From NCBI GenBank assembly GCA_016192995.1, contig JACPTB010000001.1:253110-317109 (forward strand): a stretch of DNA of 64,000 bases, given 5' to 3'. A program made the translations under genes and the position numbers. This document shows positions 1 to 64,000 of the stretch, one piece after another. The notes below the pieces were generated by a model that saw only the letters and a program-made list of their open reading frames with translations, made no database searches and was not told the origin of the DNA. Source of the DNA: Candidatus Woesearchaeota archaeon (lineage in GTDB: Archaea > Nanobdellota > Nanobdellia > Woesearchaeales > DSVV01). Position 1 is the first letter of the stretch; each line of letters begins with the position of its first letter.

Positions 1-1026
1 TTTGATGATCTACTCGACGCTGTTTTTAGACTTAATGAATTCGCCTCATTATCTGTTGATTCATACAAGCTGCTTCAAGATGAAATTAAGCAAAAAGTCA
101 GAGGTCATTCACTTATTGCCCGTAGCTATGTTTTAGGAAACATGTTGAGACCATTTTATGATAAAGGAAATTTTTCTTCGTTATTAGAGAAAATAGATTT
201 TCATGTTCGTTTATCTAGTTACCCTGAAGGAAGCACGTTTGTTGGACCTCAAATCCTTGTTGCTCCCTATGGTATTTTTGTTGGTGTTGATTATAAATTT
301 TATATTAAAGAAATCTGTGAAGAAATGTATCAAGACACTCTACCTCCTCATCGAGATTTGTTAGCTCGCTTTCCATCAAGGAGAATTAAGCGAGGAAATT
401 ATGATCTGATTAAAAATCATGGTATTGTCGTCTCTCGAGGTTTTGGGGGAGAGCTATTACCAAGTACAACGCAATTAATAGCTGCTCTTTATTTTTATCC
501 CCACAAACATTATACTGCTCCAACTGTTTCATCTGAAGGAAATACCGGTGATTGCGTTAAAAAAGCATGGGATGTAGTTCTTTCAGCTGAGCAGGATTTG
601 TTAAGAATTATCACTGCGTATGTTATGGCAGGCCAGGAATTCAATGATAAAAGCATTTTGAAACATTTACCTCTTCCGCAACCTGATAATTTAGATGATT
701 ATCTAAAAACATTGCTTCCAACTTTTTTAGCATCAGCTAAGTATGATATGGCTCATGGAAACTATGAGACTGATCCATCAATCATGCGTGCTAAAACATA
801 TGTTGGAGAAATGCGTGTTAAACTCAGGAGCTTGATTAAGGCTATTGATCATTGTAAAGAACGTTATTTACCCAAAGAGAAAGGTATGGTATTGTATGAT
901 TTTAGAACACTGAGGGAAGCAGGCATTCATTTTGAACCTGTACTCAATAAAGTACATGGTTATCTTGAACAACCAAGATTTGGACATATTGTTGATGACC
1001 TTCGCAAGCCAAATTTTATTTTTTAA
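1..1026 (+). CDS. Hypothetical protein, 5'-truncated by the window edge
   Basis: The frame is open from base 1, so the gene begins upstream; an internal ATG at 142 is probably not the start because the preceding 47 codons read as normal protein sequence. At least 341 residues, soluble, with no signal peptide or membrane segment. The C-terminal half resembles the next gene: both have an acidic/aromatic stretch with AYVM, then a KG-x-VLYD motif, and both end in FIF. The two are therefore tandem paralogues in the same direction, 58 bp apart. I recognise no domain and assign no function. Confidence 0.75.
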   Translation, partial: FDDLLDAVFRLNEFASLSVDSYKLLQDEIKQKVRGHSLIARSYVLGNMLRPFYDKGNFSSLLEKIDFHVRLSSYPEGSTFVGPQILVAPYGIFVGVDYKFYIKEICEEMYQDTLPPHRDLLARFPSRRIKRGNYDLIKNHGIVVSRGFGGELLPSTTQLIAALYFYPHKHYTAPTVSSEGNTGDCVKKAWDVVLSAEQDLLRIITAYVMAGQEFNDKSILKHLPLPQPDNLDDYLKTLLPTFLASAKYDMAHGNYETDPSIMRAKTYVGEMRVKLRSLIKAIDHCKERYLPKEKGMVLYDFRTLREAGIHFEPVLNKVHGYLEQPRFGHIVDDLRKPNFIF

Positions 1027-1052
1027 TCCACTAATTAGTAGTTAAATTAAAA

Positions 1053-1062
1053 ATATTTATAA
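1053..1062 (+). promoter_or_regulatory. Archaeal TATA box before the second paralogue
   Basis: The motif atatttataa is centred about 27 nt before the ATG at 1085. No Shine-Dalgarno sequence precedes that ATG, so a leaderless transcript is likely. The same arrangement recurs across the window. Confidence 0.5.
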
Positions 1063-1084
1063 ATCAACCTCAGTTTTTTAGAGT

Positions 1085-2317
1085 ATGCAGGTAGAAGAAT
1101 TACAATCAAGTTTAGATCATGATGTATTACGAATATTAGCGCGAGCTGCCTATAGAGTTGCAGTTCATGAAAGATTTTATGCTCAGCTTTATCCTTATGA
1201 AGAATGGTCAGAAGTACCTGATAGTGGTGCTTTAGATCATGTTCTTGCTCAATCGCCATTTCGAGATTTATCACCTTCAAGAGCATTAAGAAGAAAATTC
1301 TTGTCATCTGAATTAAATCCTTTTATTGATTATCCCCCCATCGAAGATAGGGTAAACGATATTCTTACTGTTTTGCATGGTTATTTAGATTTAGATCGTC
1401 ATTCATCTACCATGGCTCGAACTACTGAACGAAATATTATTTTGTTTGACGATTTTCTTAAGTATGCAACTTTGCTTGATGCTGAGTTCCCTGGAATGTT
1501 TCCTTTAGTTCGTGATCCATTCCCAACTTCTCACGGCATTTTTATTCCAGCTTTACCCTCAGTTTTTAATGCGTTTGTTAAGCGTTATGATTTGGTTTAC
1601 AAACCAAAATTTCTCCAACCTGCTCAGCCTATTGTACCCTTGCCTTTAGAACTTTATAAAGATAATCATGTAGGTGATGCTTCTTGTGGACTTTGTTACC
1701 TTGTACAAGATAAAGGTGATGATGATAAAGATGGTTTAGAATCAGGTCAATCTACTGGAGTGTCAGATCATCAGGAAGGTTCAACTGCTTTTTTTAAACG
1801 TGTTCAACGTGGTGTAGGTTTAACTTTTCAGCGTATGCCTAAGATACCTATCCCTCGTGGTTATCGCACTGATCTTTCTTATCATGATAAAGTATTATGG
1901 CGTTGTGTATTACAAGCAGAAAGAAAATTATATCAAAATCTTGTCGCGTATGTTATGGTTGATGGTAAATACTCTGTTAAGAAACTAATGCGCGATAATA
2001 ATATTCCTTTGCAAGACAATAGTCATCAACAATCCTTACAGCAATATTTCACCGCATTAGTTACTAATGGCACTCTAGATCAACAACTTATTCGTTACAT
2101 CGGAGATCTTTCTGAAGCAATAGTCAGCTTATGCAATCAAATAACATCGTCTAGAGCAAGACCAAAAGTTAAAGGTATTGTTTTATATGATGATCAATCA
2201 TTTATGCGTCAAGCAAGATCTTATGAACATCGTCTTGCAAACGTTTCTTTAGCTTTGCGTAATCGAGTTTTAAGAGAAGTAAAAGATGCTCTTTATTCAC
2301 AAGAATTTATTTTTTGA
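1085..2317 (+). CDS. Hypothetical protein, paralogue of the upstream gene
   Basis: 410 residues, soluble, unknown function. The C-terminal region (from about residue 260) parallels the upstream gene: AERKLYQNLVAYVM, later KVKGIVLYDD, and a terminal FIF. A low-complexity acidic linker (DKGDDDKDG, near residue 215) separates an N-terminal part from the shared C-terminal part. It has its own TATA box, so it may be transcribed independently of its neighbour. It converges on the NDH-2 gene with a 15 bp gap. Duplication in tandem is seen; function is not inferable from sequence alone. Confidence 0.75.
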   Translation: MQVEELQSSLDHDVLRILARAAYRVAVHERFYAQLYPYEEWSEVPDSGALDHVLAQSPFRDLSPSRALRRKFLSSELNPFIDYPPIEDRVNDILTVLHGYLDLDRHSSTMARTTERNIILFDDFLKYATLLDAEFPGMFPLVRDPFPTSHGIFIPALPSVFNAFVKRYDLVYKPKFLQPAQPIVPLPLELYKDNHVGDASCGLCYLVQDKGDDDKDGLESGQSTGVSDHQEGSTAFFKRVQRGVGLTFQRMPKIPIPRGYRTDLSYHDKVLWRCVLQAERKLYQNLVAYVMVDGKYSVKKLMRDNNIPLQDNSHQQSLQQYFTALVTNGTLDQQLIRYIGDLSEAIVSLCNQITSSRARPKVKGIVLYDDQSFMRQARSYEHRLANVSLALRNRVLREVKDALYSQEFIF

Positions 2318-2332
2318 TTAAATTTTTTTAAT

Positions 2333-3553
2333 CTAAATCTTTGTACTGTCTCTTTTAAAAAATAAATTCAATGTCCATTCATAGGCAATTCTTATTTTAT
2401 TGTCTAAACCAAGCACTTTGCTTAAATAAATTGTTCTCCACAGCCACCAAGCAAAAAAACCTTTAAAGCGAAAACCATTAATCTCAGCAACAGCAAATTT
2501 CTGGCCAACAGACACTAATAATCCTGAAGGTTTAAATATAAATGGCAGTAATGGTGCATTATTCATGTCTGCAATGATATTATGCGCACATATTTTTGCT
2601 TGACTTACGGCAGCTTGGGCAAGCCATGGTACTTTATTACCATTGGCATCAACGCATACAGCACAATCGCCTATGGCAAATTCTTTTGTTCTTCCTTGCA
2701 GACGCAAATATGCGTCTATTACTATGCTTTCACGCTCTCGAGCAACATCAGGTTTTATAGCAATCTTATTCGATCTAACTCCGGATGTCCAAATCATCAT
2801 ACCAGCTTTAATTTTTTTCTTATGGTTAATTTCAAATCCATCATTATGGACGCGAGTAACTTCAGCATTTGTTAAAACAGTTATTTCTTTTCTTCTAAGT
2901 TCTTTCATAGTCTTTTCAATACACTTGTCATGTAACATAGGTAGAATTTTTGGTCCACGTTGTATAAGATACACCATTATTTTTCTATCTTTAATGTTAT
3001 GGCAGTCTTCTTTAATTTGTTGCGCAAATTCAATAATTTCTCCGGCTAATTCTACGCCTGTTGGTCCAGCTCCAAGAACAGCAAAAGTTAAATAATGGTC
3101 TTTGCTTTGTTCACGTTCAGCAGTTTCAAGTTGTTCGATAATTTTATTTCGTATGTCAAATGCTTGATGAAGATCTTTGAGGGTATAACAATATTCTTCA
3201 GCTCCAGGAATATTGAAGAAGTTCGTGCCAGCGCCAGCAGCAACAACAAGATAATCATAAGATACTGGTGTTCCCAGCTTTCTTTTAACTATCTTTTTAT
3301 TGATATCAATTTCAGCTGCTTCATCTTCAAGAAATTCGAAGTTTTTGTTTTTTATAATTTTTCTAATTGGTTCTGCAATATGCTGCAATGATATTCCGCC
3401 GGTAGCAATTTCATGAAGCATCGGCGTAAAGAGAAAATAATTGGTTTTGTTGATTAAGGTGATTGAATCTTTGTCCTGATCAAGATGTTTCAAAAGCTCT
3501 TTAGCAGTATATATTCCTCCAAAACCTCCTCCAATGATAACTATGTGAGTCAT
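2333..3553 (-). CDS. ndh: Type II NADH dehydrogenase (NDH-2)
   Basis: A flavoprotein that oxidises NADH and passes electrons to quinone or another membrane acceptor without pumping ions. The N-terminus carries the FAD dinucleotide fold (IVIIGGGFGG), and a second Rossmann motif (VLGAGPTGVELAGE, near residue 165) binds NADH. The FAD-binding GD motif (FAIGDCAV) is present near residue 300. The C-terminus holds aromatic and hydrophobic stretches (WWLWRTIYLSKVLGL) typical of the membrane-anchoring tail. I start it at MTHIV, where the fold begins; an in-frame start seven codons earlier (3574) is possible. No complex I genes are in the window. Confidence 0.85.
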   Translation of the reverse strand: MTHIVIIGGGFGGIYTAKELLKHLDQDKDSITLINKTNYFLFTPMLHEIATGGISLQHIAEPIRKIIKNKNFEFLEDEAAEIDINKKIVKRKLGTPVSYDYLVVAAGAGTNFFNIPGAEEYCYTLKDLHQAFDIRNKIIEQLETAEREQSKDHYLTFAVLGAGPTGVELAGEIIEFAQQIKEDCHNIKDRKIMVYLIQRGPKILPMLHDKCIEKTMKELRRKEITVLTNAEVTRVHNDGFEINHKKKIKAGMMIWTSGVRSNKIAIKPDVARERESIVIDAYLRLQGRTKEFAIGDCAVCVDANGNKVPWLAQAAVSQAKICAHNIIADMNNAPLLPFIFKPSGLLVSVGQKFAVAEINGFRFKGFFAWWLWRTIYLSKVLGLDNKIRIAYEWTLNLFFKRDSTKI

Positions 3554-3667
3554 AATAGCTCTTAAAGTAATCATGGCTTTTTATAGTTAATGATTATAAC
3601 TCCAGACTTATTACGTACAATCTACCGTAAGATTCTTATATTAAATCATCTTGTTATTATCAACTAA

Positions 3668-4357
3668 ATGAAACTAACAATAATATTGCAGGAAATTGGA
3701 ACACCAGGCAATCTTGGCGCTATTGCGCGTATCATGGCTAATTTTGATATTTCTGATTTAATTTTGGTTAAACCAAAATTAGCTAAAGAAGATATTGAAG
3801 AAATCAAGCGCGCAAAACATGCTCAGCATATTTTGAAGAAAGCGAAGATTCTCAAGAAACTTCCTTTCAAGGATTTTGATTATCTTATTGGAACAACAGC
3901 TCGATTAAGCAATGATTATAATTTACCAAGAAGTCCTTTAACCGTTAAGCAGTTAGCTGCAAAATTACATCCCCTTAAGCATACAAACATTGGCTTATGG
4001 ATCGGCAGGGAAGGCGATGGTTTAACCAATAATGAAATCAAACAATGTGATTTCGTTGTTTCTATACCTGCAAGCAAAAAATATCCCTCATTAAATATCA
4101 GCCATGCTGTCGGCATTATACTCTATGAATTATTTCAATCGCATTCAGATAAATCTACCGATCGATTTACACCAGCAACTATTACTGAAAAACAAGTTTG
4201 TTATCGTTATATTAAAAAGATTATTGAAACCATTGATTTTTCAACACCCGAGAAAAAACAAACACAATTAATATTATGGAAAAAGATATTAGGCAAATCA
4301 TTTTTAACAAGGAGGGAAGCTTTTGCGTTAATTGGTTTTTTTAAGAAGCTTTTGTGA
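3668..4357 (+). CDS. TrmJ/SpoU-family RNA 2'-O-methyltransferase
   Basis: A SAM-dependent methyltransferase of the knotted SPOUT class, expected to methylate ribose 2'-OH in tRNA. Motif 1 is seen near the start (GTPGNLGAIARIMANF), motif 2 as LWIGREGDGLTNNEI, and motif 3 as YPSLNISHAVGIILYELF, which form the trefoil knot and SAM pocket. The C-terminal helical extension (residues 175-229) fits TrmJ-like enzymes that modify position 32 of tRNA. At 229 residues it is close to archaeal TrmJ length. The exact target is inferred. Confidence 0.8.
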   Translation: MKLTIILQEIGTPGNLGAIARIMANFDISDLILVKPKLAKEDIEEIKRAKHAQHILKKAKILKKLPFKDFDYLIGTTARLSNDYNLPRSPLTVKQLAAKLHPLKHTNIGLWIGREGDGLTNNEIKQCDFVVSIPASKKYPSLNISHAVGIILYELFQSHSDKSTDRFTPATITEKQVCYRYIKKIIETIDFSTPEKKQTQLILWKKILGKSFLTRREAFALIGFFKKLL

Positions 4358-4395
4358 TTTAATATATTGAAATTAAGCATCAAAAAAGATAGTGC

Positions 4396-4728
4396 TTATT
4401 CACTTTTATTCTGACGATTCTTATCAAGCCATTCTTTAATCCGTTGGTCTTGTTTTGGCTGAGCGCTTTTCCCAAGAGAATAATAACTTTTTTCTGCAGT
4501 TGATCCCCACGAATAATTGCCGTGTTCAACTTTGACTTTTTCAAGCTTAAACTCTTCTAAAGAAACGCCTTTTCTCAAGTGATAATAAACAACTCTATTA
4601 GTGCATTTAGGGAACAAGCTGTTGTAAATTTTATGAAGCTCATAACCATAGCCTTTACCAAGAAAAAAGAGAATTTCTATTAAATTCTGTCGTATTGGAG
4701 AAAAGATAGGTCTGCCGCGTTTAGCCAT
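4396..4728 (-). CDS. Small winged-helix DNA-binding protein
   Basis: 110 residues. The start MAKRGRPIFSPIRQNLIEIL is followed by helices and a YELHKIYN / VVYYHLRKG segment that looks like a PadR-like winged helix-turn-helix with its recognition helix and wing. A charged C-terminal tail follows. It is probably a transcriptional regulator, possibly autoregulatory; ligand and targets unknown. It converges on the TrmJ-like gene. A TATA-like stretch lies upstream near 4745-4760. The HTH call is by pattern only. Confidence 0.6.
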   Translation of the reverse strand: MAKRGRPIFSPIRQNLIEILFFLGKGYGYELHKIYNSLFPKCTNRVVYYHLRKGVSLEEFKLEKVKVEHGNYSWGSTAEKSYYSLGKSAQPKQDQRIKEWLDKNRQNKSE

Positions 4729-4772
4729 ATTGTGTTTTGATTTTTGTAAATATATAAATATTGTTGTTAAAA

Positions 4773-4927
4773 GTACGTAATAAGTCTGGAGTTTTAGCGC
4801 CTACTTTTGTGAAGCTCTTCTTAAATTCACTTTGGGGATTTTTCGAGGTTCCAGAGAGAAAAATCCAATTTTAAATTCATTTAGAAGCTGAACTGGCGCT
4901 AAAACTGAAAAATGACTTATTACGTAC
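4773..4927. repeat. Modular hairpin element (MHE), type A
   Basis: 155 bp nested palindrome. The terminal inverted repeats are gtacgtaataagtc / gacttattacgtac. Inside lie a second palindromic pair (ttttagcgcc / ggcgctaaaac) and a core containing ttcgaggttccagagag. No clear target duplication is visible. It abuts the next element. Confidence 0.85.
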
Positions 4928-4935
4928 TTTTTTTG

Positions 4936-5098
4936 CGGCTTCGGTGAAAATCTCGGCATAGCCTCGGTTTTGGTGCCGTGATTATCCCGCTTATTTATAA
5001 GAAGGAAAAAATTCCTATTGGAATTTCCTTTTTTCTCGCTCATTAATTTGAAAGATAATCACAAGCATGGCACCAAAAACTACATTTTCACCGAAGCC
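4936..5098. repeat. Modular hairpin element, type C
   Basis: About 163 bp. The ends are ggcttcggtgaaaatc and ttttcaccgaagcc; the middle pair is ttggtgccgtgattatc / gataatcac..ggcacc, and the core contains tcctattggaatttcc. Reading frames that enter the next gene from here are artefacts. Nearly identical to the element at 34160-34322. Confidence 0.85.
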
Positions 5099-5131
5099 CG
5101 TTTTTACACAACCTTTAAAAACCTTGAAATT

Positions 5132-5653
5132 ATGAAACCACCTATGTATGATCCTAAGAAAGATGAAGATGTTAATTTTGATATGAGTTCACTCTTGAAA
5201 TTTGGCTGGAAAAAATTTCAAGGCCCTGTTATTATCTTTATCGCTGCTGTTTTTATTTTAATATATGGATTATCGTTATTATGGGGTGGAAATGATGATA
5301 ATTCTAATAAAGAACAACTTGTTAATGAAGCTCAAAAAGGTAATTCTCCTCAAAAAACTGCGCAATTTCCTGATCAAGGAAAGAAATCAACTACTACTAC
5401 TTCTTCTTCTGAACCTGCCTCAGCGCCTTCCTGCCAACCTGGTTGTTTAGATACCGATAACGGCATTAATACTAACTCAGTAGGGCATACTTATTTTGGA
5501 ACTAATACTACTTGTATTACTAAATATGATCGATGTATTAATTATACCCAATTAGAAGAATTTTATTGCGAACAAGGTATGATGCAGTCTAAAATAGTTA
5601 CTTGCAAAAATGGATGTACTCTGGGCGAATGTATGCCGATGACTTATAACTAG
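5132..5653 (+). CDS. Membrane-anchored Cys-rich (DTDG-module) protein
   Basis: 173 residues from the ATG at 5132; earlier in-frame codons come from the type C element and are not coding. A cytoplasmic N-terminus is followed by one membrane helix (GPVIIFIAAVFILIYGLSLL, about residues 31-50), a Thr/Ser linker (TTTTSSSEPASAPS), and an extracellular module with eight cysteines that starts CQPGCLDTDNGINTN and closes CKNGCTLGEC. The same module recurs in the proteins at 6668, 14498, 22175 and 23907. The cysteines probably form disulfides outside the cell. Exact role unknown. The next gene starts four bases after its stop, so co-transcription is likely. Confidence 0.75.
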   Translation: MKPPMYDPKKDEDVNFDMSSLLKFGWKKFQGPVIIFIAAVFILIYGLSLLWGGNDDNSNKEQLVNEAQKGNSPQKTAQFPDQGKKSTTTTSSSEPASAPSCQPGCLDTDNGINTNSVGHTYFGTNTTCITKYDRCINYTQLEEFYCEQGMMQSKIVTCKNGCTLGECMPMTYN

Positions 5654-5657
5654 GCTT

Positions 5658-6620
5658 ATGAAGATCCTTTTTGAACTTTCCCAAGAAAATATTGATCTTG
5701 CTGCCTATGAAGTAATCTCATTGCTTCATATTAAGCAGAGCGCTTATACTCTGCATAATAATTTTCTCATTATTTCTCCTTCATTTAAACAGGAAAAAAA
5801 TCTAACCTTTATCTCGAGATTAGCGTACACTCACGATGCCTATCAAATTCTTTTTTCAGGATCGAAAAAAACACTATATATGAAAGCAAAAACCTTTTCA
5901 TGGCAAAAATACTATAAACGCAATTTTGCTGTTCGTTGTCATGGATTTAATGATGAACAGATCCTTGCAGGTTTTGTGTATACTCGTTTACAACATCCAC
6001 AAGTTTGCCTGCATAATCCTGAAACTGAATTTCACTTTTTCAACATCGGCAAACAGTATATAGCAGCTAAGAAAATATGGTGCAATAAAAAAGAATTTTT
6101 GCAGAGAAAAGCCCATATGAAGCCAGTATTGCATCCAACATCATTGCATCCAAAACTAGCGCGAGCTGCAATAAATATGGTTATTAACCAAGGGACTCTC
6201 TTAGATCCATTTTGCGGAAGTGGCGGCATATTGGTTGAAGCAGGCTTTTTGGGGTTGAAGGTTATGGGTGTTGATTTATCTCAAGCTATGTTGGATGCTG
6301 CTAGAAAAAATGTGAATCATTATCACTTATATAATGTTAAACTGATCAAAGGTGATGCAGCAACTCTTAACATCGAAGCTGATGCTATTGTTACTGATCT
6401 CCCTTACGGAAAGAATAGTGGTAAAATTCAGGATATCAACAAGCTTTACCTTAGCTTTCTCAAAAATGCTGAACAAATCACTGAAAACGCTGTTGTTATG
6501 TTCCCTGATTTTGTTGATTATAAGAGGATTATAAAGACAACCAACTGGAGAATTATCAAGGAATTTACTTATTATCTTCATAAATCATTAAGTAAAAATA
6601 TAATTGTATTGAAAAGATAA
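5658..6620 (+). CDS. THUMP-domain tRNA guanine-N2 methyltransferase (TrmG10 type)
   Basis: 320 residues. The N-terminal half fits the ferredoxin-like/THUMP RNA-binding region; the C-terminal half is a Rossmann SAM-methyltransferase with LLDPFCGSGGILVEAG (SAM loop) and the catalytic motif TDLPYG, typical of N2-guanine methyltransferases of the Trm11/TrmG10 group that modify G10 of tRNA. The HPTSLHPKLARAAINM segment just before the SAM loop is also characteristic. It follows the Cys-rich membrane gene by four bases. Assignment to G10 rather than another guanine is by family resemblance. Confidence 0.85.
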   Translation: MKILFELSQENIDLAAYEVISLLHIKQSAYTLHNNFLIISPSFKQEKNLTFISRLAYTHDAYQILFSGSKKTLYMKAKTFSWQKYYKRNFAVRCHGFNDEQILAGFVYTRLQHPQVCLHNPETEFHFFNIGKQYIAAKKIWCNKKEFLQRKAHMKPVLHPTSLHPKLARAAINMVINQGTLLDPFCGSGGILVEAGFLGLKVMGVDLSQAMLDAARKNVNHYHLYNVKLIKGDAATLNIEADAIVTDLPYGKNSGKIQDINKLYLSFLKNAEQITENAVVMFPDFVDYKRIIKTTNWRIIKEFTYYLHKSLSKNIIVLKR

Positions 6621-6667
6621 CATTTATAAGCAAAAAGCACTTAAAAAAGGGAAAAAGAGGGATTTCA

Positions 6668-7297
6668 TTGCACAGTATAACTAAAGAACATATGGTATTT
6701 TCTCTATTTGTTGTTCTTCTTATAGCTATTTTTGGCACTTCCTTTCTTGTTTCTGATTTTGATCCTTCAGGTAATAACATTGTAGGCAATACTATTGGTA
6801 CAGCTCGTCCTACGGTATTAAGCGATGAGCTTTGTTTTGATACTGATGGAGGTATTAATACACGCATTACCGGTATTGTAAGTTTTAAAGATAACAATTT
6901 TTTTACCGTAAATAAAGAAGATGTTTGCAGTTATAATCCTGTCACTAAAAAATATGAATTGAAAGAATACTATTGTTCTTATAACCATGATTGGGTTAAA
7001 ACAATTCCCTGCGAATATGGATGCTATGATGGAAGATGTCTTGATTCAAATACCTGCATAAGGTCGAATCCAACAGATCATGGAACATATTTAAAACGTG
7101 AGGGTTATGTTTTTAATGATTATGTTGTCTATGATGATGGCAGAAAAGAAAAACTTGTTTCTTTTTGTGATGAAGATAGTTATGTTGTTCACCCACGATG
7201 CAGTCAGCAGACAGGAACTATTTTTTATAATCGGCAGCATTGTTCTTTAAATTGTATGAAGGCAAAGACTGGCGAAGGGCATTGCGGAGATAGATAA
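6668..7297 (+). CDS. Membrane-anchored Cys-rich (DTDG-module) protein
   Basis: 209 residues with a TTG start at 6668, chosen because a purine-rich gaggg lies about six bases upstream; the in-frame ATG at 6692 is the alternative. One N-terminal membrane helix (MVFSLFVVLLIAIFGTSFLV) is followed by an extracellular module beginning LCFDTDGGINTRITG and closing CEYGCYDGRCLD, then a second Cys-rich segment (residues 130-209). It resembles the gene at 5132 and the large proteins at 14498-24677. Probably a surface protein stabilised by disulfides. It converges on the sigma-factor gene with a 25 bp gap. Confidence 0.75.
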   Translation: MHSITKEHMVFSLFVVLLIAIFGTSFLVSDFDPSGNNIVGNTIGTARPTVLSDELCFDTDGGINTRITGIVSFKDNNFFTVNKEDVCSYNPVTKKYELKEYYCSYNHDWVKTIPCEYGCYDGRCLDSNTCIRSNPTDHGTYLKREGYVFNDYVVYDDGRKEKLVSFCDEDSYVVHPRCSQQTGTIFYNRQHCSLNCMKAKTGEGHCGDR

Positions 7298-7322
7298 ACA
7301 ATATATTGTTTACTACGGTCTT

Positions 7323-8936
7323 TTATTCATCTAAATATTCTTTAAGTTCATCTTTACCTCTACGAGTTCTTAATTTGTTTAATGCAGCTTTTTCAATTTG
7401 CCTGATTCTTTCTCTTGTTAAATCTAATTTACCTCCAATCTCTTCTAAAGTATGTCCATCTTTAGCTTTATCTTCATGTTGATACTCCCTGCCAACTCCA
7501 TAACGTAATCTAAGAATTTTTTCTTCTCTTTGATTCAAGGTTCTTAAAACTACGTCTATTACTCTTCCTAAATCAGCTTGTTTCTGTAATTCAATAGGAT
7601 CTACTGCTGTTTCATCTTCCATTAAATCACCCAGTTCACTATCATCGTCTCTTCCGATAGGTGTTTCAAGTGAAATTGTGTCTCTTCCTTGTTGTAATAG
7701 AGTGTCTAACCTCTCAACCGGTAGTTCGAGCTTTTCTGCTAATTCTGCTCTTGTAGGTTCTCTTCTAAGCTCTTGCTCTAATCTACTTTTTACTCTATGT
7801 ATTTTATTCAATATTTCATTTTTATGTACGCCTACGCGTATAGTTCGTCCAGTATCTGCGAGTGCTCGTGTTATTGCCTGTCGTATCCACCATGTTGCGT
7901 ACGTTGAAAATTTATATCCACGTTGATATTCAAATTTGTCTGCTGCTTTCATTAAACCTATGTTTCCTTCTTGGATTAAATCAAGAAACTGAAGCCCTCT
8001 ATTAGTATATTTTTTTGCAATACTCACTACTAATCGCAAATTTGCTCCGACAAGATTATCATATAATCTTCGATATGATCGAGCAGCGCGTGCATAAGCT
8101 GCTCTGTTTTGTTCCATATCTTCAATTATATAATCTAACAGAGGAATTCTAAAGGTTGAACCTTTTCTTTTATCGAGACCATATCTTTCACGTACTTCTC
8201 TTGTTAAAGCTTCTTTATCTTCTCTAATTCCCTTAAGATCTCTGTACGTATCTGTTACAAGTTGAGCTAGTCCTTTTTCATACTTGGTTTTTAATTGCCA
8301 TTTTTTAGCTTCAGCAAGTATCTCTTCAGTATAATGTACAATTTCTTCACTATATTTTTTTCTTGTTTTAAGATTTTTAGTTCCTACTAATTTTCTTCTT
8401 CTGCTTTTTAGATTTCTTGCATATTCTACAATTTTCCTATAAGAAGCTTCAAAATCAGCGTTAAGTTCAAGCATTATTTGTTTTTTCTTTGCATCTTCAG
8501 TTCCAGCTTCATCTTCAGAAGTCTCATTCTCAGAATCATAACCTAATCTAAAATACGTGTCAACAAAATCTTTATCTGCATGAGGTGAATCATGAGAACT
8601 TAAATACGATTCAACCCGTTCATCAACAGTATTATGTAATCTGCTAACAATTCCTCCAAAATAAAGTACAACTACATCAGCATTCCTGTACATTGCTTTA
8701 TAAGACTTGGTTCTCTCTTCACTCATTGCAGCTCCAAGTGCCTGCTCTCCTTTCCTGGTCAAGAGCGTTCTTTTTCCCATTCTCTTTAGATACACCTCTA
8801 ATGGATCATGACCATTTGAATATTGTTGATCAGTAACATCATGAGAATATCCCTTATGATTAGCTTCTTCATCTGAAATTAAAGAAAGTATATCGCCAAT
8901 AGTAATGCCTTTAGTTGTTTCTTCATCATTGTTCAT
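7323..8936 (-). CDS. rpoD: RNA polymerase primary-type sigma-70 factor
   Basis: 537 residues and apparently intact. Region 1.2 is at about 44-75 ([11 protein letters not shown]), then a charged non-conserved insert (about 80-285). Region 2 (about 290-365) has [31 protein letters not shown] and [19 protein letters not shown], which in bacteria bind core polymerase and read and melt the -10 element. Region 3 follows, and region 4 (about 455-525) ends with the -35-reading HTH ([21 protein letters not shown]). There is no region 1.1. It has a strong SD (gaggag, five bases before ATG) and a TATA-like motif at about 8979-8990. It is divergent from an archaeal L11 gene, so this is a bacterial-type factor in an archaeal context. 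The family assignment is secure; its partner polymerase here is unknown. Confidence 0.95.
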
Positions 8937-9032
8937 ACTATCTCCTCATTAAACACATTTCATGGTTTCTCTTCAATACATATAAAATTTATCCAAAACC
9001 TTTATAAACACTCAACAAATTCATGAATATTA
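8937..9032. promoter_or_regulatory. Divergent promoter region, sigma-70 and L11
   Basis: 96 bp shared region. For L11 there is a TATA box at 9001-9009 (tttataaac), about 29 nt before the ATG, implying a leaderless message. For the sigma gene, a TATA-like motif reading ttttatatgta on the minus strand is at about 8979-8990, with an SD (gaggaga) at 8941-8947. The two genes therefore use different initiation styles. No clear -35/-10 pair is visible. Confidence 0.5.
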
Positions 9033-9767
9033 ATGGCTAAGCAAGTAGTTGAAGCATTGGTTGAAGGCGGCAAAGCAACAGCAGGCCCACCATTAGGACC
9101 TGCATTAGGGCCAATGGGAATAAATATTGGTCAGGTTATTTCTGAAATTAATAAAAAAACAGCTGACTTCAAAGGGATGAGTGTCCCGGTTAAAGTTCTT
9201 ATTGATAAAGATACTAAAACTTTTGAAGTTACTGTTGGAACTCCTCCAGCATCTGCCTTAATTAAAAAAGAAGCAGGCATTGAAAAAGGAGCATCTAATC
9301 CTTTAACTGAAAAAGTAGCAGACTTAAGAATTGAGCAAATTATTAAAATTGCTAAAATGAAAGAGGATTCTTTATTAGGCAAGGATAACTTTGGCAGAGT
9401 TAAAGAAATTCTTGGAACCTGTCAATCTATGGGAATTCTTGTAGAAGGAAAATCTGCTCACGAAACTATTGAAGCAGTTAATCAAGGAGCTTTTGCTGAT
9501 AAAATCAAATTAGGTAAAACTGAATTGAGCGCAGCTGAATTAAAAGCGCTTGAAGAAGAAAAGATCAAATTACAAGAAGAGATTAAGAGACGCCGTGCTG
9601 AGTTTGAATCTCGCGCTAAAGCAATTATGAAGGAATTAGAAGGCAAAGAAAAGCGAGAAATCAGGAAGCGTATGATCGAAGTTGGCATACCATTGCCAAT
9701 TATCGACGAGCTTGTGCCTGTTGAAAAAGCAGCGCCTGAAGGCGGAGCAGCTCCAGCTAAGAAATAA
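9033..9767 (+). CDS. rpl11: Archaeal large-subunit ribosomal protein L11 with C-terminal extension
   Basis: Residues 1-160 are archaeal-type L11, the GTPase-centre protein binding 23S rRNA: VEGGKATAGPPLGPALGPMG at the N-terminus, then a C-terminal rRNA-binding domain (KEILGTCQSMGILVEGK). Normal L11 ends near 160 residues; here a further 84 residues, mostly charged and predicted helical or coiled coil (AAELKALEEEKIKLQEEIKR), end in an Ala/Gly/Pro-rich tail. Such a tail is not part of the core fold and its role is unknown. It has its own TATA box and terminator, so it is probably monocistronic. This is one of the clearest archaeal markers in the window. Confidence 0.93.
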   Translation: MAKQVVEALVEGGKATAGPPLGPALGPMGINIGQVISEINKKTADFKGMSVPVKVLIDKDTKTFEVTVGTPPASALIKKEAGIEKGASNPLTEKVADLRIEQIIKIAKMKEDSLLGKDNFGRVKEILGTCQSMGILVEGKSAHETIEAVNQGAFADKIKLGKTELSAAELKALEEEKIKLQEEIKRRRAEFESRAKAIMKELEGKEKREIRKRMIEVGIPLPIIDELVPVEKAAPEGGAAPAKK

Positions 9768-9795
9768 AGGTTTTTAACCTTTTTTTATTTTTCTT
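9766..9795 (+). terminator. Terminator after L11
   Basis: An inverted repeat aaaggtt-ttt-aaccttt is followed by a T-rich run directly after the L11 stop codon. A T-tract alone can end archaeal transcription, so this is a plausible terminator. Confidence 0.6.
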
Positions 9796-9875
9796 GTGGT
9801 TTTATTAAGGAGTTCTTATCTAATAAGTATATCACCATTAATTATTTATACTTATTACTCTTCTTGAAAATCAAC

Positions 9876-10712
9876 ATGGTAGATAAAGATATTAAAAAAG
9901 GGTTAATTGTATTTCAAGATAGGAAGATTAGGAGACTTTGGCATGATAATCAATGGTTTTATTCTGTTGTTGATATAGTTGCAGTATTAAGTGAAAGTGA
10001 TAATCCAATGACCTATTGGAGGGTACTTAAACATAGAGAATCCCAACTCGTTACAATTTGTAACGGTTTGAAAATGCCAGCTGAGGATGGCAAATCACGA
10101 TATACTGATTGCGTCAATACCAAAAATGCTTTTCGGCTTATCCAGTCAATTCCATCCAAGAAAGCAGAGCCGTTTAAGATGTGGTTAGCTCAGGTTGGTA
10201 AGGAAAGAATTGAAGAAATTGAAAATCCAGAGCTTGCTCAAGATAGGGTGAAAGAATACTATGAACTCAAAGGTTATCCAAAAAACTGGATAGACAAAAG
10301 GTTAAGGGGCATTGCCATAAGGCAAGATTTAACGGATGAATGGAAATCAAGAGGCATCCAAGAAGAGAACGATTTCGCCATTCTGACTAATGAAATCTCA
10401 AAGGCAACATTTGGTAAGACAGTTGGTGAATACAAGCAGTTTAAGGGATTGAAGAAACCGAACCAAAATCTCAGAGATCATATGACTGATTGGGAATTGA
10501 TTTTAACTATGGTTGGTGAGAAAGCTACAACTGATATTACTGTTGCGAAAGACGCAAAGGAGTTTCCACAGTTAAAACAAACCGCAAAAGAAGGCGGAGA
10601 CATTGCTAAGAATACACGAAAAGAACTGGAACAGAAAATTGGGAAGTCTGTTATTTCAAATGAAAATTATTTACATTTAGCTGAAAGAAAGAAAAATAAA
10701 CTATTAAAATAA
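9876..10712 (+). CDS. BRO-N / DinD-like protein
   Basis: 278 residues from the ATG at 9876, which lies 28 nt after a TATA-like atttatact; a TTG four codons earlier is less likely. The N-terminal 110 residues match the BRO-N domain (WHDNQWFYSVVDIVAVLSES, then an AFRLIQSIPSKKAEPFKMWL segment), a DNA-binding domain common in viruses and mobile elements. The remainder (KGYPKNWIDKRLRGIAIRQD, LTNEISKATFGKTV) resembles the C-terminal half of DinD-like proteins. It may be of viral or plasmid origin; function in the cell unknown. A hairpin element lies about 100 bp downstream. Confidence 0.75.
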   Translation: MVDKDIKKGLIVFQDRKIRRLWHDNQWFYSVVDIVAVLSESDNPMTYWRVLKHRESQLVTICNGLKMPAEDGKSRYTDCVNTKNAFRLIQSIPSKKAEPFKMWLAQVGKERIEEIENPELAQDRVKEYYELKGYPKNWIDKRLRGIAIRQDLTDEWKSRGIQEENDFAILTNEISKATFGKTVGEYKQFKGLKKPNQNLRDHMTDWELILTMVGEKATTDITVAKDAKEFPQLKQTAKEGGDIAKNTRKELEQKIGKSVISNENYLHLAERKKNKLLK

Positions 10713-10814
10713 GCAAAATTGCCAAGATTAAACTCCCATGCAGGTTTTAACCCTGAACTAATCAGAATTCAGTTGAAATTGACGCATCCTGTTCGTCTTT
10801 TCGGTGTTATGTCT

Positions 10815-10977
10815 AGAGAACTTTGCAAAATTATGGTTACTGCCAATTTCGTGAGCATTTTCGAGGTGCATATCGAGCAATTTTCGAGGTTCCAGAGAGA
10901 AAATTGCTTTGTTAAAAAGATATCTCAATGCGAACTGGCAGTAACCCGAGCTTTGCGAGTATTTTGCAAAGTTCTCT
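10815..10977. repeat. Modular hairpin element, type E
   Basis: 163 bp. The ends are agagaactttgcaaaat / attttgcaaagttctct; the middle pair is ggttactgcc / ggcagtaacc, with the shared core ttcgaggttccagagag. It directly abuts the stop codon of the micro-ORF at 10978. The 100 bp before it (10713-10814) hold nothing I recognise. Confidence 0.85.
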
Positions 10978-11115
10978 CTACGGTATTTCTTCCTGCTCCC
11001 AGCTCAAGTCTAATCTTTTGTTTTCTTTGAGATTTTTCATAGCTTCAGCTACAACCTCAGTAGTAGAATATAATAATTCTTTTCCCCCCCTTTTCTCACG
11101 AACTTTATTTTTCAT
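10978..11115 (-). CDS. Micro-ORF, 45 residues, possibly truncated by the hairpin element
   Basis: Reads MKNKVREKRGG, then KELLYSTTEVVAEAMKNLKE, and ends SWEQEEIP. A good SD (aagggg) lies 9-10 bases before the ATG, and codon choice matches the neighbours. The stop codon TAG (10978-10980) touches the end of the type E element, so insertion may have cut off a longer C-terminus. A run of seven G:C pairs near codon 10 could be a frameshift hotspot. Function unknown. It may be a small accessory or antitoxin-like protein, but nothing proves this. Confidence 0.45.
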   Translation of the reverse strand: MKNKVREKRGGKELLYSTTEVVAEAMKNLKENKRLDLSWEQEEIP

Positions 11116-11194
11116 TTTTATTCTATCCCCTTAAACTTCTAGCTATATTTATATATTCTGATTAAAATGATTAAACTTTATATAAAATGAAAAA

Positions 11195-11205
11195 GTTTAT
11201 ATATA
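11195..11205 (+). promoter_or_regulatory. TATA box before the PhoU-like regulator
   Basis: The tract gtttatatata is centred about 27 nt before the ATG at 11228. No SD is seen, which suggests a leaderless transcript. Confidence 0.5.
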
Positions 11206-11227
11206 TACTACAATAACCTTATAACTT

Positions 11228-12184
11228 ATGAAAAGAAAAGTCATTCAAATTGCAGAATCTACACAATTGATTTCTTTGCCAAGAAAATGGGCGCAGATGT
11301 TTGGCGTCAAAAAAGGAGAAGAGTTAGAACTCCAAGAAAAGGGCAATAAGTTAATTATATCAACAGAAAAAGCAATAGATATTAAAAAAATCAACGCTGA
11401 TATTTCTCTTTTAGATAGAACTTCAATCATTTTTTATATACGAAGTCTTTATAGAAAAGGTTATGATGAAATAGAACTTCATTTTTCTAATCCTTTAGTT
11501 CCTCACTTTAGAGTAGGAAATGATGTTAGTGTAATTTCAATAATTCATGAAGAAGTTCGCCGCCTACTTGGTTTTGAAATCATTCTTCAAAAAGAGAATA
11601 TGTGTGTTATTAAAGACATATCGAGCGTCTCTTTTAAAGAGTTTGAAACAGTAATGAGAAGAATTTTACGTTTATTTGTTGATGCGATGAGTGATTTTGT
11701 AAAAGGATGTAAAGAGGGAAATACCATTTTATTAGATACCATCGAAGAAAAACATGATTCTATTACACGATTTACGAGTTATGCACTTCGAATTTTAAAT
11801 AAATCTGGGTTATCAGATGAATACCATAATTCAATCGTTTATACTATTATTGTTTTTATTGATAAAATGACCGACGTCATTAAATATTCTGCTCGAGAAA
11901 TGTTAAAAGAGAATATCAAACTTTCAAAAACAAGCTGTACAGTTCTTGATTTACTATTAGAATCGTGCCAGTTGTATGACGAAATCTTTTATAAGTTTAA
12001 TAATAAAAAAGTATTTGAATTATATAATAAAAGAAATGATGCGCTTGAAATGCTTAAAAAAACACTTACGAGCTTGGGAAAACGAGAAATATGGTTTATT
12101 ACTGAAGTAAGAAATTTATTTGAATACATTGTTGCAATTACTGAAGCGCGGCTGAGTTTGCTACAGCATTTACCTGAAGAGTAA
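11228..12184 (+). CDS. AbrB-PhoU phosphate-type regulator
   Basis: 318 residues. Residues 1-45 form a SpoVT/AbrB-type swapped-hairpin DNA-binding domain (RKWAQMFGVKKGEELELQEK). The rest is helical and fits two PhoU-like bundles, as in the archaeal AbrB-PhoU fusion family, which is usually linked to phosphate uptake control. No Pst transporter lies nearby, so it may act in trans. It is transcribed from its own TATA promoter and converges with the P-loop gene at 12214. The fusion architecture is well supported; the phosphate role is inferred from the family. Confidence 0.75.
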   Translation: MKRKVIQIAESTQLISLPRKWAQMFGVKKGEELELQEKGNKLIISTEKAIDIKKINADISLLDRTSIIFYIRSLYRKGYDEIELHFSNPLVPHFRVGNDVSVISIIHEEVRRLLGFEIILQKENMCVIKDISSVSFKEFETVMRRILRLFVDAMSDFVKGCKEGNTILLDTIEEKHDSITRFTSYALRILNKSGLSDEYHNSIVYTIIVFIDKMTDVIKYSAREMLKENIKLSKTSCTVLDLLLESCQLYDEIFYKFNNKKVFELYNKRNDALEMLKKTLTSLGKREIWFITEVRNLFEYIVAITEARLSLLQHLPEE

Positions 12185-12213
12185 ACAGTAATGAAAGCAC
12201 GTTCTTTAGCATA

Positions 12214-13587
12214 CTAAGAACCATTCTTATCATAAGAACTGGTTGTACCTCGTTTAAGCGCATCATCTAGATCCTGATAAAATCTCATTACTAATCCTGG
12301 CGTCCCTGGTTTATCACTTAATGAATATCTTATGCCTCTATTCTGTTGTTGTTCTTCATAAGCATTTCCTAAGATACCAAGCACTATCTTTAATAATGTT
12401 TGTTCTTGAAAATTCAAAAAGGAGTCTTGTGTTCTTGGACCACTACCTAAATACTTAAATCCAATAATAGTATCGCCATCTTGTCTTTTAAATACAACAA
12501 AATCAATGCCATTATATGTTCTCTTAAAACCCTCGTAGGTAATCTTTTCTCTCTCTAATAGCTGTCTTAAACCGTCTTGATCTCTAATAAGTAATGGTTT
12601 AAATTGGGTTAGTTTATTTAAAATATCGGGAAGGTTTTGCCCAAATAAGCGTTCCAATTTATCTGCAACAAAGTTTTCATGAATATTCCTTGGATCAGGT
12701 TTCTGTTGATTATTTATCATGAAATCAAAGATATGTCTCTGTGCATAAAGTGCGGTTCTGCTAGCATTTCTATATCCTGTTTCATACACAGCTTGGGTAT
12801 AAAATCGAGAAGAAGGATCAATTGGGTTGGAAGTGTCTAAAACAATATCTGCATATGTGGAACTAAGCTCCATAAATTTAGAATTTAATGCCCTTACTCT
12901 TTCTGCTTCATTCTCAACTAACTTATCAAATTTGTCACGAGTTAAATCTCGTCTTCTTAGCTGTTGTCCTGAAAGAGTGTCTCGTATTCTCTTTTCAACG
13001 CGCCTATCAATTTGATCAGCATTGGTTTCATCTAGTCCAGTAATTACATATACTCCATTAGGAAAAATTTCACGTAATCTAAGAAAAGCATCTGGACATG
13101 TTGTTTGACAAACATAAAGAGGTGCAAATACCCTAGTTCTAATATCATCTGGTTTAACAAGGCTTTTATAGTTGGGTTCTAATCTTTTGAGCGGTGAAAA
13201 CGCTCTCCGCTTAATTCGATCACCTGGGGGAGGAAATGCATAGAGATTTTCTCCAAGTTCATAAGCTAGATAGTAACTTCCCTTGGTGATGCCATCTTGT
13301 AAAATATCTCTCGGTTTTGAGTCATGTGTCCGTCTTTTTCTATGGAGAACTTCATTTGGTCTTTTCTCTCGTGAAGCATGTGACCTTAAAAAAGTGACAC
13401 TAAATTCCACATCTTGAACACGCTTTTGATCTTGCAATGCTAGAAGATGGTCGATTGTTGTCGTTTTTCCCGTGCATCTTCCACCGCCAATTATTATAAC
13501 ATTAGGCGCAAAACGAACTTTCTCATCAAGTGTAGTCTCACATTCAATAAGATGTCCAAAGTCATATTGATGATGTTCTTGAACCAT
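12214..13587 (-). CDS. P-loop NTPase, guanylate-kinase-like, with extended C-terminus
   Basis: 457 residues. A Walker A motif (VIIIGGGRCTGKTTTI) is at about 30-45. SHASREKRPNEVLH near 70 resembles the GMP-binding motif of guanylate kinases, and GVYVITGLDETNADQIDRRV near 200 resembles the later GK helix. Residues 280-457 are an extra region of unknown fold with several conserved-looking aromatic stretches. This may be a nucleotide kinase or a kinase-derived regulator. I cannot name it with confidence. It is divergent from the nucleotidyltransferase at 13712, with TATA-like motifs in the 124 bp between them (one at 13682-13691 for the plus strand). Confidence 0.6.
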   Translation of the reverse strand: MVQEHHQYDFGHLIECETTLDEKVRFAPNVIIIGGGRCTGKTTTIDHLLALQDQKRVQDVEFSVTFLRSHASREKRPNEVLHRKRRTHDSKPRDILQDGITKGSYYLAYELGENLYAFPPPGDRIKRRAFSPLKRLEPNYKSLVKPDDIRTRVFAPLYVCQTTCPDAFLRLREIFPNGVYVITGLDETNADQIDRRVEKRIRDTLSGQQLRRRDLTRDKFDKLVENEAERVRALNSKFMELSSTYADIVLDTSNPIDPSSRFYTQAVYETGYRNASRTALYAQRHIFDFMINNQQKPDPRNIHENFVADKLERLFGQNLPDILNKLTQFKPLLIRDQDGLRQLLEREKITYEGFKRTYNGIDFVVFKRQDGDTIIGFKYLGSGPRTQDSFLNFQEQTLLKIVLGILGNAYEEQQQNRGIRYSLSDKPGTPGLVMRFYQDLDDALKRGTTSSYDKNGS

Positions 13588-13681
13588 AGTAAATCAACTT
13601 TTTCAAATACAGTTATTACTAACTATTAGTAATAAAAATCTATACTTAATAAGTATAGAAATAAAATTTACTTTATAAACT

Positions 13682-13691
13682 TTTATATATA
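13682..13691 (+). promoter_or_regulatory. TATA box before the nucleotidyltransferase-like gene
   Basis: The tract tttatatata is centred about 25 nt before the ATG at 13712, matching the leaderless pattern of the window. Confidence 0.5.
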
Positions 13692-13711
13692 CCACCCTAT
13701 CGAAAAGTCCC

Positions 13712-14470
13712 ATGAAAGCCCTCATCCTATCCTCAAATGCACTAAAACAGTCGAGTAATCTAGATAAACAAACAAAACAAACACCAATCGCCCTCACCCC
13801 AATAGTAGACCAACCCTTAATTAATTACCTTATTGAAAAGATAGAAGAACTTTCTGCTGTTGATACTATTTATATCATCACCAACAACAAGTTTTATCAT
13901 GATTTTGTTGATTGGAAAGAAACTATCCTTAGTTCTAAGCATATTGAGATTGTTAATGATATGACGAACACCCCTGAAGAAATGTGCGGAGCAATAGGTG
14001 ATGTACAATTTGCTATTACTGAGAAAAAAATAACTGATGACCTCCTCATAATTGGCGGAGATAATCTCTTTGATTTTAGTCTGGTTGAGATGCAAGATTA
14101 TTTTAATGATAAAAAAGCAACAGTCTTAGGTGTTATTGATTTACAGGTTAAGGAAAAAATTGCAAACAAGTATGGCGTTGTTGAAACAGATAAAGAAAAT
14201 AAAATTATTGGTTTTGAAGAAAAACCAAAATCTCCTGCAACTACTTTAACTGCCATGTGCTTATATTTTTTAAACAGCAAAGATATTTCCAGTGTTGCTT
14301 TATTCTTGCAGCATCATCCAGCAGGGAGCAATGGTGATTTCATCAAATATTTAGCTGAGCAAACACCAGTTTATGTATTTCCTTTTACTGATGGATGGCT
14401 AGGTATTAACGATAGTAACGAATTAGAAAAAGCGCGAGAACTATACACCCATAAAAGGATGATTATCTAA
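13712..14470 (+). CDS. Sugar-nucleotidyltransferase-like protein with degraded signature
   Basis: 252 residues with the fold of glucose-1-phosphate thymidylyltransferase/UTP-transferases: PIVDQPLINYLIEKI, IIGGDNLFDFSL (metal-binding D) and YGVVETDKENKIIGFEEKP are all recognisable, as is the later GDFIKYLAEQ segment. However, the signature that normally follows the start (GG-x-GTRL, binding the NTP phosphates) is replaced by SSNALKQSSNLDKQ, while the PIALTPI segment is kept. The enzyme may therefore be inactive or have a changed substrate. It stands alone; no other sugar-nucleotide genes adjoin. A perfect palindrome follows its stop codon. Confidence 0.75.
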   Translation: MKALILSSNALKQSSNLDKQTKQTPIALTPIVDQPLINYLIEKIEELSAVDTIYIITNNKFYHDFVDWKETILSSKHIEIVNDMTNTPEEMCGAIGDVQFAITEKKITDDLLIIGGDNLFDFSLVEMQDYFNDKKATVLGVIDLQVKEKIANKYGVVETDKENKIIGFEEKPKSPATTLTAMCLYFLNSKDISSVALFLQHHPAGSNGDFIKYLAEQTPVYVFPFTDGWLGINDSNELEKARELYTHKRMII

Positions 14471-14471
14471 T

Positions 14472-14491
14472 GAGAATTTTGCAAAATTCTC
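14472..14491. terminator. Palindrome between convergent genes
   Basis: A perfect 20 bp palindrome, gagaattttgcaaaattctc, lies between two convergent stop codons. It resembles the end-to-end junction of a type E hairpin element, so it could be a minimal element copy acting as a bidirectional terminator. Confidence 0.5.
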
Positions 14492-14497
14492 TAATTA

Positions 14498-17400
14498 TTA
14501 TTTTATTTCACCATCTGCTAATAATTCAGGATTATAAACTTTTTCAAATGGTACTCTTGCCCTCAATGTTTCATTATAATGAAAAGCATAGCTATTCTCA
14601 GAATAATCTTTATCAATAAAGGTTTGTGATTTGTCAGGTTTTGAAATGAATAAAAACTGTCCCCAAATAGCTTCTAAAGGATGGTCAATAAGTAATGATT
14701 TCTTGTCAGCAATATCATAAATTATCTTTGTTCCTTTAAGGGTCATAAACACTTCAAAATCATTGTTTGTTTTGGTTGCTGGATACCATCCAAAACCATC
14801 TGTTTCTTGAAGTGTGCTTGCATAGAATTTAATTATATCATTATTCAAATCATCATAGTATGCTCCAATTACAAATTCATCAGCTGGTGACAATGTACCA
14901 CCTGGAGTTTGCTTGATACCAAGATAATTAAATGATGGAAGTTGTTGATCATTGTGTTCAACAAAGAGTATTCCTTCAAATGATTGTGATGCTGTATACT
15001 TGTTGATTAAGTAAAGACTTGCATTCTCTTTTGTTAGAATTGGTCTCATCGGAAGTTCTAAATTGTTTCCTGATTGTTTATAACCACCAAAGCCAAGGTC
15101 ACTAAACGTGATTGTAGTATCAACTATATTTAAACTAAATTTGGAGTTTGGACTGTCATCAAAAGGATAAGTATAATAAGTATTAGAACTGGGTACGGTA
15201 AAAGAAATAGCGTAAGATTTACCATATGTTACATCATTAATAACCATTTTTTGATTAAAAATGTCTATTGATTTTATTTGCATAAGATGAGCGTTATTAT
15301 TGAAATCAATAATTATAAAATATGCCTCTTGACAAGCAGTCAGCTTATTCTCTGTGGCTAGCAATCCCGAGCATGATTCACCTTCAAGATATACTCTTTC
15401 ATCTGGATGTTGATCAAATTCCACAGGGGCATCAGTTCCCCAGTAGGTAAGTTCTTTATCAGTTACTTGAGCACTTCCAAGATTATTACTCGTAATTAAT
15501 TTTGGTCCACTCGGCGCAATAAATACTGCTTTTTCATAAGCATAAGCATCAGCAGATAATGGCAATGTTACATCTTGACCATCATTATTAGTGAATACGA
15601 TTTCTGCTGAACTTGATCCACCAACAAAACTGATTTCTTCCCTAGGATTGTCTTGGTTTTGATCGTTGAGATATCCAAATCTAATACTGAAAGTTTCAAG
15701 CAAGGGATCAGTTAAGGCATCACCAAGTTTCAGAAATTGTGTATTTTCAGGTGTATAATTGTAACCAAAACCTAATAAAATATTTTTGTTATAAGGATCT
15801 TTTCTGTAAACAGATGGTTTTATGCTCGTTATCACTTCGTTGTTAACAGTTACTGATGACGCTTCGTAGTCTTGCCCATTAAAGAATTTAACGATTCTTG
15901 GTTCGATGGCAAGTTTGCATTTATACGTTGGTTTATTATCAACAATAACCTCGGTAAGATTTAAGTAGAACTCTATATTATTTGCAACGCTGAATTCATC
16001 AGGAATTCCAGGATGTATAAAAAAAGCATTTCCATCTAAAGAGAATTCACACCAAGTTTTATCAAAATCTAATGAATCAGGATCAGAAGATTTATACTGA
16101 ATATTGCTTTCTAAAAGCGTTAATTTATGGCAATTGCCATCTTCAAAAGCAAAGCTGATACTTTCTCCAGGATAATTAAATACTTTAGTGTATTTACTAA
16201 ACAGCAATTTTAACATAAAGTAACTAGGATAATTTGGAAGGTAATAACTATCAAGAACTTCAGCTTCATATCCTTGGAAGTTTATCAAGTGCTTATCAGC
16301 AAAAAAAGCATTACTTAATAAGTCAATCGGCGGCATAAAGGTGAGATTATAAGCATAGAAGCTTTTTTGCTGAGGAAGAATCTTCAAATAAGTTATTGGT
16401 TCTTGAAATGAGGCATCTGGATACCCAAATACTAATCGGGCACCAGCTTTACTAAAATTGCTATCAGGCGCAATACTTATTGTTTGTAGGTACTCTTTCT
16501 CTGTTGGTATTCCTTTTTTATAGTCAAGCAACTGCATGCATGCTTCATCAGAAACACAACTGCCAGATTCACAATGATAACCTTCAGGGCATTTTTGCGG
16601 TTCTTCGTAGCCGACAATGATATTGTCTTTGCAGACCGATTCTACGGCATAATCACCATATTGTACTGGATTATTTTTTACTTCTTCTAATGTGGAATAT
16701 GCTGTGCAAAAATCAGGGGATTCTATAAATGATTGAGGATTATTTTTTGTAGTTTCATCAAATGTTTCGTAACCTTTTGCAGTGTTTGCTTCAAATATAT
16801 TATTCCCATCTTTATCCTGGCAGCCGCAAGCTCCTTGATTGCAAGGACACTCAATATATGCTGAGGTTATTTGTTCTGTTTCTTTACAATAATATTCTTG
16901 AACATAGGTTTTATCACTGTTAATAACCAAATTAAGATTTGGTGACATCTCAAGTATTTCTTTGCCGGTGAAACATTGATCGCTGCCTGTAATCATTTCA
17001 TTATAGTCATAGTTTAATCCTGTTGTTTTTCCATATATAAATGGTTCATCTCCGCCATCTGTGTCAGTACAAGTGTTTGTTGGTTCAATTGGTGAGCATG
17101 CTTTGTTTAGATGAAGAATAGTTCCTTGGTCACCAACAATATAAACATCATTGCTTGAACTACCCCAAATATCCGATAAATGCACAGTTGTGCCACTTTC
17201 CATTTTTTTCCAGCTTACACCATCATAATGTAGAATCACTCCACCTGTACCTGTAGCAAATACATCACTGTCTGAATTACCAAAAATACCCAATAAATGC
17301 CCAACTATGTTGCTCTCCATTTTTTTCCAACTTACTCCATCATAATGCAGAATTGTTCCACCCCATCCTGCTACAAATACATCATTGCTCGAACTGCCCC

Positions 17401-20400
17401 AAATATCCCATAACTCCTCAGTAGTGCCACTTTCCATTTTTTTCCAAATTACTCCATCATAATGCAGAATTGTTCCACTATAACCAACAGCAAATACATC
17501 ATTGTTTGAACTGCCCCAAATACCTTCTAAACCAGCAATCGTACCGCTCTCCATTTCTTTCCAGTTTACACCATCATAATGCAGAATTGTTCCACTATAA
17601 CCAACAGCAAATACATCATTGTTTGAACTGCCCCAAATACCCCACAAACTCTTAGTTCCACTCTCCATTTCTTTCCAGTTTACACCATCATAATGCAGAA
17701 TAGTTTCTTCTATACCAAAAACAGATTCACCAACAGCAAATACGTCATTGTTTGAACTACCCCAAATGTCAGCTAAAGTCTTAATTGCGCCAGTTTCCAT
17801 TTTTTTCCAACTTATCCCATCATAATGCAGAATCATTCCACTCTTTTGCAGACCAAAATTATAAAAACCTACTGCGAATACATCATTGCTTGAACTGCCC
17901 CAAACACCCAATAAATCCTCAGTTGTGCCACTCTCCATTTTCTCCCATTTTAGTTCATTTGGATTACATTGTAGGCAAACACCATTATCACATCCATAAG
18001 GACAAATAAATTGATTTGATTTTATTTGATTTACATCGCAAATATATTCATATAATACATCTCCTTCACAAGTATCTGTTTCCTGTTGTCCTGTATTTCC
18101 TGATATAAGTGTTGATTGCTTATGAACTAGATTGCCCCAATTCTGAACAACTGTTGGACATTGATTGTAATCAAAGCAAGTCACTGGAACTTCTTGCTGA
18201 TAGATGAAATCTTCTACAAGCCCTTTGTCTATGAAAATGCCGAAGTTGATCTTCTTACCATTACAATATTCTTCATTTAAAACAAGACCGTCCATTTTTC
18301 CCTGTTCTACAAAGGTAAAACTATCACCAGGATTAAATTGAATAGGTACTTCTGTTTTTACGAGCTGGTTCCAGAAATAACCGTCTGCTTCAATATAAGA
18401 ACCTAATTCTTGAAAATTATAACTTTGATCACCATTATTTTTAACATCACACAACAGGTAGTTCGTTCCTGGTATTGCTTTCCCGGTATTGTCAAAACCT
18501 CCTTTAATATAACGGCAATTATTGACGAGGAATCCTTCTGGTGTTTCTTGCTGAGTTTTACATATGCTATGAATAATTTCTCCATTATAAGCAACTGTGT
18601 AAATATCATTGCTTGAACTGCCCCAAATACCTACTAAATATTTAGTTGTTCCACTCTCCATCTCAGTCCAAGTATTGCCATCATAATGTAGTATTTTTTC
18701 ATAACGTGTAGCGAATACATCATTGCTTGAACTACCCCAGATACCACTTAAACTTACTTTTGTTCCACTCTCCATTTCAGTCCAAGTATTGCCATTATAA
18801 TGAAGAATTATTCCATCATGACCTACCGCAAATACATCATTACTTGAACTACCCCAAATACCATTTAGACCTACTTTTGTTCCACTCTCCATTTCAGTCC
18901 AAGTATTGCCATCATAATGAAGAATTGTTCCATCCCAACCTACAGCAAATACATCATTGCTTGAACTGCCCCAAATATTGAATAACGTATATGGTGTTCC
19001 ACTCTCCATTTCAGTCCAAGTATTGCCATCATAATGAAGAATTGTTCCATCCCAACCTACAGCAAATACATCATTGCTTGAACTGCCCCAGATACCACTT
19101 AAATGTACTTTTTGTACTTTTGTTCCACTCTCCATCTCAGTCCAACTTACACCATTATAATGAAGAATTGTTCCATCATAACCTACCGCAAACACATCAT
19201 TACTTGAACTACCCCAAATACCTACTAAATGTTTAGTTGTGCCACTTTCGATCTTTTCCCAACCTAATGCAGGACACTGACATGCACCATCAATACAACC
19301 AAAGGTACAAGTATCAACAAAACTATCAAAGGGAATATCATTACTTTCAGAACATATTCCTTCTAGTATATAATCACCTGTTGATTGTTTTGAATCTGGA
19401 TCTTGAGAAGCTAAACATGAATCTTCTTGAGAGATTTCTTGGTTATCCCATGTCCAACCTTTAGTTAGTTCTTTAGTATAAATATCACTACCATCAGGAT
19501 CCAAACATTTAGTATATTTTTTATCAGAACACCTTCCGTCAAAACATCCATACTCACATTTATACCAATCAGCCTGCGTAGGTTCAACAAAATAATCATC
19601 AAATTCATTATCTGAATTAACGGTAATTCCTTGCTGATTATTACCGCAGCTTCCTTCAATAACTCCTACATCATTAGGTTCAAGATTAGGATCATTGGCA
19701 AAATCATAATTGCTGCCAAAAACATCTTCTGCTGAAACACAAGTATCTTGTTGTGAACTATAAGCTCCATCTGAAGTGTAACCATTTGTTATTCCAATTT
19801 CATAATTCTCCCCTAAATCACTGTCCCAGCCTAAATCTATGCCTTTATCACTATCATAACATCCTTTTGCTTCATAACAACCGCCAAAATACTGATAATA
19901 TTGAAAAATAGTATTAAATGAATTATAATCTTTAGCACCTTTAATTACAATGTCTTCAATTCCAGCAGGAAAGTCATGAACAACAAAATAAGGCACACCA
20001 TCAATAGTAAATAAATTTGAAAGCGCAACATCCTTATCAACCTTTGCTTGAGTTTGAGGTGAATCTAAACAATTTTGAAACTGAATAAGATCCATACCAA
20101 CGTAATCTGCGTATTCAATAAGCGCTGCAGTATCATATACATTAAAATTTTCATGTAATAAATAATCAACATATTCCCAATACTTGCCTTGTTCTTCTGC
20201 GCAAAATGTTGCACGATCTGTTTGTGCAAGATTAGGATTTAACCAATTCCAGTTCTTTGGATCCACTTCTCTTATCTGAAAATTAATTTTACCAGTATCA
20301 ATGTAATAATGTTTTATCAGTGGGAATGTTTCTTTGTACCATTTTTTTGCATGTGGATCTCCATATGCATTAAACATAACTAAGGTAAAAGGCGCAGCAG

Positions 20401-22153
20401 GATCACCTATGATTGGTTTTCCATCAATAAGATTAATTTGTTCAAATTCATCGCTCTCACCAACACCATCTACTTGACTAGAAAATTCGCTATCATCAAC
20501 AACATCACATTGCAAACATGCGCCATCAACACATCCTTGTGGACAAGAAGGATAATAAGAATTCATGAGATAATCATTATTAACATTATAATTACAGATA
20601 AATTCCCTCAAATAGCAGTTTTTTCCCTGACAAGAACTAACTTTAGTTGGCCAATTAGGAATGTCTGTGTAACAAGAATCAGTTTCTGTGATATCACCTT
20701 CAATAGCATTAGTTTGATCATTGGCAAGAATAATATCTTCTTTTGAGAGAAAACCCTGAGTTGTTCCCTGAATAGAAATATTCAAACCATCAGAATCAAT
20801 ACAAGTAATACAGGCACCATCTTTACATCCTAAGGGACAAGAAAGTTGATTAAGAACAGCTCCCCTTTCTACACCAATATCTAACATGCAAACACCTTCA
20901 AGAATATATTTTCCTTCAGAAACATGAGGCGCAGTAGCACCTAATATATCCAGTTGATCAGTGCAAAAATCGGTGCCTTGCTCATTGACAACACCATCAA
21001 TCTTTTCAGTAAACGTTCCCTTCACGATAAAATTAGGTTTTTCATTTAATCCAACAGTATCTGTATCCTCACAAGTAGTTTTAACACATTTCCCATTAAC
21101 ACATGCCTGTTCACAATCATAATTTTTATCTTCCTGCTGATTATCAACACAGATCTTTTCATGCAGTTTTTTAATACTCGGAGCAACTTCTGTTATTTTA
21201 ATTTCATTGCCGTTATTATCAACACATGTATCATAAATATCTAAAGGATTACCATTAATATCATTGACCGTTACAAAATCTTTATTCGTTGGTGTGTCAC
21301 CTGTTAGATCTTCACAAAACTCTCCAATACATTTATCACAAGGTCCTCCGCAATCAACACCTGTTTCACCTTGATTTTGTAATTCATCGCTGCACGTAGG
21401 AGATTGACAAACACCTTTATCGCAGAGACCTTCACAAGCTTGGGATTTTGCTTCAGTTATATAATACCCTTTACCAGCATCTTGAGCTTTACAGGTTTGC
21501 TCAATAACAAACCATTTTTTAACACCATTTATTTCAACTGGTTTGCAAGAATCCTCAGAAGGAACACAATATGCTAATCCCCCTGCTTTTTGTTTCTTTA
21601 ACAACACCTTGCCAAAAACAGTTGGATTATTGCCACCATCAGTATCATAACAACCAATTTCAAGACATTTTTGTAGTCCAGGATCTTGCTGTACTGACTT
21701 GCATACACCTTTTTCACATCCACCTGGACATTCGATGAGTTCTGTTTTCAAACCTAGCCCTAATGACTCGTTAGCACCTGGACCTGAAAGCTCGGCACAT
21801 ATTTGTTCTTTAACATATGATTTACCTCGATCAATGATACAACTATCAGGAATTTTATCACAGGTTTTTTTGTCTTTCTTTAGATAAACAGTACCAAATT
21901 TCAATGGGCTGTAACCATCAGTATCATAACAACCTTGTTTTTGACATGCTTCCTGCGCTATTGTTTCAATGCGAGAATTTTCACGGGTAGTTTTTCCCGT
22001 TGAAGTATCTATTTTTTTGGTGTTTATTGACCGAGAGGTATCAAAATGACCAGGATTGTGGTTAGCTATTACAGACATTGATAAAAAGACGACAAAAATA
22101 ACGGTAATTGTTAATAGAACCATTGTTTTATAGTTATTGTTGTTATATTTCAT
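14498..22153 (-). CDS. Giant secreted Cys-rich, beta-propeller protein with dead DsbA-like domain
   Basis: 2551 residues. A signal peptide (MVLLTITVIFVVFLSMSVIA, within residues 11-30) is seen. Cys-rich modules (CYDTDG/CYDTDGG starts, ending ..CPGGCEKGVC and similar) fill about 50-565, 755-960, 1300-1400 and 1690-1870, with one ETGVDCGGPCDKC repeat near 265. Residues about 571-754 are a DsbA/thioredoxin-like domain whose CxxC is replaced by DPHA (near 605), though the cis-proline loop (GVPYFVV) remains. Two arrays of IWGSSSNDVFAVG / TILHYDG repeats follow: six copies (about 964-1194) and seven (about 1401-1681), probably beta-propellers. Residues 1872-2551 are unknown, probably beta-rich. There is no C-terminal anchor, so it is secreted or bound to the surface by other proteins. 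The upstream Cys-rich gene ends 21 bp before it, suggesting an operon. Confidence 0.85.
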   Translation of the reverse strand: MKYNNNNYKTMVLLTITVIFVVFLSMSVIANHNPGHFDTSRSINTKKIDTSTGKTTRENSRIETIAQEACQKQGCYDTDGYSPLKFGTVYLKKDKKTCDKIPDSCIIDRGKSYVKEQICAELSGPGANESLGLGLKTELIECPGGCEKGVCKSVQQDPGLQKCLEIGCYDTDGGNNPTVFGKVLLKKQKAGGLAYCVPSEDSCKPVEINGVKKWFVIEQTCKAQDAGKGYYITEAKSQACEGLCDKGVCQSPTCSDELQNQGETGVDCGGPCDKCIGEFCEDLTGDTPTNKDFVTVNDINGNPLDIYDTCVDNNGNEIKITEVAPSIKKLHEKICVDNQQEDKNYDCEQACVNGKCVKTTCEDTDTVGLNEKPNFIVKGTFTEKIDGVVNEQGTDFCTDQLDILGATAPHVSEGKYILEGVCMLDIGVERGAVLNQLSCPLGCKDGACITCIDSDGLNISIQGTTQGFLSKEDIILANDQTNAIEGDITETDSCYTDIPNWPTKVSSCQGKNCYLREFICNYNVNNDYLMNSYYPSCPQGCVDGACLQCDVVDDSEFSSQVDGVGESDEFEQINLIDGKPIIGDPAAPFTLVMFNAYGDPHAKKWYKETFPLIKHYYIDTGKINFQIREVDPKNWNWLNPNLAQTDRATFCAEEQGKYWEYVDYLLHENFNVYDTAALIEYADYVGMDLIQFQNCLDSPQTQAKVDKDVALSNLFTIDGVPYFVVHDFPAGIEDIVIKGAKDYNSFNTIFQYYQYFGGCYEAKGCYDSDKGIDLGWDSDLGENYEIGITNGYTSDGAYSSQQDTCVSAEDVFGSNYDFANDPNLEPNDVGVIEGSCGNNQQGITVNSDNEFDDYFVEPTQADWYKCEYGCFDGRCSDKKYTKCLDPDGSDIYTKELTKGWTWDNQEISQEDSCLASQDPDSKQSTGDYILEGICSESNDIPFDSFVDTCTFGCIDGACQCPALGWEKIESGTTKHLVGIWGSSSNDVFAVGYDGTILHYNGVSWTEMESGTKVQKVHLSGIWGSSSNDVFAVGWDGTILHYDGNTWTEMESGTPYTLFNIWGSSSNDVFAVGWDGTILHYDGNTWTEMESGTKVGLNGIWGSSSNDVFAVGHDGIILHYNGNTWTEMESGTKVSLSGIWGSSSNDVFATRYEKILHYDGNTWTEMESGTTKYLVGIWGSSSNDIYTVAYNGEIIHSICKTQQETPEGFLVNNCRYIKGGFDNTGKAIPGTNYLLCDVKNNGDQSYNFQELGSYIEADGYFWNQLVKTEVPIQFNPGDSFTFVEQGKMDGLVLNEEYCNGKKINFGIFIDKGLVEDFIYQQEVPVTCFDYNQCPTVVQNWGNLVHKQSTLISGNTGQQETDTCEGDVLYEYICDVNQIKSNQFICPYGCDNGVCLQCNPNELKWEKMESGTTEDLLGVWGSSSNDVFAVGFYNFGLQKSGMILHYDGISWKKMETGAIKTLADIWGSSNNDVFAVGESVFGIEETILHYDGVNWKEMESGTKSLWGIWGSSNNDVFAVGYSGTILHYDGVNWKEMESGTIAGLEGIWGSSNNDVFAVGYSGTILHYDGVIWKKMESGTTEELWDIWGSSSNDVFVAGWGGTILHYDGVSWKKMESNIVGHLLGIFGNSDSDVFATGTGGVILHYDGVSWKKMESGTTVHLSDIWGSSSNDVYIVGDQGTILHLNKACSPIEPTNTCTDTDGGDEPFIYGKTTGLNYDYNEMITGSDQCFTGKEILEMSPNLNLVINSDKTYVQEYYCKETEQITSAYIECPCNQGACGCQDKDGNNIFEANTAKGYETFDETTKNNPQSFIESPDFCTAYSTLEEVKNNPVQYGDYAVESVCKDNIIVGYEEPQKCPEGYHCESGSCVSDEACMQLLDYKKGIPTEKEYLQTISIAPDSNFSKAGARLVFGYPDASFQEPITYLKILPQQKSFYAYNLTFMPPIDLLSNAFFADKHLINFQGYEAEVLDSYYLPNYPSYFMLKLLFSKYTKVFNYPGESISFAFEDGNCHKLTLLESNIQYKSSDPDSLDFDKTWCEFSLDGNAFFIHPGIPDEFSVANNIEFYLNLTEVIVDNKPTYKCKLAIEPRIVKFFNGQDYEASSVTVNNEVITSIKPSVYRKDPYNKNILLGFGYNYTPENTQFLKLGDALTDPLLETFSIRFGYLNDQNQDNPREEISFVGGSSSAEIVFTNNDGQDVTLPLSADAYAYEKAVFIAPSGPKLITSNNLGSAQVTDKELTYWGTDAPVEFDQHPDERVYLEGESCSGLLATENKLTACQEAYFIIIDFNNNAHLMQIKSIDIFNQKMVINDVTYGKSYAISFTVPSSNTYYTYPFDDSPNSKFSLNIVDTTITFSDLGFGGYKQSGNNLELPMRPILTKENASLYLINKYTASQSFEGILFVEHNDQQLPSFNYLGIKQTPGGTLSPADEFVIGAYYDDLNNDIIKFYASTLQETDGFGWYPATKTNNDFEVFMTLKGTKIIYDIADKKSLLIDHPLEAIWGQFLFISKPDKSQTFIDKDYSENSYAFHYNETLRARVPFEKVYNPELLADGEIK
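17105..17955 (-). repeat. Tandem coding repeats, seven propeller units
   Basis: Seven units of roughly 115-135 bp encode the IWGSS-x-NDVFAVG...ILHYDG...W-K-MESGT motif. Neighbouring units are nearly identical in DNA, for example those around 17440-17640. The array can expand or contract by recombination and is prone to misassembly. Confidence 0.85.
18570..19262 (-). repeat. Tandem coding repeats, six propeller units
   Basis: Six units encode the same propeller motif with the variant W-T-EMESGT. Two adjacent units around 18890-19070 are almost identical at DNA level. The unit at about 18690-18720 is degenerate (VFATRYEKILHY), with the usual VG-x-DG turn lost. Confidence 0.85.
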
Positions 22154-22174
22154 ATGATCACGCTATAAGACTTA

Positions 22175-23923
22175 TTAAGGATACGTCGTCTTAGTTATAT
22201 CACAATAAGCACCTTGATCTGATTCAACACATTTACCCATACACTTCCAAGTACCATTCTGTGGTTTACATACTTTACAAATATGCTGGCTGTACATTGC
22301 ATAATATTGCGGTTGTGCCAATATTTTAGATATAACATCTTTTGCTGGAAATTTGCTAATATCGCCTATGGTATGATATTTATTCTCACCAGGATTAGCA
22401 CCACCACACGTTGCTTCAAGCAAGACTTCATTATTCAAACATTTATCCTTAATAGTACCTTCATATATTGGTTTGCCATATTCTAACACCAAACCAGTTG
22501 CTTGTCCTGGAACTGCTCCAACAGCAGGATATTTTTCAGCATCAGTATCAACACAAGTTTTATATGGTTTGCAAGCTCCTTTAACACAAGCTTCTCCCTC
22601 AGGACAAACTACCCATTGTGATTTGATAGACAATCCATCGCAATAATATTCTTTAACGCTGTCGCCATAACTTCCAAACGATGCAACAGAACTTAATTTC
22701 ATCTTACAATAAGCATCAGTTGCTGGCGTTGTTTCAATTGATTCTGAACCTTGTTCGCAATAACTTATCCCGCAAGTATCTGTTCCGCTATCAAATCCTG
22801 AACAATCACACAATGGAGGAATAAGTGTCATTGAAGCTTGAGCTATGTTTTTTCCACCATCAGATTCTTTGCATTCTTGTTGTTCATTTTTGCAACAAAA
22901 TCCAACCCCATTACAACTTGAACATCCATCAAATGGCTGCTCACCAAATTTTTCAAAAGTGCAGTCAAACGAATATTCATAAATTTCTTTGCCAGTTTCT
23001 CCATTACAAATCTGTTCTTTTAAAGTATTACCTTCGCATTTATCTGGACTTGAAGCTATTTGTTTGCCATTAGTTGAAGTAACTATTACGGTTGATGGAA
23101 TTGCACGTTCAAATTTAAATTCATATTCACCGAATACATAATCAACTACAAGGCTGCCTGCATTTACATCAGGATCATCACACACAAGATCTTCAGAGCA
23201 ATAGTCAGGTCCTTTTGGATCTGAAAAACATTTTTCCTTGCAGGTATAAAACACTTCTTTCTTTTTGTTATTGCTGCAAACAAATTCTTTTAGGTTTTTA
23301 CCATCAATACATTCATCATTATAAGCAGCAGGGTTATTTTTCTCAGTAACGGTGCCAGGTGTTCCAAAACCCCAGTTATTTTTCTCTCCACTTTCATCAG
23401 AATCAGTGCATCCTTTGCCAGGCACATCACAAGCAGGACATTGAGGTCCTCCGCAATCAATGCCTGTTTCATAACCATTTTTCTTTTTATCTGAACAGGT
23501 TGGATCAATACTTTTACAAGGCGGGCAATCTCCACCACAATCTGTTTTCTCTTCATTCATATCTAAAATACCATTAAAACAGTTGGGAGCATATTTGTCA
23601 GGAAAATCAGTTTTACATGCAGGACATGTTTTACCGCCGCAATCTATCTCTGTTTCGCCAGTGTCTTTAATCCCATTATTACATTGATTGATCATATCTT
23701 GAGAACAAGCCGGGCAAACTCCACCGCAATCTATAAGATCTTCGTTTTGATTCCATTTAGCGTCAGAGCAACTTGCGCATACTTTGCATGGTCCACCACA
23801 ATCAATGCCTGTTTCACCTTGGTTTTGCTTGTTATCATAGCAAGTTGCACATTTAGGGCAAACTCCACCGCAATCTGGAACTGCAGATTTGCCAGCAGCA
23901 CAGTCTTCATTTTGATTGCATTG
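22175..23923 (-). CDS. Cys-rich secreted protein, C-terminal part of a frameshifted gene
   Basis: The frame is open from 24016 down to 22175, but sense begins near 23923, where it continues the gene at 23907-24677 after a +1 shift. About 583 residues. It begins with six or more GETGIDCGGPC..C repeats (starting CNQNEDCAAGK, then DNKQNQGETGIDCGGPCKVC), followed by DTDG-type Cys modules resembling those of the 2551-residue neighbour. There is no start with an SD and no signal peptide in this frame, so it is unlikely to be translated alone. It probably acts with the giant protein as a surface or secreted component. Confidence 0.7.
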   Translation of the reverse strand, partial: QCNQNEDCAAGKSAVPDCGGVCPKCATCYDNKQNQGETGIDCGGPCKVCASCSDAKWNQNEDLIDCGGVCPACSQDMINQCNNGIKDTGETEIDCGGKTCPACKTDFPDKYAPNCFNGILDMNEEKTDCGGDCPPCKSIDPTCSDKKKNGYETGIDCGGPQCPACDVPGKGCTDSDESGEKNNWGFGTPGTVTEKNNPAAYNDECIDGKNLKEFVCSNNKKKEVFYTCKEKCFSDPKGPDYCSEDLVCDDPDVNAGSLVVDYVFGEYEFKFERAIPSTVIVTSTNGKQIASSPDKCEGNTLKEQICNGETGKEIYEYSFDCTFEKFGEQPFDGCSSCNGVGFCCKNEQQECKESDGGKNIAQASMTLIPPLCDCSGFDSGTDTCGISYCEQGSESIETTPATDAYCKMKLSSVASFGSYGDSVKEYYCDGLSIKSQWVVCPEGEACVKGACKPYKTCVDTDAEKYPAVGAVPGQATGLVLEYGKPIYEGTIKDKCLNNEVLLEATCGGANPGENKYHTIGDISKFPAKDVISKILAQPQYYAMYSQHICKVCKPQNGTWKCMGKCVESDQGAYCDITKTTYP

Positions 23924-24677
23924 GCTGGCAAGCATTATTTTTGCATCCATACTGACAATACACTGTTTTAATTGGAGGAAATTTTTTAATTTCATAGCCA
24001 GCTTTAGTTTCTGCAAATTCTTTCTTTGCTTTAAGATCTTCTAATAAATACTCTTTATTGCTGGCATCTTCTATTAAAGCATTATATTGTGCTTTTAATT
24101 GATTAAACTCATCTGGATCAAGATTTTGTGCTTCTGGTCCAAATATTTTCTTAGCAAGTTCCATTATTTGTTTTTCTAAATCTTCAAGAACAGGTGCAAG
24201 TGCATTAATTTGTTGATCAAAACCCTCAACTCTTTGTTGATTGAGAACTATTTTTTTAATAAAGTACTCGGGACATGACATCTCGAGCAATACATTTGCA
24301 TCTTTACAGGTATCTTCTACTTTAACACATTGAGCTTTTTCATCTTTTCCATAGAGGTATCCTTTGATATTTGGATCTCCCTCTTCATTAAGCACTTTTG
24401 CATCAGAATCTGAACAGAATTTTGCAAGGCAACCAGCATAAACAGGGTCATAAAACTCTTTTTCACTTTGTTTTTTTGTTTGGGATTGTAAAATATCTCT
24501 TTTATTTCTTTGAGGAATCTTAGTTTCAAAATTATCATGAAAAGTAAAGCCTGTAATGGTATTTGAAGTACTGCTAGAAGCAACATTTTCTTCAACTTGC
24601 CAGAATGAGAAGATAAAAAGACCTAATAAGATGACTAAAAATACTGCTATCGTAACATTACCCACACCCTTTTTCAT
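23907..24677 (-). CDS. Cys-rich secreted protein, N-terminal part of a frameshifted gene
   Basis: 256 residues. The N-terminal hydrophobic segment (NVTIAVFLVILLGLFIFSFW) is a signal or anchor helix. A first Cys module opens with GCLAKFCSDSDAK and contains a helical insert (about 150-215: LEDLEKQIMELAKKI) likely to be a coiled coil. It closes with YCQYGCKNNACQPM and stops at 23907. The next module (CNQNEDC...) continues in the +1 frame from about 23923, so the gene is one reading frame broken by a single base. This could be a real mutation, an assembly error, or programmed frameshifting. Confidence 0.7.
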   Translation of the reverse strand: MKKGVGNVTIAVFLVILLGLFIFSFWQVEENVASSSTSNTITGFTFHDNFETKIPQRNKRDILQSQTKKQSEKEFYDPVYAGCLAKFCSDSDAKVLNEEGDPNIKGYLYGKDEKAQCVKVEDTCKDANVLLEMSCPEYFIKKIVLNQQRVEGFDQQINALAPVLEDLEKQIMELAKKIFGPEAQNLDPDEFNQLKAQYNALIEDASNKEYLLEDLKAKKEFAETKAGYEIKKFPPIKTVYCQYGCKNNACQPMQSK

Positions 24678-24734
24678 ACTATCACTAGTTGGATACTTTT
24701 ATATGATTTGTATTTATAAATTTATTTAACAATA

Positions 24735-24925
24735 GGCACAATCCAAAAAATGAGTGATATTGCGAAAATGCCTTCGGCAGCCACCATCGGTTCGGCTGTA
24801 GATGTTTGTTATGGAAGATGCTATCCTCTCTGGAACCTCGGATAGCATTTGATGAAACATCAGATAAGCCTCGCAAAAAAGATGGTGGCACTTTTCGCAA
24901 TATCACTTACAAATTGGATTGTGCC
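24735..24925. repeat. Modular hairpin element, type D
   Basis: 191 bp with ends ggcacaatccaaaaaatgag / ggattgtgcc. Inner palindromic modules include gcgaaaatgccttcggc and ccaccatcggttcggct, with a core bearing ctctctggaacctcg. No target duplication is evident. Confidence 0.8.
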
Positions 24926-24969
24926 TCTTTATAACAATCTTTAAATATATCTTTATGTTTGAGGTTGTT

Positions 24970-25902
24970 ATGAAAAAGAGTTTGTGGTTAGTAAACCTAT
25001 TATTTGTTTTTACGTTATTATTACTTCCTTCTGTTCTTTCTGCTGATATCGAGATTGTTTTTCCTGCTGAAGGAACTTATGGGCCATGGAGCGGGACGTA
25101 TAAAACACATGAAAGCGGAAAAGCACATTTTATTACACCAAATATCATTGTTAACAAAGAGGTTATTGACAACTATGAACTATATGATAATGGCAATTTG
25201 ATTGGAAGTTTTGAAGCTTCTGATGTTAATCCAACAACAGCGGTCATTATTGACCCTGGATTGCATACCTTTGTTGCTAAAGGTTATAAAAATAACCAAG
25301 TTGTTGGTGAAGTTCAGGTTAAGACGGATTTTGTTTTTAATTATTTTGATGTTTTCAAAAGTGTTAAAGAACTTGATCCTGTTGTCGTCAGCTTTGAAGT
25401 AACTGAAGAAGATTTTGCTCAGATTGATGCTAACCTTGAAGATTATCAAAAAACTATGGAACATGTAACTTTGAAAAAATCATTTATTCATGTCACGGTT
25501 AAGGATAAGTTTACTGGTGAAGAAAAAGAAAATACGCTTGTTGTAGTGAAAATAAGCATTGATGAAGCTGTTAAAGACTTAAAAGTTTATGAGCTTATTC
25601 CTAAAACTGTAGCTCAGCATATCAACAACCTTACGTTAATGGGGAACTACACTATTCTTGAAGAAGATCCTTTAGTTGTCTGGACTTTTGCAGGTATTGA
25701 TGCCAGCGCTGTTAAGGAATTGGAAGTCAGTTATGCAGTCAACGATTTTGTTTTAGAAGAGGATTTTGAAGAAGTCAAGACAATTCCTATTGCTGAAATT
25801 AAGCCAAAAAAGACATATTTATACTATCTTTTGCCTTTATTATTAGTTCCTATTATTATCTTTATTGTTATTTACTTTGGCAAATTTCAGAAGGAGGAAT
25901 AA
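24970..25902 (+). CDS. Secreted/anchored surface protein with C-terminal membrane helix
   Basis: 310 residues from the ATG at 24970, preceded by gaggttgtt as SD. A signal peptide (MKKSLWLVNLLFVFTLLLLP) ends near VLSA. The mature part is a beta-rich ectodomain with no recognised family (residues 24-275), then a C-terminal membrane helix (YLYYLLPLLLVPIIIFIVIY) and a short charged tail (FGKFQKEE). The topology is that of a type I surface protein. It lies between the type D element and the DEAD-box gene, and its role is unknown. Confidence 0.7.
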   Translation: MKKSLWLVNLLFVFTLLLLPSVLSADIEIVFPAEGTYGPWSGTYKTHESGKAHFITPNIIVNKEVIDNYELYDNGNLIGSFEASDVNPTTAVIIDPGLHTFVAKGYKNNQVVGEVQVKTDFVFNYFDVFKSVKELDPVVVSFEVTEEDFAQIDANLEDYQKTMEHVTLKKSFIHVTVKDKFTGEEKENTLVVVKISIDEAVKDLKVYELIPKTVAQHINNLTLMGNYTILEEDPLVVWTFAGIDASAVKELEVSYAVNDFVLEEDFEEVKTIPIAEIKPKKTYLYYLLPLLLVPIIIFIVIYFGKFQKEE

Positions 25903-25936
25903 TTTTTTAAATTAAATAAATTCATATCTAATCTAT

Positions 25937-27166
25937 TTATCTTCTTCTATTAAATCTCTGCGGACTGCTGCGAGAATGTCTATCATTGCTTCTTCCAAAA
26001 TGAGAAGGCCGTTTATGGAATGATCTTCTTTCTTCATAGACTGGTTGCACGGGAACAGGCTTTATTTCAGGTAATTCTTCACGTGGAATTCTTACTTCAT
26101 TTTCACGGAGTATGCGCTGAAAATTATCATGATCTCGAGGAGAAAGCAAATTCACTGCTTTTCCAGCCTTGCCTGCGCGCGCAGTTCTTCCAATTCTATG
26201 AATATATTGCTTACTATCAATAGGAAGGTCATAATTATAAACATGGGAAACCCCTTTAATATCCAATCCACGAGCTGCAACATCAGTGCATACAAGCACA
26301 TAGACTCTTCTGGCATGGACTTGTTCCATAATATCGTTGCGTTTAGCTTGTGAAAATCCGCCATGAATTGCATGTGCATTAACATGATTTAACTTTAAGT
26401 TTTTTGTTACCATTTCTACAGCTCTCCGCGAATTACAGAAAACAATAACTAATCCAGGATGCTCCTGCTGCAATAAATGAGTAAGAAGAGAAAATTTTAG
26501 GCGATCGTGGATATCATAGTAAACTTGCGTTAATTGTTTTGGATCAACATAACACTCAACAGCAACTTTAACAGGATGATGCATATATCTTTGAGAAAAA
26601 TGCGTTACATCTTGGGACAGTGTTGCTGAAAAACAAAGTGTTTGTCTTTTTTCAGGGCAGCAGCGTATAATCTGCTCTACATCATGTTTAAATCCCATAT
26701 CAAACATTCTATCTGCTTCGTCAAGAACAAGCACTCCTACTTGCGTCAAATTAATTGTTCTCCGGTTAACATGATCAAGAATTCTTCCTGGTGTTCCAAT
26801 AACAACATCTGCGTGTCTAAGATCTCTCATCTGCGGTCCTATAGCTACTCCACCATAAATAACAACAGTATTTAAGCGTGTCCCGCGTGAAAACAATTTA
26901 AGCGCTTGAGAAACTTGCTCAGCTAATTCTCTTGTTGGTGTTAAGACTAATGATTGGATGCCTTTTCCTGGCTGAACAGTATGGATAATACCTGCGCTAA
27001 ATGCAAGTGTTTTCCCTGAACCTGTTGCAGATCCAGCTATAACATCTTTGCCCTGCAGAATTAAAGGAATAGACTTTTCCTGAATTTCAGTAGGCTCTTC
27101 AATATGAAGCTCAGGTAATACTTTAATAATTGAATCTTGAATTCCTAATTTTCTAAAGTTTTGCAT
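25937..27166 (-). CDS. DEAD-box RNA helicase
   Basis: 409 residues from the ATG at 27166; a GTG at 27199 would add 11. All SF2 motifs are seen: Q motif (PTEIQEKSIPLIL), Walker A (GSATGSGKT), PTRELA, TPGR, DEAD (VLDEADRMFDMGF), SAT, ARGLDIKGVSHVYNYDLP, and HRIGRTARAG. A basic, Ser/Arg-rich tail (from about 375) probably binds RNA. Expected to unwind RNA duplexes in ribosome assembly or RNA decay, especially in the cold, by analogy with DeaD/RhlE. The exact paralogue group is not resolvable here. Confidence 0.9.
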   Translation of the reverse strand: MQNFRKLGIQDSIIKVLPELHIEEPTEIQEKSIPLILQGKDVIAGSATGSGKTLAFSAGIIHTVQPGKGIQSLVLTPTRELAEQVSQALKLFSRGTRLNTVVIYGGVAIGPQMRDLRHADVVIGTPGRILDHVNRRTINLTQVGVLVLDEADRMFDMGFKHDVEQIIRCCPEKRQTLCFSATLSQDVTHFSQRYMHHPVKVAVECYVDPKQLTQVYYDIHDRLKFSLLTHLLQQEHPGLVIVFCNSRRAVEMVTKNLKLNHVNAHAIHGGFSQAKRNDIMEQVHARRVYVLVCTDVAARGLDIKGVSHVYNYDLPIDSKQYIHRIGRTARAGKAGKAVNLLSPRDHDNFQRILRENEVRIPREELPEIKPVPVQPVYEERRSFHKRPSHFGRSNDRHSRSSPQRFNRRR

Positions 27167-27227
27167 ATTATTCTCAACCACAAAGTGGTACAATTTCACT
27201 ATACTTCATAATGTTACAGTTCTCCCT

Positions 27228-28400
27228 TTATAAACCTTTGTTATTTTTTAGCCATACTTTTTTTACTGCTTCGGCAACACAAGGAACTACCTTGCTATCG
27301 ATTACTTCGGGCAATATTTTTTCAAAATCAGGGTTCTTAATCATTCCTGCTAGTGCTTGGGCAGCAGCAAGTTTCATAGCAGTAGTAATTTCTGTTGCTT
27401 TAGCATCAAGCGCTCCTCTAAATATTCCCGGAAATCCAAGGGCATTGTTTACTTGATTAGGGAAATCACTTCTTCCTGTAGCAACCACTTTTGCGCCTGC
27501 TTTTTTAGCAAGTTCCGGCATAATTTCAGGAATAGGGTTTGCCATAGCAAAAACAATGGCATCTTTTGCCATTGTTTTAATCATTGTTTCAGTTACTACA
27601 TTTGCTTTGGAAACACCAATCAACACATCTGCTCCTATTAATGCATGTGCTAATAATCCTTCCCGAGCATCAGTATTGGTTATCTTTGCTAATTCTTTTT
27701 TGTATTCTTCTTTAAGCTCTAATCTTTTACTATGAATAATGCCTTTTGTATCGCAAATAATAATATTTTTTTCTGGCACTCCATAGTGCAAAAGGATTTT
27801 AATAATTGCAGTGCCTGCAGCTCCTGCACCATTAACGGTAATTCTAATATCAGTATGTTTTTTTCCGACAACTTTTAATGCGTTTAATAATCCGGCTAAA
27901 ACAACAACAGCAGTTCCGTGCTGGTCATCATGCATGACTGGAATTCCTAATTGCTGCAAAGCTCCTTCAACTTCAAAACATTGCGGCGCTTTAATATCTT
28001 CTAAATTAATGCCGCCAAAAACTGGCGCAATATGCTTGACTGTTTTTATTATTTCTTGAGGATCTTGCGTTGCTAAACAAATCGGAAACGCATCGATATT
28101 TGCAAATTGCTTGAACAAAACACATTTTCCTTCCATAACAGGCAAAGCAGCTTCTGCTCCAATATTCCCTAATCCTAAAACAGAACTTCCATCTGAAATA
28201 ACTGCAACAGTATTGCCTTTAAAGGTGTAATCATATATTGTTTCTTTGTTCTTTGCAATTTCTTTACAAGGTTCAGCTACACCCGGAGTATAGACTAAAG
28301 CAAGATCTCTTTTATCTTTCACCGGCGTTTTAATGGCAATTGCTAATTTACCCTTATTTTCTTTATGTAACTTTAGTGAATCTTTCATCAGGTCTGACAT
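27228..28400 (-). CDS. NAD(P)-malic enzyme
   Basis: 390 residues from the ATG at 28400, which lies 27 nt after a TATA box (about 28423-28431); an ATG at 28409 is only about 18 nt from it. It oxidatively decarboxylates malate to pyruvate. Malic enzyme motifs are seen: LVYTPGVAEPC near the start, GLGNIGAEAALPVMEGK, NLEDIKAPQCFEVE, VMHDDQHGTAVVV, and a Rossmann NAD site (NGAGAAGTAI). It is the short archaeal/bacterial form without the phosphotransacetylase domain. It may link the C4 pool to pyruvate in a reduced metabolism. Confidence 0.9.
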   Translation of the reverse strand: MSDLMKDSLKLHKENKGKLAIAIKTPVKDKRDLALVYTPGVAEPCKEIAKNKETIYDYTFKGNTVAVISDGSSVLGLGNIGAEAALPVMEGKCVLFKQFANIDAFPICLATQDPQEIIKTVKHIAPVFGGINLEDIKAPQCFEVEGALQQLGIPVMHDDQHGTAVVVLAGLLNALKVVGKKHTDIRITVNGAGAAGTAIIKILLHYGVPEKNIIICDTKGIIHSKRLELKEEYKKELAKITNTDAREGLLAHALIGADVLIGVSKANVVTETMIKTMAKDAIVFAMANPIPEIMPELAKKAGAKVVATGRSDFPNQVNNALGFPGIFRGALDAKATEITTAMKLAAAQALAGMIKNPDFEKILPEVIDSKVVPCVAEAVKKVWLKNNKGL

Positions 28401-28446
28401 TTTAATCATCTATATAATTGATATTTATAAATATGTTTGAAATTTA

Positions 28447-28644
28447 GGCTCTGGTGAACATGTAGTTTTAGCGCCTAATTTGTGAAGCTCTTCTTAGATA
28501 ACTGCGGGGATTTTTCGAGGTTCCAGAGAGAAAAATCCAATCAATAACCACATCAAAAGCTGAACCGGCGCTACCTGAATCCGAAGGATCTCAGGGATTA
28601 AAAATAGTGATTTTTAATAAAACCTGAAAGATTTTCACCGAGCC
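28447..28644. repeat. Modular hairpin element, type B ends with type A interior
   Basis: 198 bp. The ends ggctctggtgaa / ttcaccgagcc enclose the ttttagcgcc...ggcgct pair and core, but one arm carries an insert (ctgagatccttcggattcag region reversed, near 28582-28620) that also occurs at 56745-56795. The flanks aaattta repeat on both sides. Confidence 0.75.
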
Positions 28645-28649
28645 TAAAT

Positions 28650-29213
28650 TTAGTTAATGTTTTTCATCACTATAACGCCATGATCGCTATTATCATACTT
28701 TTGACTAACAAGCTCAACAAATCCCACATTCTTAACTAAAGATAATGATTGGCCTTGTTCTCCTTTCCAGCACGTTGCATAAACCTGTTTTCCACCTAAC
28801 GCTTTAATTTGCTCCAATGCATATTTCATCAATTCTCTTCCTACACCATTACGCCTTTCTTCAGCTGTAACACCAAGATCTGTAATGCAAAAACTTGGTT
28901 CTGCAAATATTATATTAACTTCAGATTTCGTTAAACAATCTGTATAATATTCTCTATCACCGTCTTCTGTTATTCGTTGATAGATACAATAACCAACAGG
29001 TTTTTTATCTTTCAAAGCAATCATATAATAAGTATCGGGATCATTAAGATGAGGTAATATAACTTCTTCAGCATATTCTAATTTAGATCCTGTATTTGCA
29101 AGTGTTCCGAAGAGTTCAAATCCTAAGGTAACAATAAAATCTAAATCTGCTAATGCTTGTTGATCAGATACATAATCTTCAGGTAATTGTCTTGCTATGA
29201 TTTCTAAGCTCAT
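28650..29213 (-). CDS. GNAT-family N-acetyltransferase
   Basis: 187 residues with the GNAT acetyl-CoA fold. The acetyl-CoA-binding signature is seen as VTAEERRNGVGRELMKYALE, preceded by a beta-strand ICITDLG-like segment. The substrate is unknown; relatives acetylate amines of small molecules or protein N-termini. Its stop codon lies in the short direct repeat at the edge of the neighbouring hairpin element, so the insertion event just missed the gene. Confidence 0.75.
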   Translation of the reverse strand: MSLEIIARQLPEDYVSDQQALADLDFIVTLGFELFGTLANTGSKLEYAEEVILPHLNDPDTYYMIALKDKKPVGYCIYQRITEDGDREYYTDCLTKSEVNIIFAEPSFCITDLGVTAEERRNGVGRELMKYALEQIKALGGKQVYATCWKGEQGQSLSLVKNVGFVELVSQKYDNSDHGVIVMKNIN

Positions 29214-29340
29214 TTCATCATCAGCACCAAAATTATGATTATAGGACTTTTTGAGTTCATAAGTATAAGTAGTGTTGGATTATTTAATAAGCTTGGGATG
29301 TTGCTCTTTAATTTTTACATAATATAAGTGGTGAAAATAC

Positions 29341-29553
29341 GGCATAATCCAAAAAATGAGTGATATTGCGAAAATGCCTTCGGCAGCCACGGAAAATCAC
29401 TATTTTCCTAGTTGCGTTCGTTTCACTCAGCAACCACCATCGGCTCGGCTGTAGATGTTTGTTATGGAAGATGCTATCCTCTCTGGAGTAGAAGAGCCTC
29501 GCAAAAAAGATGGTGGCACTTTTCGCAATATCACTTACAAATTGGATTGTGCC
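29341..29553. repeat. Modular hairpin element, type D with extra arm module
   Basis: 213 bp, flanked by a perfect 8 bp direct repeat (gaaaatac at 29333-29340 and 29554-29561), the expected mark of transposition. Relative to the 24735 copy it carries an extra arm block containing gttgcgttcgtttcactcag. Confidence 0.85.
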
Positions 29554-29569
29554 GAAAATACTTTATTTC

Positions 29570-32179
29570 TCACACTGCCCTGCCTAACATGATCTTTGCT
29601 TTGACCATCTCATGCATTTTTCGCAGGAATTCAGTTCTATCTTCCATTTTTAAAATATCAACCACACCCTGCAATGCTAAATTAAAAGCAAAAGGACTCG
29701 GTACACTGGTTTGAATCTCTCTGATTTCAATCTTTTTTTCATTAATTTGAGCTAAAACAAACTCAGCATGCTCAATATCCATTAAATCTTCCAAAACTTC
29801 ACGTCTGGCTTCACGCAGTACGCAGAAATTATCTGAAATTCTTCGGACTGCATTGAGTAAGAGCATAGAACTTACTTGCTGCCTGCCTACATTTTTCTGA
29901 TGCCCCCTATAATTCCTTAAAATCATCAATGCTCTGCCAGCACAATGCCTGAATCGTCTCCGTAGCACTTCAGAAGTAGCTAAAGCATTTTCCATTACTA
30001 ATCGTATTTTATGATGTTTTAACAGTTTGAACGCAGAAAGTGCATCAACTTTCTTTTCATAATTAACATAAAACCCATTGTCATTCATCCCAATCTCAAC
30101 ATCGCGATGTTGAGTTCTTCCAATAGCAAACCCTACTGCTCGCGACAAAACGTCATTAACACGTCGTCCATACAAGGTATGAAATATAATCTTGTGGTCT
30201 CCTTCTTTATTATTGTAGTGTTCAACTAGAATAAGCTTATCAGTGGGCATTATTTTGACATAACGGTATTGATCTTCAAAATAATGATAGATTGCTTCAG
30301 CAGCGTTTTTGTCAACATAAAGATAATCATTAAGAAATTGCATGATTTCCTCTTTTGATCGTTTGTTCGTGAATTTCTCGAGCATTAATCGTCTGAATTT
30401 GCCAATTTCAATGGCAAGATCAAAACTTAATGGCAGCATTTCACTTGCCCATGAAGGAACTGTTGGCGGTTTACCACTAGAAGCATCGACGACTGCAGTC
30501 ATGCCGCGTGCAAATCTGAACTCATACGTATTCCCACCAAGGACGAATACATCTCTTTTTTTAAGCCGTTCAAGGAAACCTTCATCAATAGTGCCAATAA
30601 CTTTTTCTCCCATTTTTACTTTAATCCCTGTTTGATCAGGAATGGTCCCTATATTAGTCATATAAATAACACGCGACATCCTGCCGCGTCTGCCTATTTT
30701 GCCGTTTTCACGCCAGATTTTAGCATAGACATGCCTGTCTTCCAGTGAAATAAATTTACCCGCCAGATAATCCAACAATTCATTAAGATCTTCAGAGGTA
30801 ACTTGATTATAACAATAACTTTGTCTGACTACTTTGAATAATTCTTTTTCTTCCCAATCTTGTTCTAATGCCATGCCAAAAAGATGCTGGATCAAGACAT
30901 CCAACGCTCCCTTTGGAATTTGTATTTTGTCAATTCTTTTTTCAACAGCAGATTTTAACAAGACTGAACATTCAACTAAATCATCTCTGTCTAAAACAAT
31001 GATTCTTCCTTTTGTTGTTGCATGCAACTGATGTCCTGATCTTCCAATCCGTTGAAGAGCGCGGGCAACAGATTTCGGACTGCCAAGGCAAAGCACAAGA
31101 TCAATAAAACCGATATCAATCCCCAATTCCAGCGATGTTGAACACACAACCACTTTTAATTTGCCATCACGCAAGTTTTGCTCAATTTCATGACGATGCT
31201 CTTTGCTTAAACTGCCATGATGAGCGCCAATATTTTCATAATAATCTTTTGGATACATCTCCTTTAAATAATGGACAACACGCTCAGTTGCAGCCCGCGT
31301 ATTGGTGAATATTAAGGTTGTTTTATGTTCCTGAACTAACGTATGAACAAGTTCGTACAATTTATCATGCATTTCTTTGTAGCGTATATTGATAAGATCT
31401 TTTGCTGGTGAAATAACTTGGAGATCTAACTGCTTGATAAATTGCACATCAACAATCTTACAACTGTTTTCTTTCCACTCTGTTTTTTTATCGTCGTAAT
31501 GATACCCTACAAGATATTTTGCAATTTCATCCAATGGAGCAACTGTTGCTGACAACCCAACTCTGGTCATACCTGGTGATAAATAGTGCAAACGTTCAAC
31601 AGACAAAGAAAGATGGACCCCACGTTTGTTTTCAGCCAATGCATGAATTTCATCAAGAATACACCATGATACGCCTTTCAAATGTTCTCTGAATTTAACA
31701 CTGCTCAGCATAATTGCTAAACTTTCTGGTGTTGTAATCAAAATATGCGGAGGTTTAGTAAGCATTTTTGATTTTTCATTTGCTGTAGTGTCACCAGTTC
31801 TTACACTGACGCGAATACCTAATTTTTTAGCAGCAATTGCTTCAATTTGTTCCAAAGGTGTCACTAAATTAACTTTAATATCTTCATTCAAAGCTTTTAA
31901 CGGAGAGATATAAATGCAGTACACTTTGTCCTGCAAAATTCCTTTTTCTGCGCAGTCAACTAATTCATTGAGAATAGCCATGAAACCAGTTAATGTTTTC
32001 GTTGCGCCAGTTGGTGCAGAAATGAGAATATTATTCCTGCTATGAATTTCCATAACACCATATAATTGAGGGAGAGAGTATTCTTTAAACCTGCTGTAAA
32101 ACCATTGTTTCATCAAAGGATTGAGAATATGGTCTAGTTCTTCTTTGGTATTGGGTGTTTGTTTATGGGTGATGGACAT
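29570..32179 (-). CDS. lhr: Lhr-type ATP-dependent helicase
   Basis: 869 residues from the ATG at 32179; a TTG start two codons earlier is less likely. SF2 motifs: SAPTGATKTLTGF (motif I; T replaces the usual S in GSGKT), ITTPESLAI, DEIHALAE (motif II), SATVAP, a second RecA domain with STSLELGIDIGFIDLVLCLG, and QRIGRSGHQ. The C-terminal winged-helix and Lhr-core segments follow (from about 420). It is the length of archaeal Lhr-core, which unwinds DNA and RNA:DNA hybrids in repair or replication restart. Confidence 0.9.
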   Translation of the reverse strand: MSITHKQTPNTKEELDHILNPLMKQWFYSRFKEYSLPQLYGVMEIHSRNNILISAPTGATKTLTGFMAILNELVDCAEKGILQDKVYCIYISPLKALNEDIKVNLVTPLEQIEAIAAKKLGIRVSVRTGDTTANEKSKMLTKPPHILITTPESLAIMLSSVKFREHLKGVSWCILDEIHALAENKRGVHLSLSVERLHYLSPGMTRVGLSATVAPLDEIAKYLVGYHYDDKKTEWKENSCKIVDVQFIKQLDLQVISPAKDLINIRYKEMHDKLYELVHTLVQEHKTTLIFTNTRAATERVVHYLKEMYPKDYYENIGAHHGSLSKEHRHEIEQNLRDGKLKVVVCSTSLELGIDIGFIDLVLCLGSPKSVARALQRIGRSGHQLHATTKGRIIVLDRDDLVECSVLLKSAVEKRIDKIQIPKGALDVLIQHLFGMALEQDWEEKELFKVVRQSYCYNQVTSEDLNELLDYLAGKFISLEDRHVYAKIWRENGKIGRRGRMSRVIYMTNIGTIPDQTGIKVKMGEKVIGTIDEGFLERLKKRDVFVLGGNTYEFRFARGMTAVVDASSGKPPTVPSWASEMLPLSFDLAIEIGKFRRLMLEKFTNKRSKEEIMQFLNDYLYVDKNAAEAIYHYFEDQYRYVKIMPTDKLILVEHYNNKEGDHKIIFHTLYGRRVNDVLSRAVGFAIGRTQHRDVEIGMNDNGFYVNYEKKVDALSAFKLLKHHKIRLVMENALATSEVLRRRFRHCAGRALMILRNYRGHQKNVGRQQVSSMLLLNAVRRISDNFCVLREARREVLEDLMDIEHAEFVLAQINEKKIEIREIQTSVPSPFAFNLALQGVVDILKMEDRTEFLRKMHEMVKAKIMLGRAV

Positions 32180-32236
32180 ACACAATAGTAGAATGATTTT
32201 AGGTTTAAAAAGGTATAGGTGGAGTGATTAAAGGGT

Positions 32237-32680
32237 TTAAGAAAAAAATTCAGGATTTTTAAAAAATAGAGTCATAATTGATATTATAATCACCAATATT
32301 ACAATAATTATTACATGAACTGGAATATTAACCCAATTAATTTTAAGTAATCTTAAGGCTGCCCAGCCAACAACAATAGTTATTTCTATAACTAAAAGTA
32401 TTATCATGGAATATATTAATATAACATTGATATATCTAAACGAGTAGTGTTCTACAAATAATTCTACTCCACGTAAAATTCCAAGTACAATAACGAAAAC
32501 TCCAGAAAACATAAACAGCCAACCAACTAAACCTGGCATTTGTTTAAAAACTTCTCGCATGGGAAAGTTGAATGGTAATTTATCTCCATGCAATGTTATT
32601 CCTATTCCAAATATTACTATTCCCATTGTAATAAATGATAGGGATTCTAAACCTAATTGATTAATGGTTGATATATTCAT
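32237..32680 (-). CDS. Four-helix membrane protein, unknown
   Basis: 147 residues from the ATG at 32680. Four hydrophobic segments are seen (about 16-32, 46-66, 83-110, 117-140), each long enough to span the membrane, so an integral protein is likely. There are no catalytic motifs. The genes either side are unrelated and its role is unknown. A TATA-like region lies just upstream. Confidence 0.6.
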   Translation of the reverse strand: MNISTINQLGLESLSFITMGIVIFGIGITLHGDKLPFNFPMREVFKQMPGLVGWLFMFSGVFVIVLGILRGVELFVEHYSFRYINVILIYSMIILLVIEITIVVGWAALRLLKINWVNIPVHVIIIVILVIIISIMTLFFKNPEFFS

Positions 32681-32806
32681 CAAAAAGAAGAAGCGATATG
32701 ATACTTAAATAATTTCTTATTAACACAAATTATTTTAATGTGATACTTTTGTGTAGTATTAAGTACTTCTTATTTTTCCGCAAACTTTCCGAATACAAAA
32801 CAATAA

Positions 32807-32816
32807 TTTTATAAAC
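32807..32816 (+). promoter_or_regulatory. TATA box before the small gene at 32838
   Basis: ttttataaac is centred about 27 nt before the ATG at 32838. Confidence 0.5.
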
Positions 32817-32837
32817 AATAATGCTCTAATTACAATC

Positions 32838-33089
32838 ATGAAAACAATAACTCTTCAAAACAATGATGAGCCTGATACACCTGAAATAATTGCTTGGAAA
32901 ATCGAGCAATTAAGAAAATTAAAAGGTACTTGCAAGTTATTAACGCCTGAGGAACGGAAGAGAGCAGAAGAAGAATTAAAACATATATCACAATATGATC
33001 TTATTAAATTATATGGTTTAGAAGATTGTATAGAAATTAAAAATGATGATGATTATAAACAATTACATCAAAAAATTATCATTGATTAA
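32838..33089 (+). CDS. Small conserved-looking protein, unknown
   Basis: 83 residues, acidic and predicted helical (EIIAWKIEQLRKLKGTCKLL, then EEELKHISQYDLIKLYG). It has a TATA box at the right distance, supporting a real gene. It converges on the broken PIN gene but is on the opposite strand, so it is not obviously its antitoxin. No known domain seen. Confidence 0.6.
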   Translation: MKTITLQNNDEPDTPEIIAWKIEQLRKLKGTCKLLTPEERKRAEEELKHISQYDLIKLYGLEDCIEIKNDDDYKQLHQKIIID

Positions 33090-33097
33090 CATCTATA

Positions 33098-33677
33098 TTA
33101 AATCTGCTCTGGTAAACAAGTCTTGACAAGGTGCCTACAATTATGAAAACCTTTTAAATCACGTGTTATTATGAATTCTGCATTTCCTTTCTCAGCCAAA
33201 ACAGCATGTAACGGATCTTGATAATGTTCAGATAATGACTTCGCATAGGCAATATCATTATCGTTAATTGGTATTAAAATTGTTTTTCTTTTCAAAAATG
33301 TAAATAACATAGCTGTTTTGTAATCGTCAGCATATTTACGTAATTCCTGAATCAGCCAAGTAGACGTTATTATCTGAAATTTACAACTAACTGTTCGTTG
33401 AAATATCCTAAATGCTTTATCTTCAAGGTCATCACCTTGTTTATTCTTACGTTCCAATAAGGCTCTGGTGAAAATCTCGGCATAGCCTCAGTTTTGGCAT
33501 CAGTTCGGCTTTTGATATATTTATGTTATTGGATTTTTCTCTCTGGCACTCCGAAAAATCCCCGATAAATATATGGGAAGAGCCTCACAAAAAGATGCCA
33601 AAAACTACATTTTCACCAGAGCCTTCGAATAAGTAATCTAAATAAACATTAGTATCAAGATAAATTCGTTTACTCAT
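33098..33677 (-). pseudogene. PIN-domain gene interrupted by a hairpin element
   Basis: The 5' part (33677-33624) encodes MSKRIYLDTNVYLDYLFE, the classic first strand of a PIN nuclease with its catalytic Asp. The 3' part (33460-33098) encodes the remainder, including ITSTWLIQELRKYADD (second acidic patch) and DPLHAVLAE...FIITRDLKGF (later conserved Asp). Between them sits a 163 bp hairpin element with 9 bp flanking repeats. Joining the parts after removing the element and one repeat gives DYLFERKNKQGDD in one frame. With the element the frame shifts by one. The 3' part could be made alone from a TTG at 33457 but would lack the first catalytic Asp. Confidence 0.88.
33461..33623. repeat. Modular hairpin element, type B, inside the PIN gene
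   Basis: 163 bp with ends ggctctggtgaaaatc / ttttcaccagagcc and a core with ctctctggcactccg. It is flanked by the direct repeats ttccaataa (33452-33460) and ttcgaataa (33624-33632), eight of nine matching. It is the only copy seen inside a gene. Confidence 0.9.
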
Positions 33678-33729
33678 ATAATAGCCTCAACAGTTTATTA
33701 AATTCAATATTATTCTTCCATGTTTAGGG

Positions 33730-33847
33730 CGGCGTGAGCGGGAGTTCCATATCTCAAGGGGTACAAAGATTTTTGAACCCGCATGGGAACTGGTGATTCC
33801 CACTAAGGCATCAGCTTAGCGCAGTTGCCGAGTTGTGCCATCACGCC
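33730..33847 (-). tRNA. Class II tRNA-like gene with T-loop intron, unusual anticodon loop
   Basis: The acceptor arms GGCGTGA / TCACGCC pair fully, with G as discriminator. A short D-stem (GCA/TGC), an anticodon stem CTAAG/CTTAG with a seven-base loop CTGATGC, and a long variable arm (GGGAA/TTCCC) follow. The T-stem halves GCGGG and CCCGC are separated by TTCAA plus about 28 extra bases, which I read as an intron in the T-loop. Read literally the anticodon is GAT (Ile), but a long variable arm and G73 fit serine-type tRNAs. The amino acid is therefore not assigned. Confidence 0.5.
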
Positions 33848-33898
33848 ATTGCCCAACATGGAAAAATTTATAAGCAATATATGTCATATACTATTTAG

Positions 33899-33932
33899 AC
33901 TGGTGATTCTCACTAGGGGTGCTATCACTCCA
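33899..33932 (-). other. Decayed partial copy of the adjacent tRNA-like gene
   Basis: On the minus strand ggagtgatagcac resembles the tRNA 5' end and is joined directly to cctagtgagaatcaccagt, resembling the start of the variable arm; about 36 bases of D and anticodon arm are missing. The rest of the 33933-34159 gap holds no gene I can support; it has a relic palindrome around 34013-34055 that includes a cctgaaaga fragment seen in the hairpin elements. Confidence 0.5.
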
Positions 33933-34159
33933 TTTTTTCTTTTTTTCAATAATGTGTTTATTGAATTACTGCTTAATAAACTCTCGTCAAGAGAAACAGT
34001 ATAACTTCCGAAAAAACCTGAAAGAGTTACTAATTACTCAGAAAGATTTTCAGATGGTATTTAAGTAATTTGAAAAGATTACGGAAACTCCGGAAAAAAT
34101 ATAATTATAATTTTTCAATTAATCCTTGATAATCCATTTAAAAATTCTTTTTCTTGCAG

Positions 34160-34322
34160 CGGCTTCGGTGAAAATCTCGGCATAGCCTCGGTTTTGGTGC
34201 CGTGATTATCCCACTTATTTATAAGAATGAAAAAATTCCTATTGGAATTTCCTTTTTTCTCGCTCATTAATTTGAAAGATAATCACCAGCATGGCACCAA
34301 AAACTACATTTTCACCGAAGCC
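34160..34322. repeat. Modular hairpin element, type C
   Basis: 163 bp, nearly identical to the copy at 4936-5098. It is flanked by a perfect 8 bp direct repeat tcttgcag (34152-34159 and 34323-34330). Confidence 0.88.
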
Positions 34323-34379
34323 TCTTGCAGGCATAAGTTTATAAATGAACATCAACACTTTCAAGTTAAGGTTCAGATT

Positions 34380-34739
34380 ATGAAACATTTTAATCGTGAT
34401 AACAAATCAGGGAGACGATCATCTGGCAGATTTACTGATAGAGATTCAGGTAGATTCAGGGGAAGAGATTCTGATAGATTTGAACGTTCTGATCGATTTG
34501 AAAGAAGAGAGTCCAGAGGATCAACCTTTGAAAAACAGATGTTTAGTGTAACCTGTGATAAATGCGGCAGCAGGTGTGATGTTCCCTTCAAACCAACAGG
34601 CAATAAACCTGTTTATTGCAGTGATTGTTTTAGAAAAAATGAAGATTCTGGATCTAGCAAGCCTGATACAATAGCTAAACAGCTTGATGAAATCAATGAA
34701 AAACTTGATAAAATATGTGAAGCATTGGATATTGATTAA
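34380..34739 (+). CDS. CxxC-x17-CxxC zinc-binding protein with Arg/Asp/Ser-rich N-terminus
   Basis: 119 residues from the ATG at 34380; upstream in-frame codons are element sequence. The first 50 residues are a disordered RGRDSDRFERSDRF-type tract. A zinc ribbon follows: CDKCGSRCDVPFKPTGNKPV then CSDC, the CxxC-x17-CxxC pattern known in archaea and candidate-phyla bacteria. The C-terminus (AKQLDEINEKLDKICEAL) is a short coiled coil. Its nucleic-acid-binding role is inferred. Confidence 0.75.
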   Translation: MKHFNRDNKSGRRSSGRFTDRDSGRFRGRDSDRFERSDRFERRESRGSTFEKQMFSVTCDKCGSRCDVPFKPTGNKPVYCSDCFRKNEDSGSSKPDTIAKQLDEINEKLDKICEALDID

Positions 34740-34746
34740 AATTAAA

Positions 34747-34902
34747 GGTATGTAATAAGTCTTCTTTAGGTTTTAGTGCCAGTTCAGCTTCACAGGTGAC
34801 TAAACATTGGATTTTTCTCTCTGGCACTCCGAAAAATCCCCAATATAAATTTAAGAAGAGCTTCACAAAATAGGCACTAAAACCCCTGACTTATCACATA
34901 CC
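34747..34902. repeat. Modular hairpin element, type A variant
   Basis: About 156 bp. The ends are ggtatgtaataag / cttatcacatacc, diverged from the usual gtacgtaataag. The short flank attaaa is repeated on both sides (34741-34746, 34903-34908). Confidence 0.82.
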
Positions 34903-34945
34903 ATTAAACCATAGTTTTATATAGAAAAAGATCATGCAAGAGGTT

Positions 34946-35764
34946 ATGAATGGAAAAAAGACTTCAAAAGAAAAGCTCTATTTTTGGTTAATAATTCTCT
35001 GTGTTTTAATAGTAGGATCTATTGAATCAGTCCTAGTTATTGCTGAATCACCATCTCAAACACTTATTAAACAATATGTTAATGATTATGGTAACATCCT
35101 AACACCTGAACAGGAACAAAATATCACCGTTATTCTTGAAAAACTTCAAACACAGGACAAAGCTGAAATTGCGATAGTTACTATAAATACTCTTGATAGC
35201 AATGATATCAAAGATTATGCATTTAAACTTGCAAACAATGTTCTTGGCTATAAAGAAAAAAATAATGGATTGTTGTTATTGATTGTTGTTAAAGACAAAA
35301 AATATCGTTTTGAAGTTGGAAGAGGTTTGGAACCTTATTTACCTGATTTACAGATGAAAATAATTGGAGATGATTATTTAGTTCCTCAATTTAAACAAGG
35401 AAATTATTATCAGGGGATTTATGACAGCGTTGTTGCAATTAACAACAAACTTATGCCTGAAGATCAGCAGATTGCATTAGAAAGCACTGCTCGTCAGAAT
35501 AACAGCAATATTCATCCAGGGATTTTACTGGCAATAGTGATTATCTTCTTTATTTTACTTATAACTCGCTTTGTAGCGAGCTATACGCAAGCAAAATCAC
35601 CAAGTATTGTTCAAAAAAAAGGACGCTCTCAAAATAACCTCTTCGAAGCTGCATTACTGGCAGCAGTTTTAACCAGAGGAGGGAGGGGAGGATTAGGTGG
35701 AGGAGGATTTGGAGGATTTGGTGGTGGAAGTTTTGGAGGAGGAGGAGCTGGAGGAAGCTGGTAA
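34946..35764 (+). CDS. TPM-domain membrane protein (YgcG type)
   Basis: 272 residues from the ATG at 34946. I prefer this to the ATG at 34934 because the TATA box at 34915-34923 is only about 15 nt from the latter. A signal/anchor helix (FWLIILCVLIVGSIESVLVI) leads into a TPM domain (about 40-170: VNDYGNILTPEQEQNITVIL, AIVTINTLDSNDIKDYAFKL, RFEVGRGLEPYLPD), then a second membrane helix (ILLAIVIIFFILLITRFV) and a Gly-rich tail ending GGGGAGGSW. It forms a cluster with a zinc-ribbon protein and LemA, as often seen. Role: probably membrane protein quality control or envelope stress. Confidence 0.8.
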   Translation: MNGKKTSKEKLYFWLIILCVLIVGSIESVLVIAESPSQTLIKQYVNDYGNILTPEQEQNITVILEKLQTQDKAEIAIVTINTLDSNDIKDYAFKLANNVLGYKEKNNGLLLLIVVKDKKYRFEVGRGLEPYLPDLQMKIIGDDYLVPQFKQGNYYQGIYDSVVAINNKLMPEDQQIALESTARQNNSNIHPGILLAIVIIFFILLITRFVASYTQAKSPSIVQKKGRSQNNLFEAALLAAVLTRGGRGGLGGGGFGGFGGGSFGGGGAGGSW

Positions 35765-35770
35765 TGTATA

Positions 35771-35797
35771 GGCACAATCCAAAAAATGTGTGATATT
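35771..35797 (+). repeat. Solo end of a type D hairpin element
   Basis: ggcacaatccaaaaaatg followed by tgtgatatta matches one end of the type D elements, with no partner end nearby. It lies in the spacer between the TPM gene and the zinc-ribbon gene. Confidence 0.65.
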
Positions 35798-35808
35798 AGG
35801 TGATAATA

Positions 35809-36069
35809 ATGTGTTTTGAAAAAATAAAACAAATGATAACAGGTAAAAAACAACTGCATGAGCAGTATGGCGAACAATTGTTGTTATGTCCGCGCTGCAG
35901 TGTAGAAATGGAGAAAATTAAAAAAGGAGAGGTAATTATTGACCTATGCAAGCACTGCAATGGTATGTGGCTAGATGATAATGAGATCAATAAGTTGGTT
36001 TCATTAGCAAAGAAACAAAAAAATAGGCTTCAACCAAAAAATAGAAAAGATAAGATACATAAACTCTAG
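35809..36069 (+). CDS. TFIIB-type zinc-ribbon protein
   Basis: 86 residues from the ATG at 35809, with aggtga about six bases before it; a GTG at 35800 is possible. The zinc ribbon is LLCPRCSVEMEKIKK...DLCKHCNGMWLDDNEI, a family of short proteins (zf-TFIIB type) often beside LemA and membrane proteases. The C-terminus is basic. The next gene uses the same ggtgataatt spacing, supporting one operon. Role unknown. Confidence 0.7.
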   Translation: MCFEKIKQMITGKKQLHEQYGEQLLLCPRCSVEMEKIKKGEVIIDLCKHCNGMWLDDNEINKLVSLAKKQKNRLQPKNRKDKIHKL

Positions 36070-36084
36070 TAAATGGTGATAATT

Positions 36085-36693
36085 ATGGCTGAGAAAGGAA
36101 AAACTGAGATGCCTTTAGAACCAGCAACTAAAAGAACATGGTTGCCATGGGCAATAGTTGGTGGCGTTGTTGTATTATTATTGTTGATAGTTATGGGTTC
36201 ATACAATGGATTAGTTGGCAAGCAAGAAACAGTTGATGAGAAATGGGCAAATGTTGAAACAGCTTATCAGCGGAGAGCTGATCTTGTCCCTAATCTTGTT
36301 GAAACAGTAAAAGGAGCTGCTAATTTCGAGCAGAAATTGTTAACAGATATTACTGAAGCACGGGCAAGCATTGGTAAAGCTGAAAATCCAAAGACATTGC
36401 AGCAGGCAGGTGTTAATTTAGATTCTGCAATTGCACGATTATTAGTCGCTGTAGAAGCTTATCCTGATCTTAAGGCAAGCCAGGCATATCGTGATCTAAT
36501 GGTGCAATTAGAAGGAACAGAAAACAGAATAAAGGTAGATAGGGATGAATTTAACAAAGCTGTTAAAGAATATAATGTCAAAGTTAGAAGATTCCCTTCG
36601 AATATGATTGCAAAATGGTTTGATTTTGAAACACGCGAATCATTTGCAGCAGAAGAAGGAGCTGAAAAAGCACCTGATGTTAGCTTTACATAA
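36085..36693 (+). CDS. lemA: LemA-family membrane protein
   Basis: 202 residues from the ATG at 36085, preceded by ggtgata. One N-terminal membrane helix (AIVGGVVVLLLLIVMGSYNG) is followed by the LemA helical domain with its hallmark TVDEKWANVETAYQRRADLV, then PNLVETVKGAANFEQ and the closing FPSNMIAKWF. The function of LemA is unclear; it usually sits with TPM and protease genes, as here. Confidence 0.88.
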   Translation: MAEKGKTEMPLEPATKRTWLPWAIVGGVVVLLLLIVMGSYNGLVGKQETVDEKWANVETAYQRRADLVPNLVETVKGAANFEQKLLTDITEARASIGKAENPKTLQQAGVNLDSAIARLLVAVEAYPDLKASQAYRDLMVQLEGTENRIKVDRDEFNKAVKEYNVKVRRFPSNMIAKWFDFETRESFAAEEGAEKAPDVSFT

Positions 36694-36740
36694 TGTTAAA
36701 TGTGAATATTTTATATTTCTTATTTTTTATGTTAATCTAA

Positions 36741-36903
36741 GGCTCTGTAGAAAATCTTCGCTAACGCTCAGGTTTTGGCACCGTGATTATCTCATGTATG
36801 TATAACAAGGAAAAAATTCCTATTGGAATTTCCTTTTTTCTCACCTATTGATTGGTAGGATAATCACAGGAATGGTGCCAAAAACTACATTTTCTACAGA
36901 GCC
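36741..36903. repeat. Modular hairpin element, type B
   Basis: 163 bp with ends ggctctgtagaaaatc / ttttctacagagcc and the tcctattggaatttcc core. Perfect 9 bp direct repeats (ttaatctaa at 36732-36740 and 36904-36912) flank it. Confidence 0.9.
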
Positions 36904-36947
36904 TTAATCTAAGAAAAATATATAAGTAATAATCTCATATTATTACT

Positions 36948-37601
36948 ATGCACGGCTTAGAAGAAAAAAAAGAGCTTCTTATTGCTTATTGGAGAGAGCG
37001 TTATAGCTTTACTGAAGCAGAGCTCGAAGCATTTAAAGCTATACAACGAGAAGAGTTTATGCCGAAAGAATTTCAAGCATTTGCTTATCAAGATACTGCA
37101 TTACCTATTTTACGAGGCAAAACAATCTCTCAGCCAACAACAGTTATGCTTATGACCCATGCTCTTGAATTACAATTAGGAGAAAAGGTATTTGAGGTTG
37201 GAACTGGCTCAGGTTATCAAACAGCGCTTCTTGCAGAATTGGTGGGAACTAAGGGAAAAGTTATTAGTTGTGAAGTGATTCCTGAATTAGTAGATTTTGC
37301 CCGTGAAAATTTGAAAAAAGCTGGAATTACTAATGTAACTATTTTTGAAGAAGACGGTTCTAAGGGTTTTCCAAGTGAAGCTCCCTTTGATAAAATCATC
37401 ATAACTGCTGCTTCATTAGAATTTCCAAAAGAATTGATTGAACAATTAAATGTAAGCGGCATTATTGTCGGTCCAGTAGGAGATAGGGATGAACAGGAGA
37501 TGGTGAAAGGAATTAAGCAAAACAATGGAAAGCTTGCATTAGAATTTTTAGGACAATTTTTGTTTTCTCCGTTATATGGAAGATATGGGTTTGAAGTTTA
37601 A
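36948..37601 (+). CDS. pcm: Protein-L-isoaspartate O-methyltransferase
   Basis: 217 residues. It methylates isoaspartyl residues in damaged proteins, starting their repair. The Pcm motifs are seen: a substrate loop AYQDTALPILRGKTISQPT, the SAM-binding VFEVGTGSGYQTALLAELVG, then VISCEVIPELVDFA and FDKIIITAA. The sequence is of normal length. A TATA box (about 36916-36926) lies 25 nt upstream of the ATG, implying a leaderless mRNA. The upstream hairpin element ends only 45 bp before the start and its 9 bp repeat borders this promoter, so the insertion may have altered it. Confidence 0.9.
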   Translation: MHGLEEKKELLIAYWRERYSFTEAELEAFKAIQREEFMPKEFQAFAYQDTALPILRGKTISQPTTVMLMTHALELQLGEKVFEVGTGSGYQTALLAELVGTKGKVISCEVIPELVDFARENLKKAGITNVTIFEEDGSKGFPSEAPFDKIIITAASLEFPKELIEQLNVSGIIVGPVGDRDEQEMVKGIKQNNGKLALEFLGQFLFSPLYGRYGFEV

Positions 37602-37618
37602 TAGCAAATAAATAACAA

Positions 37619-37674
37619 GGCTCTTTAGAAAATCTTGGCATAGCCTCGGTTTTGGCAAGATTTTCTAAAGAGCC
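37619..37674. repeat. Minimal modular hairpin element, type B
   Basis: 56 bp with ends ggctctttagaaaatctt / aagattttctaaagagcc around gcatagcctcggttttggc. Flanked by a perfect 9 bp direct repeat aaataacaa (37610-37618, 37675-37683). It is the smallest unit with complete ends. Confidence 0.88.
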
Positions 37675-37691
37675 AAATAACAAGAAAATAC

Positions 37692-38351
37692 TTATTTCTG
37701 AAATTGCTGTTCTAATTGTTGATTTTGCCGTTTGTTTTTAATATGGTGATAGAGATAATAGCTTCCTAAACATACTAAGATAATAATAGAAGGCAAACTG
37801 AAATATTCAGAATAATGCTTAACCTCTTCCCATTTCTGGCCAAGGTAATAACCTAGTAAGATCAAGAAACTATCCCATAAGCTGGCGCCAAGTAAGGTAT
37901 AAATGCAAAATTTTTTAAGATCCATTTTTGCGATTCCGGCAGGAATAGAAATTAAATGCCGGACAACAGGCAGAAACCTGCTGATTAAGACAGTTTTTTC
38001 TCCTTTTTCTGCAAACCATTTTTCAGTTTTTGCTAAATCCGCTAAATCAACAAAAAAATATCTGCCATATTTTGCAATTAATTTATTTCCACCACGCAAT
38101 CCCATGTAATAAGATATTAGCGAGCCGGTTAAACTTGCAATTGCGCTTACTAAGATGACTATTACTAAATTGAAAGTCCCATTTGATGCTAGAAATCCTG
38201 CAAATGGCAGTACTAATTCTGAAGGAATCGGAATAACCATACTTTCAAAAACCATTAAAATAAAGACACCAAAATAACCTAAGGCAGAAATAAATTCTGT
38301 AATTTTTACTGCAGCAAAAGCAATTATTTGATTAATCCATGATAAAACCAT
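37692..38351 (-). CDS. DedA-family membrane protein
   Basis: 219 residues and several membrane segments, with the DedA/SNARE-associated motifs: FESMVIPIPSELVLPFAGFLA near residue 35, then SRFLPVVRHLISIPAG, whose Arg and Pro are diagnostic. DedA proteins of bacteria affect lipid flipping and membrane homeostasis; in this organism the role is inferred. No overlap with neighbours. The C-terminal tail is basic (HHIKNKRQNQQ). Confidence 0.85.
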   Translation of the reverse strand: MVLSWINQIIAFAAVKITEFISALGYFGVFILMVFESMVIPIPSELVLPFAGFLASNGTFNLVIVILVSAIASLTGSLISYYMGLRGGNKLIAKYGRYFFVDLADLAKTEKWFAEKGEKTVLISRFLPVVRHLISIPAGIAKMDLKKFCIYTLLGASLWDSFLILLGYYLGQKWEEVKHYSEYFSLPSIIILVCLGSYYLYHHIKNKRQNQQLEQQFQK

Positions 38352-38395
38352 ACCTTATGCAAGTATGATCTTATTTATAATAATTCTTATTTGAT

Positions 38396-38637
38396 GTACG
38401 TAATAAGTCTGGGGTTTTAGCGCCTACTTTTGTGAAGCTCCTCGATATCTTTATTAGGGATTTTTCGGGGTTCCTTGCCGATAGGCAAGTCTTATAATCC
38501 CAGACGCAAGCCAAATTATGACTCCTTGATTTATATTATTGAGGGAGTCGGGATTATATTTATAGAGAGAAAAATCCAATCGAACTAACTTGAAAAGCTG
38601 AACTGGCGCTAAAACCAAAGGAGGACTTATTACGTAC
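38396..38637. repeat. Modular hairpin element, type A with large core insert
   Basis: 242 bp. The core is interrupted between ggttcc and agagag by about 90 bp that includes ttgccgataggcaag and tataatccc repeats. Direct repeats atttgat (38389-38395, 38638-38644) flank it. A second element follows at once. Confidence 0.85.
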
Positions 38638-38644
38638 ATTTGAT

Positions 38645-38807
38645 GGCTCTGTCCCGAATATAGTTTTTGGTGCCATGCTGGTGATTATCCTTCAAATTAA
38701 TGAGTGAGAAAAAAGGAAATTACAATGGGAATTTTTTCCTTCTTATCAACAAGTGGGATAATCACGGCACCAAAACCGAGGCGTTAGCCGAGATTCGGGA
38801 CAGAGCC
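38645..38807. repeat. Modular hairpin element, type B
   Basis: 163 bp with ends ggctctgtcccgaat / attcgggacagagcc, core reversed relative to the 36741 copy. It sits directly beside the preceding element, with the right-hand atttgat repeat shared between them. Confidence 0.82.
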
Positions 38808-38810
38808 TAT

Positions 38811-39125
38811 TTAGTCATATTGCAGGCAAGTTCTTGTTTGGCAGATAGGATGCTTTTCCCTTATGTTGGGGTCAAAACAACCAACTTCTTTGCAGATATT
38901 ATACATAGTAATGATTTCACTGCCATCTTCTGCAAGGTATGCTTTACCTGCTAGGTTAACATTGTTTTTATTTTTAAAATAATAACCGCCATACAATACT
39001 GCTGCAATAACAGCAAAGAAAATAACATACGCAAGAAAACTAGATTTTTTTTGAACAGTTTGCTGAGAACTAAATAATGGTTGCTGCAACCGATTAAGAC
39101 GAGATTGTTGCTGAGGTTTAAACAT
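38811..39125 (-). CDS. Small membrane protein with Cys-rich C-terminus
   Basis: 104 residues. A basic, Gln-rich N-terminus (MFKPQQQSRLNRLQQPLFSS) leads to one membrane helix (SFLAYVIFFAVIAAVLYGGY, about 32-51), then an outside segment with cysteines (NICKEVGCFDPN, CQTRTCLQYD). It resembles a short relative of the DTDG-module proteins but lacks DTDG itself. The stop codon is immediately next to a hairpin element. Unknown role. Confidence 0.6.
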   Translation of the reverse strand: MFKPQQQSRLNRLQQPLFSSQQTVQKKSSFLAYVIFFAVIAAVLYGGYYFKNKNNVNLAGKAYLAEDGSEIITMYNICKEVGCFDPNIREKHPICQTRTCLQYD

Positions 39126-39185
39126 ATTCTTAATTTATGATAAGGAGATATATAAAGGTGACGGAAAATTATAATTATTTAACAA

Positions 39186-40292
39186 TTAACGACCATAACG
39201 TTGGTCAACTGCTCGTAAAGCATCGTAAGCTTGAACGTTAGTTCCCTTACGTACACCTAATAAAGTAAATTTTAAACTCTGTACTGCAAAATCTCTATCT
39301 GGAACAAGACTAACAGTATCATAAGCAACTTCTTTTTCAAGCCCTGATCCTTTGCTTACACTAACTTGACCTACTTCAACAGCAGGTTTAGAAGCAGGCG
39401 ATGGTTGTACAGGTGAATAAGGTTTTGGTAGATCTGGAACAGCATGTAAAGACGGTAATGATTTTAATGAAGATAATAATGATCCACCATCATAGCTTGA
39501 ACCTGATCCCCTAACTAGACCTCTGCTCGAATCATATATTGATGTAATATCGAATGATTTAATTTGAGGTATTGTTGCAGCTTTCTGATATCTTACTACA
39601 TATACTTCTAATTCTCCAGCATTAGCAGGCGTATCAGCTAATTGTTTTGCAGACATTGTTGCTAAAAGTTCTGCATTAAAAAGAGTTTGATGTTTAGGAT
39701 CTGCAAAAATCAATAAATTTCCTGAATTGTCAACAAATTGTTTTACAACACCGCCTTTGTATCTTACAACTGCGCCAAAATAAGTACCTTCTGAAACATG
39801 TTTTCTATCAACAGATAGATGAATAAAAAATTCAGGTTTAAATTGTTCTTCAGGAGAAGCATCTGCTGCTGGAAAAGGAAGGAATGAAACTACATCAATA
39901 GTTGGACGATAAGAACTCGGTGTAAAACCAAAATTTCCTGAAACGCGAGCATCAAGAGAAATTGATGCAGGAGTTACTCGGTATAACAATGGCATTGTCC
40001 AATTAACATCAGCAACTTCACCAGATGTTAATCTATTTCCTGGCGCTACAACGGCAATATTCATAGGTAGTGGCAATAAAGGAGTTGGTCCTTCACCTGG
40101 AAGAGGATATTCAGATAAATCAACCGTTCTTCTAATTCCTGCTTTAGGATCATGTACAGGTTGAATCCATGTTAGATGATTAACACTTGCTAAATCACGT
40201 TCAAGATCTTTAGCTACTTGCCAAGCATTATCTATTGCAGAAGCTCGTCTACTTGCTGCTATTTTTTCATTAAGACTTAAAACTGTTCCCAT
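39186..40292 (-). CDS. Hypothetical protein, 368 residues
   Basis: No signal peptide or membrane helix. The N-terminus is helical (MGTVLSLNEKIAASRRASAI), the centre is beta-rich with Pro- and Ser-rich linkers (PYSPVQPSPASKP near 295), and the C-terminus ends in a short helical segment. I recognise no domain. Codon use resembles neighbours, so recent transfer is not suggested. It is convergent with the membrane gene at 38811 and divergent from the MNT gene. Confidence 0.6.
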   Translation of the reverse strand: MGTVLSLNEKIAASRRASAIDNAWQVAKDLERDLASVNHLTWIQPVHDPKAGIRRTVDLSEYPLPGEGPTPLLPLPMNIAVVAPGNRLTSGEVADVNWTMPLLYRVTPASISLDARVSGNFGFTPSSYRPTIDVVSFLPFPAADASPEEQFKPEFFIHLSVDRKHVSEGTYFGAVVRYKGGVVKQFVDNSGNLLIFADPKHQTLFNAELLATMSAKQLADTPANAGELEVYVVRYQKAATIPQIKSFDITSIYDSSRGLVRGSGSSYDGGSLLSSLKSLPSLHAVPDLPKPYSPVQPSPASKPAVEVGQVSVSKGSGLEKEVAYDTVSLVPDRDFAVQSLKFTLLGVRKGTNVQAYDALRAVDQRYGR

Positions 40293-40409
40293 TGTTTAAA
40301 ACAAATACTACTCTATTTTTAAAGTTATTTACTAAATAGGGACTAATGATAAAAAAAGAGATGAAAAAAGAACAAAACATTTAAATAGTAGATCTCAGTA
40401 ATACTAATT

Positions 40410-40961
40410 ATGGCAACCCCGAGTAAAGAACTAAATGTGTTACAGTTGATTTTAGAAAATAGCCCCTTGAAAGAATGGCATTTTGAAGAGGTAGTTAAAC
40501 TGTCAAAAGTGACCAGAATAGTTGCAAATAAATGGCTCAAAAAATATATCAAAGAAGGTTTGCTCAAAAGGATTAAACAAAAAGGAAAATTCCCTTATTT
40601 CACGGTAGGAAGCAATAATGCTGTTTATTATTCTTTTAAAAAAATTTATTTATTAGAACAGTTTCATAAAAGCGGATTATTGCCTAAACTATTTTCTTTG
40701 AAGAATGCTAAAACAATTATTGTTTTTGGGAGTTCAATTAAAGGAGATTGGTATAAAAATTCAGATATTGATATTTTTATTTATGGTAATACTGGTGAGT
40801 TTGACAAAAATATTTATGAACTCAGATTAAATAAACATATTGAATTGCACATTTTTGAAAATAAAAATGAACTGGAAGAAATTAAAACAGGATTAATAAA
40901 AAATGTGATTAATGGTTACGTGGTAAAAGGTCAGATTCAGGACATTGCTGAGGTGGCTTAG
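40410..40961 (+). CDS. MNT-type nucleotidyltransferase with winged-helix N-terminus
   Basis: 183 residues. An N-terminal winged helix (about 10-65) precedes a nucleotidyltransferase core with the catalytic motif GSSIKGDWYKNSDIDIFIYG (G107-S108, D119, D121). The architecture matches MNT antitoxins that pair with HEPN toxins. The next gene starts on the base after the stop codon, so the two form an operon. It may AMPylate its partner, by analogy with characterised MNT-HEPN pairs. A TATA-like box lies at about 40378-40388. Confidence 0.8.
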   Translation: MATPSKELNVLQLILENSPLKEWHFEEVVKLSKVTRIVANKWLKKYIKEGLLKRIKQKGKFPYFTVGSNNAVYYSFKKIYLLEQFHKSGLLPKLFSLKNAKTIIVFGSSIKGDWYKNSDIDIFIYGNTGEFDKNIYELRLNKHIELHIFENKNELEEIKTGLIKNVINGYVVKGQIQDIAEVA

Positions 40962-41432
40962 ATGAAGATGATTATTGATGATCTTGAGAAAACATACAAA
41001 CTTTGCACAAGCACTGGGAATATCAAAGAAAAGATTGTCGATATAGAATTAATAAAATCATTGAAAATTGTTGCTGAACAAGGCATTTTATTTATTACTG
41101 TAGCATCAAAAGATATTCCAAAAGAAAGCACAAATTGGACATTTGTATTTCGTGATTATTATGAATCATTGCGAGGATTAATTGAAGCGTATTTATTGTT
41201 TGATGGCATTGAAGCAGATAGCCACCAATGTAAAAATGCATTTCTTTGCTTTAAGCATCCTGAATTGGAACTTAATTGGGAATTTTTAGAAACAATTAGA
41301 TTAAAAAGAAATGCTATTAATTATAGAGGACAATTACTAAGATACGATGATTGGAAAGTTTTCAAGCTAAATTTTGAACTGCATATGAATGCTTTGAAAA
41401 AAGAGATTGAGAAAAAGTTAAATTCAGAGTAA
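40962..41432 (+). CDS. HEPN-like protein paired with MNT
   Basis: 156 residues, all-helical with the HEPN layout, starting directly after its MNT partner. The typical catalytic R-x4-6-H motif is not seen: the equivalent region reads RLKRNAINYRG (about 113-123), so R116 is followed by N117 and then Y121 rather than a His. It may therefore be a catalytically altered HEPN. Gene pairing and fold are well supported; toxicity is uncertain. Confidence 0.65.
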   Translation: MKMIIDDLEKTYKLCTSTGNIKEKIVDIELIKSLKIVAEQGILFITVASKDIPKESTNWTFVFRDYYESLRGLIEAYLLFDGIEADSHQCKNAFLCFKHPELELNWEFLETIRLKRNAINYRGQLLRYDDWKVFKLNFELHMNALKKEIEKKLNSE

Positions 41433-41472
41433 TGTAGCAATATTTACCACTCACATAAGATGAATAAAGAAG

Positions 41473-41482
41473 TTTTATAAAT
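41473..41482 (+). promoter_or_regulatory. TATA box before the Dph2-like gene
   Basis: ttttataaat is centred 27 nt before the ATG at 41504, fitting a leaderless transcript. Confidence 0.5.
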
Positions 41483-41503
41483 AAAACAATAGTTCTTGAA
41501 TAT

Positions 41504-42187
41504 ATGAAAACCCTCTTTATCGAAGCAAAATCCGATGTTAAGGCAGAGCTGCCAAAGGCTGTTTTACAACAAATAAAGCAGAAAACAACTAGTATTGGAT
41601 TGTTCACTACAGTTCAATTCTTTGACAATCTCGATAATTTAAAAAAACAGCTATCTGATACAGGCATCGAAGTAAGAACATATCTTGGACCTCACAGTAA
41701 ATATGAAGGCCAGATTCTTGGGTGCACTATTATGAATTTTGATTGCAGCGCGTTTCTCTATGTTGGCGATGGCAAATTTCATCCTGAAGCATTAGTTATT
41801 AAAAATCCCAATAAAGAAGTATTCTGTTTTGATCCATTTACCAAAGAATTTAAAACACTTGACAAAACAACAATTGAAAAAGGAATCCAGCGGCAAAAAG
41901 CAGGCTTGGCATTATTTTATACCAAACAAAAGATTGGTGTAATTGTTTCAACAAAACCAGGGCAATTTCACCTGCGAAAAGCGCGTGAATTAAAACAGCA
42001 ATTTCCAAATAAAAAAATATTTATTTTTGTCGGCAATACCATTGATTTTGACCAATTAGAAAATTTCCCTTTTGTCGAAGTATGGGTAAATACAGCTTGC
42101 CCAAGGATATCCTATACTGATCATATGAAGTTTCCAAAACCTGTCGTAGACATTGATGAGATATTTAAGTTGGAAAGAGCGAGATAA
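41504..42187 (+). CDS. dph2: Short Dph2-like diphthamide synthesis protein
   Basis: 227 residues. Archaeal Dph2 is about 340 residues with three domains, each giving one Cys to a radical-SAM 4Fe-4S cluster that modifies a histidine of elongation factor 2. The second (GQILGCTIMNF, C74) and third (VNTACPRISY, C199) are present with the expected spacing of about 125. The first domain and its Cys are missing, and the TATA box at 41473 sits at the right place for the short form. Either this is a reduced enzyme or it needs another subunit. Confidence 0.75.
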   Translation: MKTLFIEAKSDVKAELPKAVLQQIKQKTTSIGLFTTVQFFDNLDNLKKQLSDTGIEVRTYLGPHSKYEGQILGCTIMNFDCSAFLYVGDGKFHPEALVIKNPNKEVFCFDPFTKEFKTLDKTTIEKGIQRQKAGLALFYTKQKIGVIVSTKPGQFHLRKARELKQQFPNKKIFIFVGNTIDFDQLENFPFVEVWVNTACPRISYTDHMKFPKPVVDIDEIFKLERAR

Positions 42188-42320
42188 TTCAGCAAAAGTC
42201 ACATAAAATATTCTTGAGGTGTTAAGAGAAAAAGTGATGATAATTAGATAGTGGCAAACATAATATAACAAATGTGCCTATAACTGTACGAAAATAATTC
42301 ACAATTACTATGACTGAAAA

Positions 42321-45300
42321 ATGACTCGAGCAATATTAGAACAAATAGTAGATGGAATAAAAAGGCATGATAAAGATAGTGTGCTTTCTGGTTTGAATAG
42401 TGTTTGGACTGGAAGCGGTCAGTTAGCGATAAGCAATCTTGATGATATAACTTTTGATTATTTAACTAATGATGTTAAAAGAGTTCTTGGTTTAAGAACA
42501 GTGCATGAATTGAGATCAGTATTAATCGATGCCGAAGTGCTCAGCAATGATTTAGCACAATATGATCCTGCAGAACAAGAGCGCATTTTAGCAGGAGTAA
42601 TAGCTAAGCGTTCTCATCCAAAATTCGAATCAGCTTATTTTGATCCAGAATTAGGTGAAACAAAATTAGAAGAAAACAGAAGAAAGTTGGTTAAAAATCC
42701 TACATTTAAAAAAATGTTAGATGCAAGCGGCATAAGATGCTTAGATGATATAGAAAAAACAACAATTAGTTATGGATTAAACAAAGTATTAGGTATTGAC
42801 TCGAAAGGAATACAGGTAACGCGTTTTAGAGAAAGAATGGTTGAGTTAGGATATTTTACCTATGATTTAAGTGATTATGCTGACGAAGATAAAGAACATG
42901 TTGGAGAAATAGTGATTAGATCTTTTTCAACAAGGAAAGTATCAGAATATTTTTCAGAAGAAAGACCCGAATCGGTTTTGGCAAAAAACAGGTGTATATT
43001 CTTAGAAACCAGTGTATTTAAAAAATATATTGAACAAAAGAATATCAAGTCTCTGGATGACATTGAAACAGATACTTTTGAAGATGGATTTTCGTTGGTC
43101 ATAGGAGCGAAAAAAAGATCAGTCCCTGCTTTTATGGCTGCATTAATCGACTATGGTTGTCTTCCAAGTAACATTGAAGATTATTCCCCTGAAAATCAAG
43201 ATAGAATTGTTGCCGGAATTATTTCCAGTTTTAATACAGCAGTACATTCGTATTATCTTGCTCATGAAGTTTTGAGCGAAGCTCAGAGAGAGAAAAATAG
43301 AGCATTCTTAATGAAGAGAAAAGAATTCAGGGCATTCCTTGAAGTGCAGGGCGTAATTTGCCTTGATGATATTACGGCGAATGTACCTGCTGGTTCAGTG
43401 TCTAACCAGCTCAATTGCAAGTCGTATAAACAACTCAGGAATAAATTAGCTGAAGTAGGTTATTTTAATATTAACTTGAGTGGATATGATGCTGAAGAAA
43501 GAGAAATAATTGTTCGGAAAATTCTTACTCAAAGATTAGCGCGTACTGAAAGTTCAGCATATCTTGATGAAGACCTTGAAGAAAAAGTAAAAGAGGATAA
43601 CAGAAATGCAATTATAGCTTCGCAAGCATTTAAAGATCACCTTAAAGAACATAGAATTATGAGTTTAGATAATATAAGACGCCATGCACATACTTATGGA
43701 AGTATTACTTATTTCATTGGAGAAACTAAACCTCAAAAAGTAAAAAGTAAGTTGATCGAAGCAGGAACATTTAGCGAAAGTCTTGCTGATTACACACCTG
43801 AAGATCAGGAGTTTATTACTAAACAAATCATTGATAATCTTGAAGTAGGAAATACTACTAGTGCTTATGCTGTAGCAACATTGTCTCCTGATATTTTAGA
43901 ACTCAATAAAAAAATTATCTTAGGATCAGCGGCATTTAAAGAATTCCTTAAACAGCATAACGTTTTTTCTCTGGATGATATTGAATCGAGAACATTTGGA
44001 AAAGGACTTTGCGCGTTGCTAGGAACAACTATTGGATCTTCAGAAAAAGAAAAAGAAGCTTTGGTAAGATATGGTGTTTTCAGTTATAGACTTAAAGAAT
44101 ATGCTTCTGAAACACAAGAAAATATATGTAAACAAATAGTTGAAGATTTGGAAAAATCAAAACAACTCTCAGTTTATTTTTCAGATGAACGTGATGCCGA
44201 AATAGTAGATGAAAATCGAGCTCTATTTGCGCAAAGCAAAGCATTTAAAGAGTACCGTGATAAAAATGGTTGGAAAACATTAGATCATATTCAGCATCCT
44301 AATCTCAAAAGAGCAATAACTTCAATAATGGGTTGCGTAGTTTCAGTAAATGAATTAAGAGATATCTTAGTAAAATATGGCGCTTACAATTATAAATTGC
44401 AAGAAGAAGAACCTTCACTGCTTGAAGCAGCAGCTTGTAAAATAATTGAATCTGCAAAAAATAGAAAAGATCAAAACAAGTCAAGTTATTTTAATGATGA
44501 TTTAGATCATGAAATAATTGATGACAATCAATTAGCTATATTAGGAACAAGATCTGCGCAAGAATTTTTAGCAGAAGAAGGCGCTTCTCTCGATGATTTA
44601 ACTACTCTTTCATTTAATGCAAGAAGATTTCTTACTAAAATTAAAGTTATTGATCAGATTCCCTCAAGAAAATCAGATCGCAGAACACGTAAAGCTTCAT
44701 ATAGAATGATCCAAAAAGAATGGCAGCCTGATGAAGAAAGAGCATTGTATGCTTTAGCTGAATCTTTTAGAGAAGATACTGATGCGCTTATTACAGAGAT
44801 CAGAGGAAATAAAACAAGATATCAAGAACAATTGGGTGTTAGTGTTAATGCGATCTATTCTAAAATGGAACGACTTGGCATTCTACCCGAAACAAATCAA
44901 GCAAATAGAACTACTGCAGACAGATCAGGAATAGTATATCCTTTTCCACAAATACATCATGATGAATATCCAGGTGTTCTTAATCTATTCAGAAATGTAA
45001 GTGTGTTATTGGGTAAAAATAGCCTTCCACAATATGTACCATTAGTTGGTTATGATTCTGCAACACATGAACAATTTCATCATGCTACACTGCCGATTAG
45101 ATTCAAAGGAATAGAAATTAACGATTATACATCTGCGGAACAAGAAGTAATTGCTGTTGTTAATAGATATATTTCAGATAATAGTTATTGGATAAGAAGA
45201 GCTAATGGAGATATAGAAGTGCCTACCTTGATTGAACTTGAAGATCCACGAATAATTGCAAGGCATGATGCTATTACCGATAGAACCTACGTAGAACTTG

Positions 45301-45419
45301 TATTCAGAAAAAGATTTAATCCAAATAATCTTACCGACACGGTCGCATTAATTCATGGTAGAACTGAATATTTGCATTTTAAACATGATGGAGAAGTAAC
45401 GTTTGAACGTACTAATTAA
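42321..45419 (+). CDS. 1032-residue helical repeat protein with SANT/Myb-like domain
   Basis: Eight degenerate repeats of about 95 residues fill residues 1-790; each contains an LDDI/LDNI-type turn (NLDDI, CLDDI, SLDDI, CLDDI, SLDNI, SLDDI, TLDHI, SLDDL) with flanking charged helices (for example SAYLDEDLEEKVKEDNRNAI). A helix-turn-helix-like segment WQPDEERALYALAES follows at about 795-860 and resembles SANT/Myb. The rest (860-1032) is a mixed alpha/beta tail. There is no signal or membrane helix. Possibly DNA- or chromatin-associated; not recognised as any named family. Confidence 0.65.
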   Translation: MTRAILEQIVDGIKRHDKDSVLSGLNSVWTGSGQLAISNLDDITFDYLTNDVKRVLGLRTVHELRSVLIDAEVLSNDLAQYDPAEQERILAGVIAKRSHPKFESAYFDPELGETKLEENRRKLVKNPTFKKMLDASGIRCLDDIEKTTISYGLNKVLGIDSKGIQVTRFRERMVELGYFTYDLSDYADEDKEHVGEIVIRSFSTRKVSEYFSEERPESVLAKNRCIFLETSVFKKYIEQKNIKSLDDIETDTFEDGFSLVIGAKKRSVPAFMAALIDYGCLPSNIEDYSPENQDRIVAGIISSFNTAVHSYYLAHEVLSEAQREKNRAFLMKRKEFRAFLEVQGVICLDDITANVPAGSVSNQLNCKSYKQLRNKLAEVGYFNINLSGYDAEEREIIVRKILTQRLARTESSAYLDEDLEEKVKEDNRNAIIASQAFKDHLKEHRIMSLDNIRRHAHTYGSITYFIGETKPQKVKSKLIEAGTFSESLADYTPEDQEFITKQIIDNLEVGNTTSAYAVATLSPDILELNKKIILGSAAFKEFLKQHNVFSLDDIESRTFGKGLCALLGTTIGSSEKEKEALVRYGVFSYRLKEYASETQENICKQIVEDLEKSKQLSVYFSDERDAEIVDENRALFAQSKAFKEYRDKNGWKTLDHIQHPNLKRAITSIMGCVVSVNELRDILVKYGAYNYKLQEEEPSLLEAAACKIIESAKNRKDQNKSSYFNDDLDHEIIDDNQLAILGTRSAQEFLAEEGASLDDLTTLSFNARRFLTKIKVIDQIPSRKSDRRTRKASYRMIQKEWQPDEERALYALAESFREDTDALITEIRGNKTRYQEQLGVSVNAIYSKMERLGILPETNQANRTTADRSGIVYPFPQIHHDEYPGVLNLFRNVSVLLGKNSLPQYVPLVGYDSATHEQFHHATLPIRFKGIEINDYTSAEQEVIAVVNRYISDNSYWIRRANGDIEVPTLIELEDPRIIARHDAITDRTYVELVFRKRFNPNNLTDTVALIHGRTEYLHFKHDGEVTFERTN

Positions 45420-45466
45420 CCATAAGAATAATAATTTGTAAATTTATCATGCTAATCCATGATTAT

Positions 45467-48400
45467 CTATGCATATCCTTCATCATCAACAGTCATTATA
45501 GGCAAGGTGAATTTGAATTCACTTCCTTTGCCAACCTCAGAAATCACCCAAATAGTGCCGCCATGTTGTTCGACAATATGTTTAGAAATAGGCAAACCTA
45601 AACCAGTGCCGCCATGCTGCCTTGTCATAGAAGAATCTACTTGAAAAAATTTATCAAATAATTTATCATGATATTCTGGAGGAATTCCTTGACCAGTATC
45701 TTTAATTGAGATCTCAAGAAGATTGTTATTTTTGAGCAGAGTTATAATTATATTTCCACCTTCCGGTGTAAATTTAATTGCATTGCCTAACAGATTAACA
45801 AATACTTGTTTAATAAGATCTTTGCTTCCCATAATCAAAGGCAACTTTTCATGACTATTCAGCGTAATAGTTATATTCTTTTCTTCCCCAAGCATACGCA
45901 TAGTAGTAATAACATCTTCTGCAATAGCGGCTAAATGAAGAGGAGTTTTCCGTAATTCCATTTTTCTGTTTTCAAGCCGTGATAAATCAAGAATATCGTT
46001 AATCAATCGTGTAAGGCGGTCTGCTTCTTCGCAAACAATACCCAGTGACTCTTGCTGCTCTTTTGTAATTGAACCCAATTTTTCTGTTTTCATTAAGAGA
46101 CTGTAACCTTTAATGCTGGTTAAAGGAGTCCTTAGTTCATGACTGACATTGCTTACAAAATCTGATTTCAACTTGTCCATTTTAGTAAGTTCTTCATTCT
46201 TTTTTCTTAGTTCTCCGGTAGCTTGATAAATTTCGTTGCGCAATTTTTTATTAAAAGTGCTTATTTCACCATATAACTTCGATTTTTCCAAAGCAACACT
46301 GATTTGATTAGTTAAAATCTGAAGCGCATTTTTATATTTTGAAAAATTATCATAATGCTGGCTTTCAAGATCTAAAATCCCAATAACTTTATTGTCTTGA
46401 ATCAGAGGAATTGTTGCTTCTGAAACAGTAGCTGTATGGATACTAATGTAATTTGGATGCTGCGAAACATTTCTTACAATAATAGGTTCACCAGTTTTAA
46501 CAACAATACCAGCTATGCCTTCTGTTTTTTTCAAAGTAAACGTATCTTTGTAATATTGGTCAAATCCCTTGCAAAGCTTCACTTTAAGATAATCGTTATC
46601 AAGCAAGAGCAATGAAGCGCTATCAGCTTTAGTTAATTCAATTGTTTTATCAAGTATAATTGACAAGAGGCTATCAAGTTCCAGTGTTGAACTAATGAGC
46701 TGGCTTATCTCAAGAAGCGCTGAGAAATTTTCTTTATCTGTTTTAATATGAGAATAAAGATCTGAATTTTTGATCATGATTGCTGCTTGTTGGGAAAGCA
46801 TGCTGAGGAACTGCAATTCATTGGGGGTGTATCGGCGCTCTTTTTTTGTGTAAACATTAACAACGCCAATTGCAGATTCGCCGATAATAAGGGGAACGCT
46901 CAGCATACTAAACAGATTTAATCTTTGCGCATATTCTTTAATGGTGTATAATGGCTCTTCTTGAACATTGCGTACATAAACTATTTGTTTTTCCTGATAA
47001 GCTTTGCCGGATACGCCATCACCAACTTTATACCCTACGGTCTCGCAATATTCCTTATCAAGATTGTACGTTGAACGAGCAAGCAATCGTCTGCTATAAT
47101 CATCATAAAGCAGAATTGAGCAATAGTCTATATGAAATAACGAAACAATTTCCTTGGTGATTTCTTGCAATACTGCATCAATGTCCATAGTTTCCACTGC
47201 TTTTTTAGTAACTGCATACATTGCTGAAAGCCTATTTAATCGTTGAATGTTTTGTTGGTACAGATTTGCATTTTCGATACTTACACCCAGTTGATGCGCG
47301 AACGTCATGAGGGCAGTTATTTGCGACTTAGTGATAAGTTCTTTGCTGTATTTGTTGTCGAGACTAATCATTCCGATCATAGTTCCCTTGCTTATTAGCG
47401 GAAGGCTTGCTGATTGTTTGATCTGTGTTTTACCAAGATATTTATTAAGTTCTGTCGCTGTTTCTTCATTAACAATAATAGGCGTTTTTTTTGTTGCGCA
47501 GTGATATGCTTTTTCAAAAGAAGGTATGATCGGAATTTTAACTTTAGAAAATTCAGAAGTACTGATGTAAGAAGACATTGCGCCATTAAGCACATTTTCT
47601 TGCTTGTCACGAAGATAAATTCTTACACGATCAAAACCTAATTTTTTAAAGGTCTTAATGCCAATAGTAAGACGTTCAGGAAGATCGATATTACTCTGAA
47701 GCTGGCTGCTCAGTTCGTATAATGTTTTTAAATAGGTATTTCTTTTTTCCAAATCTTTGGCAATTTTAATTCGCTTGGTAATATCTCTCAGAGAAATAAT
47801 TAATTTTCCCGTTTCAGGAATAATGCCAAAACTAAGTTCAACATTGATCCTGGTATTTTGTTTAGTAATAAGTTCTACAACGCATTTATTAGGAATGATG
47901 TCATTAGTTGAGCTTATACGAAAAGCCTCGCAATAAGATTTAACCGTATTTCTTGATTCAGGAGTAAATATATCCAAGAAAGAACTGCATGTTTTTAGAT
48001 ACTCTTGAGTATATCCTGTTAAAAGATTAAAATTTCGATTGATTAAAACAGGAGAGTTGGTATTATCAATAATAATCACTGAATCACTAATATATTCAAA
48101 TAATGCCTGATATTCCTCTTTTGATTGCCTTAATTTTTGAATAAAAAAGAATTTATCCAAAGACAATGCAATAATCTCATTTATACTTTTTATGACAGAA
48201 ATATGTTCATTGCAATAATAGTTTTCCATGGCGCTGCCCACAAAAAGTGCTCCCAAGATTTTTTCTTCCACTTCTAAAGGAACAACCAGAATGCACCTGA
48301 TCCCTTGGTTAAAAAGCATCTGGTCATATTTTTTAGAAGGCAATTGATCAAAGACTATTATTTTTTCTTGAGGAGTTAAACACACTTCTGAAAGAAATGT

Positions 48401-48682
48401 TTTGTTAAAAGAAACTTCATGATATTTGCATTCATGAGAAATAACATCCGAGGGTGATTCTTTGATGGGGTAAATGCTAAATGTTTGCTGAGCTTCATCA
48501 ATCAGTGCCAAACTGCATATATCAAAAAAAACGAATTGTTTGAGATGCTCCTCAATAAAATGCAATACTTCATCGAGTTGTTTTGCGTGATTGATGCGCT
48601 TTATAAGTCCTGGGACTATGGTAAAATGCTGAGATATGATCTCTTCGGTAATAACCTTTGACTTTTGCACGGGCATTTTCAT
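45467..48682 (-). CDS. Sensor histidine kinase with PAS and multiple GAF domains
   Basis: 1071 residues, soluble. GAF-like (about 30-170), PAS (about 180-300), then several GAF regions (about 310-800), HisKA with the phosphoacceptor His (SHELRTPLTSIKGYSLLM, H848) and HATPase_c with an N box (LLGNAIKFTPEGG) and G boxes (DTGQGIPPEY, QHGGTGLGLPISKHIVEQHG). Bacterial-type signal transduction. The two response regulators just upstream in the same direction are its likely partners. Input signals unknown; cytoplasmic cues are likely, since there are no membrane helices. MKMPVQ gives two possible starts two codons apart. Confidence 0.9.
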   Translation of the reverse strand: MKMPVQKSKVITEEIISQHFTIVPGLIKRINHAKQLDEVLHFIEEHLKQFVFFDICSLALIDEAQQTFSIYPIKESPSDVISHECKYHEVSFNKTFLSEVCLTPQEKIIVFDQLPSKKYDQMLFNQGIRCILVVPLEVEEKILGALFVGSAMENYYCNEHISVIKSINEIIALSLDKFFFIQKLRQSKEEYQALFEYISDSVIIIDNTNSPVLINRNFNLLTGYTQEYLKTCSSFLDIFTPESRNTVKSYCEAFRISSTNDIIPNKCVVELITKQNTRINVELSFGIIPETGKLIISLRDITKRIKIAKDLEKRNTYLKTLYELSSQLQSNIDLPERLTIGIKTFKKLGFDRVRIYLRDKQENVLNGAMSSYISTSEFSKVKIPIIPSFEKAYHCATKKTPIIVNEETATELNKYLGKTQIKQSASLPLISKGTMIGMISLDNKYSKELITKSQITALMTFAHQLGVSIENANLYQQNIQRLNRLSAMYAVTKKAVETMDIDAVLQEITKEIVSLFHIDYCSILLYDDYSRRLLARSTYNLDKEYCETVGYKVGDGVSGKAYQEKQIVYVRNVQEEPLYTIKEYAQRLNLFSMLSVPLIIGESAIGVVNVYTKKERRYTPNELQFLSMLSQQAAIMIKNSDLYSHIKTDKENFSALLEISQLISSTLELDSLLSIILDKTIELTKADSASLLLLDNDYLKVKLCKGFDQYYKDTFTLKKTEGIAGIVVKTGEPIIVRNVSQHPNYISIHTATVSEATIPLIQDNKVIGILDLESQHYDNFSKYKNALQILTNQISVALEKSKLYGEISTFNKKLRNEIYQATGELRKKNEELTKMDKLKSDFVSNVSHELRTPLTSIKGYSLLMKTEKLGSITKEQQESLGIVCEEADRLTRLINDILDLSRLENRKMELRKTPLHLAAIAEDVITTMRMLGEEKNITITLNSHEKLPLIMGSKDLIKQVFVNLLGNAIKFTPEGGNIIITLLKNNNLLEISIKDTGQGIPPEYHDKLFDKFFQVDSSMTRQHGGTGLGLPISKHIVEQHGGTIWVISEVGKGSEFKFTLPIMTVDDEGYA

Positions 48683-48697
48683 GATAATAATTGCTTT

Positions 48698-49699
48698 TTA
48701 TACAATAGGCACAAAATGATCAAATTTTTTTGTTTCTATTTCAGTTCTTGTTACTTTAACAATGTTTAAGGACATTGTTTCTTTAATCACCATACTCTCA
48801 TAAAAATACGGCAGTATTTTACTAAAGGTATCCATTATTTCAAGATCAAGATTTTGTTTTTTAGACACCATCACAAAACTATTTTTCATTGTTTGCCCAA
48901 TAAAATCTTGATCTGAAACCGCATTCGCAAGCAGCCGGGAAAGCAAAAGCAGCACTTCGTTCCCTCGTTTATAACCAAATGCTTCGACATACTCCTTAAA
49001 ATTGTTAAGCACAATGCTGTATAACACGAAATCTTCTTCATGCAACATTCTTTCACGAAGATGCTCCATAATAGCACCTTTTACCGGTAATTGGGTGATG
49101 GGATGCTTTTCTGAAACATGTTCTTTGTACTTTAACATCAATTGAATTCTTGCTTCTAATTCCATAGGATCAAATGGCTTGGTAATATAATCGTCTGCAT
49201 TATATAAAATTCCTTTTATTTTATCATCTAGTTCTCCTTTTGCCGTCAGCATAATAACTTGTATGTGCTGCGTCAGGGCGTTTTCTTTAATTTGTTTGCA
49301 TACTTCATAGCCGGTCATGCCTGGCATCATTAAATCCAATACTACTAACTCAGGTGATATCTGTTTAATTTTCTCAAGCGCTTCTATTCCTGAACTTGCC
49401 TCATGCAGGGAAAAATTTGACGACATCAAGCTGAGTTTAACAAGATTAATCACATGCGGTTCGTCATCAACAATCAAAACTTTTGGTTTTTTTGAATCCT
49501 GTTTTACACGCCACAATTTAGAAGGTGCTACATCTTCATATTCGAGTAATCCATGCGCTTTCATAATTTCAAGGTATTTACTGATAGTTACCCTATTATG
49601 CCCAATGTATTTCGCAATTTCAGAACTTGATGCTCCATACTCTTTTTGCTGAAGATGACTAATTATTTTTTGTTTAATATCACTGTTTAAATTCTCCAT
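48698..49699 (-). CDS. HTH-REC-degenerate GGDEF response regulator
   Basis: 333 residues. Residues 1-65 form a helix-turn-helix (SSEIAKYIGHNRVTISKYLE), 70-190 a receiver (LIVDDEPHVINL, phosphoacceptor D in VVLDLMMPGMTGYEV, KPFDP), and 195-333 resembles a GGDEF fold (HPITQLPVKGAIMEHLRERM), but the GGDEF loop reads IGQTMKNSF and lacks the active-site acids. It probably cannot make cyclic di-GMP. It is adjacent to the kinase and may be its output. HTH placed before REC is unusual. Confidence 0.82.
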   Translation of the reverse strand: MENLNSDIKQKIISHLQQKEYGASSSEIAKYIGHNRVTISKYLEIMKAHGLLEYEDVAPSKLWRVKQDSKKPKVLIVDDEPHVINLVKLSLMSSNFSLHEASSGIEALEKIKQISPELVVLDLMMPGMTGYEVCKQIKENALTQHIQVIMLTAKGELDDKIKGILYNADDYITKPFDPMELEARIQLMLKYKEHVSEKHPITQLPVKGAIMEHLRERMLHEEDFVLYSIVLNNFKEYVEAFGYKRGNEVLLLLSRLLANAVSDQDFIGQTMKNSFVMVSKKQNLDLEIMDTFSKILPYFYESMVIKETMSLNIVKVTRTEIETKKFDHFVPIV

Positions 49700-49707
49700 T
49701 TCATCAC

Positions 49708-50085
49708 CTATGCAACTAGATTAAGATTTAATTTAATTCGCCTTATTAATTCCATGGGATCAAAGGGCTTGGTTAAATAATCATCAGCTCCAACTTCAAT
49801 TGCTTCAAGCTTGTCATGCATTTGGCTTTTTGCTGATAAAATTAAAACAGGCGTATCTTTTGTACCGGGATTGTGCTTCAAAAGCTCACAAAACTCATAA
49901 CCATTCATCCCTGGCATCATTAAATCTAAAACAACAATATCTGGTGTTTGTTTTTCCAATAAATACTGAGCTTCTCTCGCAGAGTACGCTGGAATCACTT
50001 CATATTTATCCTTATTTAAACTTAAAGAAATTAAATGCACTATATGCGGCTCATCATCAACCACAAGCACTTGTTTTTTATCCAT
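49708..50085 (-). CDS. Single-domain response regulator
   Basis: 125 residues from the ATG at 50085, with gaggggtga about five bases before it; a GTG at 50094 is possible. A receiver alone: VLVVDDEPHIVHL, D in VVLDLMMPGMNGYEF, LSAKS and KPFDP are all seen. It lies nine bases before the HTH-REC gene, so the kinase and both regulators form one operon read in the order REC, HTH-REC-GGDEF, kinase. It may act as a phosphorelay or shared output. Confidence 0.9.
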   Translation of the reverse strand: MDKKQVLVVDDEPHIVHLISLSLNKDKYEVIPAYSAREAQYLLEKQTPDIVVLDLMMPGMNGYEFCELLKHNPGTKDTPVLILSAKSQMHDKLEAIEVGADDYLTKPFDPMELIRRIKLNLNLVA

Positions 50086-50256
50086 ATGGTTCACCCCTCA
50101 GTTTATCTTAGTTTTATTTTGATATCAGGGTTTGAACTACTGCCTCTTGATTACTTTACCCCCCACTATAAACATATCTGTATAACAGATATGTTATGCT
50201 TATATTTAAATATTATTAATAACTGAGAAGTGACATTAAAGAAAATTATTATTTTA

Positions 50257-51342
50257 TTAGAATTTATCAATAACTACTTGTCCAGCTTTAACATGGAGCA
50301 ATACTTCTCTTTTATCATCAAAACCTGAGATATCAGTTGCTAAAGGAGGCAATAAAATTCTATTGCCCCTTAAGGTAAGCATGGTAATAACTTCCTTAAT
50401 CTCTCGTGGTTTAGTTGAGATTGCACCAGATTCTTCAAGTATATCTTTAGAAGTGCCAGTTATTTTTTGCTGATATTGCAATGCACGCTCTGCAAAATAA
50501 TGGGCTATTTTATCAGCAATATTGATGTTAGTGCATTTGGTTATACCTTGCAAACCAGGTGACAAATTAACTTCTAAAACCAATGGTCCGCGAGGAGTTT
50601 CTAACATATCAACAGCGCACACTTCAGCACCTATTGATTGAGCTGCATCAACAGCTATTTTTGCAGCATGTGGATCAATAAATTTGGCTATAGCAGTGCC
50701 GCCTGCATGAAGATTAGCGCGTTCTTCTCCAACTTCTGCAATTCGTTCCATTGAAGCAACTACTTTTTTTCCAACAACAAAAGCGCGCAAGTCTTTTCCA
50801 TGAGTATCAACATATTCCTGAATAATAAACGGCTGTTTAAGAGTCTGCAATGCATCTAACATTGAACTTGCTGAAGCGTAGGAATCAGCAATTAATACCC
50901 CTTTTCCATGAGTGCCTTCAGGAAATTTCATAACAATAGGATAATTAAGATTTGCAAGCAGATTTTTTGCAGATTGTGTTGTTGCAGTTAAGTAGGTTGC
51001 AGGCATAGGCACATTATGTTTCTGCAATTCCATCTGCGTCAATAATTTATTATGGCCAAACGTAAAAGCAGATGCAATAATAGGCATATATGTTTCCCCA
51101 TATAATGCATTAGTAAGCGCCTGCAATAAAGGCGCAAATCGAAACGAGCCTTTCGCATAAATACAGTCATATTTTTTTAAAGGCTTGCCTTCATAGAGAA
51201 TTTCTACTTCTTTGCCAACCTTAACTTCAATATTTTTAATAGCAAGCATATCAACAGAAGTAAAGTAATTTTTCATAGCTTCATAGGTCCATTGAGAACT
51301 TGCGCTGCCCTGGCTGATAATTGCGGCTGTTAAGTGTTCCAT
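50257..51342 (-). CDS. rimK: RimK-type ATP-grasp ligase
   Basis: 361 residues. The ATP-grasp core (about 100-290) shows VMKFPEGTHGKGV, IIQEYVDTHGKDLRAFVVG, and the metal site EVCAVDMLETPRGPLVLEVN. In bacteria RimK adds glutamates to ribosomal protein S6. The C-terminal 60 residues (about 300-361) are extra. Directly upstream, in the same direction, lies a RimB-like retropepsin, a known operon partner. The substrate in this archaeon is unknown. Confidence 0.85.
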   Translation of the reverse strand: MEHLTAAIISQGSASSQWTYEAMKNYFTSVDMLAIKNIEVKVGKEVEILYEGKPLKKYDCIYAKGSFRFAPLLQALTNALYGETYMPIIASAFTFGHNKLLTQMELQKHNVPMPATYLTATTQSAKNLLANLNYPIVMKFPEGTHGKGVLIADSYASASSMLDALQTLKQPFIIQEYVDTHGKDLRAFVVGKKVVASMERIAEVGEERANLHAGGTAIAKFIDPHAAKIAVDAAQSIGAEVCAVDMLETPRGPLVLEVNLSPGLQGITKCTNINIADKIAHYFAERALQYQQKITGTSKDILEESGAISTKPREIKEVITMLTLRGNRILLPPLATDISGFDDKREVLLHVKAGQVVIDKF

Positions 51343-51354
51343 AATAATCGATAG

Positions 51355-51714
51355 TTAGCTTTTCAAAGGATCTATTAAAAACTTTCCTTGCTTTAATACA
51401 TCTTGACCTATAAGAACTTGATATTTCATATGGCTTCTATTAGCAACAGTAAATCCTACGGGAATGCGTTTGCTTGCTAATTCAATCAAACCTTCCTGCA
51501 CTGCCCTTAATGAAGTGCCATGTGCAGATTTAATAACCTTAACCCGTGTGAACGGGCCGTATTTTAACTCTTGAGCTAACTGCCGGTCTATAGAACTTCG
51601 TGATGCGCCAGTATCAATTTTTGCGCGAACTTTTTTTGGCGCAACTTTATTGCCAAAAATAATAACATCCTCGCATAAACCAATGATTGTTCTTCTCGGC
51701 AACACTGAAACCAT
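51355..51714 (-). CDS. RimB-like retropepsin
   Basis: 119 residues. An aspartic-protease-type motif IDTGASRSSID (about 32-42) and a C-terminal VLIGQDVLKQGKFLIDP (about 100-116) match the RimB family of putative ATP-dependent zinc/retropepsin-like proteases that trim poly-glutamate tails made by RimK. It ends 12 bases before RimK and is thus in its operon. Its length is normal for the family. Confidence 0.8.
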   Translation of the reverse strand: MVSVLPRRTIIGLCEDVIIFGNKVAPKKVRAKIDTGASRSSIDRQLAQELKYGPFTRVKVIKSAHGTSLRAVQEGLIELASKRIPVGFTVANRSHMKYQVLIGQDVLKQGKFLIDPLKS

Positions 51715-51758
51715 ACTGATTTTTCAATTCAGTGGTATTTAAATGTTATTAATTCACC

Positions 51759-51911
51759 GGCTCTGGTGAAAATGTAGTTTTAGCGCCCATTCTGTGAAGC
51801 TTTTTTTAGATAACTGTGGGGATTTTTCGGAGTTCCAGAGAGAAAAATCCAATGTTTAATCACTTTTGAAGCTGAACTGGCGCTAAAACCTGAAAGATTT
51901 TCACCAGAGCC
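51759..51911. repeat. Modular hairpin element, type B ends with type A interior
   Basis: 153 bp with ends ggctctggtgaaaat / ttttcaccagagcc around the ttttagcgcc pair and ttccagagag core. No clear direct repeat. The next gene's TATA box begins ten bases beyond it. Confidence 0.82.
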
Positions 51912-51921
51912 GAATACGCAT

Positions 51922-51933
51922 AAATTTATAAAT
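51922..51933 (+). promoter_or_regulatory. TATA box before ribA
   Basis: aaatttataaat lies about 28 nt before the ATG at 51955. Confidence 0.5.
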
Positions 51934-51954
51934 TATTGTGCGTTATTTTACTCT

Positions 51955-52548
51955 ATGATTTCAAGCAAAATCACTTACCTCCAACCAATTACCTTACCAA
52001 CAGAGATAGATGATAATACTCAACTCTATGTTTTCAAAAAAGAGATCGATAATTACGTAGCTTTAGTTAAAGGTGATGTTTTTGGGAAAGAAAAGGTATT
52101 ATTACGATTGCATTCTGAATGCATGTTTGGCGATATTTTTGGAAGTAAAGCATGTGATTGCAAAGAACAACTTGATGCAGCAAAACAGAAATTAAAGCAA
52201 GCGGATAAAGGAATTCTTTTTTACTTGCCTCAAGAAGGCAGAGGAATTGGACTGCGGAATAAAGTTGAAGCTTATCGCTTGAAAGAAGAGAAAGGATATG
52301 ACACTGCTGAAGCAAACAAGCAGCTTGGTTTTTCTGAAGACTTGCGTGATTATAATTACGTCGCAGGTATTTTAAAAGATTTTTTCAAAGTAAAGAGTGT
52401 TATGTTATTATCAAATAATCCCCACAAGATTAAAGCGCTTGAAAATATTGGAATTGCTGTTGAAATTCAAGCGCTTAAAATTAAGCCGAATAAATTCAAT
52501 GAAAAATATCTCCAGACAAAAAAAGAAAAATTTGGGCATAGATTGTAG
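51955..52548 (+). CDS. ribA: GTP cyclohydrolase II
   Basis: 197 residues. It opens GTP to a formamidopyrimidine in riboflavin synthesis. The zinc-binding motif is clear (HSECMFGDIFGSKACDC), as are LPQEGRGIGLRNKVEAY and LLSNNPHKIKALENIGI. This is the bacterial enzyme; archaea typically use a different, unrelated GTP cyclohydrolase, so transfer is likely. It stands alone here, with its own TATA box. Confidence 0.92.
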   Translation: MISSKITYLQPITLPTEIDDNTQLYVFKKEIDNYVALVKGDVFGKEKVLLRLHSECMFGDIFGSKACDCKEQLDAAKQKLKQADKGILFYLPQEGRGIGLRNKVEAYRLKEEKGYDTAEANKQLGFSEDLRDYNYVAGILKDFFKVKSVMLLSNNPHKIKALENIGIAVEIQALKIKPNKFNEKYLQTKKEKFGHRL

Positions 52549-52554
52549 ATAATT

Positions 52555-52595
52555 TTGCAGAGTTCTCTAAAACTAAACGAAGACTTATTACGTAC
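52555..52595. repeat. Remnant of hairpin-element ends
   Basis: ttgcagagttctct resembles a type E end, and aagacttattacgtac is a type A end. Together they form a decayed element fragment. The last codons and stop of the gene at 52588 are built from the type A end. Confidence 0.65.
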
Positions 52596-53298
52596 GTCGA
52601 AGAGAAATATACTTCACCTGTGACGGTTGTATTCCATTCATTCCCTTTGCCTGTAATGTTTCTAGCAAATAAGCTGTTACTGCTTCTCTTAGTGATTGAG
52701 GAACTTGCTTATAGGTTTCATGAACTGCCACTGATGTAAGCTCTTGTCCTTTACTCTGTTCACTATAGATTGGGATTAATTTCTGATCTTTTATTACTCC
52801 ATACACATAAAGAGTCATCTTTCCTGTATCTTTATTAGTATTAAGTTCAGTCCTATAAGAAACTCCATTCCTATAAATAGTATCAACTATGCCTAATCGG
52901 TGAACAGGTTTGATACCTTCAGGAATAACACTTATCTCATGATTTAAGCGATAATCTTTTAAAACTTCATCAGTTAGATATCCAATAGTATGAGAGAACT
53001 CCTCCATAGGTTCTTCTTCATGCGCGTGATGAGAACGCACTCGCGTTGTTCTTGCTGCAGAGCCAATATCATTACCATAATTTCCCTGACCACTACCACC
53101 AAATGTTGGCAATGGTGATTTTGTTGGTGGTGATGGTTTATCAGCTCTTGCATTCAACCTTCTTAAAAACATTCGACCAAAGAAACCTAATTTTGGACTA
53201 TCTGTTCCTGACTGTTCTAGTACAGGAGCAGGAGCATTATCAACTTCTGCTTCTAAATTTTTCCATCTCTGTGCTTGATTAAAAAAAGACCCTGCCAT
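52588..53298 (-). CDS. Hypothetical protein, 236 residues
   Basis: Soluble, with a disordered Pro/Gly/Ser-rich stretch (KPSPPTKSPLPTFGGSGQ, about 54-71) and a beta-rich C-terminal half. No recognised domain. The last two residues (RT) and stop codon are encoded by a hairpin-element end, so the original C-terminus may have been replaced. It is divergent from the PLP-fold gene at 53396. Function unknown. Confidence 0.6.
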   Translation of the reverse strand: MAGSFFNQAQRWKNLEAEVDNAPAPVLEQSGTDSPKLGFFGRMFLRRLNARADKPSPPTKSPLPTFGGSGQGNYGNDIGSAARTTRVRSHHAHEEEPMEEFSHTIGYLTDEVLKDYRLNHEISVIPEGIKPVHRLGIVDTIYRNGVSYRTELNTNKDTGKMTLYVYGVIKDQKLIPIYSEQSKGQELTSVAVHETYKQVPQSLREAVTAYLLETLQAKGMNGIQPSQVKYISLRRT

Positions 53299-53395
53299 TA
53301 TGATTCACCTTCTACCTTAAATTTTATATAATCTTTATGAGTAATTGCTGATTTGATAGGATATATTTAAATATGATCCTTTTTATCTCTTCAAT

Positions 53396-54217
53396 ATGAC
53401 CATAAAACACTCAACATATCAAGAAATCATTGCTCTTCTCAAAGAGTACACTTCCAAAGAACAAATCTATTTGACAAATTCAGGCGATGCAGCTCTTTAT
53501 GCTGCATTATGGATTGCAAAAAACAAGGGCTTCAAAAGATTATTAATTCCTGATCAAGGCGGATGGCTGAGTTATAAAAAATACGGCAAACAATTAGGAT
53601 TTGAAATAATCGCCTTGAAAACTAATTTAGGAATTATTAATGCCAAAGATTTAAAACAATATGGAACTGATAACAAAACAGTATTGTTATGCACAAGCCT
53701 TGCAGGGTATTATCAACAACAGCCATTGAAGGAATTAATAACTATTTGTAAAACACAAAATATTTTTGTCATATTAGATGTCAATAATCTTTCTGATGAG
53801 ATTAATAAACAAATTAATCCAAATATCATGGTTTCAAGCTTTGGAAAATGGAAAGTAGTTAACAATTATCATGGTGGGTGCATTGCGAGCAATGAGAAAT
53901 TTGTTTTTTCTCAAGAAATCGAAGATAAGATTAAGCCAAAGAACTTAGATTGTGGTAAATTATTACTCAATTTAAAGAAAGCTCCAGAACGATTGCAGAT
54001 GCTTCAAGAAAAATGTTTTGGAATTATAACTGATTTAAAACAACAAGGAATAAAAATATTCAATAAAGACAATAAAGGCATAGTAGTAATTGCTGAAGAT
54101 GATGAGCAAATTAAAAACTATTGCAAAGAACATAATCTTGAATTTGTTTTATGCCCACGAGAAATAAGGATTAATGAAAAAGCAATTTCGATTGAAGTAA
54201 AAAGAACTGAAGATTGA
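53396..54217 (+). CDS. PLP-dependent aminotransferase-fold protein
   Basis: 273 residues. The pattern is that of fold-type I, DegT/DnrJ-like PLP enzymes: an N-terminal TNSGDAALYAALWIA, central VILDVNN and the Lys segment VSSFGKWKVV (about 143-152), the probable Schiff-base lysine. It is short compared with the usual 370-400, and the C-terminal domain is reduced. Substrate unknown. The TATA-like region around 53361-53374 precedes the start. Confidence 0.65.
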   Translation: MTIKHSTYQEIIALLKEYTSKEQIYLTNSGDAALYAALWIAKNKGFKRLLIPDQGGWLSYKKYGKQLGFEIIALKTNLGIINAKDLKQYGTDNKTVLLCTSLAGYYQQQPLKELITICKTQNIFVILDVNNLSDEINKQINPNIMVSSFGKWKVVNNYHGGCIASNEKFVFSQEIEDKIKPKNLDCGKLLLNLKKAPERLQMLQEKCFGIITDLKQQGIKIFNKDNKGIVVIAEDDEQIKNYCKEHNLEFVLCPREIRINEKAISIEVKRTED

Positions 54218-54255
54218 TTTAAAAAATTGCTTAGAAACTGATTGTAAACTATCCT

Positions 54256-54407
54256 GTACGTAATAAGTCTTCTTCGGTTTTAGCGTCGGTTCAGCTTTTG
54301 ATGTGATTCTACATTGGATTTTTCTCTCTGGAACCTCGAAAAATCCTCACTGTGATTAAAGAAAAGCTTCACAAAGTAGGCGCTAAAACTCCAGACTTAT
54401 TACGTAC
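54256..54407. repeat. Modular hairpin element, type A
   Basis: 152 bp with perfect ends gtacgtaataagtc / gacttattacgtac, middle ttttagcg / cgctaaaac, and core ctctctggaacctcg. The flanks ctatcct and ctatacct may be a worn duplication. Confidence 0.85.
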
Positions 54408-54429
54408 CTATACCTTAATAATATATAGT

Positions 54430-55464
54430 CTATGGTGATTTTGGCTGTTGCTGGCTCATGCAATGCAGTGTTCCCAAACCATGAACAAGAGCAGTAGCAT
54501 TGATGTCAATAACTTTTCGCTGAGGAAATTGCGCTTGAATAATAGCAAGTGCAGTTTGATCGTTTTTATGACCAAACACCGGCACTAACACAACAGTATT
54601 GCCAATATAAAAGTTAGCATAGCTTGCAGGCAGTCGTTTCCCAGTAAGTATATGCCGTACAATACCAGGCATTGGTAATTTAACCAGCATAAACTTTTTT
54701 CCGTCTTGATCACGGGCTTTTTTCAAGAGTTCATAATTTTCAGAAAGATAACGATAATTTTCATCATGAGGATCATCTTCAAAACAGTACAAAATGGTTG
54801 TTGGATTAACAAACCTTGCAAGATCATCAATATGGCCATCAGTGTCATCTCCAACAATGCCTTCTCTGAGCCATATAATTTTAGTTATTCCTAAATATTT
54901 TTTTAGATATTGCTCGATCTGAACATGATTAAGATAATGGTTTCGATTTTTATTCAGCAAACACTGCTGTGTGGTCAATAAGGTTCCTCTACCATTCACT
55001 TCAATTGAGCCGCCTTCCAAAACAAGATCAGGATGAACAATGGGAAGATTAAGAATACGATTAAGAGCAAGAGGAATATTGTTATCTTTTAATAATTCGT
55101 CATATTTGTTTCCCCAAGCATTAAAAATCCAATTAGTCATGGCAAGGGTTCTTGTTTGTTTATGGAGAACAAATATCGGTCCATAATCCCTCAACCACAC
55201 ATCAGCATAATCTTGAACAAAAAAATAAACTCTTTTGAGATCAACTTGTTCCTGCTGAAGTAATTTAGTTATTTTGAGCTGCATTTTTTTATTAAGAACT
55301 AAAAGATTAACTGATTCACTAAGATGAATAGCTTTAATAATAGCAACATATGCTTTTTCTGCGCCGGCAAGATCAGGAAAGCTATCTATATCATGCGGCC
55401 ATGAAAGCCAAATTGCATCATGCTTTTCCCATTCAGCAGGCATATAATATTCTTCAGGATTCAT
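54430..55464 (-). CDS. aguA: Agmatine deiminase
   Basis: 344 residues from the ATG at 55464; a GTG three codons earlier is less likely. It hydrolyses agmatine to N-carbamoylputrescine. The guanidino-deiminase family signature is strong: AEWEKHDAIWLSWPHD at the start, WLRDYGPIFV, VLEGGSIEVNGRGTLLTTQQ, DDTDGHIDDLARFV, and the catalytic Cys in LGTLHCMSQQQP near the end. The next step is encoded by the adjacent gene, in the same direction. Arginine decarboxylase, which would supply agmatine, is not in the window. Confidence 0.9.
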   Translation of the reverse strand: MNPEEYYMPAEWEKHDAIWLSWPHDIDSFPDLAGAEKAYVAIIKAIHLSESVNLLVLNKKMQLKITKLLQQEQVDLKRVYFFVQDYADVWLRDYGPIFVLHKQTRTLAMTNWIFNAWGNKYDELLKDNNIPLALNRILNLPIVHPDLVLEGGSIEVNGRGTLLTTQQCLLNKNRNHYLNHVQIEQYLKKYLGITKIIWLREGIVGDDTDGHIDDLARFVNPTTILYCFEDDPHDENYRYLSENYELLKKARDQDGKKFMLVKLPMPGIVRHILTGKRLPASYANFYIGNTVVLVPVFGHKNDQTALAIIQAQFPQRKVIDINATALVHGLGTLHCMSQQQPKSP

Positions 55465-55532
55465 ATTCTTCACAACATTTTAAAGCAATTAAGTCGTATA
55501 TGGTATTTAGATAATTATCATCTTTGAAGGCA

Positions 55533-55638
55533 ACAACAATAATGACGGCAGACGGTCAAAATTTCTTTGAGAAATTTCGCCCTACGCACCACTCCGAAGG
55601 AGCCGACCCTCGGTGCGTCTGCGTCATTGTTGTTGCTT
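55533..55638. repeat. Palindromic element, type G (distinct from the others)
   Basis: About 106 bp with ends gcaacaacaataatgacg / cgtcattgttgttgc, and inner hairpins gaaatttctcaaagaaattt (minus strand) and ctccgaaggag. It sits between the two agmatine genes. It lacks the ttccagagag core. Confidence 0.7.
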
Positions 55639-55657
55639 TATCTTATTTCACTAGTAT

Positions 55658-56515
55658 TCATTCCACTAATTTTTTATAAGCATGCGGTTTTCTATTCTCA
55701 TAGAATAACCATCCATCTCTAATTTGTTTATTTTTAGCGAGATCGACAGAAACAACAAGCACTTCTTCATTTGTTTTAGAAGCTTTCCCAAGTATGACGC
55801 CAAAAGCATCTGCGACAAATGAATTCCCATAAAAGGTTATTTTATCTTCCACACCAACTCTGTTTACTGCTGCAATGGGAACAGCATTGGAAATAGCATG
55901 CCCACGTTGCACCGTCTGCCATGCTTCACACCAATCGCCATCTTCACGTTCAAGATTTTTAATATACCCGATAGCTGTTGGATAGAATATAAGCTCTGCA
56001 CCTAATAAAGCAGTACATCGCGCTGCTTCAGGAAACCATTGATCATAACAAATTAACACGCCAATAATTGCATATCTTGTTTTGAACACTTTAAACCCTT
56101 CTTTGCTTGGCTCAAAATAATCTTTTTCCCAATAACAAGGATCATGGGGAATATGGACTTTTCTATAGTAACCAAGATTTTTTCCATCAGCATCTATAAC
56201 AACAACAGTATTATAGTAATGTTCACCATCTTTCTGTGTTTCTTTTTCATAAATAGGAACAAGAATTACAACACCTAACTCTTTTGCAAGCTTTGAAAAA
56301 ATGGTTACTGACTCACCAGATCTTGTTTCAGCTAAATGTTTATAATCCTTTTTTTCATATTGAGGAAAGTAGGTTGAACGAAAGACTTCTTGAAGACAAA
56401 TAATCTGCGCTCCTTTTTTAGCAGCTTCTCTTACTTTTGTTGCTGTATGATCTAAGTTCTTCTTTACATCATTACTTACTTTTGTTTGAATTAAACCTAA
56501 TTTTACAACAGTCAT
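55658..56515 (-). CDS. aguB: N-carbamoylputrescine amidase
   Basis: 285 residues from the ATG at 56515; upstream in-frame codons are derived from the hairpin element and not coding. It cleaves N-carbamoylputrescine to putrescine, CO2 and ammonia. The nitrilase-superfamily triad is seen: Glu in IICLQEVFRS, Lys in YYRKVHIPHD, and Cys in VLICYDQWFPEAAR. With agmatine deiminase, this gives the plant/bacterial route to putrescine. It is separated from its partner by a type G element, yet in the same direction. Confidence 0.92.
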   Translation of the reverse strand: MTVVKLGLIQTKVSNDVKKNLDHTATKVREAAKKGAQIICLQEVFRSTYFPQYEKKDYKHLAETRSGESVTIFSKLAKELGVVILVPIYEKETQKDGEHYYNTVVVIDADGKNLGYYRKVHIPHDPCYWEKDYFEPSKEGFKVFKTRYAIIGVLICYDQWFPEAARCTALLGAELIFYPTAIGYIKNLEREDGDWCEAWQTVQRGHAISNAVPIAAVNRVGVEDKITFYGNSFVADAFGVILGKASKTNEEVLVVSVDLAKNKQIRDGWLFYENRKPHAYKKLVE

Positions 56516-56560
56516 AATAACGATAAAATGAGAATTATTTTTAAAGGTTACGGAAAGATG

Positions 56561-56714
56561 GAGTTTGTCGCATAATCTGCCGCCATCAATATTGCGAGGC
56601 TTATCAAATAATGAATCGAGTACTTTTCGAGGTTCCAGAGAGAAAAGTACCTTTGAGTAAATAATCAAAAGCCGAGCCGATGGCGGCTGCCGAAGGCATT
56701 TATGCGACAAACTC
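56561..56714. repeat. Modular hairpin element, type F
   Basis: 154 bp with ends gagtttgtcgcataa / ttatgcgacaaactc and a middle gccgccatc / gatggcggc shared with type D, plus the ttcgaggttccagagag core. It forms a compound with the next element. Confidence 0.8.
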
Positions 56715-56723
56715 AGAAAAATT

Positions 56724-57010
56724 TACGTAATAAGTCTTCTATGGTTTTATTAAAAATCACTATTTTTAATCCCTGAGATCCTTCGGATTCAGGTAGCGCC
56801 GGTTCAGCTTTTGAAGTGTATTTTAATTGGATTTTTCTCTCTATAAATATAATCCCGACTCCCTCAATAATATAAATCAAGGATTCATAAGTTGGCTTGC
56901 GTCTGGGATTATAAGACTTGCCTATCGGCAAGGAACTCCGAAAAATCCCCGAAATATAAATCAGAAGAGCTTCACAACAATAGGCGCTAAAACCACAGAC
57001 TTATTATGTA
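56724..57010. repeat. Modular hairpin element, type A, enlarged
   Basis: About 287 bp. It carries both the arm insert of the 28447 element and the core insert of the 38396 element, in reverse orientation. The 9 bp direct repeat cggaaagat is at 56551-56559 and 57011-57019, enclosing this and the preceding element together. Confidence 0.8.
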
Positions 57011-57021
57011 CGGAAAGATAA

Positions 57022-58188
57022 TCAGTGATTAAACAATCGCTTGGTAACAATAGTGGCATAACTTCCTTTAGGCAGAGTAAAAGAAAGCTTTATTTTAAAG
57101 AAGTTATTTTTGCCTCGGTCATTAACTTCATCTATTTGAGGTTTTGAAATAGAAAAATCTAATGGTTTAACTATAACATCACGTTGATGTGTCTTAAAAA
57201 AACTGCCAGTCTCTGATTTAATTGCAAAATCTGACAACGTTATTCCTTCACGCTTCAAGATAGTTTTAATAATATCTAATTCCAAACCTTCTGCCTGAAG
57301 TTCATCACTAATAGTTTTAAAAGCAATAGATAATTTTTTAGATTCTGATGTAGTTAAATTCTTATAAAACAATAAAGATCCTACGTTATAAGGAATTGAA
57401 TACAATTTTTTCTTATCAATAAAATGTTTCAGTAATAATTTAATGCATTCATTCCACAAATAGCTTTGATAACTGGAAACATACATTTGGCGCAATGAAG
57501 AAGATATTTTTCTATAAGCAAAAAGCCAGTTTTTAGTTTTTTTGTACTCATCAACAACAAAACGCAGCGATGGTGTTTTCACCGAGCATTTTTCAAGCAT
57601 TGGCCAGCAATGGAGAATATTCTGTTTATCTTCTTTAATGATGCGGGATTCAAAAGGTGATGATTCAGTCAAATAAATCTTAACAGCTTCTTCATAATTT
57701 TTTTTCAATAAGTATTTTGCTATAAATTTACCGTTAATAACACTGCCAAATCTTTGCGAATCAAAATAATTAGGCACACCGCTCTGAGAAAGTGTCTGAG
57801 CTTTTTGATAAATACCTTCAAATTCGCCTCTTCGAACTGCGCGAACCATAAGAGTAAATTTGTTTCCGGTCAAATCTCCCAGTTCAAGAGCTTTATCAAC
57901 ATAGCCAAGAAAACTGAGGCTAAGATTCTGCTCTTTGCTTGGCTTCAATGAATAAGAAGAAGGAACTGTAATAAACTGCTGAGTAATTCCATGCCTGTCT
58001 TTAACACCTGCTATGCCAAATTCACTGACAGGAATATTATTTTTTCTTGATAATTGTTCAAGCAAAGAGAATGTTTCAATACCTTTCTTTTCCAAGAGAA
58101 AAAGTTGAAAGCCTTTCTTAGCCTGAGATGGCTTGCTATCGTTAATTTCTTCAACTATAAAGTCTTCAGGACATTGTTTAAGCTTCAT
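57022..58188 (-). CDS. truD: tRNA pseudouridine synthase TruD
   Basis: 388 residues. It isomerises U13 in tRNA. The TruD signature GIAGVKDRHGITQQFITVP with the catalytic Asp is near residue 60-78; later NYFDSQRFG is also characteristic. Length fits archaeal TruD. The C-terminus (LSFTLPKGSYATIVTKRLF) matches the family closing motif. It is not in an obvious operon. Confidence 0.92.
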   Translation of the reverse strand: MKLKQCPEDFIVEEINDSKPSQAKKGFQLFLLEKKGIETFSLLEQLSRKNNIPVSEFGIAGVKDRHGITQQFITVPSSYSLKPSKEQNLSLSFLGYVDKALELGDLTGNKFTLMVRAVRRGEFEGIYQKAQTLSQSGVPNYFDSQRFGSVINGKFIAKYLLKKNYEEAVKIYLTESSPFESRIIKEDKQNILHCWPMLEKCSVKTPSLRFVVDEYKKTKNWLFAYRKISSSLRQMYVSSYQSYLWNECIKLLLKHFIDKKKLYSIPYNVGSLLFYKNLTTSESKKLSIAFKTISDELQAEGLELDIIKTILKREGITLSDFAIKSETGSFFKTHQRDVIVKPLDFSISKPQIDEVNDRGKNNFFKIKLSFTLPKGSYATIVTKRLFNH

Positions 58189-58297
58189 AAGGTGTTAAGA
58201 ACAAGAGGATATTTATAACTTTTCTGTTAATTTACTACTAATAAAAGACAGCATAAAACAAACGACAGCTTTTGCCACCAATCCACAAATAAGAAGT

Positions 58298-58306
58298 TTT
58301 ATATAG
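58298..58306 (+). promoter_or_regulatory. TATA box before the CHAT-like operon
   Basis: ttttatata lies about 26 nt before the ATG at 58328, the likely start of a three-gene transcript. Confidence 0.55.
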
Positions 58307-58327
58307 GATTTTTGTTTAATATGCTTG

Positions 58328-58531
58328 ATGGCAGGTGATGACTATACAATCCTTCGGATAAAGTTTCTGAAAGCATTTGCTAATCTCCCGGAAAAAGCTA
58401 AATCAGAAGAAGTTATAGCAGTTATAGATGAGAAACCATACACTTGGATTGCTGCTGCCATAGAAATTAAGAGTGAATCAGCAACAGGAAAGAAAATATT
58501 AAAAATACTTAAAGAATTAGGTGTCCTATGA
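58328..58531 (+). CDS. Small helical protein, first gene of the CHAT-like operon
   Basis: 67 residues from the ATG at 58328 (a TTG one codon earlier is possible). Helical, e.g. ILRIKFLKAFANLPEKAKSE and TGKKILKILKELGVL. No recognised domain. Its stop overlaps the next start in ATGA, a sign of translational coupling. Possibly an adaptor or inhibitor of the terminal protease-like protein; this is inference. Confidence 0.65.
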   Translation: MAGDDYTILRIKFLKAFANLPEKAKSEEVIAVIDEKPYTWIAAAIEIKSESATGKKILKILKELGVL

Positions 58532-58755
58532 GTGAAAAAATATCTAGTGAATTGAAAAAAATTGTACTTTGGAGATTAGACACAATCCCTCCCAACTTTA
58601 AATTGTCTATTGGTAATGAGGGCACTTTTACCAAAGAAGAATTGAGGCAACACGTAGAAAAAGAGGACCAAATTGGGGTGACTTTTGCTAAAATGCAGCT
58701 TAATTTTATGAAAGCATTAGCAAGCGGTGAATTCTCCAAGACGTTATCAGAATGA
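58528..58755 (+). CDS. Small helical protein, second gene of the CHAT-like operon
   Basis: 75 residues, helical, starting MSEKISSELKKIVLWRLDTI; it contains FTKEELRQHVEKEDQIG. It overlaps both neighbours by four bases. No recognised domain. Tight coupling suggests a stoichiometric complex with its neighbours. Confidence 0.65.
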   Translation: MSEKISSELKKIVLWRLDTIPPNFKLSIGNEGTFTKEELRQHVEKEDQIGVTFAKMQLNFMKALASGEFSKTLSE

Positions 58756-59405
58756 AAACGATCATTACTATGCCGAACTATGATGATGCAACTGCTTATC
58801 TTTATTGCTATGCTGAGGAATTGGTGAAATTTGTCAAGGAGAAAAATATTCCCTTAAGTCAGTTAAAGCGTCCAAGATTGCGAAGAAATATTCTGGAAGA
58901 GAGCATACAAAAGCAAAATCCCCAGCTACTTCTCTTTAATGCGCATGGTGATGAAATTACAATTTATGGCGACAAAATCAGGGGAGAAGAGGAGTATCTT
59001 ATTCGGGAGGGAGAAAACCATCAACTCCTTACAGGAAAGTTAACCTACGCCAGAGCGTGTAGTGCATCAGCTTCACTCGGAAAAGCATGCACGCAGAAAG
59101 ATGGTTGTTTCATCGGTTACAATCAGCCGTTTAGTTTTTGGACCGATACGAGCAGAACAACCACACCTTTAAAAGATAAAGTTGCACAACTCTTCCTCTT
59201 ACCTTCCAATGAATTAGCACTTGCTCTCCTCCGTGGTAAGAGTGCACGTGAAGCAGCAGATATTTTTTTCAATATATCAAAGAAAAATATTCTCCATCTG
59301 CTTGCAAAACAAGATGAACCGGGAGCAATGGTTTCTGCAATGCTTCTATGGAACAATATGACTACCCAAGAAGTTCTGGGAAATGAACAAATGAGATGTT
59401 CTTAA
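58752..59405 (+). CDS. CHAT/caspase-like putative protease, third gene of the operon
   Basis: 217 residues. The pattern of a clan CD cysteine peptidase is seen: LLLFNAHGDE (His65) followed by KLTYARACSASASLG (Cys103), giving a His-Cys dyad as in CHAT and caspase-like proteins. The remaining C-terminal part is helical. Such proteases often act as effectors of regulated cell death or anti-phage systems in bacteria and archaea. The 192 bp after the gene (59406-59597) hold nothing I recognise. Function here is inferred from motif and context. Confidence 0.65.
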   Translation: MKTIITMPNYDDATAYLYCYAEELVKFVKEKNIPLSQLKRPRLRRNILEESIQKQNPQLLLFNAHGDEITIYGDKIRGEEEYLIREGENHQLLTGKLTYARACSASASLGKACTQKDGCFIGYNQPFSFWTDTSRTTTPLKDKVAQLFLLPSNELALALLRGKSAREAADIFFNISKKNILHLLAKQDEPGAMVSAMLLWNNMTTQEVLGNEQMRCS

Positions 59406-59597
59406 CTCTTAAAACACCCTCCCCCACACTTAATGTTACTCTGGAAAACTACGACAGCGCCTAGAAGTACAGCAACTCAAAAACTCTTCGTCACTTCGTT
59501 CCTTGTCCTCCCGACTCCACTCTGAAATTCTATTAACGATAATTCTAGTTCTCGCTCGTAGGTAGGAGAAACCAACAGGGATTATACGTAATTAAAT

Positions 59598-59899
59598 TTA
59601 GTGACCTTTATCCTCTAACTTGAAGAATTTGTTAAACTCCTTAAATCCTCGACCTTCCCAAAAAGAAATCGCTTCATCATCTAAAGAATGTGTACCTACC
59701 ATTATCCATTTAATATTATTTTTTTTAAACCAGTTCATTGCATTTTTGAATAGTACTGATCCTACACCTGTTCCCCTAAATTCGGGTTTTGTATATGTCT
59801 CAGCAATATATCCTATTTTTTGTACAGAGATAACATTAAAGGAGCGATTTCTTTTACTTCTTCATTCTTCAATTTTCTGATAATTATTTTAACGGCCAC
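59598..59899 (-). pseudogene. GNAT acetyltransferase pseudogene with internal deletion
   Basis: A GTG at 59899 begins VAVKIIIRKLKNEEVKEIAP and reaches a stop (TAG) at about codon 29. In another frame, GYIAETYTKPEFRGTGVGSV continues as the acetyl-CoA-binding half of a GNAT, ending KLEDKGH at 59598. The middle of the domain (about 60 residues) is missing and the frame shifts at the join. A recent decay is likely because both halves still read well. Confidence 0.75.
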
Positions 59900-59940
59900 T
59901 ACAAAACCTTTTAATATTTAGGCAATTTTTAGCTCATATC

Positions 59941-60618
59941 ATGAAACAACAAGAACTTATTAAATATCTGGCAGAAGTTATTCTAAGCACAAAAAGAGAC
60001 CATCCCCTCCGTGTCGGAATTAATGGTGTCGACGCTTCAGGTAAAACAACTTTGACAAATGCGCTCGTAGATTTTCTTAAGTCCCAAAAAATACCTGTAA
60101 TTCGTGCTTCAACAGACGGTTTTCATAATCCAAAATCGTTCCGCTATCAAAAAGGTCGTAATTCGTCCGAGGGCTATTACAAAGATTCTTTCAATAATCA
60201 TGCGATCATAAATAATCTGCTCGCTCCGCTTGGCGAAAATGGAAATTTGCAGTACAGAAAAGCAATTTTTGATTTCAAAACTGATAGTGAAGTTGTTTTG
60301 CCAGTCGAAACAGCAAATAAATATTCAATTTTAATTATGGATGGTCTCTTTTTGTTTCGTCCTGAATTAAAAAATTATTGGGATCTCAAAATATTTATTG
60401 AAGCAGATTTCAAAATTACTGTTTCAAGAGCCACAAAGAGAGATGGCTATTATCTTGGTTCTGAACAAGAAATTCTTGATAAATACAATCAGCGTTATGT
60501 CCCTGGTCAACAACTTTATTTTCAAGAAGCTAACCCCCAAGAGACAGCAGACATTATTATAGAAAACAGTGACTTTGAAAATCCAGTAATAACGAAAGAG
60601 ATAAAAACTGCCCATTAA
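59941..60618 (+). CDS. Uridine-kinase-like P-loop kinase
   Basis: 225 residues. The Walker A motif VGINGVDASGKTTLTNAL and the substrate region ASTDGFHNPKSFRYQKG fit the uridine kinase/phosphoribulokinase superfamily; ILIMDGLFLFRPEL and FKITVSRATKRDGYYLG follow as in that family. Likely phosphorylates a nucleoside, but the exact substrate is not certain. The gene is followed by a type E element 18 bp beyond its stop. Confidence 0.78.
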   Translation: MKQQELIKYLAEVILSTKRDHPLRVGINGVDASGKTTLTNALVDFLKSQKIPVIRASTDGFHNPKSFRYQKGRNSSEGYYKDSFNNHAIINNLLAPLGENGNLQYRKAIFDFKTDSEVVLPVETANKYSILIMDGLFLFRPELKNYWDLKIFIEADFKITVSRATKRDGYYLGSEQEILDKYNQRYVPGQQLYFQEANPQETADIIIENSDFENPVITKEIKTAH

Positions 60619-60636
60619 AATAAGCGGTTTTTGTGG

Positions 60637-60799
60637 TGAGAACTTTGCAAAATACTCGCAAAGCTCGGGTTACTGCCAGTTCGCATTGAGATATCTGTTC
60701 AACAAAGCAATTTTCTCTCTGGAACCTCGAAAATTGTCCGATAAGTATTTCGAAAATGCTTACAAAATAGGCAGTAACCATAATTTTGCAAAGTTCTCT
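60637..60799. repeat. Modular hairpin element, type E
   Basis: 163 bp, an inverted-orientation relative of the 10815 copy, with ggttactgcc / ggcagtaacc and the ctctctggaacctcg core. Beyond it (60800-60860) is a GC-rich patch, unlike the surroundings, that I cannot assign. Confidence 0.82.
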
Positions 60800-60938
60800 G
60801 GTGGCAACTCTCACCAGCCATTCGGGACGCTGCGCTCTGGCTTCGCCTCGGCTAACAGGAATTATGCTCAATTTTTAAGAACGCCTTTACTCTAATCTTT
60901 CGATAATTTTATATAGGAATGTATCACCTAGGGATCAC

Positions 60939-61328
60939 ATGGACAAACAATTAATGACTAAAATTGGATATATCTTTATTGCAATTACATTAATATTATT
61001 TGGCATTAATCGCTACATGGATTATAAATGGGAGAAGGAAAACGCAGAGAAGGAATTAAATAATCAAAACTTATTAGACATTGCTTTAAAAGAAACAGAT
61101 ATTAAATACTGCAATGATTATAAATATAAATTAGGGTGTGTAGTACTCGTTGGACAAAAATTGAATGATGAAAATGTTTGTGAACAAGCATATGATGAAG
61201 AACCAACGATTACATCATGCAAAGCAGCTATTTTAAAAGATAAATCATTGTGTACAAATAATTTTGAAAAAAGTGAATTAAGGTTATGTGAAACATTATA
61301 TGATCATGTTTTATCTAAAATTGGTTAA
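60939..61328 (+). CDS. Single-pass membrane protein with four to six cysteines
   Basis: 129 residues. One N-terminal membrane helix (IGYIFIAITLILFGINRYM), then an outside helical region with conserved-looking Cys (CNDYKYKLGCVV, CEQAYDEE, CKAAILKDKSLC, LCETLYDH). Unknown function; it does not contain the DTDG module. A TATA box (about 60907-60915) lies 27 nt before the ATG. Confidence 0.65.
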   Translation: MDKQLMTKIGYIFIAITLILFGINRYMDYKWEKENAEKELNNQNLLDIALKETDIKYCNDYKYKLGCVVLVGQKLNDENVCEQAYDEEPTITSCKAAILKDKSLCTNNFEKSELRLCETLYDHVLSKIG

Positions 61329-61393
61329 TTATTTCTTTGTGGTCAATATCAATAATCTAATTGTCAGAAATAAAAATAAAAAATAACTAATAC

Positions 61394-63010
<1,617 letters not shown>

Positions 63011-63061
63011 CTACCCCCCAAATAACTTAGTTTTTCTGTAATTTTAGTATTTCTGTAAGTT

Positions 63062-63334
63062 TTATTCAAGCTTTGCAAGAATACTTTTGAATTCTACAAA
63101 AACATATTTCTGCTGATTAAGTTCAATTTCTTCGTTGCTGTATCCTCCATACAAAACACGATCTCCTTTTTTCAAAGGCAGTTCTTTGCCATCTTTAAAT
63201 GTGCCAACTGCTTCAACAATACCTTCCTTTCGTTCTTCTTTAGCTGATTCAGGAATATATAAGCCGCCTTTTGTTTTTTCTTCTTTAGTAACAGGTTTTA
63301 GTAACACTCGTTCTCCCAATGGTTTAATGTTCAT
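63062..63334 (-). CDS. groS: Co-chaperonin GroES
   Basis: 90 residues. The co-chaperonin that caps GroEL. The start MNIKPLGERVLLKPVTKEEK, the mobile loop KTKGGLYIPESAKE and DRVLYGGYSNEEI are typical. A strong SD (aggaggt) lies just before the ATG. It is first in the groES-groEL operon. I see no CIRCE-type operator. A hairpin element lies about 100 bp upstream. Confidence 0.96.
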   Translation of the reverse strand: MNIKPLGERVLLKPVTKEEKTKGGLYIPESAKEERKEGIVEAVGTFKDGKELPLKKGDRVLYGGYSNEEIELNQQKYVFVEFKSILAKLE

Positions 63335-63436
63335 GGTTTCCTACCTCCTTAGTTTCATCTTGAATTCATATTACATAGATCATTATAAATCCAATATGGG
63401 GAATAAACATATTTTTAAAAAGGTTACTATTTTAAA

Positions 63437-63591
63437 GTACGTAATAAGTCCTCTTTTGGTTTTAGCGCCAGTTCAGCTTAAACTTATTGTTTTGATTGGA
63501 TTTTTCTCTCTGGAACCCAGAAAAATCCCCAAAGTGAATTTAAGAAGAGCTTCACAAAAGTAGGCGCTAAAACCCATGACTTATTACGTAC
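63437..63591. repeat. Modular hairpin element, type A
   Basis: 155 bp with perfect ends gtacgtaataagtc / gacttattacgtac. A perfect 8 bp direct repeat attttaaa flanks it (63429-63436 and 63592-63599). Confidence 0.9.
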
Positions 63592-63637
63592 ATTTTAAAC
63601 AATATATTAATAAAGCAGTTTAAAGTCATGTTTTTAT

Positions 63638-64000
63638 ATGGCAGCGCTTATTGAGCAGCTTGGTATTCTGCTGATTATAGTAGTAGTGATTTCATTTATT
63701 ATCAAGCTTCTTAAACAGCCGATTATTTTAGGATATGTTTTATCAGGATTATTCTTTGCATGGTACTTAAGCGATTATCAAAATATTTATGAAACCATGA
63801 TTTTGTTTGGAGAGATTGGAATTATTTTTATGTTATTCTTATTGGGAATTGAATTTGATTTAAAGAGTTTAAAATATCTCGGAAAGGATATCTTTATTAC
63901 AACAATCCTGCAGTCAATTTTTCTCTTTGCTATTAGTTTAGGAATAACTATTTTTTTCCCTTTAACATGGATGGAAAGAGTTCATATAGGGATAGTGCTT
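63638..64000 (+). CDS. Kef-type cation:proton antiporter, 3'-truncated by the window edge
   Basis: The first 121 residues of a membrane protein. The CPA2/Kef N-terminus is seen: FIIKLLKQPIILGYVLSGLF (second segment) and EIGIIFMLFLLGIEFDLKSL, where the Glu-Phe-Asp motif is typical of the family. At least four membrane segments are visible. Expected to exchange potassium or sodium for protons; the regulatory domain, if any, lies beyond the window. Confidence 0.85.
   Translation, partial: MAALIEQLGILLIIVVVISFIIKLLKQPIILGYVLSGLFFAWYLSDYQNIYETMILFGEIGIIFMLFLLGIEFDLKSLKYLGKDIFITTILQSIFLFAISLGITIFFPLTWMERVHIGIVL

Follow-up and report, generated by a model that had tools for sequence, protein, structure and literature searches.

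A sigma-70-family protein in a woesearchaeal genome with a conserved docking patch and an apparently unmatched archaeal RNA polymerase

What does a sigma factor do in a cell whose promoters carry TATA boxes? Transcription starts with sigma in bacteria and with TBP and TFB/TFIIB in archaea and eukaryotes, and a conserved sigma in a TATA-promoter cell is a natural test of whether both systems can share one polymerase. A sigma factor in archaea is reportedly already mentioned in the 2013 'microbial dark matter' report. The locus examined here lies in a stretch of 64,000 nucleotides (the window; C1:253110-317109) of a Candidatus Woesearchaeota genome (G000; 1.62 Mb in 16 contigs, 99.6% complete, 1.66% contaminated), in which a sequence-only reading had noted a complete primary-type sigma-70 factor and had stated that complete bacterial-like sigma factors are reported from uncultivated archaea. 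That statement holds: sigma-70 genes in Woesearchaeota and other DPANN were published in 2021 as fam00359 (PMC8204110), so the present gene is of a known kind, and it sits in the same TBP/TFB-type archaeal setting; the part of that paper available to us rules out mis-binning and places DPANN sigma-70 beside TBP, TFB and TFE. Relative to that part, the residue-level, polymerase-side and promoter tests are found only in the present analysis.

We find the open reading frame unbroken at exactly 7323-8936 on the minus strand, encoding 537 residues with no internal stop codons (sigma 1), and confirm its identity by Pfam, by solved relatives and by structure comparison. Region 1.2 matches at residues 44-73 (8718-8807; PF00140 Sigma70_r1_2, E 4.9e-5, 23.6 bits against a cut-off of 22), region 2 at residues 295-364 (7845-8054; PF04542, 1.8e-23, 82.5 bits against 24), region 3 at residues 376-449 (7590-7811; PF04539, 8.6e-24, 83.9 bits against 25.3) and region 4 at residues 463-523 (7368-7550; PF04545, 4.2e-15, 55.4 bits against 24.1), all on the minus strand and with nucleotide coordinates converted from residue numbers. 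Regions 2, 3 and 4 all exceed the Pfam cut-offs, and domain and residue comparisons identify a sigma-70-family protein. Among solved structures, bacterial RpoD/SigA proteins are closest (top 2.6e-83). An AlphaFold2 model built with 29 aligned sequences (mean pLDDT 80.7) finds as its top structure match chain F of 6xl5, an E. coli polymerase complex (E 1.8e-21), which we take to be sigma70; with a TM-score of only 0.39 and an rmsd of 17.6, the domains are presumably arranged differently in the model and in the 6xl5 sigma chain.

How far sigma 1 resembles a primary sigma is a question of build. As in group 1 (RpoD/SigA), regions 1.2, 2, 3 and 4 are all present, and in the model a helical non-conserved region follows region 1.2. 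Residues 1-43, where region 1.1 would be, have no Pfam match, and most of them are modelled with low confidence; the NCBIfam RpoD equivalog scores 406.9 bits against a cut-off of 555, and RpoD_Cterm 306.3 against 354. Unlike RpoD/SigA, sigma 1 also carries an insert in the 4.1-4.2 loop of region 4 relative to E. coli, and has a long branch. The description as complete and primary-type thus holds for the intact gene and its four regions and fails as an RpoD assignment: because region 1.1 was not found and the RpoD cut-off was missed, 'primary-type' denotes a build, and we assign sigma 1 neither to RpoD nor to the anti-phage sigma MzaA.

Both the DNA-reading residues and the patch by which sigma docks on the bacterial beta-prime clamp are conserved. 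Identity of sigma 1 to E. coli RpoD is 18/24 in region 2.1, 16/16 in 2.2 (the clamp-docking patch, residues 316-331, 7944-7991, minus strand; E. coli 400-415), 19/21 in 2.3, 11/17 in 2.4, 18/46 in 3.0/3.1, 16/31 in 3.2, 10/25 in 4.1 and 20/31 in 4.2. All four clamp contacts, D403, Q406, E407 and N409 (E. coli numbering, here and below), are kept, as are F427, T429, Y430, W433, W434, Q437, T440 and R441. Every residue checked in 2.3 and 2.4 is as in E. coli (melting and -10 helix by alignment to RpoD, residues 343-357, 7866-7910, minus strand), and the -35 recognition helix TRERIRQIE (residues 507-515, 7392-7418, minus strand, same alignment) keeps R584, E585, R588 and Q589. Beyond this helix K593 is replaced by A and R596 by N; changes at functional positions chosen beforehand also include P453 to G, D513 to R and H518 to E. 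The earlier statement that the DNA-reading residues look conserved is thereby upheld, for all checked residues of 2.3 and 2.4 and for most of those reading the -35 element.

Across 33 archaeal sigmas, mostly best-scoring loci and biased to conserved sigmas, many weaker loci having been left unaligned, mean identity to E. coli is 0.61 in 2.1, 0.73 in 2.2, 0.73 in 2.3, 0.67 in 2.4, 0.32 in 3.0/3.1, 0.36 in 3.2, 0.40 in 4.1 and 0.66 in 4.2. These rows are sigma 1 and 32 others, left from 36 cores once a duplicate and three weak second copies had been set aside; alignment A1 additionally omits L030 and L031. The corresponding means for 14 viral-contig sigmas, picked by region 2 motifs and leaning still more strongly to conservation there, are 0.61, 0.79, 0.70, 0.65, 0.34, 0.38, 0.44 and 0.65, so that conservation falls on the same regions in both sets. 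Of the archaeal sigmas, 25 of 33 retain the complete set of four clamp contacts, 28 all of five melting residues and 32 all of four residues in the -35 helix; the clamp contacts have an average conservation of 0.90, and the other polar residues in region 2 one of 0.49 (4 vs 22 positions, Mann-Whitney p 0.004), a comparison that draws in part on our own assumption of which region 2 residues touch DNA. A second sigma of G000 (sigma 2; 639 aa, core C1:153950-154621, L032:8263-10182, 47% identity to sigma 1) keeps D403 and the main -10 and -35 residues, and has lost Q406, E407 and N409. The contact list (403, 406, 407, 409) comes from the accessible part of PMC8321222, according to which substitutions at the 2.2 contacts do no more than reduce binding, their main effect reaching 2.3 and 2.4 through allostery; the kept 2.2 patch is therefore no proof of docking and could serve DNA binding.

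Within the order, 90 of 287 genomes have a sigma match (62 of 169 when only good genomes are counted), and within the family 9 of 11 do. Pfam region 2 finds a match in 100 of 279 genomes of the phylum (96 of the 100 over the family cut-off), the single-contig genomes G010 and G298 among them. In 14 control genomes, region 2 matched all 10 bacteria and none of the 4 archaea; a search of the genome contigs with the sigma 1 protein alone found no relative. Contig C1 (323,765 bases) also carries the archaeal rpo operon and sigma 2, and GC is level across the window (0.31-0.38). We see no sign of chimerism, a concern that the sequence-only reading had raised, and a chimeric contig is very unlikely because sigma-70 is so widely carried in the order and phylum, twice in single-contig genomes.

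The polymerase side presents a different picture. G000 has one Rpb1_1 match, which is archaeal. The clamp coil of this Rpo1' keeps R278 and I291 and has L for M298; at E. coli R275, R281, L282, L285, E295 and A302 it carries I, E, N, A, L and H. Across 50 genomes (22 of them sigma-positive and 28 sigma-negative, the latter including G001, which has a Pfam region 2 match) the coil hardly varies. The E. coli residue is found at none of these six positions in any genome, and the two groups are alike there. Coil identity to E. coli is 13.4/48 in sigma-positive and 13.7 in sigma-negative genomes (p 0.02) and is thus not higher where a sigma is present. The flap-tip stretch, which holds region 4 of sigma, falls in an eight-residue gap in the cell's own Rpo2, as seen in G000 alone. 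For a bacterial-type holoenzyme, then, the partner residues R275, E295 and A302 and the flap-tip are missing from the cell's own polymerase, and these observations lend no support to the adapted polymerase that had been suggested for this genome. In E. coli each of the single changes R275Q, E295K and A302D impairs the holoenzyme, and flap-tip absence is common in archaea, as stated in the available portion of PMC8321222; the sigma-clamp interface lists are taken from the accessible parts of that paper and of PMC10216364.

Since the 2.2 contacts are kept while the coil residues differ and the flap-tip falls in a gap, sigma appears to have retained a docking surface without an apparent counterpart on the cell's own polymerase. 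This docking mismatch, the sigma side kept and the cell's own polymerase side different, seems to be what is new here: we found no paper on it by title or abstract in a search mostly without subscription papers, and it is absent from the part of PMC8204110 available to us. It sharpens a catalogue entry into a question, namely what, if anything, region 2.2 binds; an unsuspected archaeal clamp contact and a bacterial polymerase as partner would each be new.

The promoters of G000 look archaeal, as the sequence-only reading had said of most of them. In 222 upstream regions, from 337 kb or 21% of the genome, TATA-type hexamers are most frequent 21-40 nt ahead of the start codon (TTTATA 51/117), which is the dominant, archaeal pattern in this sampled fifth; together with the single archaeal-type Rpb1_1 match and TFB, it defines the archaeal setting. 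The gene is indeed divergent from that for ribosomal protein L11 (9033-9767, plus strand; Pfam L11 N and RNA-binding domains), across an intergenic stretch of 96 bp (8937-9032). Read from the sequence, this stretch holds a Shine-Dalgarno GAGGAGAT (8940-8947) and a TATA-like box AATTTTATAT (8980-8989) on the sigma side and a TATA box CTTTATAAAC (9000-9009) on the L11 side, an annotation guided by the position peak of TATA hexamers.

Bacterial promoter motifs stand at chance. Pairs of the bacterial consensus TTGACA/TATAAT with spacers of 15-19, counted at 10 or more of 12 matches, occur in 22 of the 222 upstream regions, against 23.8 +- 6.1 for 60 permuted motifs; in the whole of G000, at spacer 17 and one mismatch, there are 33 -35/-10 pairs against 35 in a reversed control. 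The real/control ratio is 1.42 in 38 sigma-positive genomes (G001, G059, G065 and G076 counted among them by region 2 match) and 1.35 in 61 sigma-negative ones (p 0.33). The genome-wide -35/-10 promoters of a housekeeping sigma are thus not seen as any enrichment of the bacterial consensus, and the dedicated regulon that had been proposed was not detected in the 222 regions or genome-wide. Because the pairs are at chance in both samples, a broad sigma-70 regulon with the bacterial consensus seems unlikely; few promoters, a small regulon or an altered motif are possible.

Of the two archaeal factors looked for, TFB is present in G000 and TBP has no match there. Across the order TBP is present in 135 of 145 genomes, and among the good genomes in 99 of 102; the three exceptions among these are G000, G036 and G133, two of which have sigma. 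MCM and an RPA-like gene adjoin TBP in five of six relatives compared, and neither has a real match in G000. That sigma replaces TBP was considered and rejected, given the concurrent lack of MCM and the RPA-like gene, the TATA peak and the wide occurrence of TBP in the order. One assembly gap likely explains all three missing genes in this 99.6% complete genome; a gap beside RNase Z/endA was not borne out, as other genes follow endA on contig C15.

Sigma 1 is distant from its relatives. The nearest archaeal ones found share 37-39% identity over most of the length; when the core is taken by itself the figure rises to as much as 56%, and among the matches listed bacterial RpoD reaches 60% there. 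No close orthologue was found among the 11 family genomes. A tree of 72 sigma cores (33 archaeal, 25 of 80 listed bacterial matches, which are mostly Pseudomonadota, and 14 of 80 listed viral loci) is poorly resolved, with long archaeal end branches: 1.11 for sigma 1 and up to 2.7 for others, against about 0.01-0.4 in bacteria. The phylogeny is informative in that the long branch of sigma 1 argues for a transfer from bacteria that was probably not recent, and uninformative as to the donor, none being nameable from this tree. Two orthologous sigma pairs of G232 and G242 have dS/dN of 0.26/0.090 and 0.91/0.295 (dN/dS about 0.35 and 0.32), and two genes adjoining these sigmas 0.54/0.107 and 0.74/0.033; by these values the sigma pairs appear to be under purifying selection, weaker than that on the adjoining genes.

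One sigma locus has a gene order common to G143, G232 and G242. When the first 30 kb of the window are compared with 20 other sigma loci, only three gene families besides sigma recur: L11 (G184, 1.2 kb from its sigma), the protein at 6668-7297 (G082) and that at 24919-25902 (G107). We rejected these as meaningful linkage, each being found in one locus and coincidence being likely. The sigmas of relatives (up to 1741 aa) have long extensions at the N- or C-terminus, in which short modules are apparently repeated (L033:7731-11060 and 11193-13463; L036; L043), and no Pfam families besides the sigma regions were found in L033, L036 and L043. In both G232 and G242, a gene next to sigma shows a match to its C-terminal part. 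In L033 (G232:C6), sigma and a 756-aa gene lie inside the TBP-MCM-RPA / endA / RNase Z block, which is unbroken in G143. Homologous proteins of an unknown family are encoded directly downstream of sigma at L038:10061-11305 and L048:10504-12444 (G082 and G265, of different families) and are possible partners or regulators of sigma.

We tentatively favour, with somewhat less than even confidence, the reading that sigma 1 serves alongside TBP/TFB as an accessory factor in initiation or regulation, and we infer its polymerase contact, as well as its DNA binding, expression and regulon. On this view, a sigma-70-family protein with a group-1-like build (1.2-2-3-4) came from bacteria in a transfer that was not recent and was retained alongside TBP/TFB; it would read a -35/-10-like site with regions 4.2 and 2.4, capture the non-template strand with region 2.3 and touch, with region 2.2, the clamp coil of the archaeal RNA polymerase, the sole polymerase found in the cell. 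The outcome would be a small special set of start sites, with TBP/TFB not replaced. The strongest point against this accessory factor, and also the most interesting, is the lack of the partner residues; the flap-tip gap, the chance level of -35/-10 pairs, the changes at P453, K593 and R596, and a sigma 2 with one of four contacts add to it.

The same points bear on a second explanation, that sigma 1 is a sigma-derived DNA-binding regulator that no longer acts via RNA polymerase and binds -10/-35-like DNA or bubbles, activating or blocking nearby archaeal promoters. An archaeal polymerase without the bacterial contact residues, and in G000 without the flap-tip stretch, is what such a regulator would allow, and the loss of three of the four clamp contacts in sigma 2 fits it too. 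Large parts outside the sigma regions in ten scanned sigmas of 639-1741 aa (partly chosen by length, and with mechanical starts) also point this way, and the allostery on 2.3/2.4 described in the part of PMC8321222 at hand could keep the patch without docking. Against it, the four clamp contacts are retained in three quarters of the archaeal rows, 25 of 33, and region 2.2 of sigma 1 is fully identical to that of E. coli, while regions 3 and 4.1 have diverged (0.32-0.40) hardly more than in the viral-contig sigmas (0.34-0.44). We consider this regulator unlikely, if a serious competitor.

Retention of a bacterial docking surface in a cell whose own polymerase lacks the partner residues also raises the idea that sigma 1 acts on a bacterial RNA polymerase, either exported into a partner or prey cell or on DNA destined for one, which we judge distinctly unlikely. 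Its profile resembles that of the viral-contig sigmas, which presumably serve a bacterial polymerase; but those rows were found by region 2 motifs, so that the profile leans to conservation there. No export signal is apparent by eye in sigma 1, and no bacterial partner is known. Bacterial hosts of some DPANN remain to be seen, in the words of the part of PMC8204110 available to us, and region 2.2 could again be kept by allostery (PMC8321222, accessible part). It is a shade more doubtful still that the docking face is tuned to a bacterial polymerase and that sigma, delivered to or meeting a partner's polymerase, redirects its transcription; if true, one domain of life would reprogram the transcription of another.

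A role in defence or mobile-element biology, like that of the MzaA sigma of the MZA anti-phage system or of phage-borne sigmas, is improbable. The MZA system consists of the MzaA sigma with MutL, Z1 and AIPR. NCBIfam MzaA (NF041931) aligns to residues 32-537 of sigma 1, but at 318 bits against a cut-off of 800; the PADLOC MzaA match is restricted to the shared sigma core, and none of ten scanned window proteins is MutL, Z1 or AIPR. A HATPase_c_3 (MutL/Hsp90-like) gene adjoins sigma in G261 (L041:12065-14446) and G155 (L042:6320-8359), which to us recalls the sigma and MutL pairing of MZA, and the patchy distribution and divergent sequences of the sigmas would suit such a role. Sigma-70 relatives are common in viral contigs among the matches listed, and phage and viral-contig sigmas resemble sigma 1 in divergence and region profile; sigma 1, in contrast, is chromosomal, and among the ten scanned window proteins only a Bro-N protein suggests mobile elements.

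An assembly or binning artefact, or a recent and decaying bacterial gene, is hardly credible: core identity to bacterial RpoD (among the matches listed) does exceed that to the nearest archaeal sigma, but the contig is shared with archaeal rpo genes and sigma 2, the genome is nearly complete, with little contamination and even GC, single-contig genomes also have region 2, and the gene has no internal stops and a long branch.

Several observations lie apart from sigma itself. In G111, a genome without a sigma match, a second Rpb1_1 match (C1:4757-5863, in a 1211-aa frame) is possibly a bacterial-like or viral polymerase, or contamination. In the window, 42321-45419 (plus strand) encodes a protein of 1032 aa in which tandem repeats about 130 aa long can be counted by eye and which matches no Pfam family and has no relative in the archaeal loci compared, and 142-1026 and 1085-2317 (plus strand) encode adjacent, mutually related proteins without a Pfam match. 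A cpn60 gene at 61394-63004 (minus strand; Pfam) looks by eye like bacterial-type GroEL, and upstream of it lies a GroES-like frame at about 63062-63334 (minus strand), with Shine-Dalgarno sequences present; GroEL/ES in Woesearchaeota is also reported in the available part of PMC8204110.

What the first reader, a model, noticed from the sequence alone, without database searches (positions are those of the whole stretch)
36732..37683. Perfect 9 bp target duplications around two neighbouring elements
Seen: ttaatctaa flanks the 36741 element and aaataacaa flanks the minimal 56 bp element at 37619. Other copies have 8 bp (attttaaa, tcttgcag, gaaaatac) or 7 bp (atttgat). Duplications of this size suggest a DDE transposase acting in trans; several insertion-sequence families make 8-9 bp duplications.
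Basis: partly seen in the sequence, partly recalled or inferred. Interest (0 to 1): 0.78.

Follow-up and report, generated by a model that had tools for sequence, protein, structure and literature searches.

The report
End-swapping hairpin mobile elements in archaea
The two neighbouring repeats really are jumping pieces of DNA with duplicated target sites, and they belong to a large family of about 160-base mobile hairpins, widespread in one order of tiny archaea, that keep the same folded interior while exchanging their ends, the end type setting the size of the target duplication.

Summary
With fixed element ends, 30 of 92 GGCTCT-type copies in about half of this genome have an exact 9-bp duplication (0.011 expected from re-paired flanks). 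Exact duplications also occur in 23/50 GTACGTAAT copies (8 bp), 6/11 GGCACAATCC copies (8 bp) and 14/21 GAGAAC copies (4 bp). So the 7-9 bp spread is mostly family-specific.

New here: (1) All end families share one hairpin interior with exchangeable stems, two near-invariant unpaired motifs and spacers of constant length but variable sequence. Its covariance model finds relatives in 35 of 288 genomes of the same order, often multi-copy with their own duplications. (2) Ends and interiors recombine, and duplication length follows the end, not the interior. (3) In 15 neighbouring pairs the elements lie exactly 7-9 bp apart, one target duplication; no pair lies 10-35 bp apart. (4) The genome (99.6% complete) has no hit to five transposase families and no gene-bearing copy of the youngest end family. 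(5) G.T and A.C mismatches in the stems are equally rare, arguing for a DNA hairpin rather than a selected RNA.

Best reading: non-autonomous hairpin cassettes moved in trans by end-specific transposases. The enzymes remain unidentified.

The parts
36732..36740 (.). left 9-bp target duplication TTAATCTAA (right copy 36904-36912)
36741..36903 (+). full-length 163-bp GGC9 element, ends GGCTCTGTAGAAAATC, core A hairpin, between a LemA-like and a PIMT-like ORF (ORF names by eye)
   Evidence: found by model R1 although core A was not in its training set, E 1.6e-4
37610..37618 (.). left 9-bp target duplication AAATAACAA (right copy 37675-37683)
37619..37674 (+). minimal 56-bp GGC9 element; right arm is a 19-bp perfect inverted copy of the left arm (full-length GGC9 copies stop at 15 bp or fewer), i.e. 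apparently rewritten by arm-to-arm copying
38396..38637 (-). GTAC8 element, 7-bp duplication ATTTGAT, first member of a flush tandem pair
38645..38807 (-). GGC9 element (GGCTCTGTCCCG ends), 7 bp after the GTAC8 element, second member of the pair
33461..33623 (+). GGC9 element with core B hairpin; 9-bp duplication with 1 mismatch
34161..34322 (+). GGC9 element (GGCTTCGGTG ends), core A; 9-bp duplication with 1 mismatch
34748..34901 (+). GTAC8 element, core B
4773..4927 (-). GTAC8 element, 9 bp before a GGC9 element (flush pair)
4937..5098 (+). GGC9 element of the flush pair
10816..10976 (-). GAGAAC element, 4-bp duplication, core B
60638..60798 (+). GAGAAC element, 4-bp duplication, core B
24735..24925 (+). 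GGCAC element, core B
29341..29553 (+). GGCAC element, 8-bp duplication GAAAATAC
51759..51911 (-). hybrid: GGC9 ends on a GTAC8-type interior (90% identical to GTAC8 copy L041:10842, terminal 15 bp 33%)
54256..54407 (+). GTAC8 element, core B
56561..56714 (-). GAGTTTG-ended element, 8 bp before a GTAC8 element
56723..57011 (+). GTAC8 element of that pair
63437..63591 (+). GTAC8 element, 8-bp duplication ATTTTAAA

Best explanation
The two repeats belong to a superfamily of gene-less mobile DNA cassettes, mostly 150-190 bp. Each cassette is one long DNA hairpin with a shared interior bounded by one of several unrelated terminal inverted repeats. Shown: insertion with target duplications; duplication length set by the terminal repeat; the same interior under different ends; the same architecture across the order; second elements lying flush against a resident one. 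Inferred: (a) transposases of DDE type, each specific for one end type and supplied in trans, cut and join the ends and leave 9-, 8-, 8- or 4-bp duplications; (b) the interior works as a DNA hairpin (extruded cruciform or single strand), recognised by shape, and this is why it persists while the ends are exchanged; (c) the base of an extruded hairpin is a preferred target, giving the flush tandems; (d) hairpin-templated copying between arms keeps the arms complementary.
For: Duplications far above chance in four end families; 12/12 exact 9-bp in the GGCTTCATCC subfamily. Same interior, different ends: TTTAGCGCC/core B interiors give mostly 9 bp under GGC9 ends and 8 bp under GTAC8 ends; core A gives 8 under GTAC8, 4 under GAGAAC, mostly 9 under GGC9. 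GGC9-ended copies of that interior are as close to GTAC8 interiors (median 0.90) as GTAC8 copies are to each other (0.92), while their ends are 33-56% identical. Shared structure: 98.7% of cells paired, 17/23 pairs with double changes, slid controls 35-55%; in other genomes of the order 94.8% paired, 22/23 pairs with double changes. 35 of 288 genomes carry it. Spacers 16-18 and 18-19 nt long but 57/73 and 60/73 distinct, unpaired, not matching the target. Stem mismatches: 27 G.T versus 35 A.C. 15 neighbour pairs exactly 7-9 bp apart, none at 10-35 bp. Minimal copies with arms rewritten from the other arm.
Against: No cognate transposase or gene-bearing copy was found, so trans mobilisation is inferred only; only five transposase families were tested. 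Arm-to-arm copying alone could produce the double changes in the stems, so stem covariation is not by itself proof of function. Minimal copies with exact duplications show either that the interior is not strictly needed or that it was lost after insertion. Flush tandems could reflect target preference for the duplicated sequence rather than for hairpin bases. No expression, replication or transposition data exist.
Confidence: 0.6

Rival explanations
1. Ordinary MITEs: internal deletion derivatives of several insertion sequences; the shared interior is a historical accident spread by recombination between repeats, without function.
For: Terminal repeats, duplications and intergenic location (2 of 177 inside ORFs) are all MITE-like; hybrids prove recombination between elements; arm-to-arm copying is visible.
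Against: Unpaired motifs (GYTC / TCRC, the 13-nt core-B loop), constant spacer lengths and about 110-nt interiors are kept across 35 genomes with different sequences in the stems; no parental insertion sequence was found.
Confidence: 0.25
2. A structured non-coding RNA with a cellular or element function is what is selected; the DNA ends are only its vehicle.
For: Long stable folds, covarying stems, conserved loops, mild same-strand bias in tandem intergenic regions (48 same versus 28 opposite).
Against: G.T and A.C mismatches equally frequent, so wobble pairs are not preferred on either strand; the orientation bias is weak; no Rfam match.
Confidence: 0.12
3. Guide-type elements: the two variable spacers are programmable target guides, as in IS110-type bridge RNAs.
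For: An internal loop with two variable sides of constant length between two stems.
Against: Spacers match their own insertion site no better than other sites (longest match 5.82 versus 5.75 shuffled on the left, 5.70 versus 5.77 on the right); 9/8/4-bp target duplications set by the ends.
Confidence: 0.03

Closest known systems
Prokaryotic MITEs (review PMC10969869)
   Same: short, gene-less, terminal inverted repeats, target duplications, multicopy, intergenic, presumed mobilisation in trans
   Different: one folded interior shared across at least four terminal-repeat families with 9-, 8-, 8- and 4-bp duplications, end exchange, order-wide conservation, flush tandems; no parental insertion sequence found
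REPINs mobilised by RAYT transposases (REP-associated tyrosine transposases, PMC2817692 abstract; REPIN details from my own knowledge)
   Same: abundant intergenic hairpins probably acted on as structured DNA
   Different: REPINs are not known for fixed 8-9 bp target duplications or varied terminal repeats; RAYT/Y1 was not searched here
V-SINE conserved domain carried by the MER6 DNA transposon (PMC6887750, abstract only)
   Same: a conserved non-coding module hitchhikes on a different class of mobile element
   Different: vertebrate, SINE-derived module and one host transposon; here at least four end types in one archaeal genome
Integron attC sites (own knowledge)
   Same: recognition by folded single-strand shape with variable sequence
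   Different: tyrosine recombinase, no target duplication, no terminal inverted repeats of this kind

Membership tests
MITE (non-autonomous DNA transposon) | terminal inverted repeats at fixed ends in many copies | tested here: met
MITE (non-autonomous DNA transposon) | target-site duplications of family-specific length | tested here: met
MITE (non-autonomous DNA transposon) | no transposase gene inside | tested here: met
   elements 32-336 bp long
MITE (non-autonomous DNA transposon) | ends shared with an autonomous insertion sequence that mobilises it | tested here: inconclusive
   none found for the GGCTTCATCC ends in the whole genome; other end families checked only in the fetched half
IS4/IS5-type DDE_Tnp_1, IS6, IS256, IS1595 or ISL3 derivatives | transposase of the family in the genome | tested here: not met
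   PF01609, PF13610, PF00872, PF12762, PF01610 all 0 in G000
IS1, IS903-type IS5 or ISAs1 derivatives (8-10 bp duplications) | transposase of the family in the genome | not tested
known structured RNA (Rfam 15) | match above gathering score | tested here: not met
IS110 bridge-RNA type | variable loops complementary to own target | tested here: not met
REPIN/RAYT | Y1 (TnpA_REP) transposase and REP-type ends | not tested

The most novel reading that the evidence does not exclude
A class of mobile DNA whose identity lies in a shape-recognised DNA hairpin rather than in its ends: the hairpin swaps terminal repeats to ride on several transposases and guides new copies to the hairpin bases of resident copies.
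Probability: 0.3. Interest if true: 0.92.

Novelty: new variant of a known kind. Interest (0 to 1): 0.78.

Why it matters
MITE interiors are normally treated as dispensable leftovers. Here the interior is the conserved part and the ends are exchangeable, which separates 'what the transposase reads' from 'what the element is'. The hybrids form a natural experiment showing that terminal repeats alone set duplication length. The elements cover about 4% of the sampled sequence of this DPANN-type archaeal genome and recur across the order, so they are a major and apparently undescribed shaper of these small genomes; they also raise the question of which enzyme moves them when five transposase families give no hit.

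Tried and rejected
Transposase families PF01609, PF13610, PF12762, PF00872 and PF01610: none in this genome. The single IS1595 (G270, L094) and ISL3 (G057, L129) transposases found in relatives are not flanked by any of these ends. Multi-copy ORFs: apart from ORFs read from the elements themselves, mainly one BRO-N-like protein family (identified by eye, not by search). Basic ORFs as transposase candidates: Fic proteins, a resolvase and integrases, none of which is expected to make 8-9 bp duplications. Spacers as target guides: rejected. Left/right spacer pairing: rejected. Selected RNA: disfavoured by the mismatch test. Viral contigs: no match to the core-B pattern. Literature: no paper found on MITEs in DPANN or Woesearchaeota, and none with 'miniature inverted-repeat' plus 'conserved secondary structure' plus 'bacterial genomes'.

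Full report
Observation. The two duplications named in the finding are exact: TTAATCTAA around 36741-36903 and AAATAACAA around 37619-37674. To test chance, element ends were fixed from the terminal repeats and left and right flanks were compared within copies and between re-paired copies. The sequence used was the window plus stretches of its own genome (1.617 Mb, 16 contigs, 99.6% complete; window = C1:253110-317109), about 762 kb in all. Exact duplications: GGC9 ends (GGCTCT.../GGCTTC.../GGCAGT...) 30 of 92 at 9 bp, 0.011 expected, and 50 of 92 with at most one mismatch; GTAC8 ends 23 of 50 at 8 bp, 0.04 expected; GGCAC ends 6 of 11 at 8 bp; GAGAAC ends 14 of 21 at 4 bp, 1.3 expected. GGC9 also gives 8 bp five times and 10 bp twice. 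The GGCTTCATCC subfamily looks youngest: 12 of 12 complete copies examined have exact 9 bp.

Extent. 177 paired elements (nested inner repeats not counted) cover 3.9% of the sampled sequence. Two lie inside predicted ORFs, the others between genes or near stretch ends. Lengths are tightly set: 162-163 bp for half of the GGC9 copies (49 of 92), 152-156 for most GTAC8, 160-161 for GAGAAC, 167-191 for most GGCAC.

Architecture. Every end family carries the same kind of interior. From the outside in: the terminal repeat (H1, about 15 bp); in most families a mini-hairpin on one arm only; H2 (9-10 bp); a 2-bp step GY/RC; a TC/TC internal loop; H3 (about 5 bp); two unpaired spacers; H4 with its apical loop. 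In core B the loop is TCTCTGG(A/C)A(C/T)(C/T)C. Core A replaces H4 by AAGGAAAAAATTCC...TTTCCTTTTTTC. Other genomes use further cores. On 44 interiors from the end families plus G051, 98.7% of cells pair, 17 of 23 pairs show changes on both sides, and slid controls drop to 35-55%. Adding the GY/RC step adds 44 of 44 paired cells at each of its two pairs. The spacers are 16-18 and 18-19 nt long in 73 copies, yet 57 and 60 are distinct. They do not pair with each other and do not match the insertion site.

Distribution. A covariance model of the interior (R1) finds matches in 35 of 288 genomes of the same order (own included), in 29 of 193 genera, and in none of the ten other genomes of the same family examined. 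In 34 matches from these genomes the same structure has 94.8% paired cells and 22 of 23 pairs with double changes. That alignment was fitted to the model, so it leans towards the structure; the slid controls (32-51%) and the near-invariant unpaired motifs argue that this is not the whole reason. Several copies there have their own duplications, read from the sequences: CATCATTCA in G051 (L068, 9 bp), TTCTTTCCC in G088 (L082, 9 bp), CATTAAATC in G162 (L089, 9 bp), TATTGTTA in G042 (L070, 8 bp). R1 also recovers the 36741 element (E 1.6e-4), although core A was not in its training set. An exact core-B pattern was found in public genome contigs only in Woesearchaeota/Nanoarchaeota MAGs and not in viral contigs.

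End exchange. The same interior occurs under different ends, and duplication length goes with the end. TTTAGCGCC/core B gives 9 bp under GGC9 ends (3 exact, 4 with one mismatch, plus single cases of 5, 8 and 10) and 8 bp under GTAC8 ends (19 exact). Core A gives mostly 9, 8 and 4 bp under GGC9, GTAC8 and GAGAAC ends (the GTAC8 and GAGAAC core-A cases are one exact copy each). GGC9-ended copies of the first interior have a median identity of 0.90 to the nearest GTAC8 interior, compared with 0.92 among GTAC8 copies, while the terminal 15 bp are 33-56% identical. The window has one such hybrid at 51759-51911.

Flush tandems. Fifteen neighbouring pairs lie exactly 7-9 bp apart (9 at 8, 5 at 9, 1 at 7), none at 10-35 bp. 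In the well-preserved cases the spacer repeats the outer flanks, t-E1-t-E2-t (L027:15036-15359: GATAGCCA-GTAC8-GATAGCCAA-GGC9-GATAGCCAA). Uniform placement would give about 0.3 pairs at gaps of 5-11 bp, or 2.4 if only 12% of the sequence were usable. So the second strand transfer occurs at, or within one base of, the end of the resident element. The base of an extruded hairpin as target is my inference; attraction to the duplicated sequence itself is not excluded.

DNA or RNA. If an RNA were selected, G.U would be tolerated over A.C on the functional strand. In 4,128 stem cells there are 27 G.T and 35 A.C mismatches, and order-wide 6 versus 8. This favours complementarity kept at the DNA level. 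Arm-to-arm copying is directly visible: full-length GGC9 copies have perfect outer arms of at most 15 bp, while the 56-bp element at 37619 has 19 and a 47-bp copy (L022:17747) has 22, the right arm being an inverted copy of the left. Hence stem covariation alone is not evidence of function; the constant unpaired motifs and constant spacer lengths are the stronger argument.

Transposase. Whole-genome searches for PF01609, PF13610, PF12762, PF00872 and PF01610 found nothing in this genome. PF12762 occurs in one and PF01610 in one of the element-bearing relatives searched, without these ends around them. All GGCTTCATCC end pairs in the genome are 104-336 bp apart, and the unpaired ends examined show no gene-bearing partner. 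In G141, with 39 ends on each strand, the end pairs seen on one contig are 161-212 bp apart; many ends lie at contig ends, so a longer copy cannot be excluded there.

Verdict. Observation confirmed; interpretation partly supported. Filed as MITE-like elements by ends, duplications and lack of genes, with one defining relation (a parental insertion sequence) not found so far, and as a new variant because of the conserved, end-swapping hairpin interior.

Noticed in passing
L042:16801-16961: A GAGAAC element with 4-bp duplication CTTA sits inside the intron of a tRNA-Arg(CCT) gene; with the element and one duplication removed, ARAGORN finds the tRNA with a 14-nt intron.
   Followed up: partly
L017:6494-6692, L024:8349-8547, L042:17759-17936: 199-bp GTAC8 and some GGCAC copies carry an extra hairpin with the same loop on different stems (TTAAAAATCACTATTTTTAA versus GGAAAATCACTATTTTCC) plus, in GTAC8, a GATCC-TTC-GGATT hairpin whose other strand reads C-GAA-G, a DNA mini-hairpin known (own knowledge) to be very stable.
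   Followed up: no
L031:10047-10206: A GGC9 element in which the inner hairpin is inverted relative to its ends, as expected from recombination between H2 arms.
   Followed up: no
window 9864-10712, L030:6163, L035:8536, L026:3391: Four-copy protein family, BRO-N/antirepressor-like by eye, the largest multi-copy ORF family besides ORFs read from the elements.
   Followed up: no
L017:12386-14142: A phage-type integrase next to a serine resolvase, possibly an integrated element.
   Followed up: no
window 14498-22153: A 2551-aa ORF with repeated 'GSSSNDVFAVG' units and Cys-rich segments, probably a surface protein (by eye).
   Followed up: no
L025:11380-11820: A 59-bp minimal GGC9 element and, about 310 bp on, a lone GGC9 right end enclose a short ORF; possibly a captured gene, possibly chance.
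   Followed up: partly
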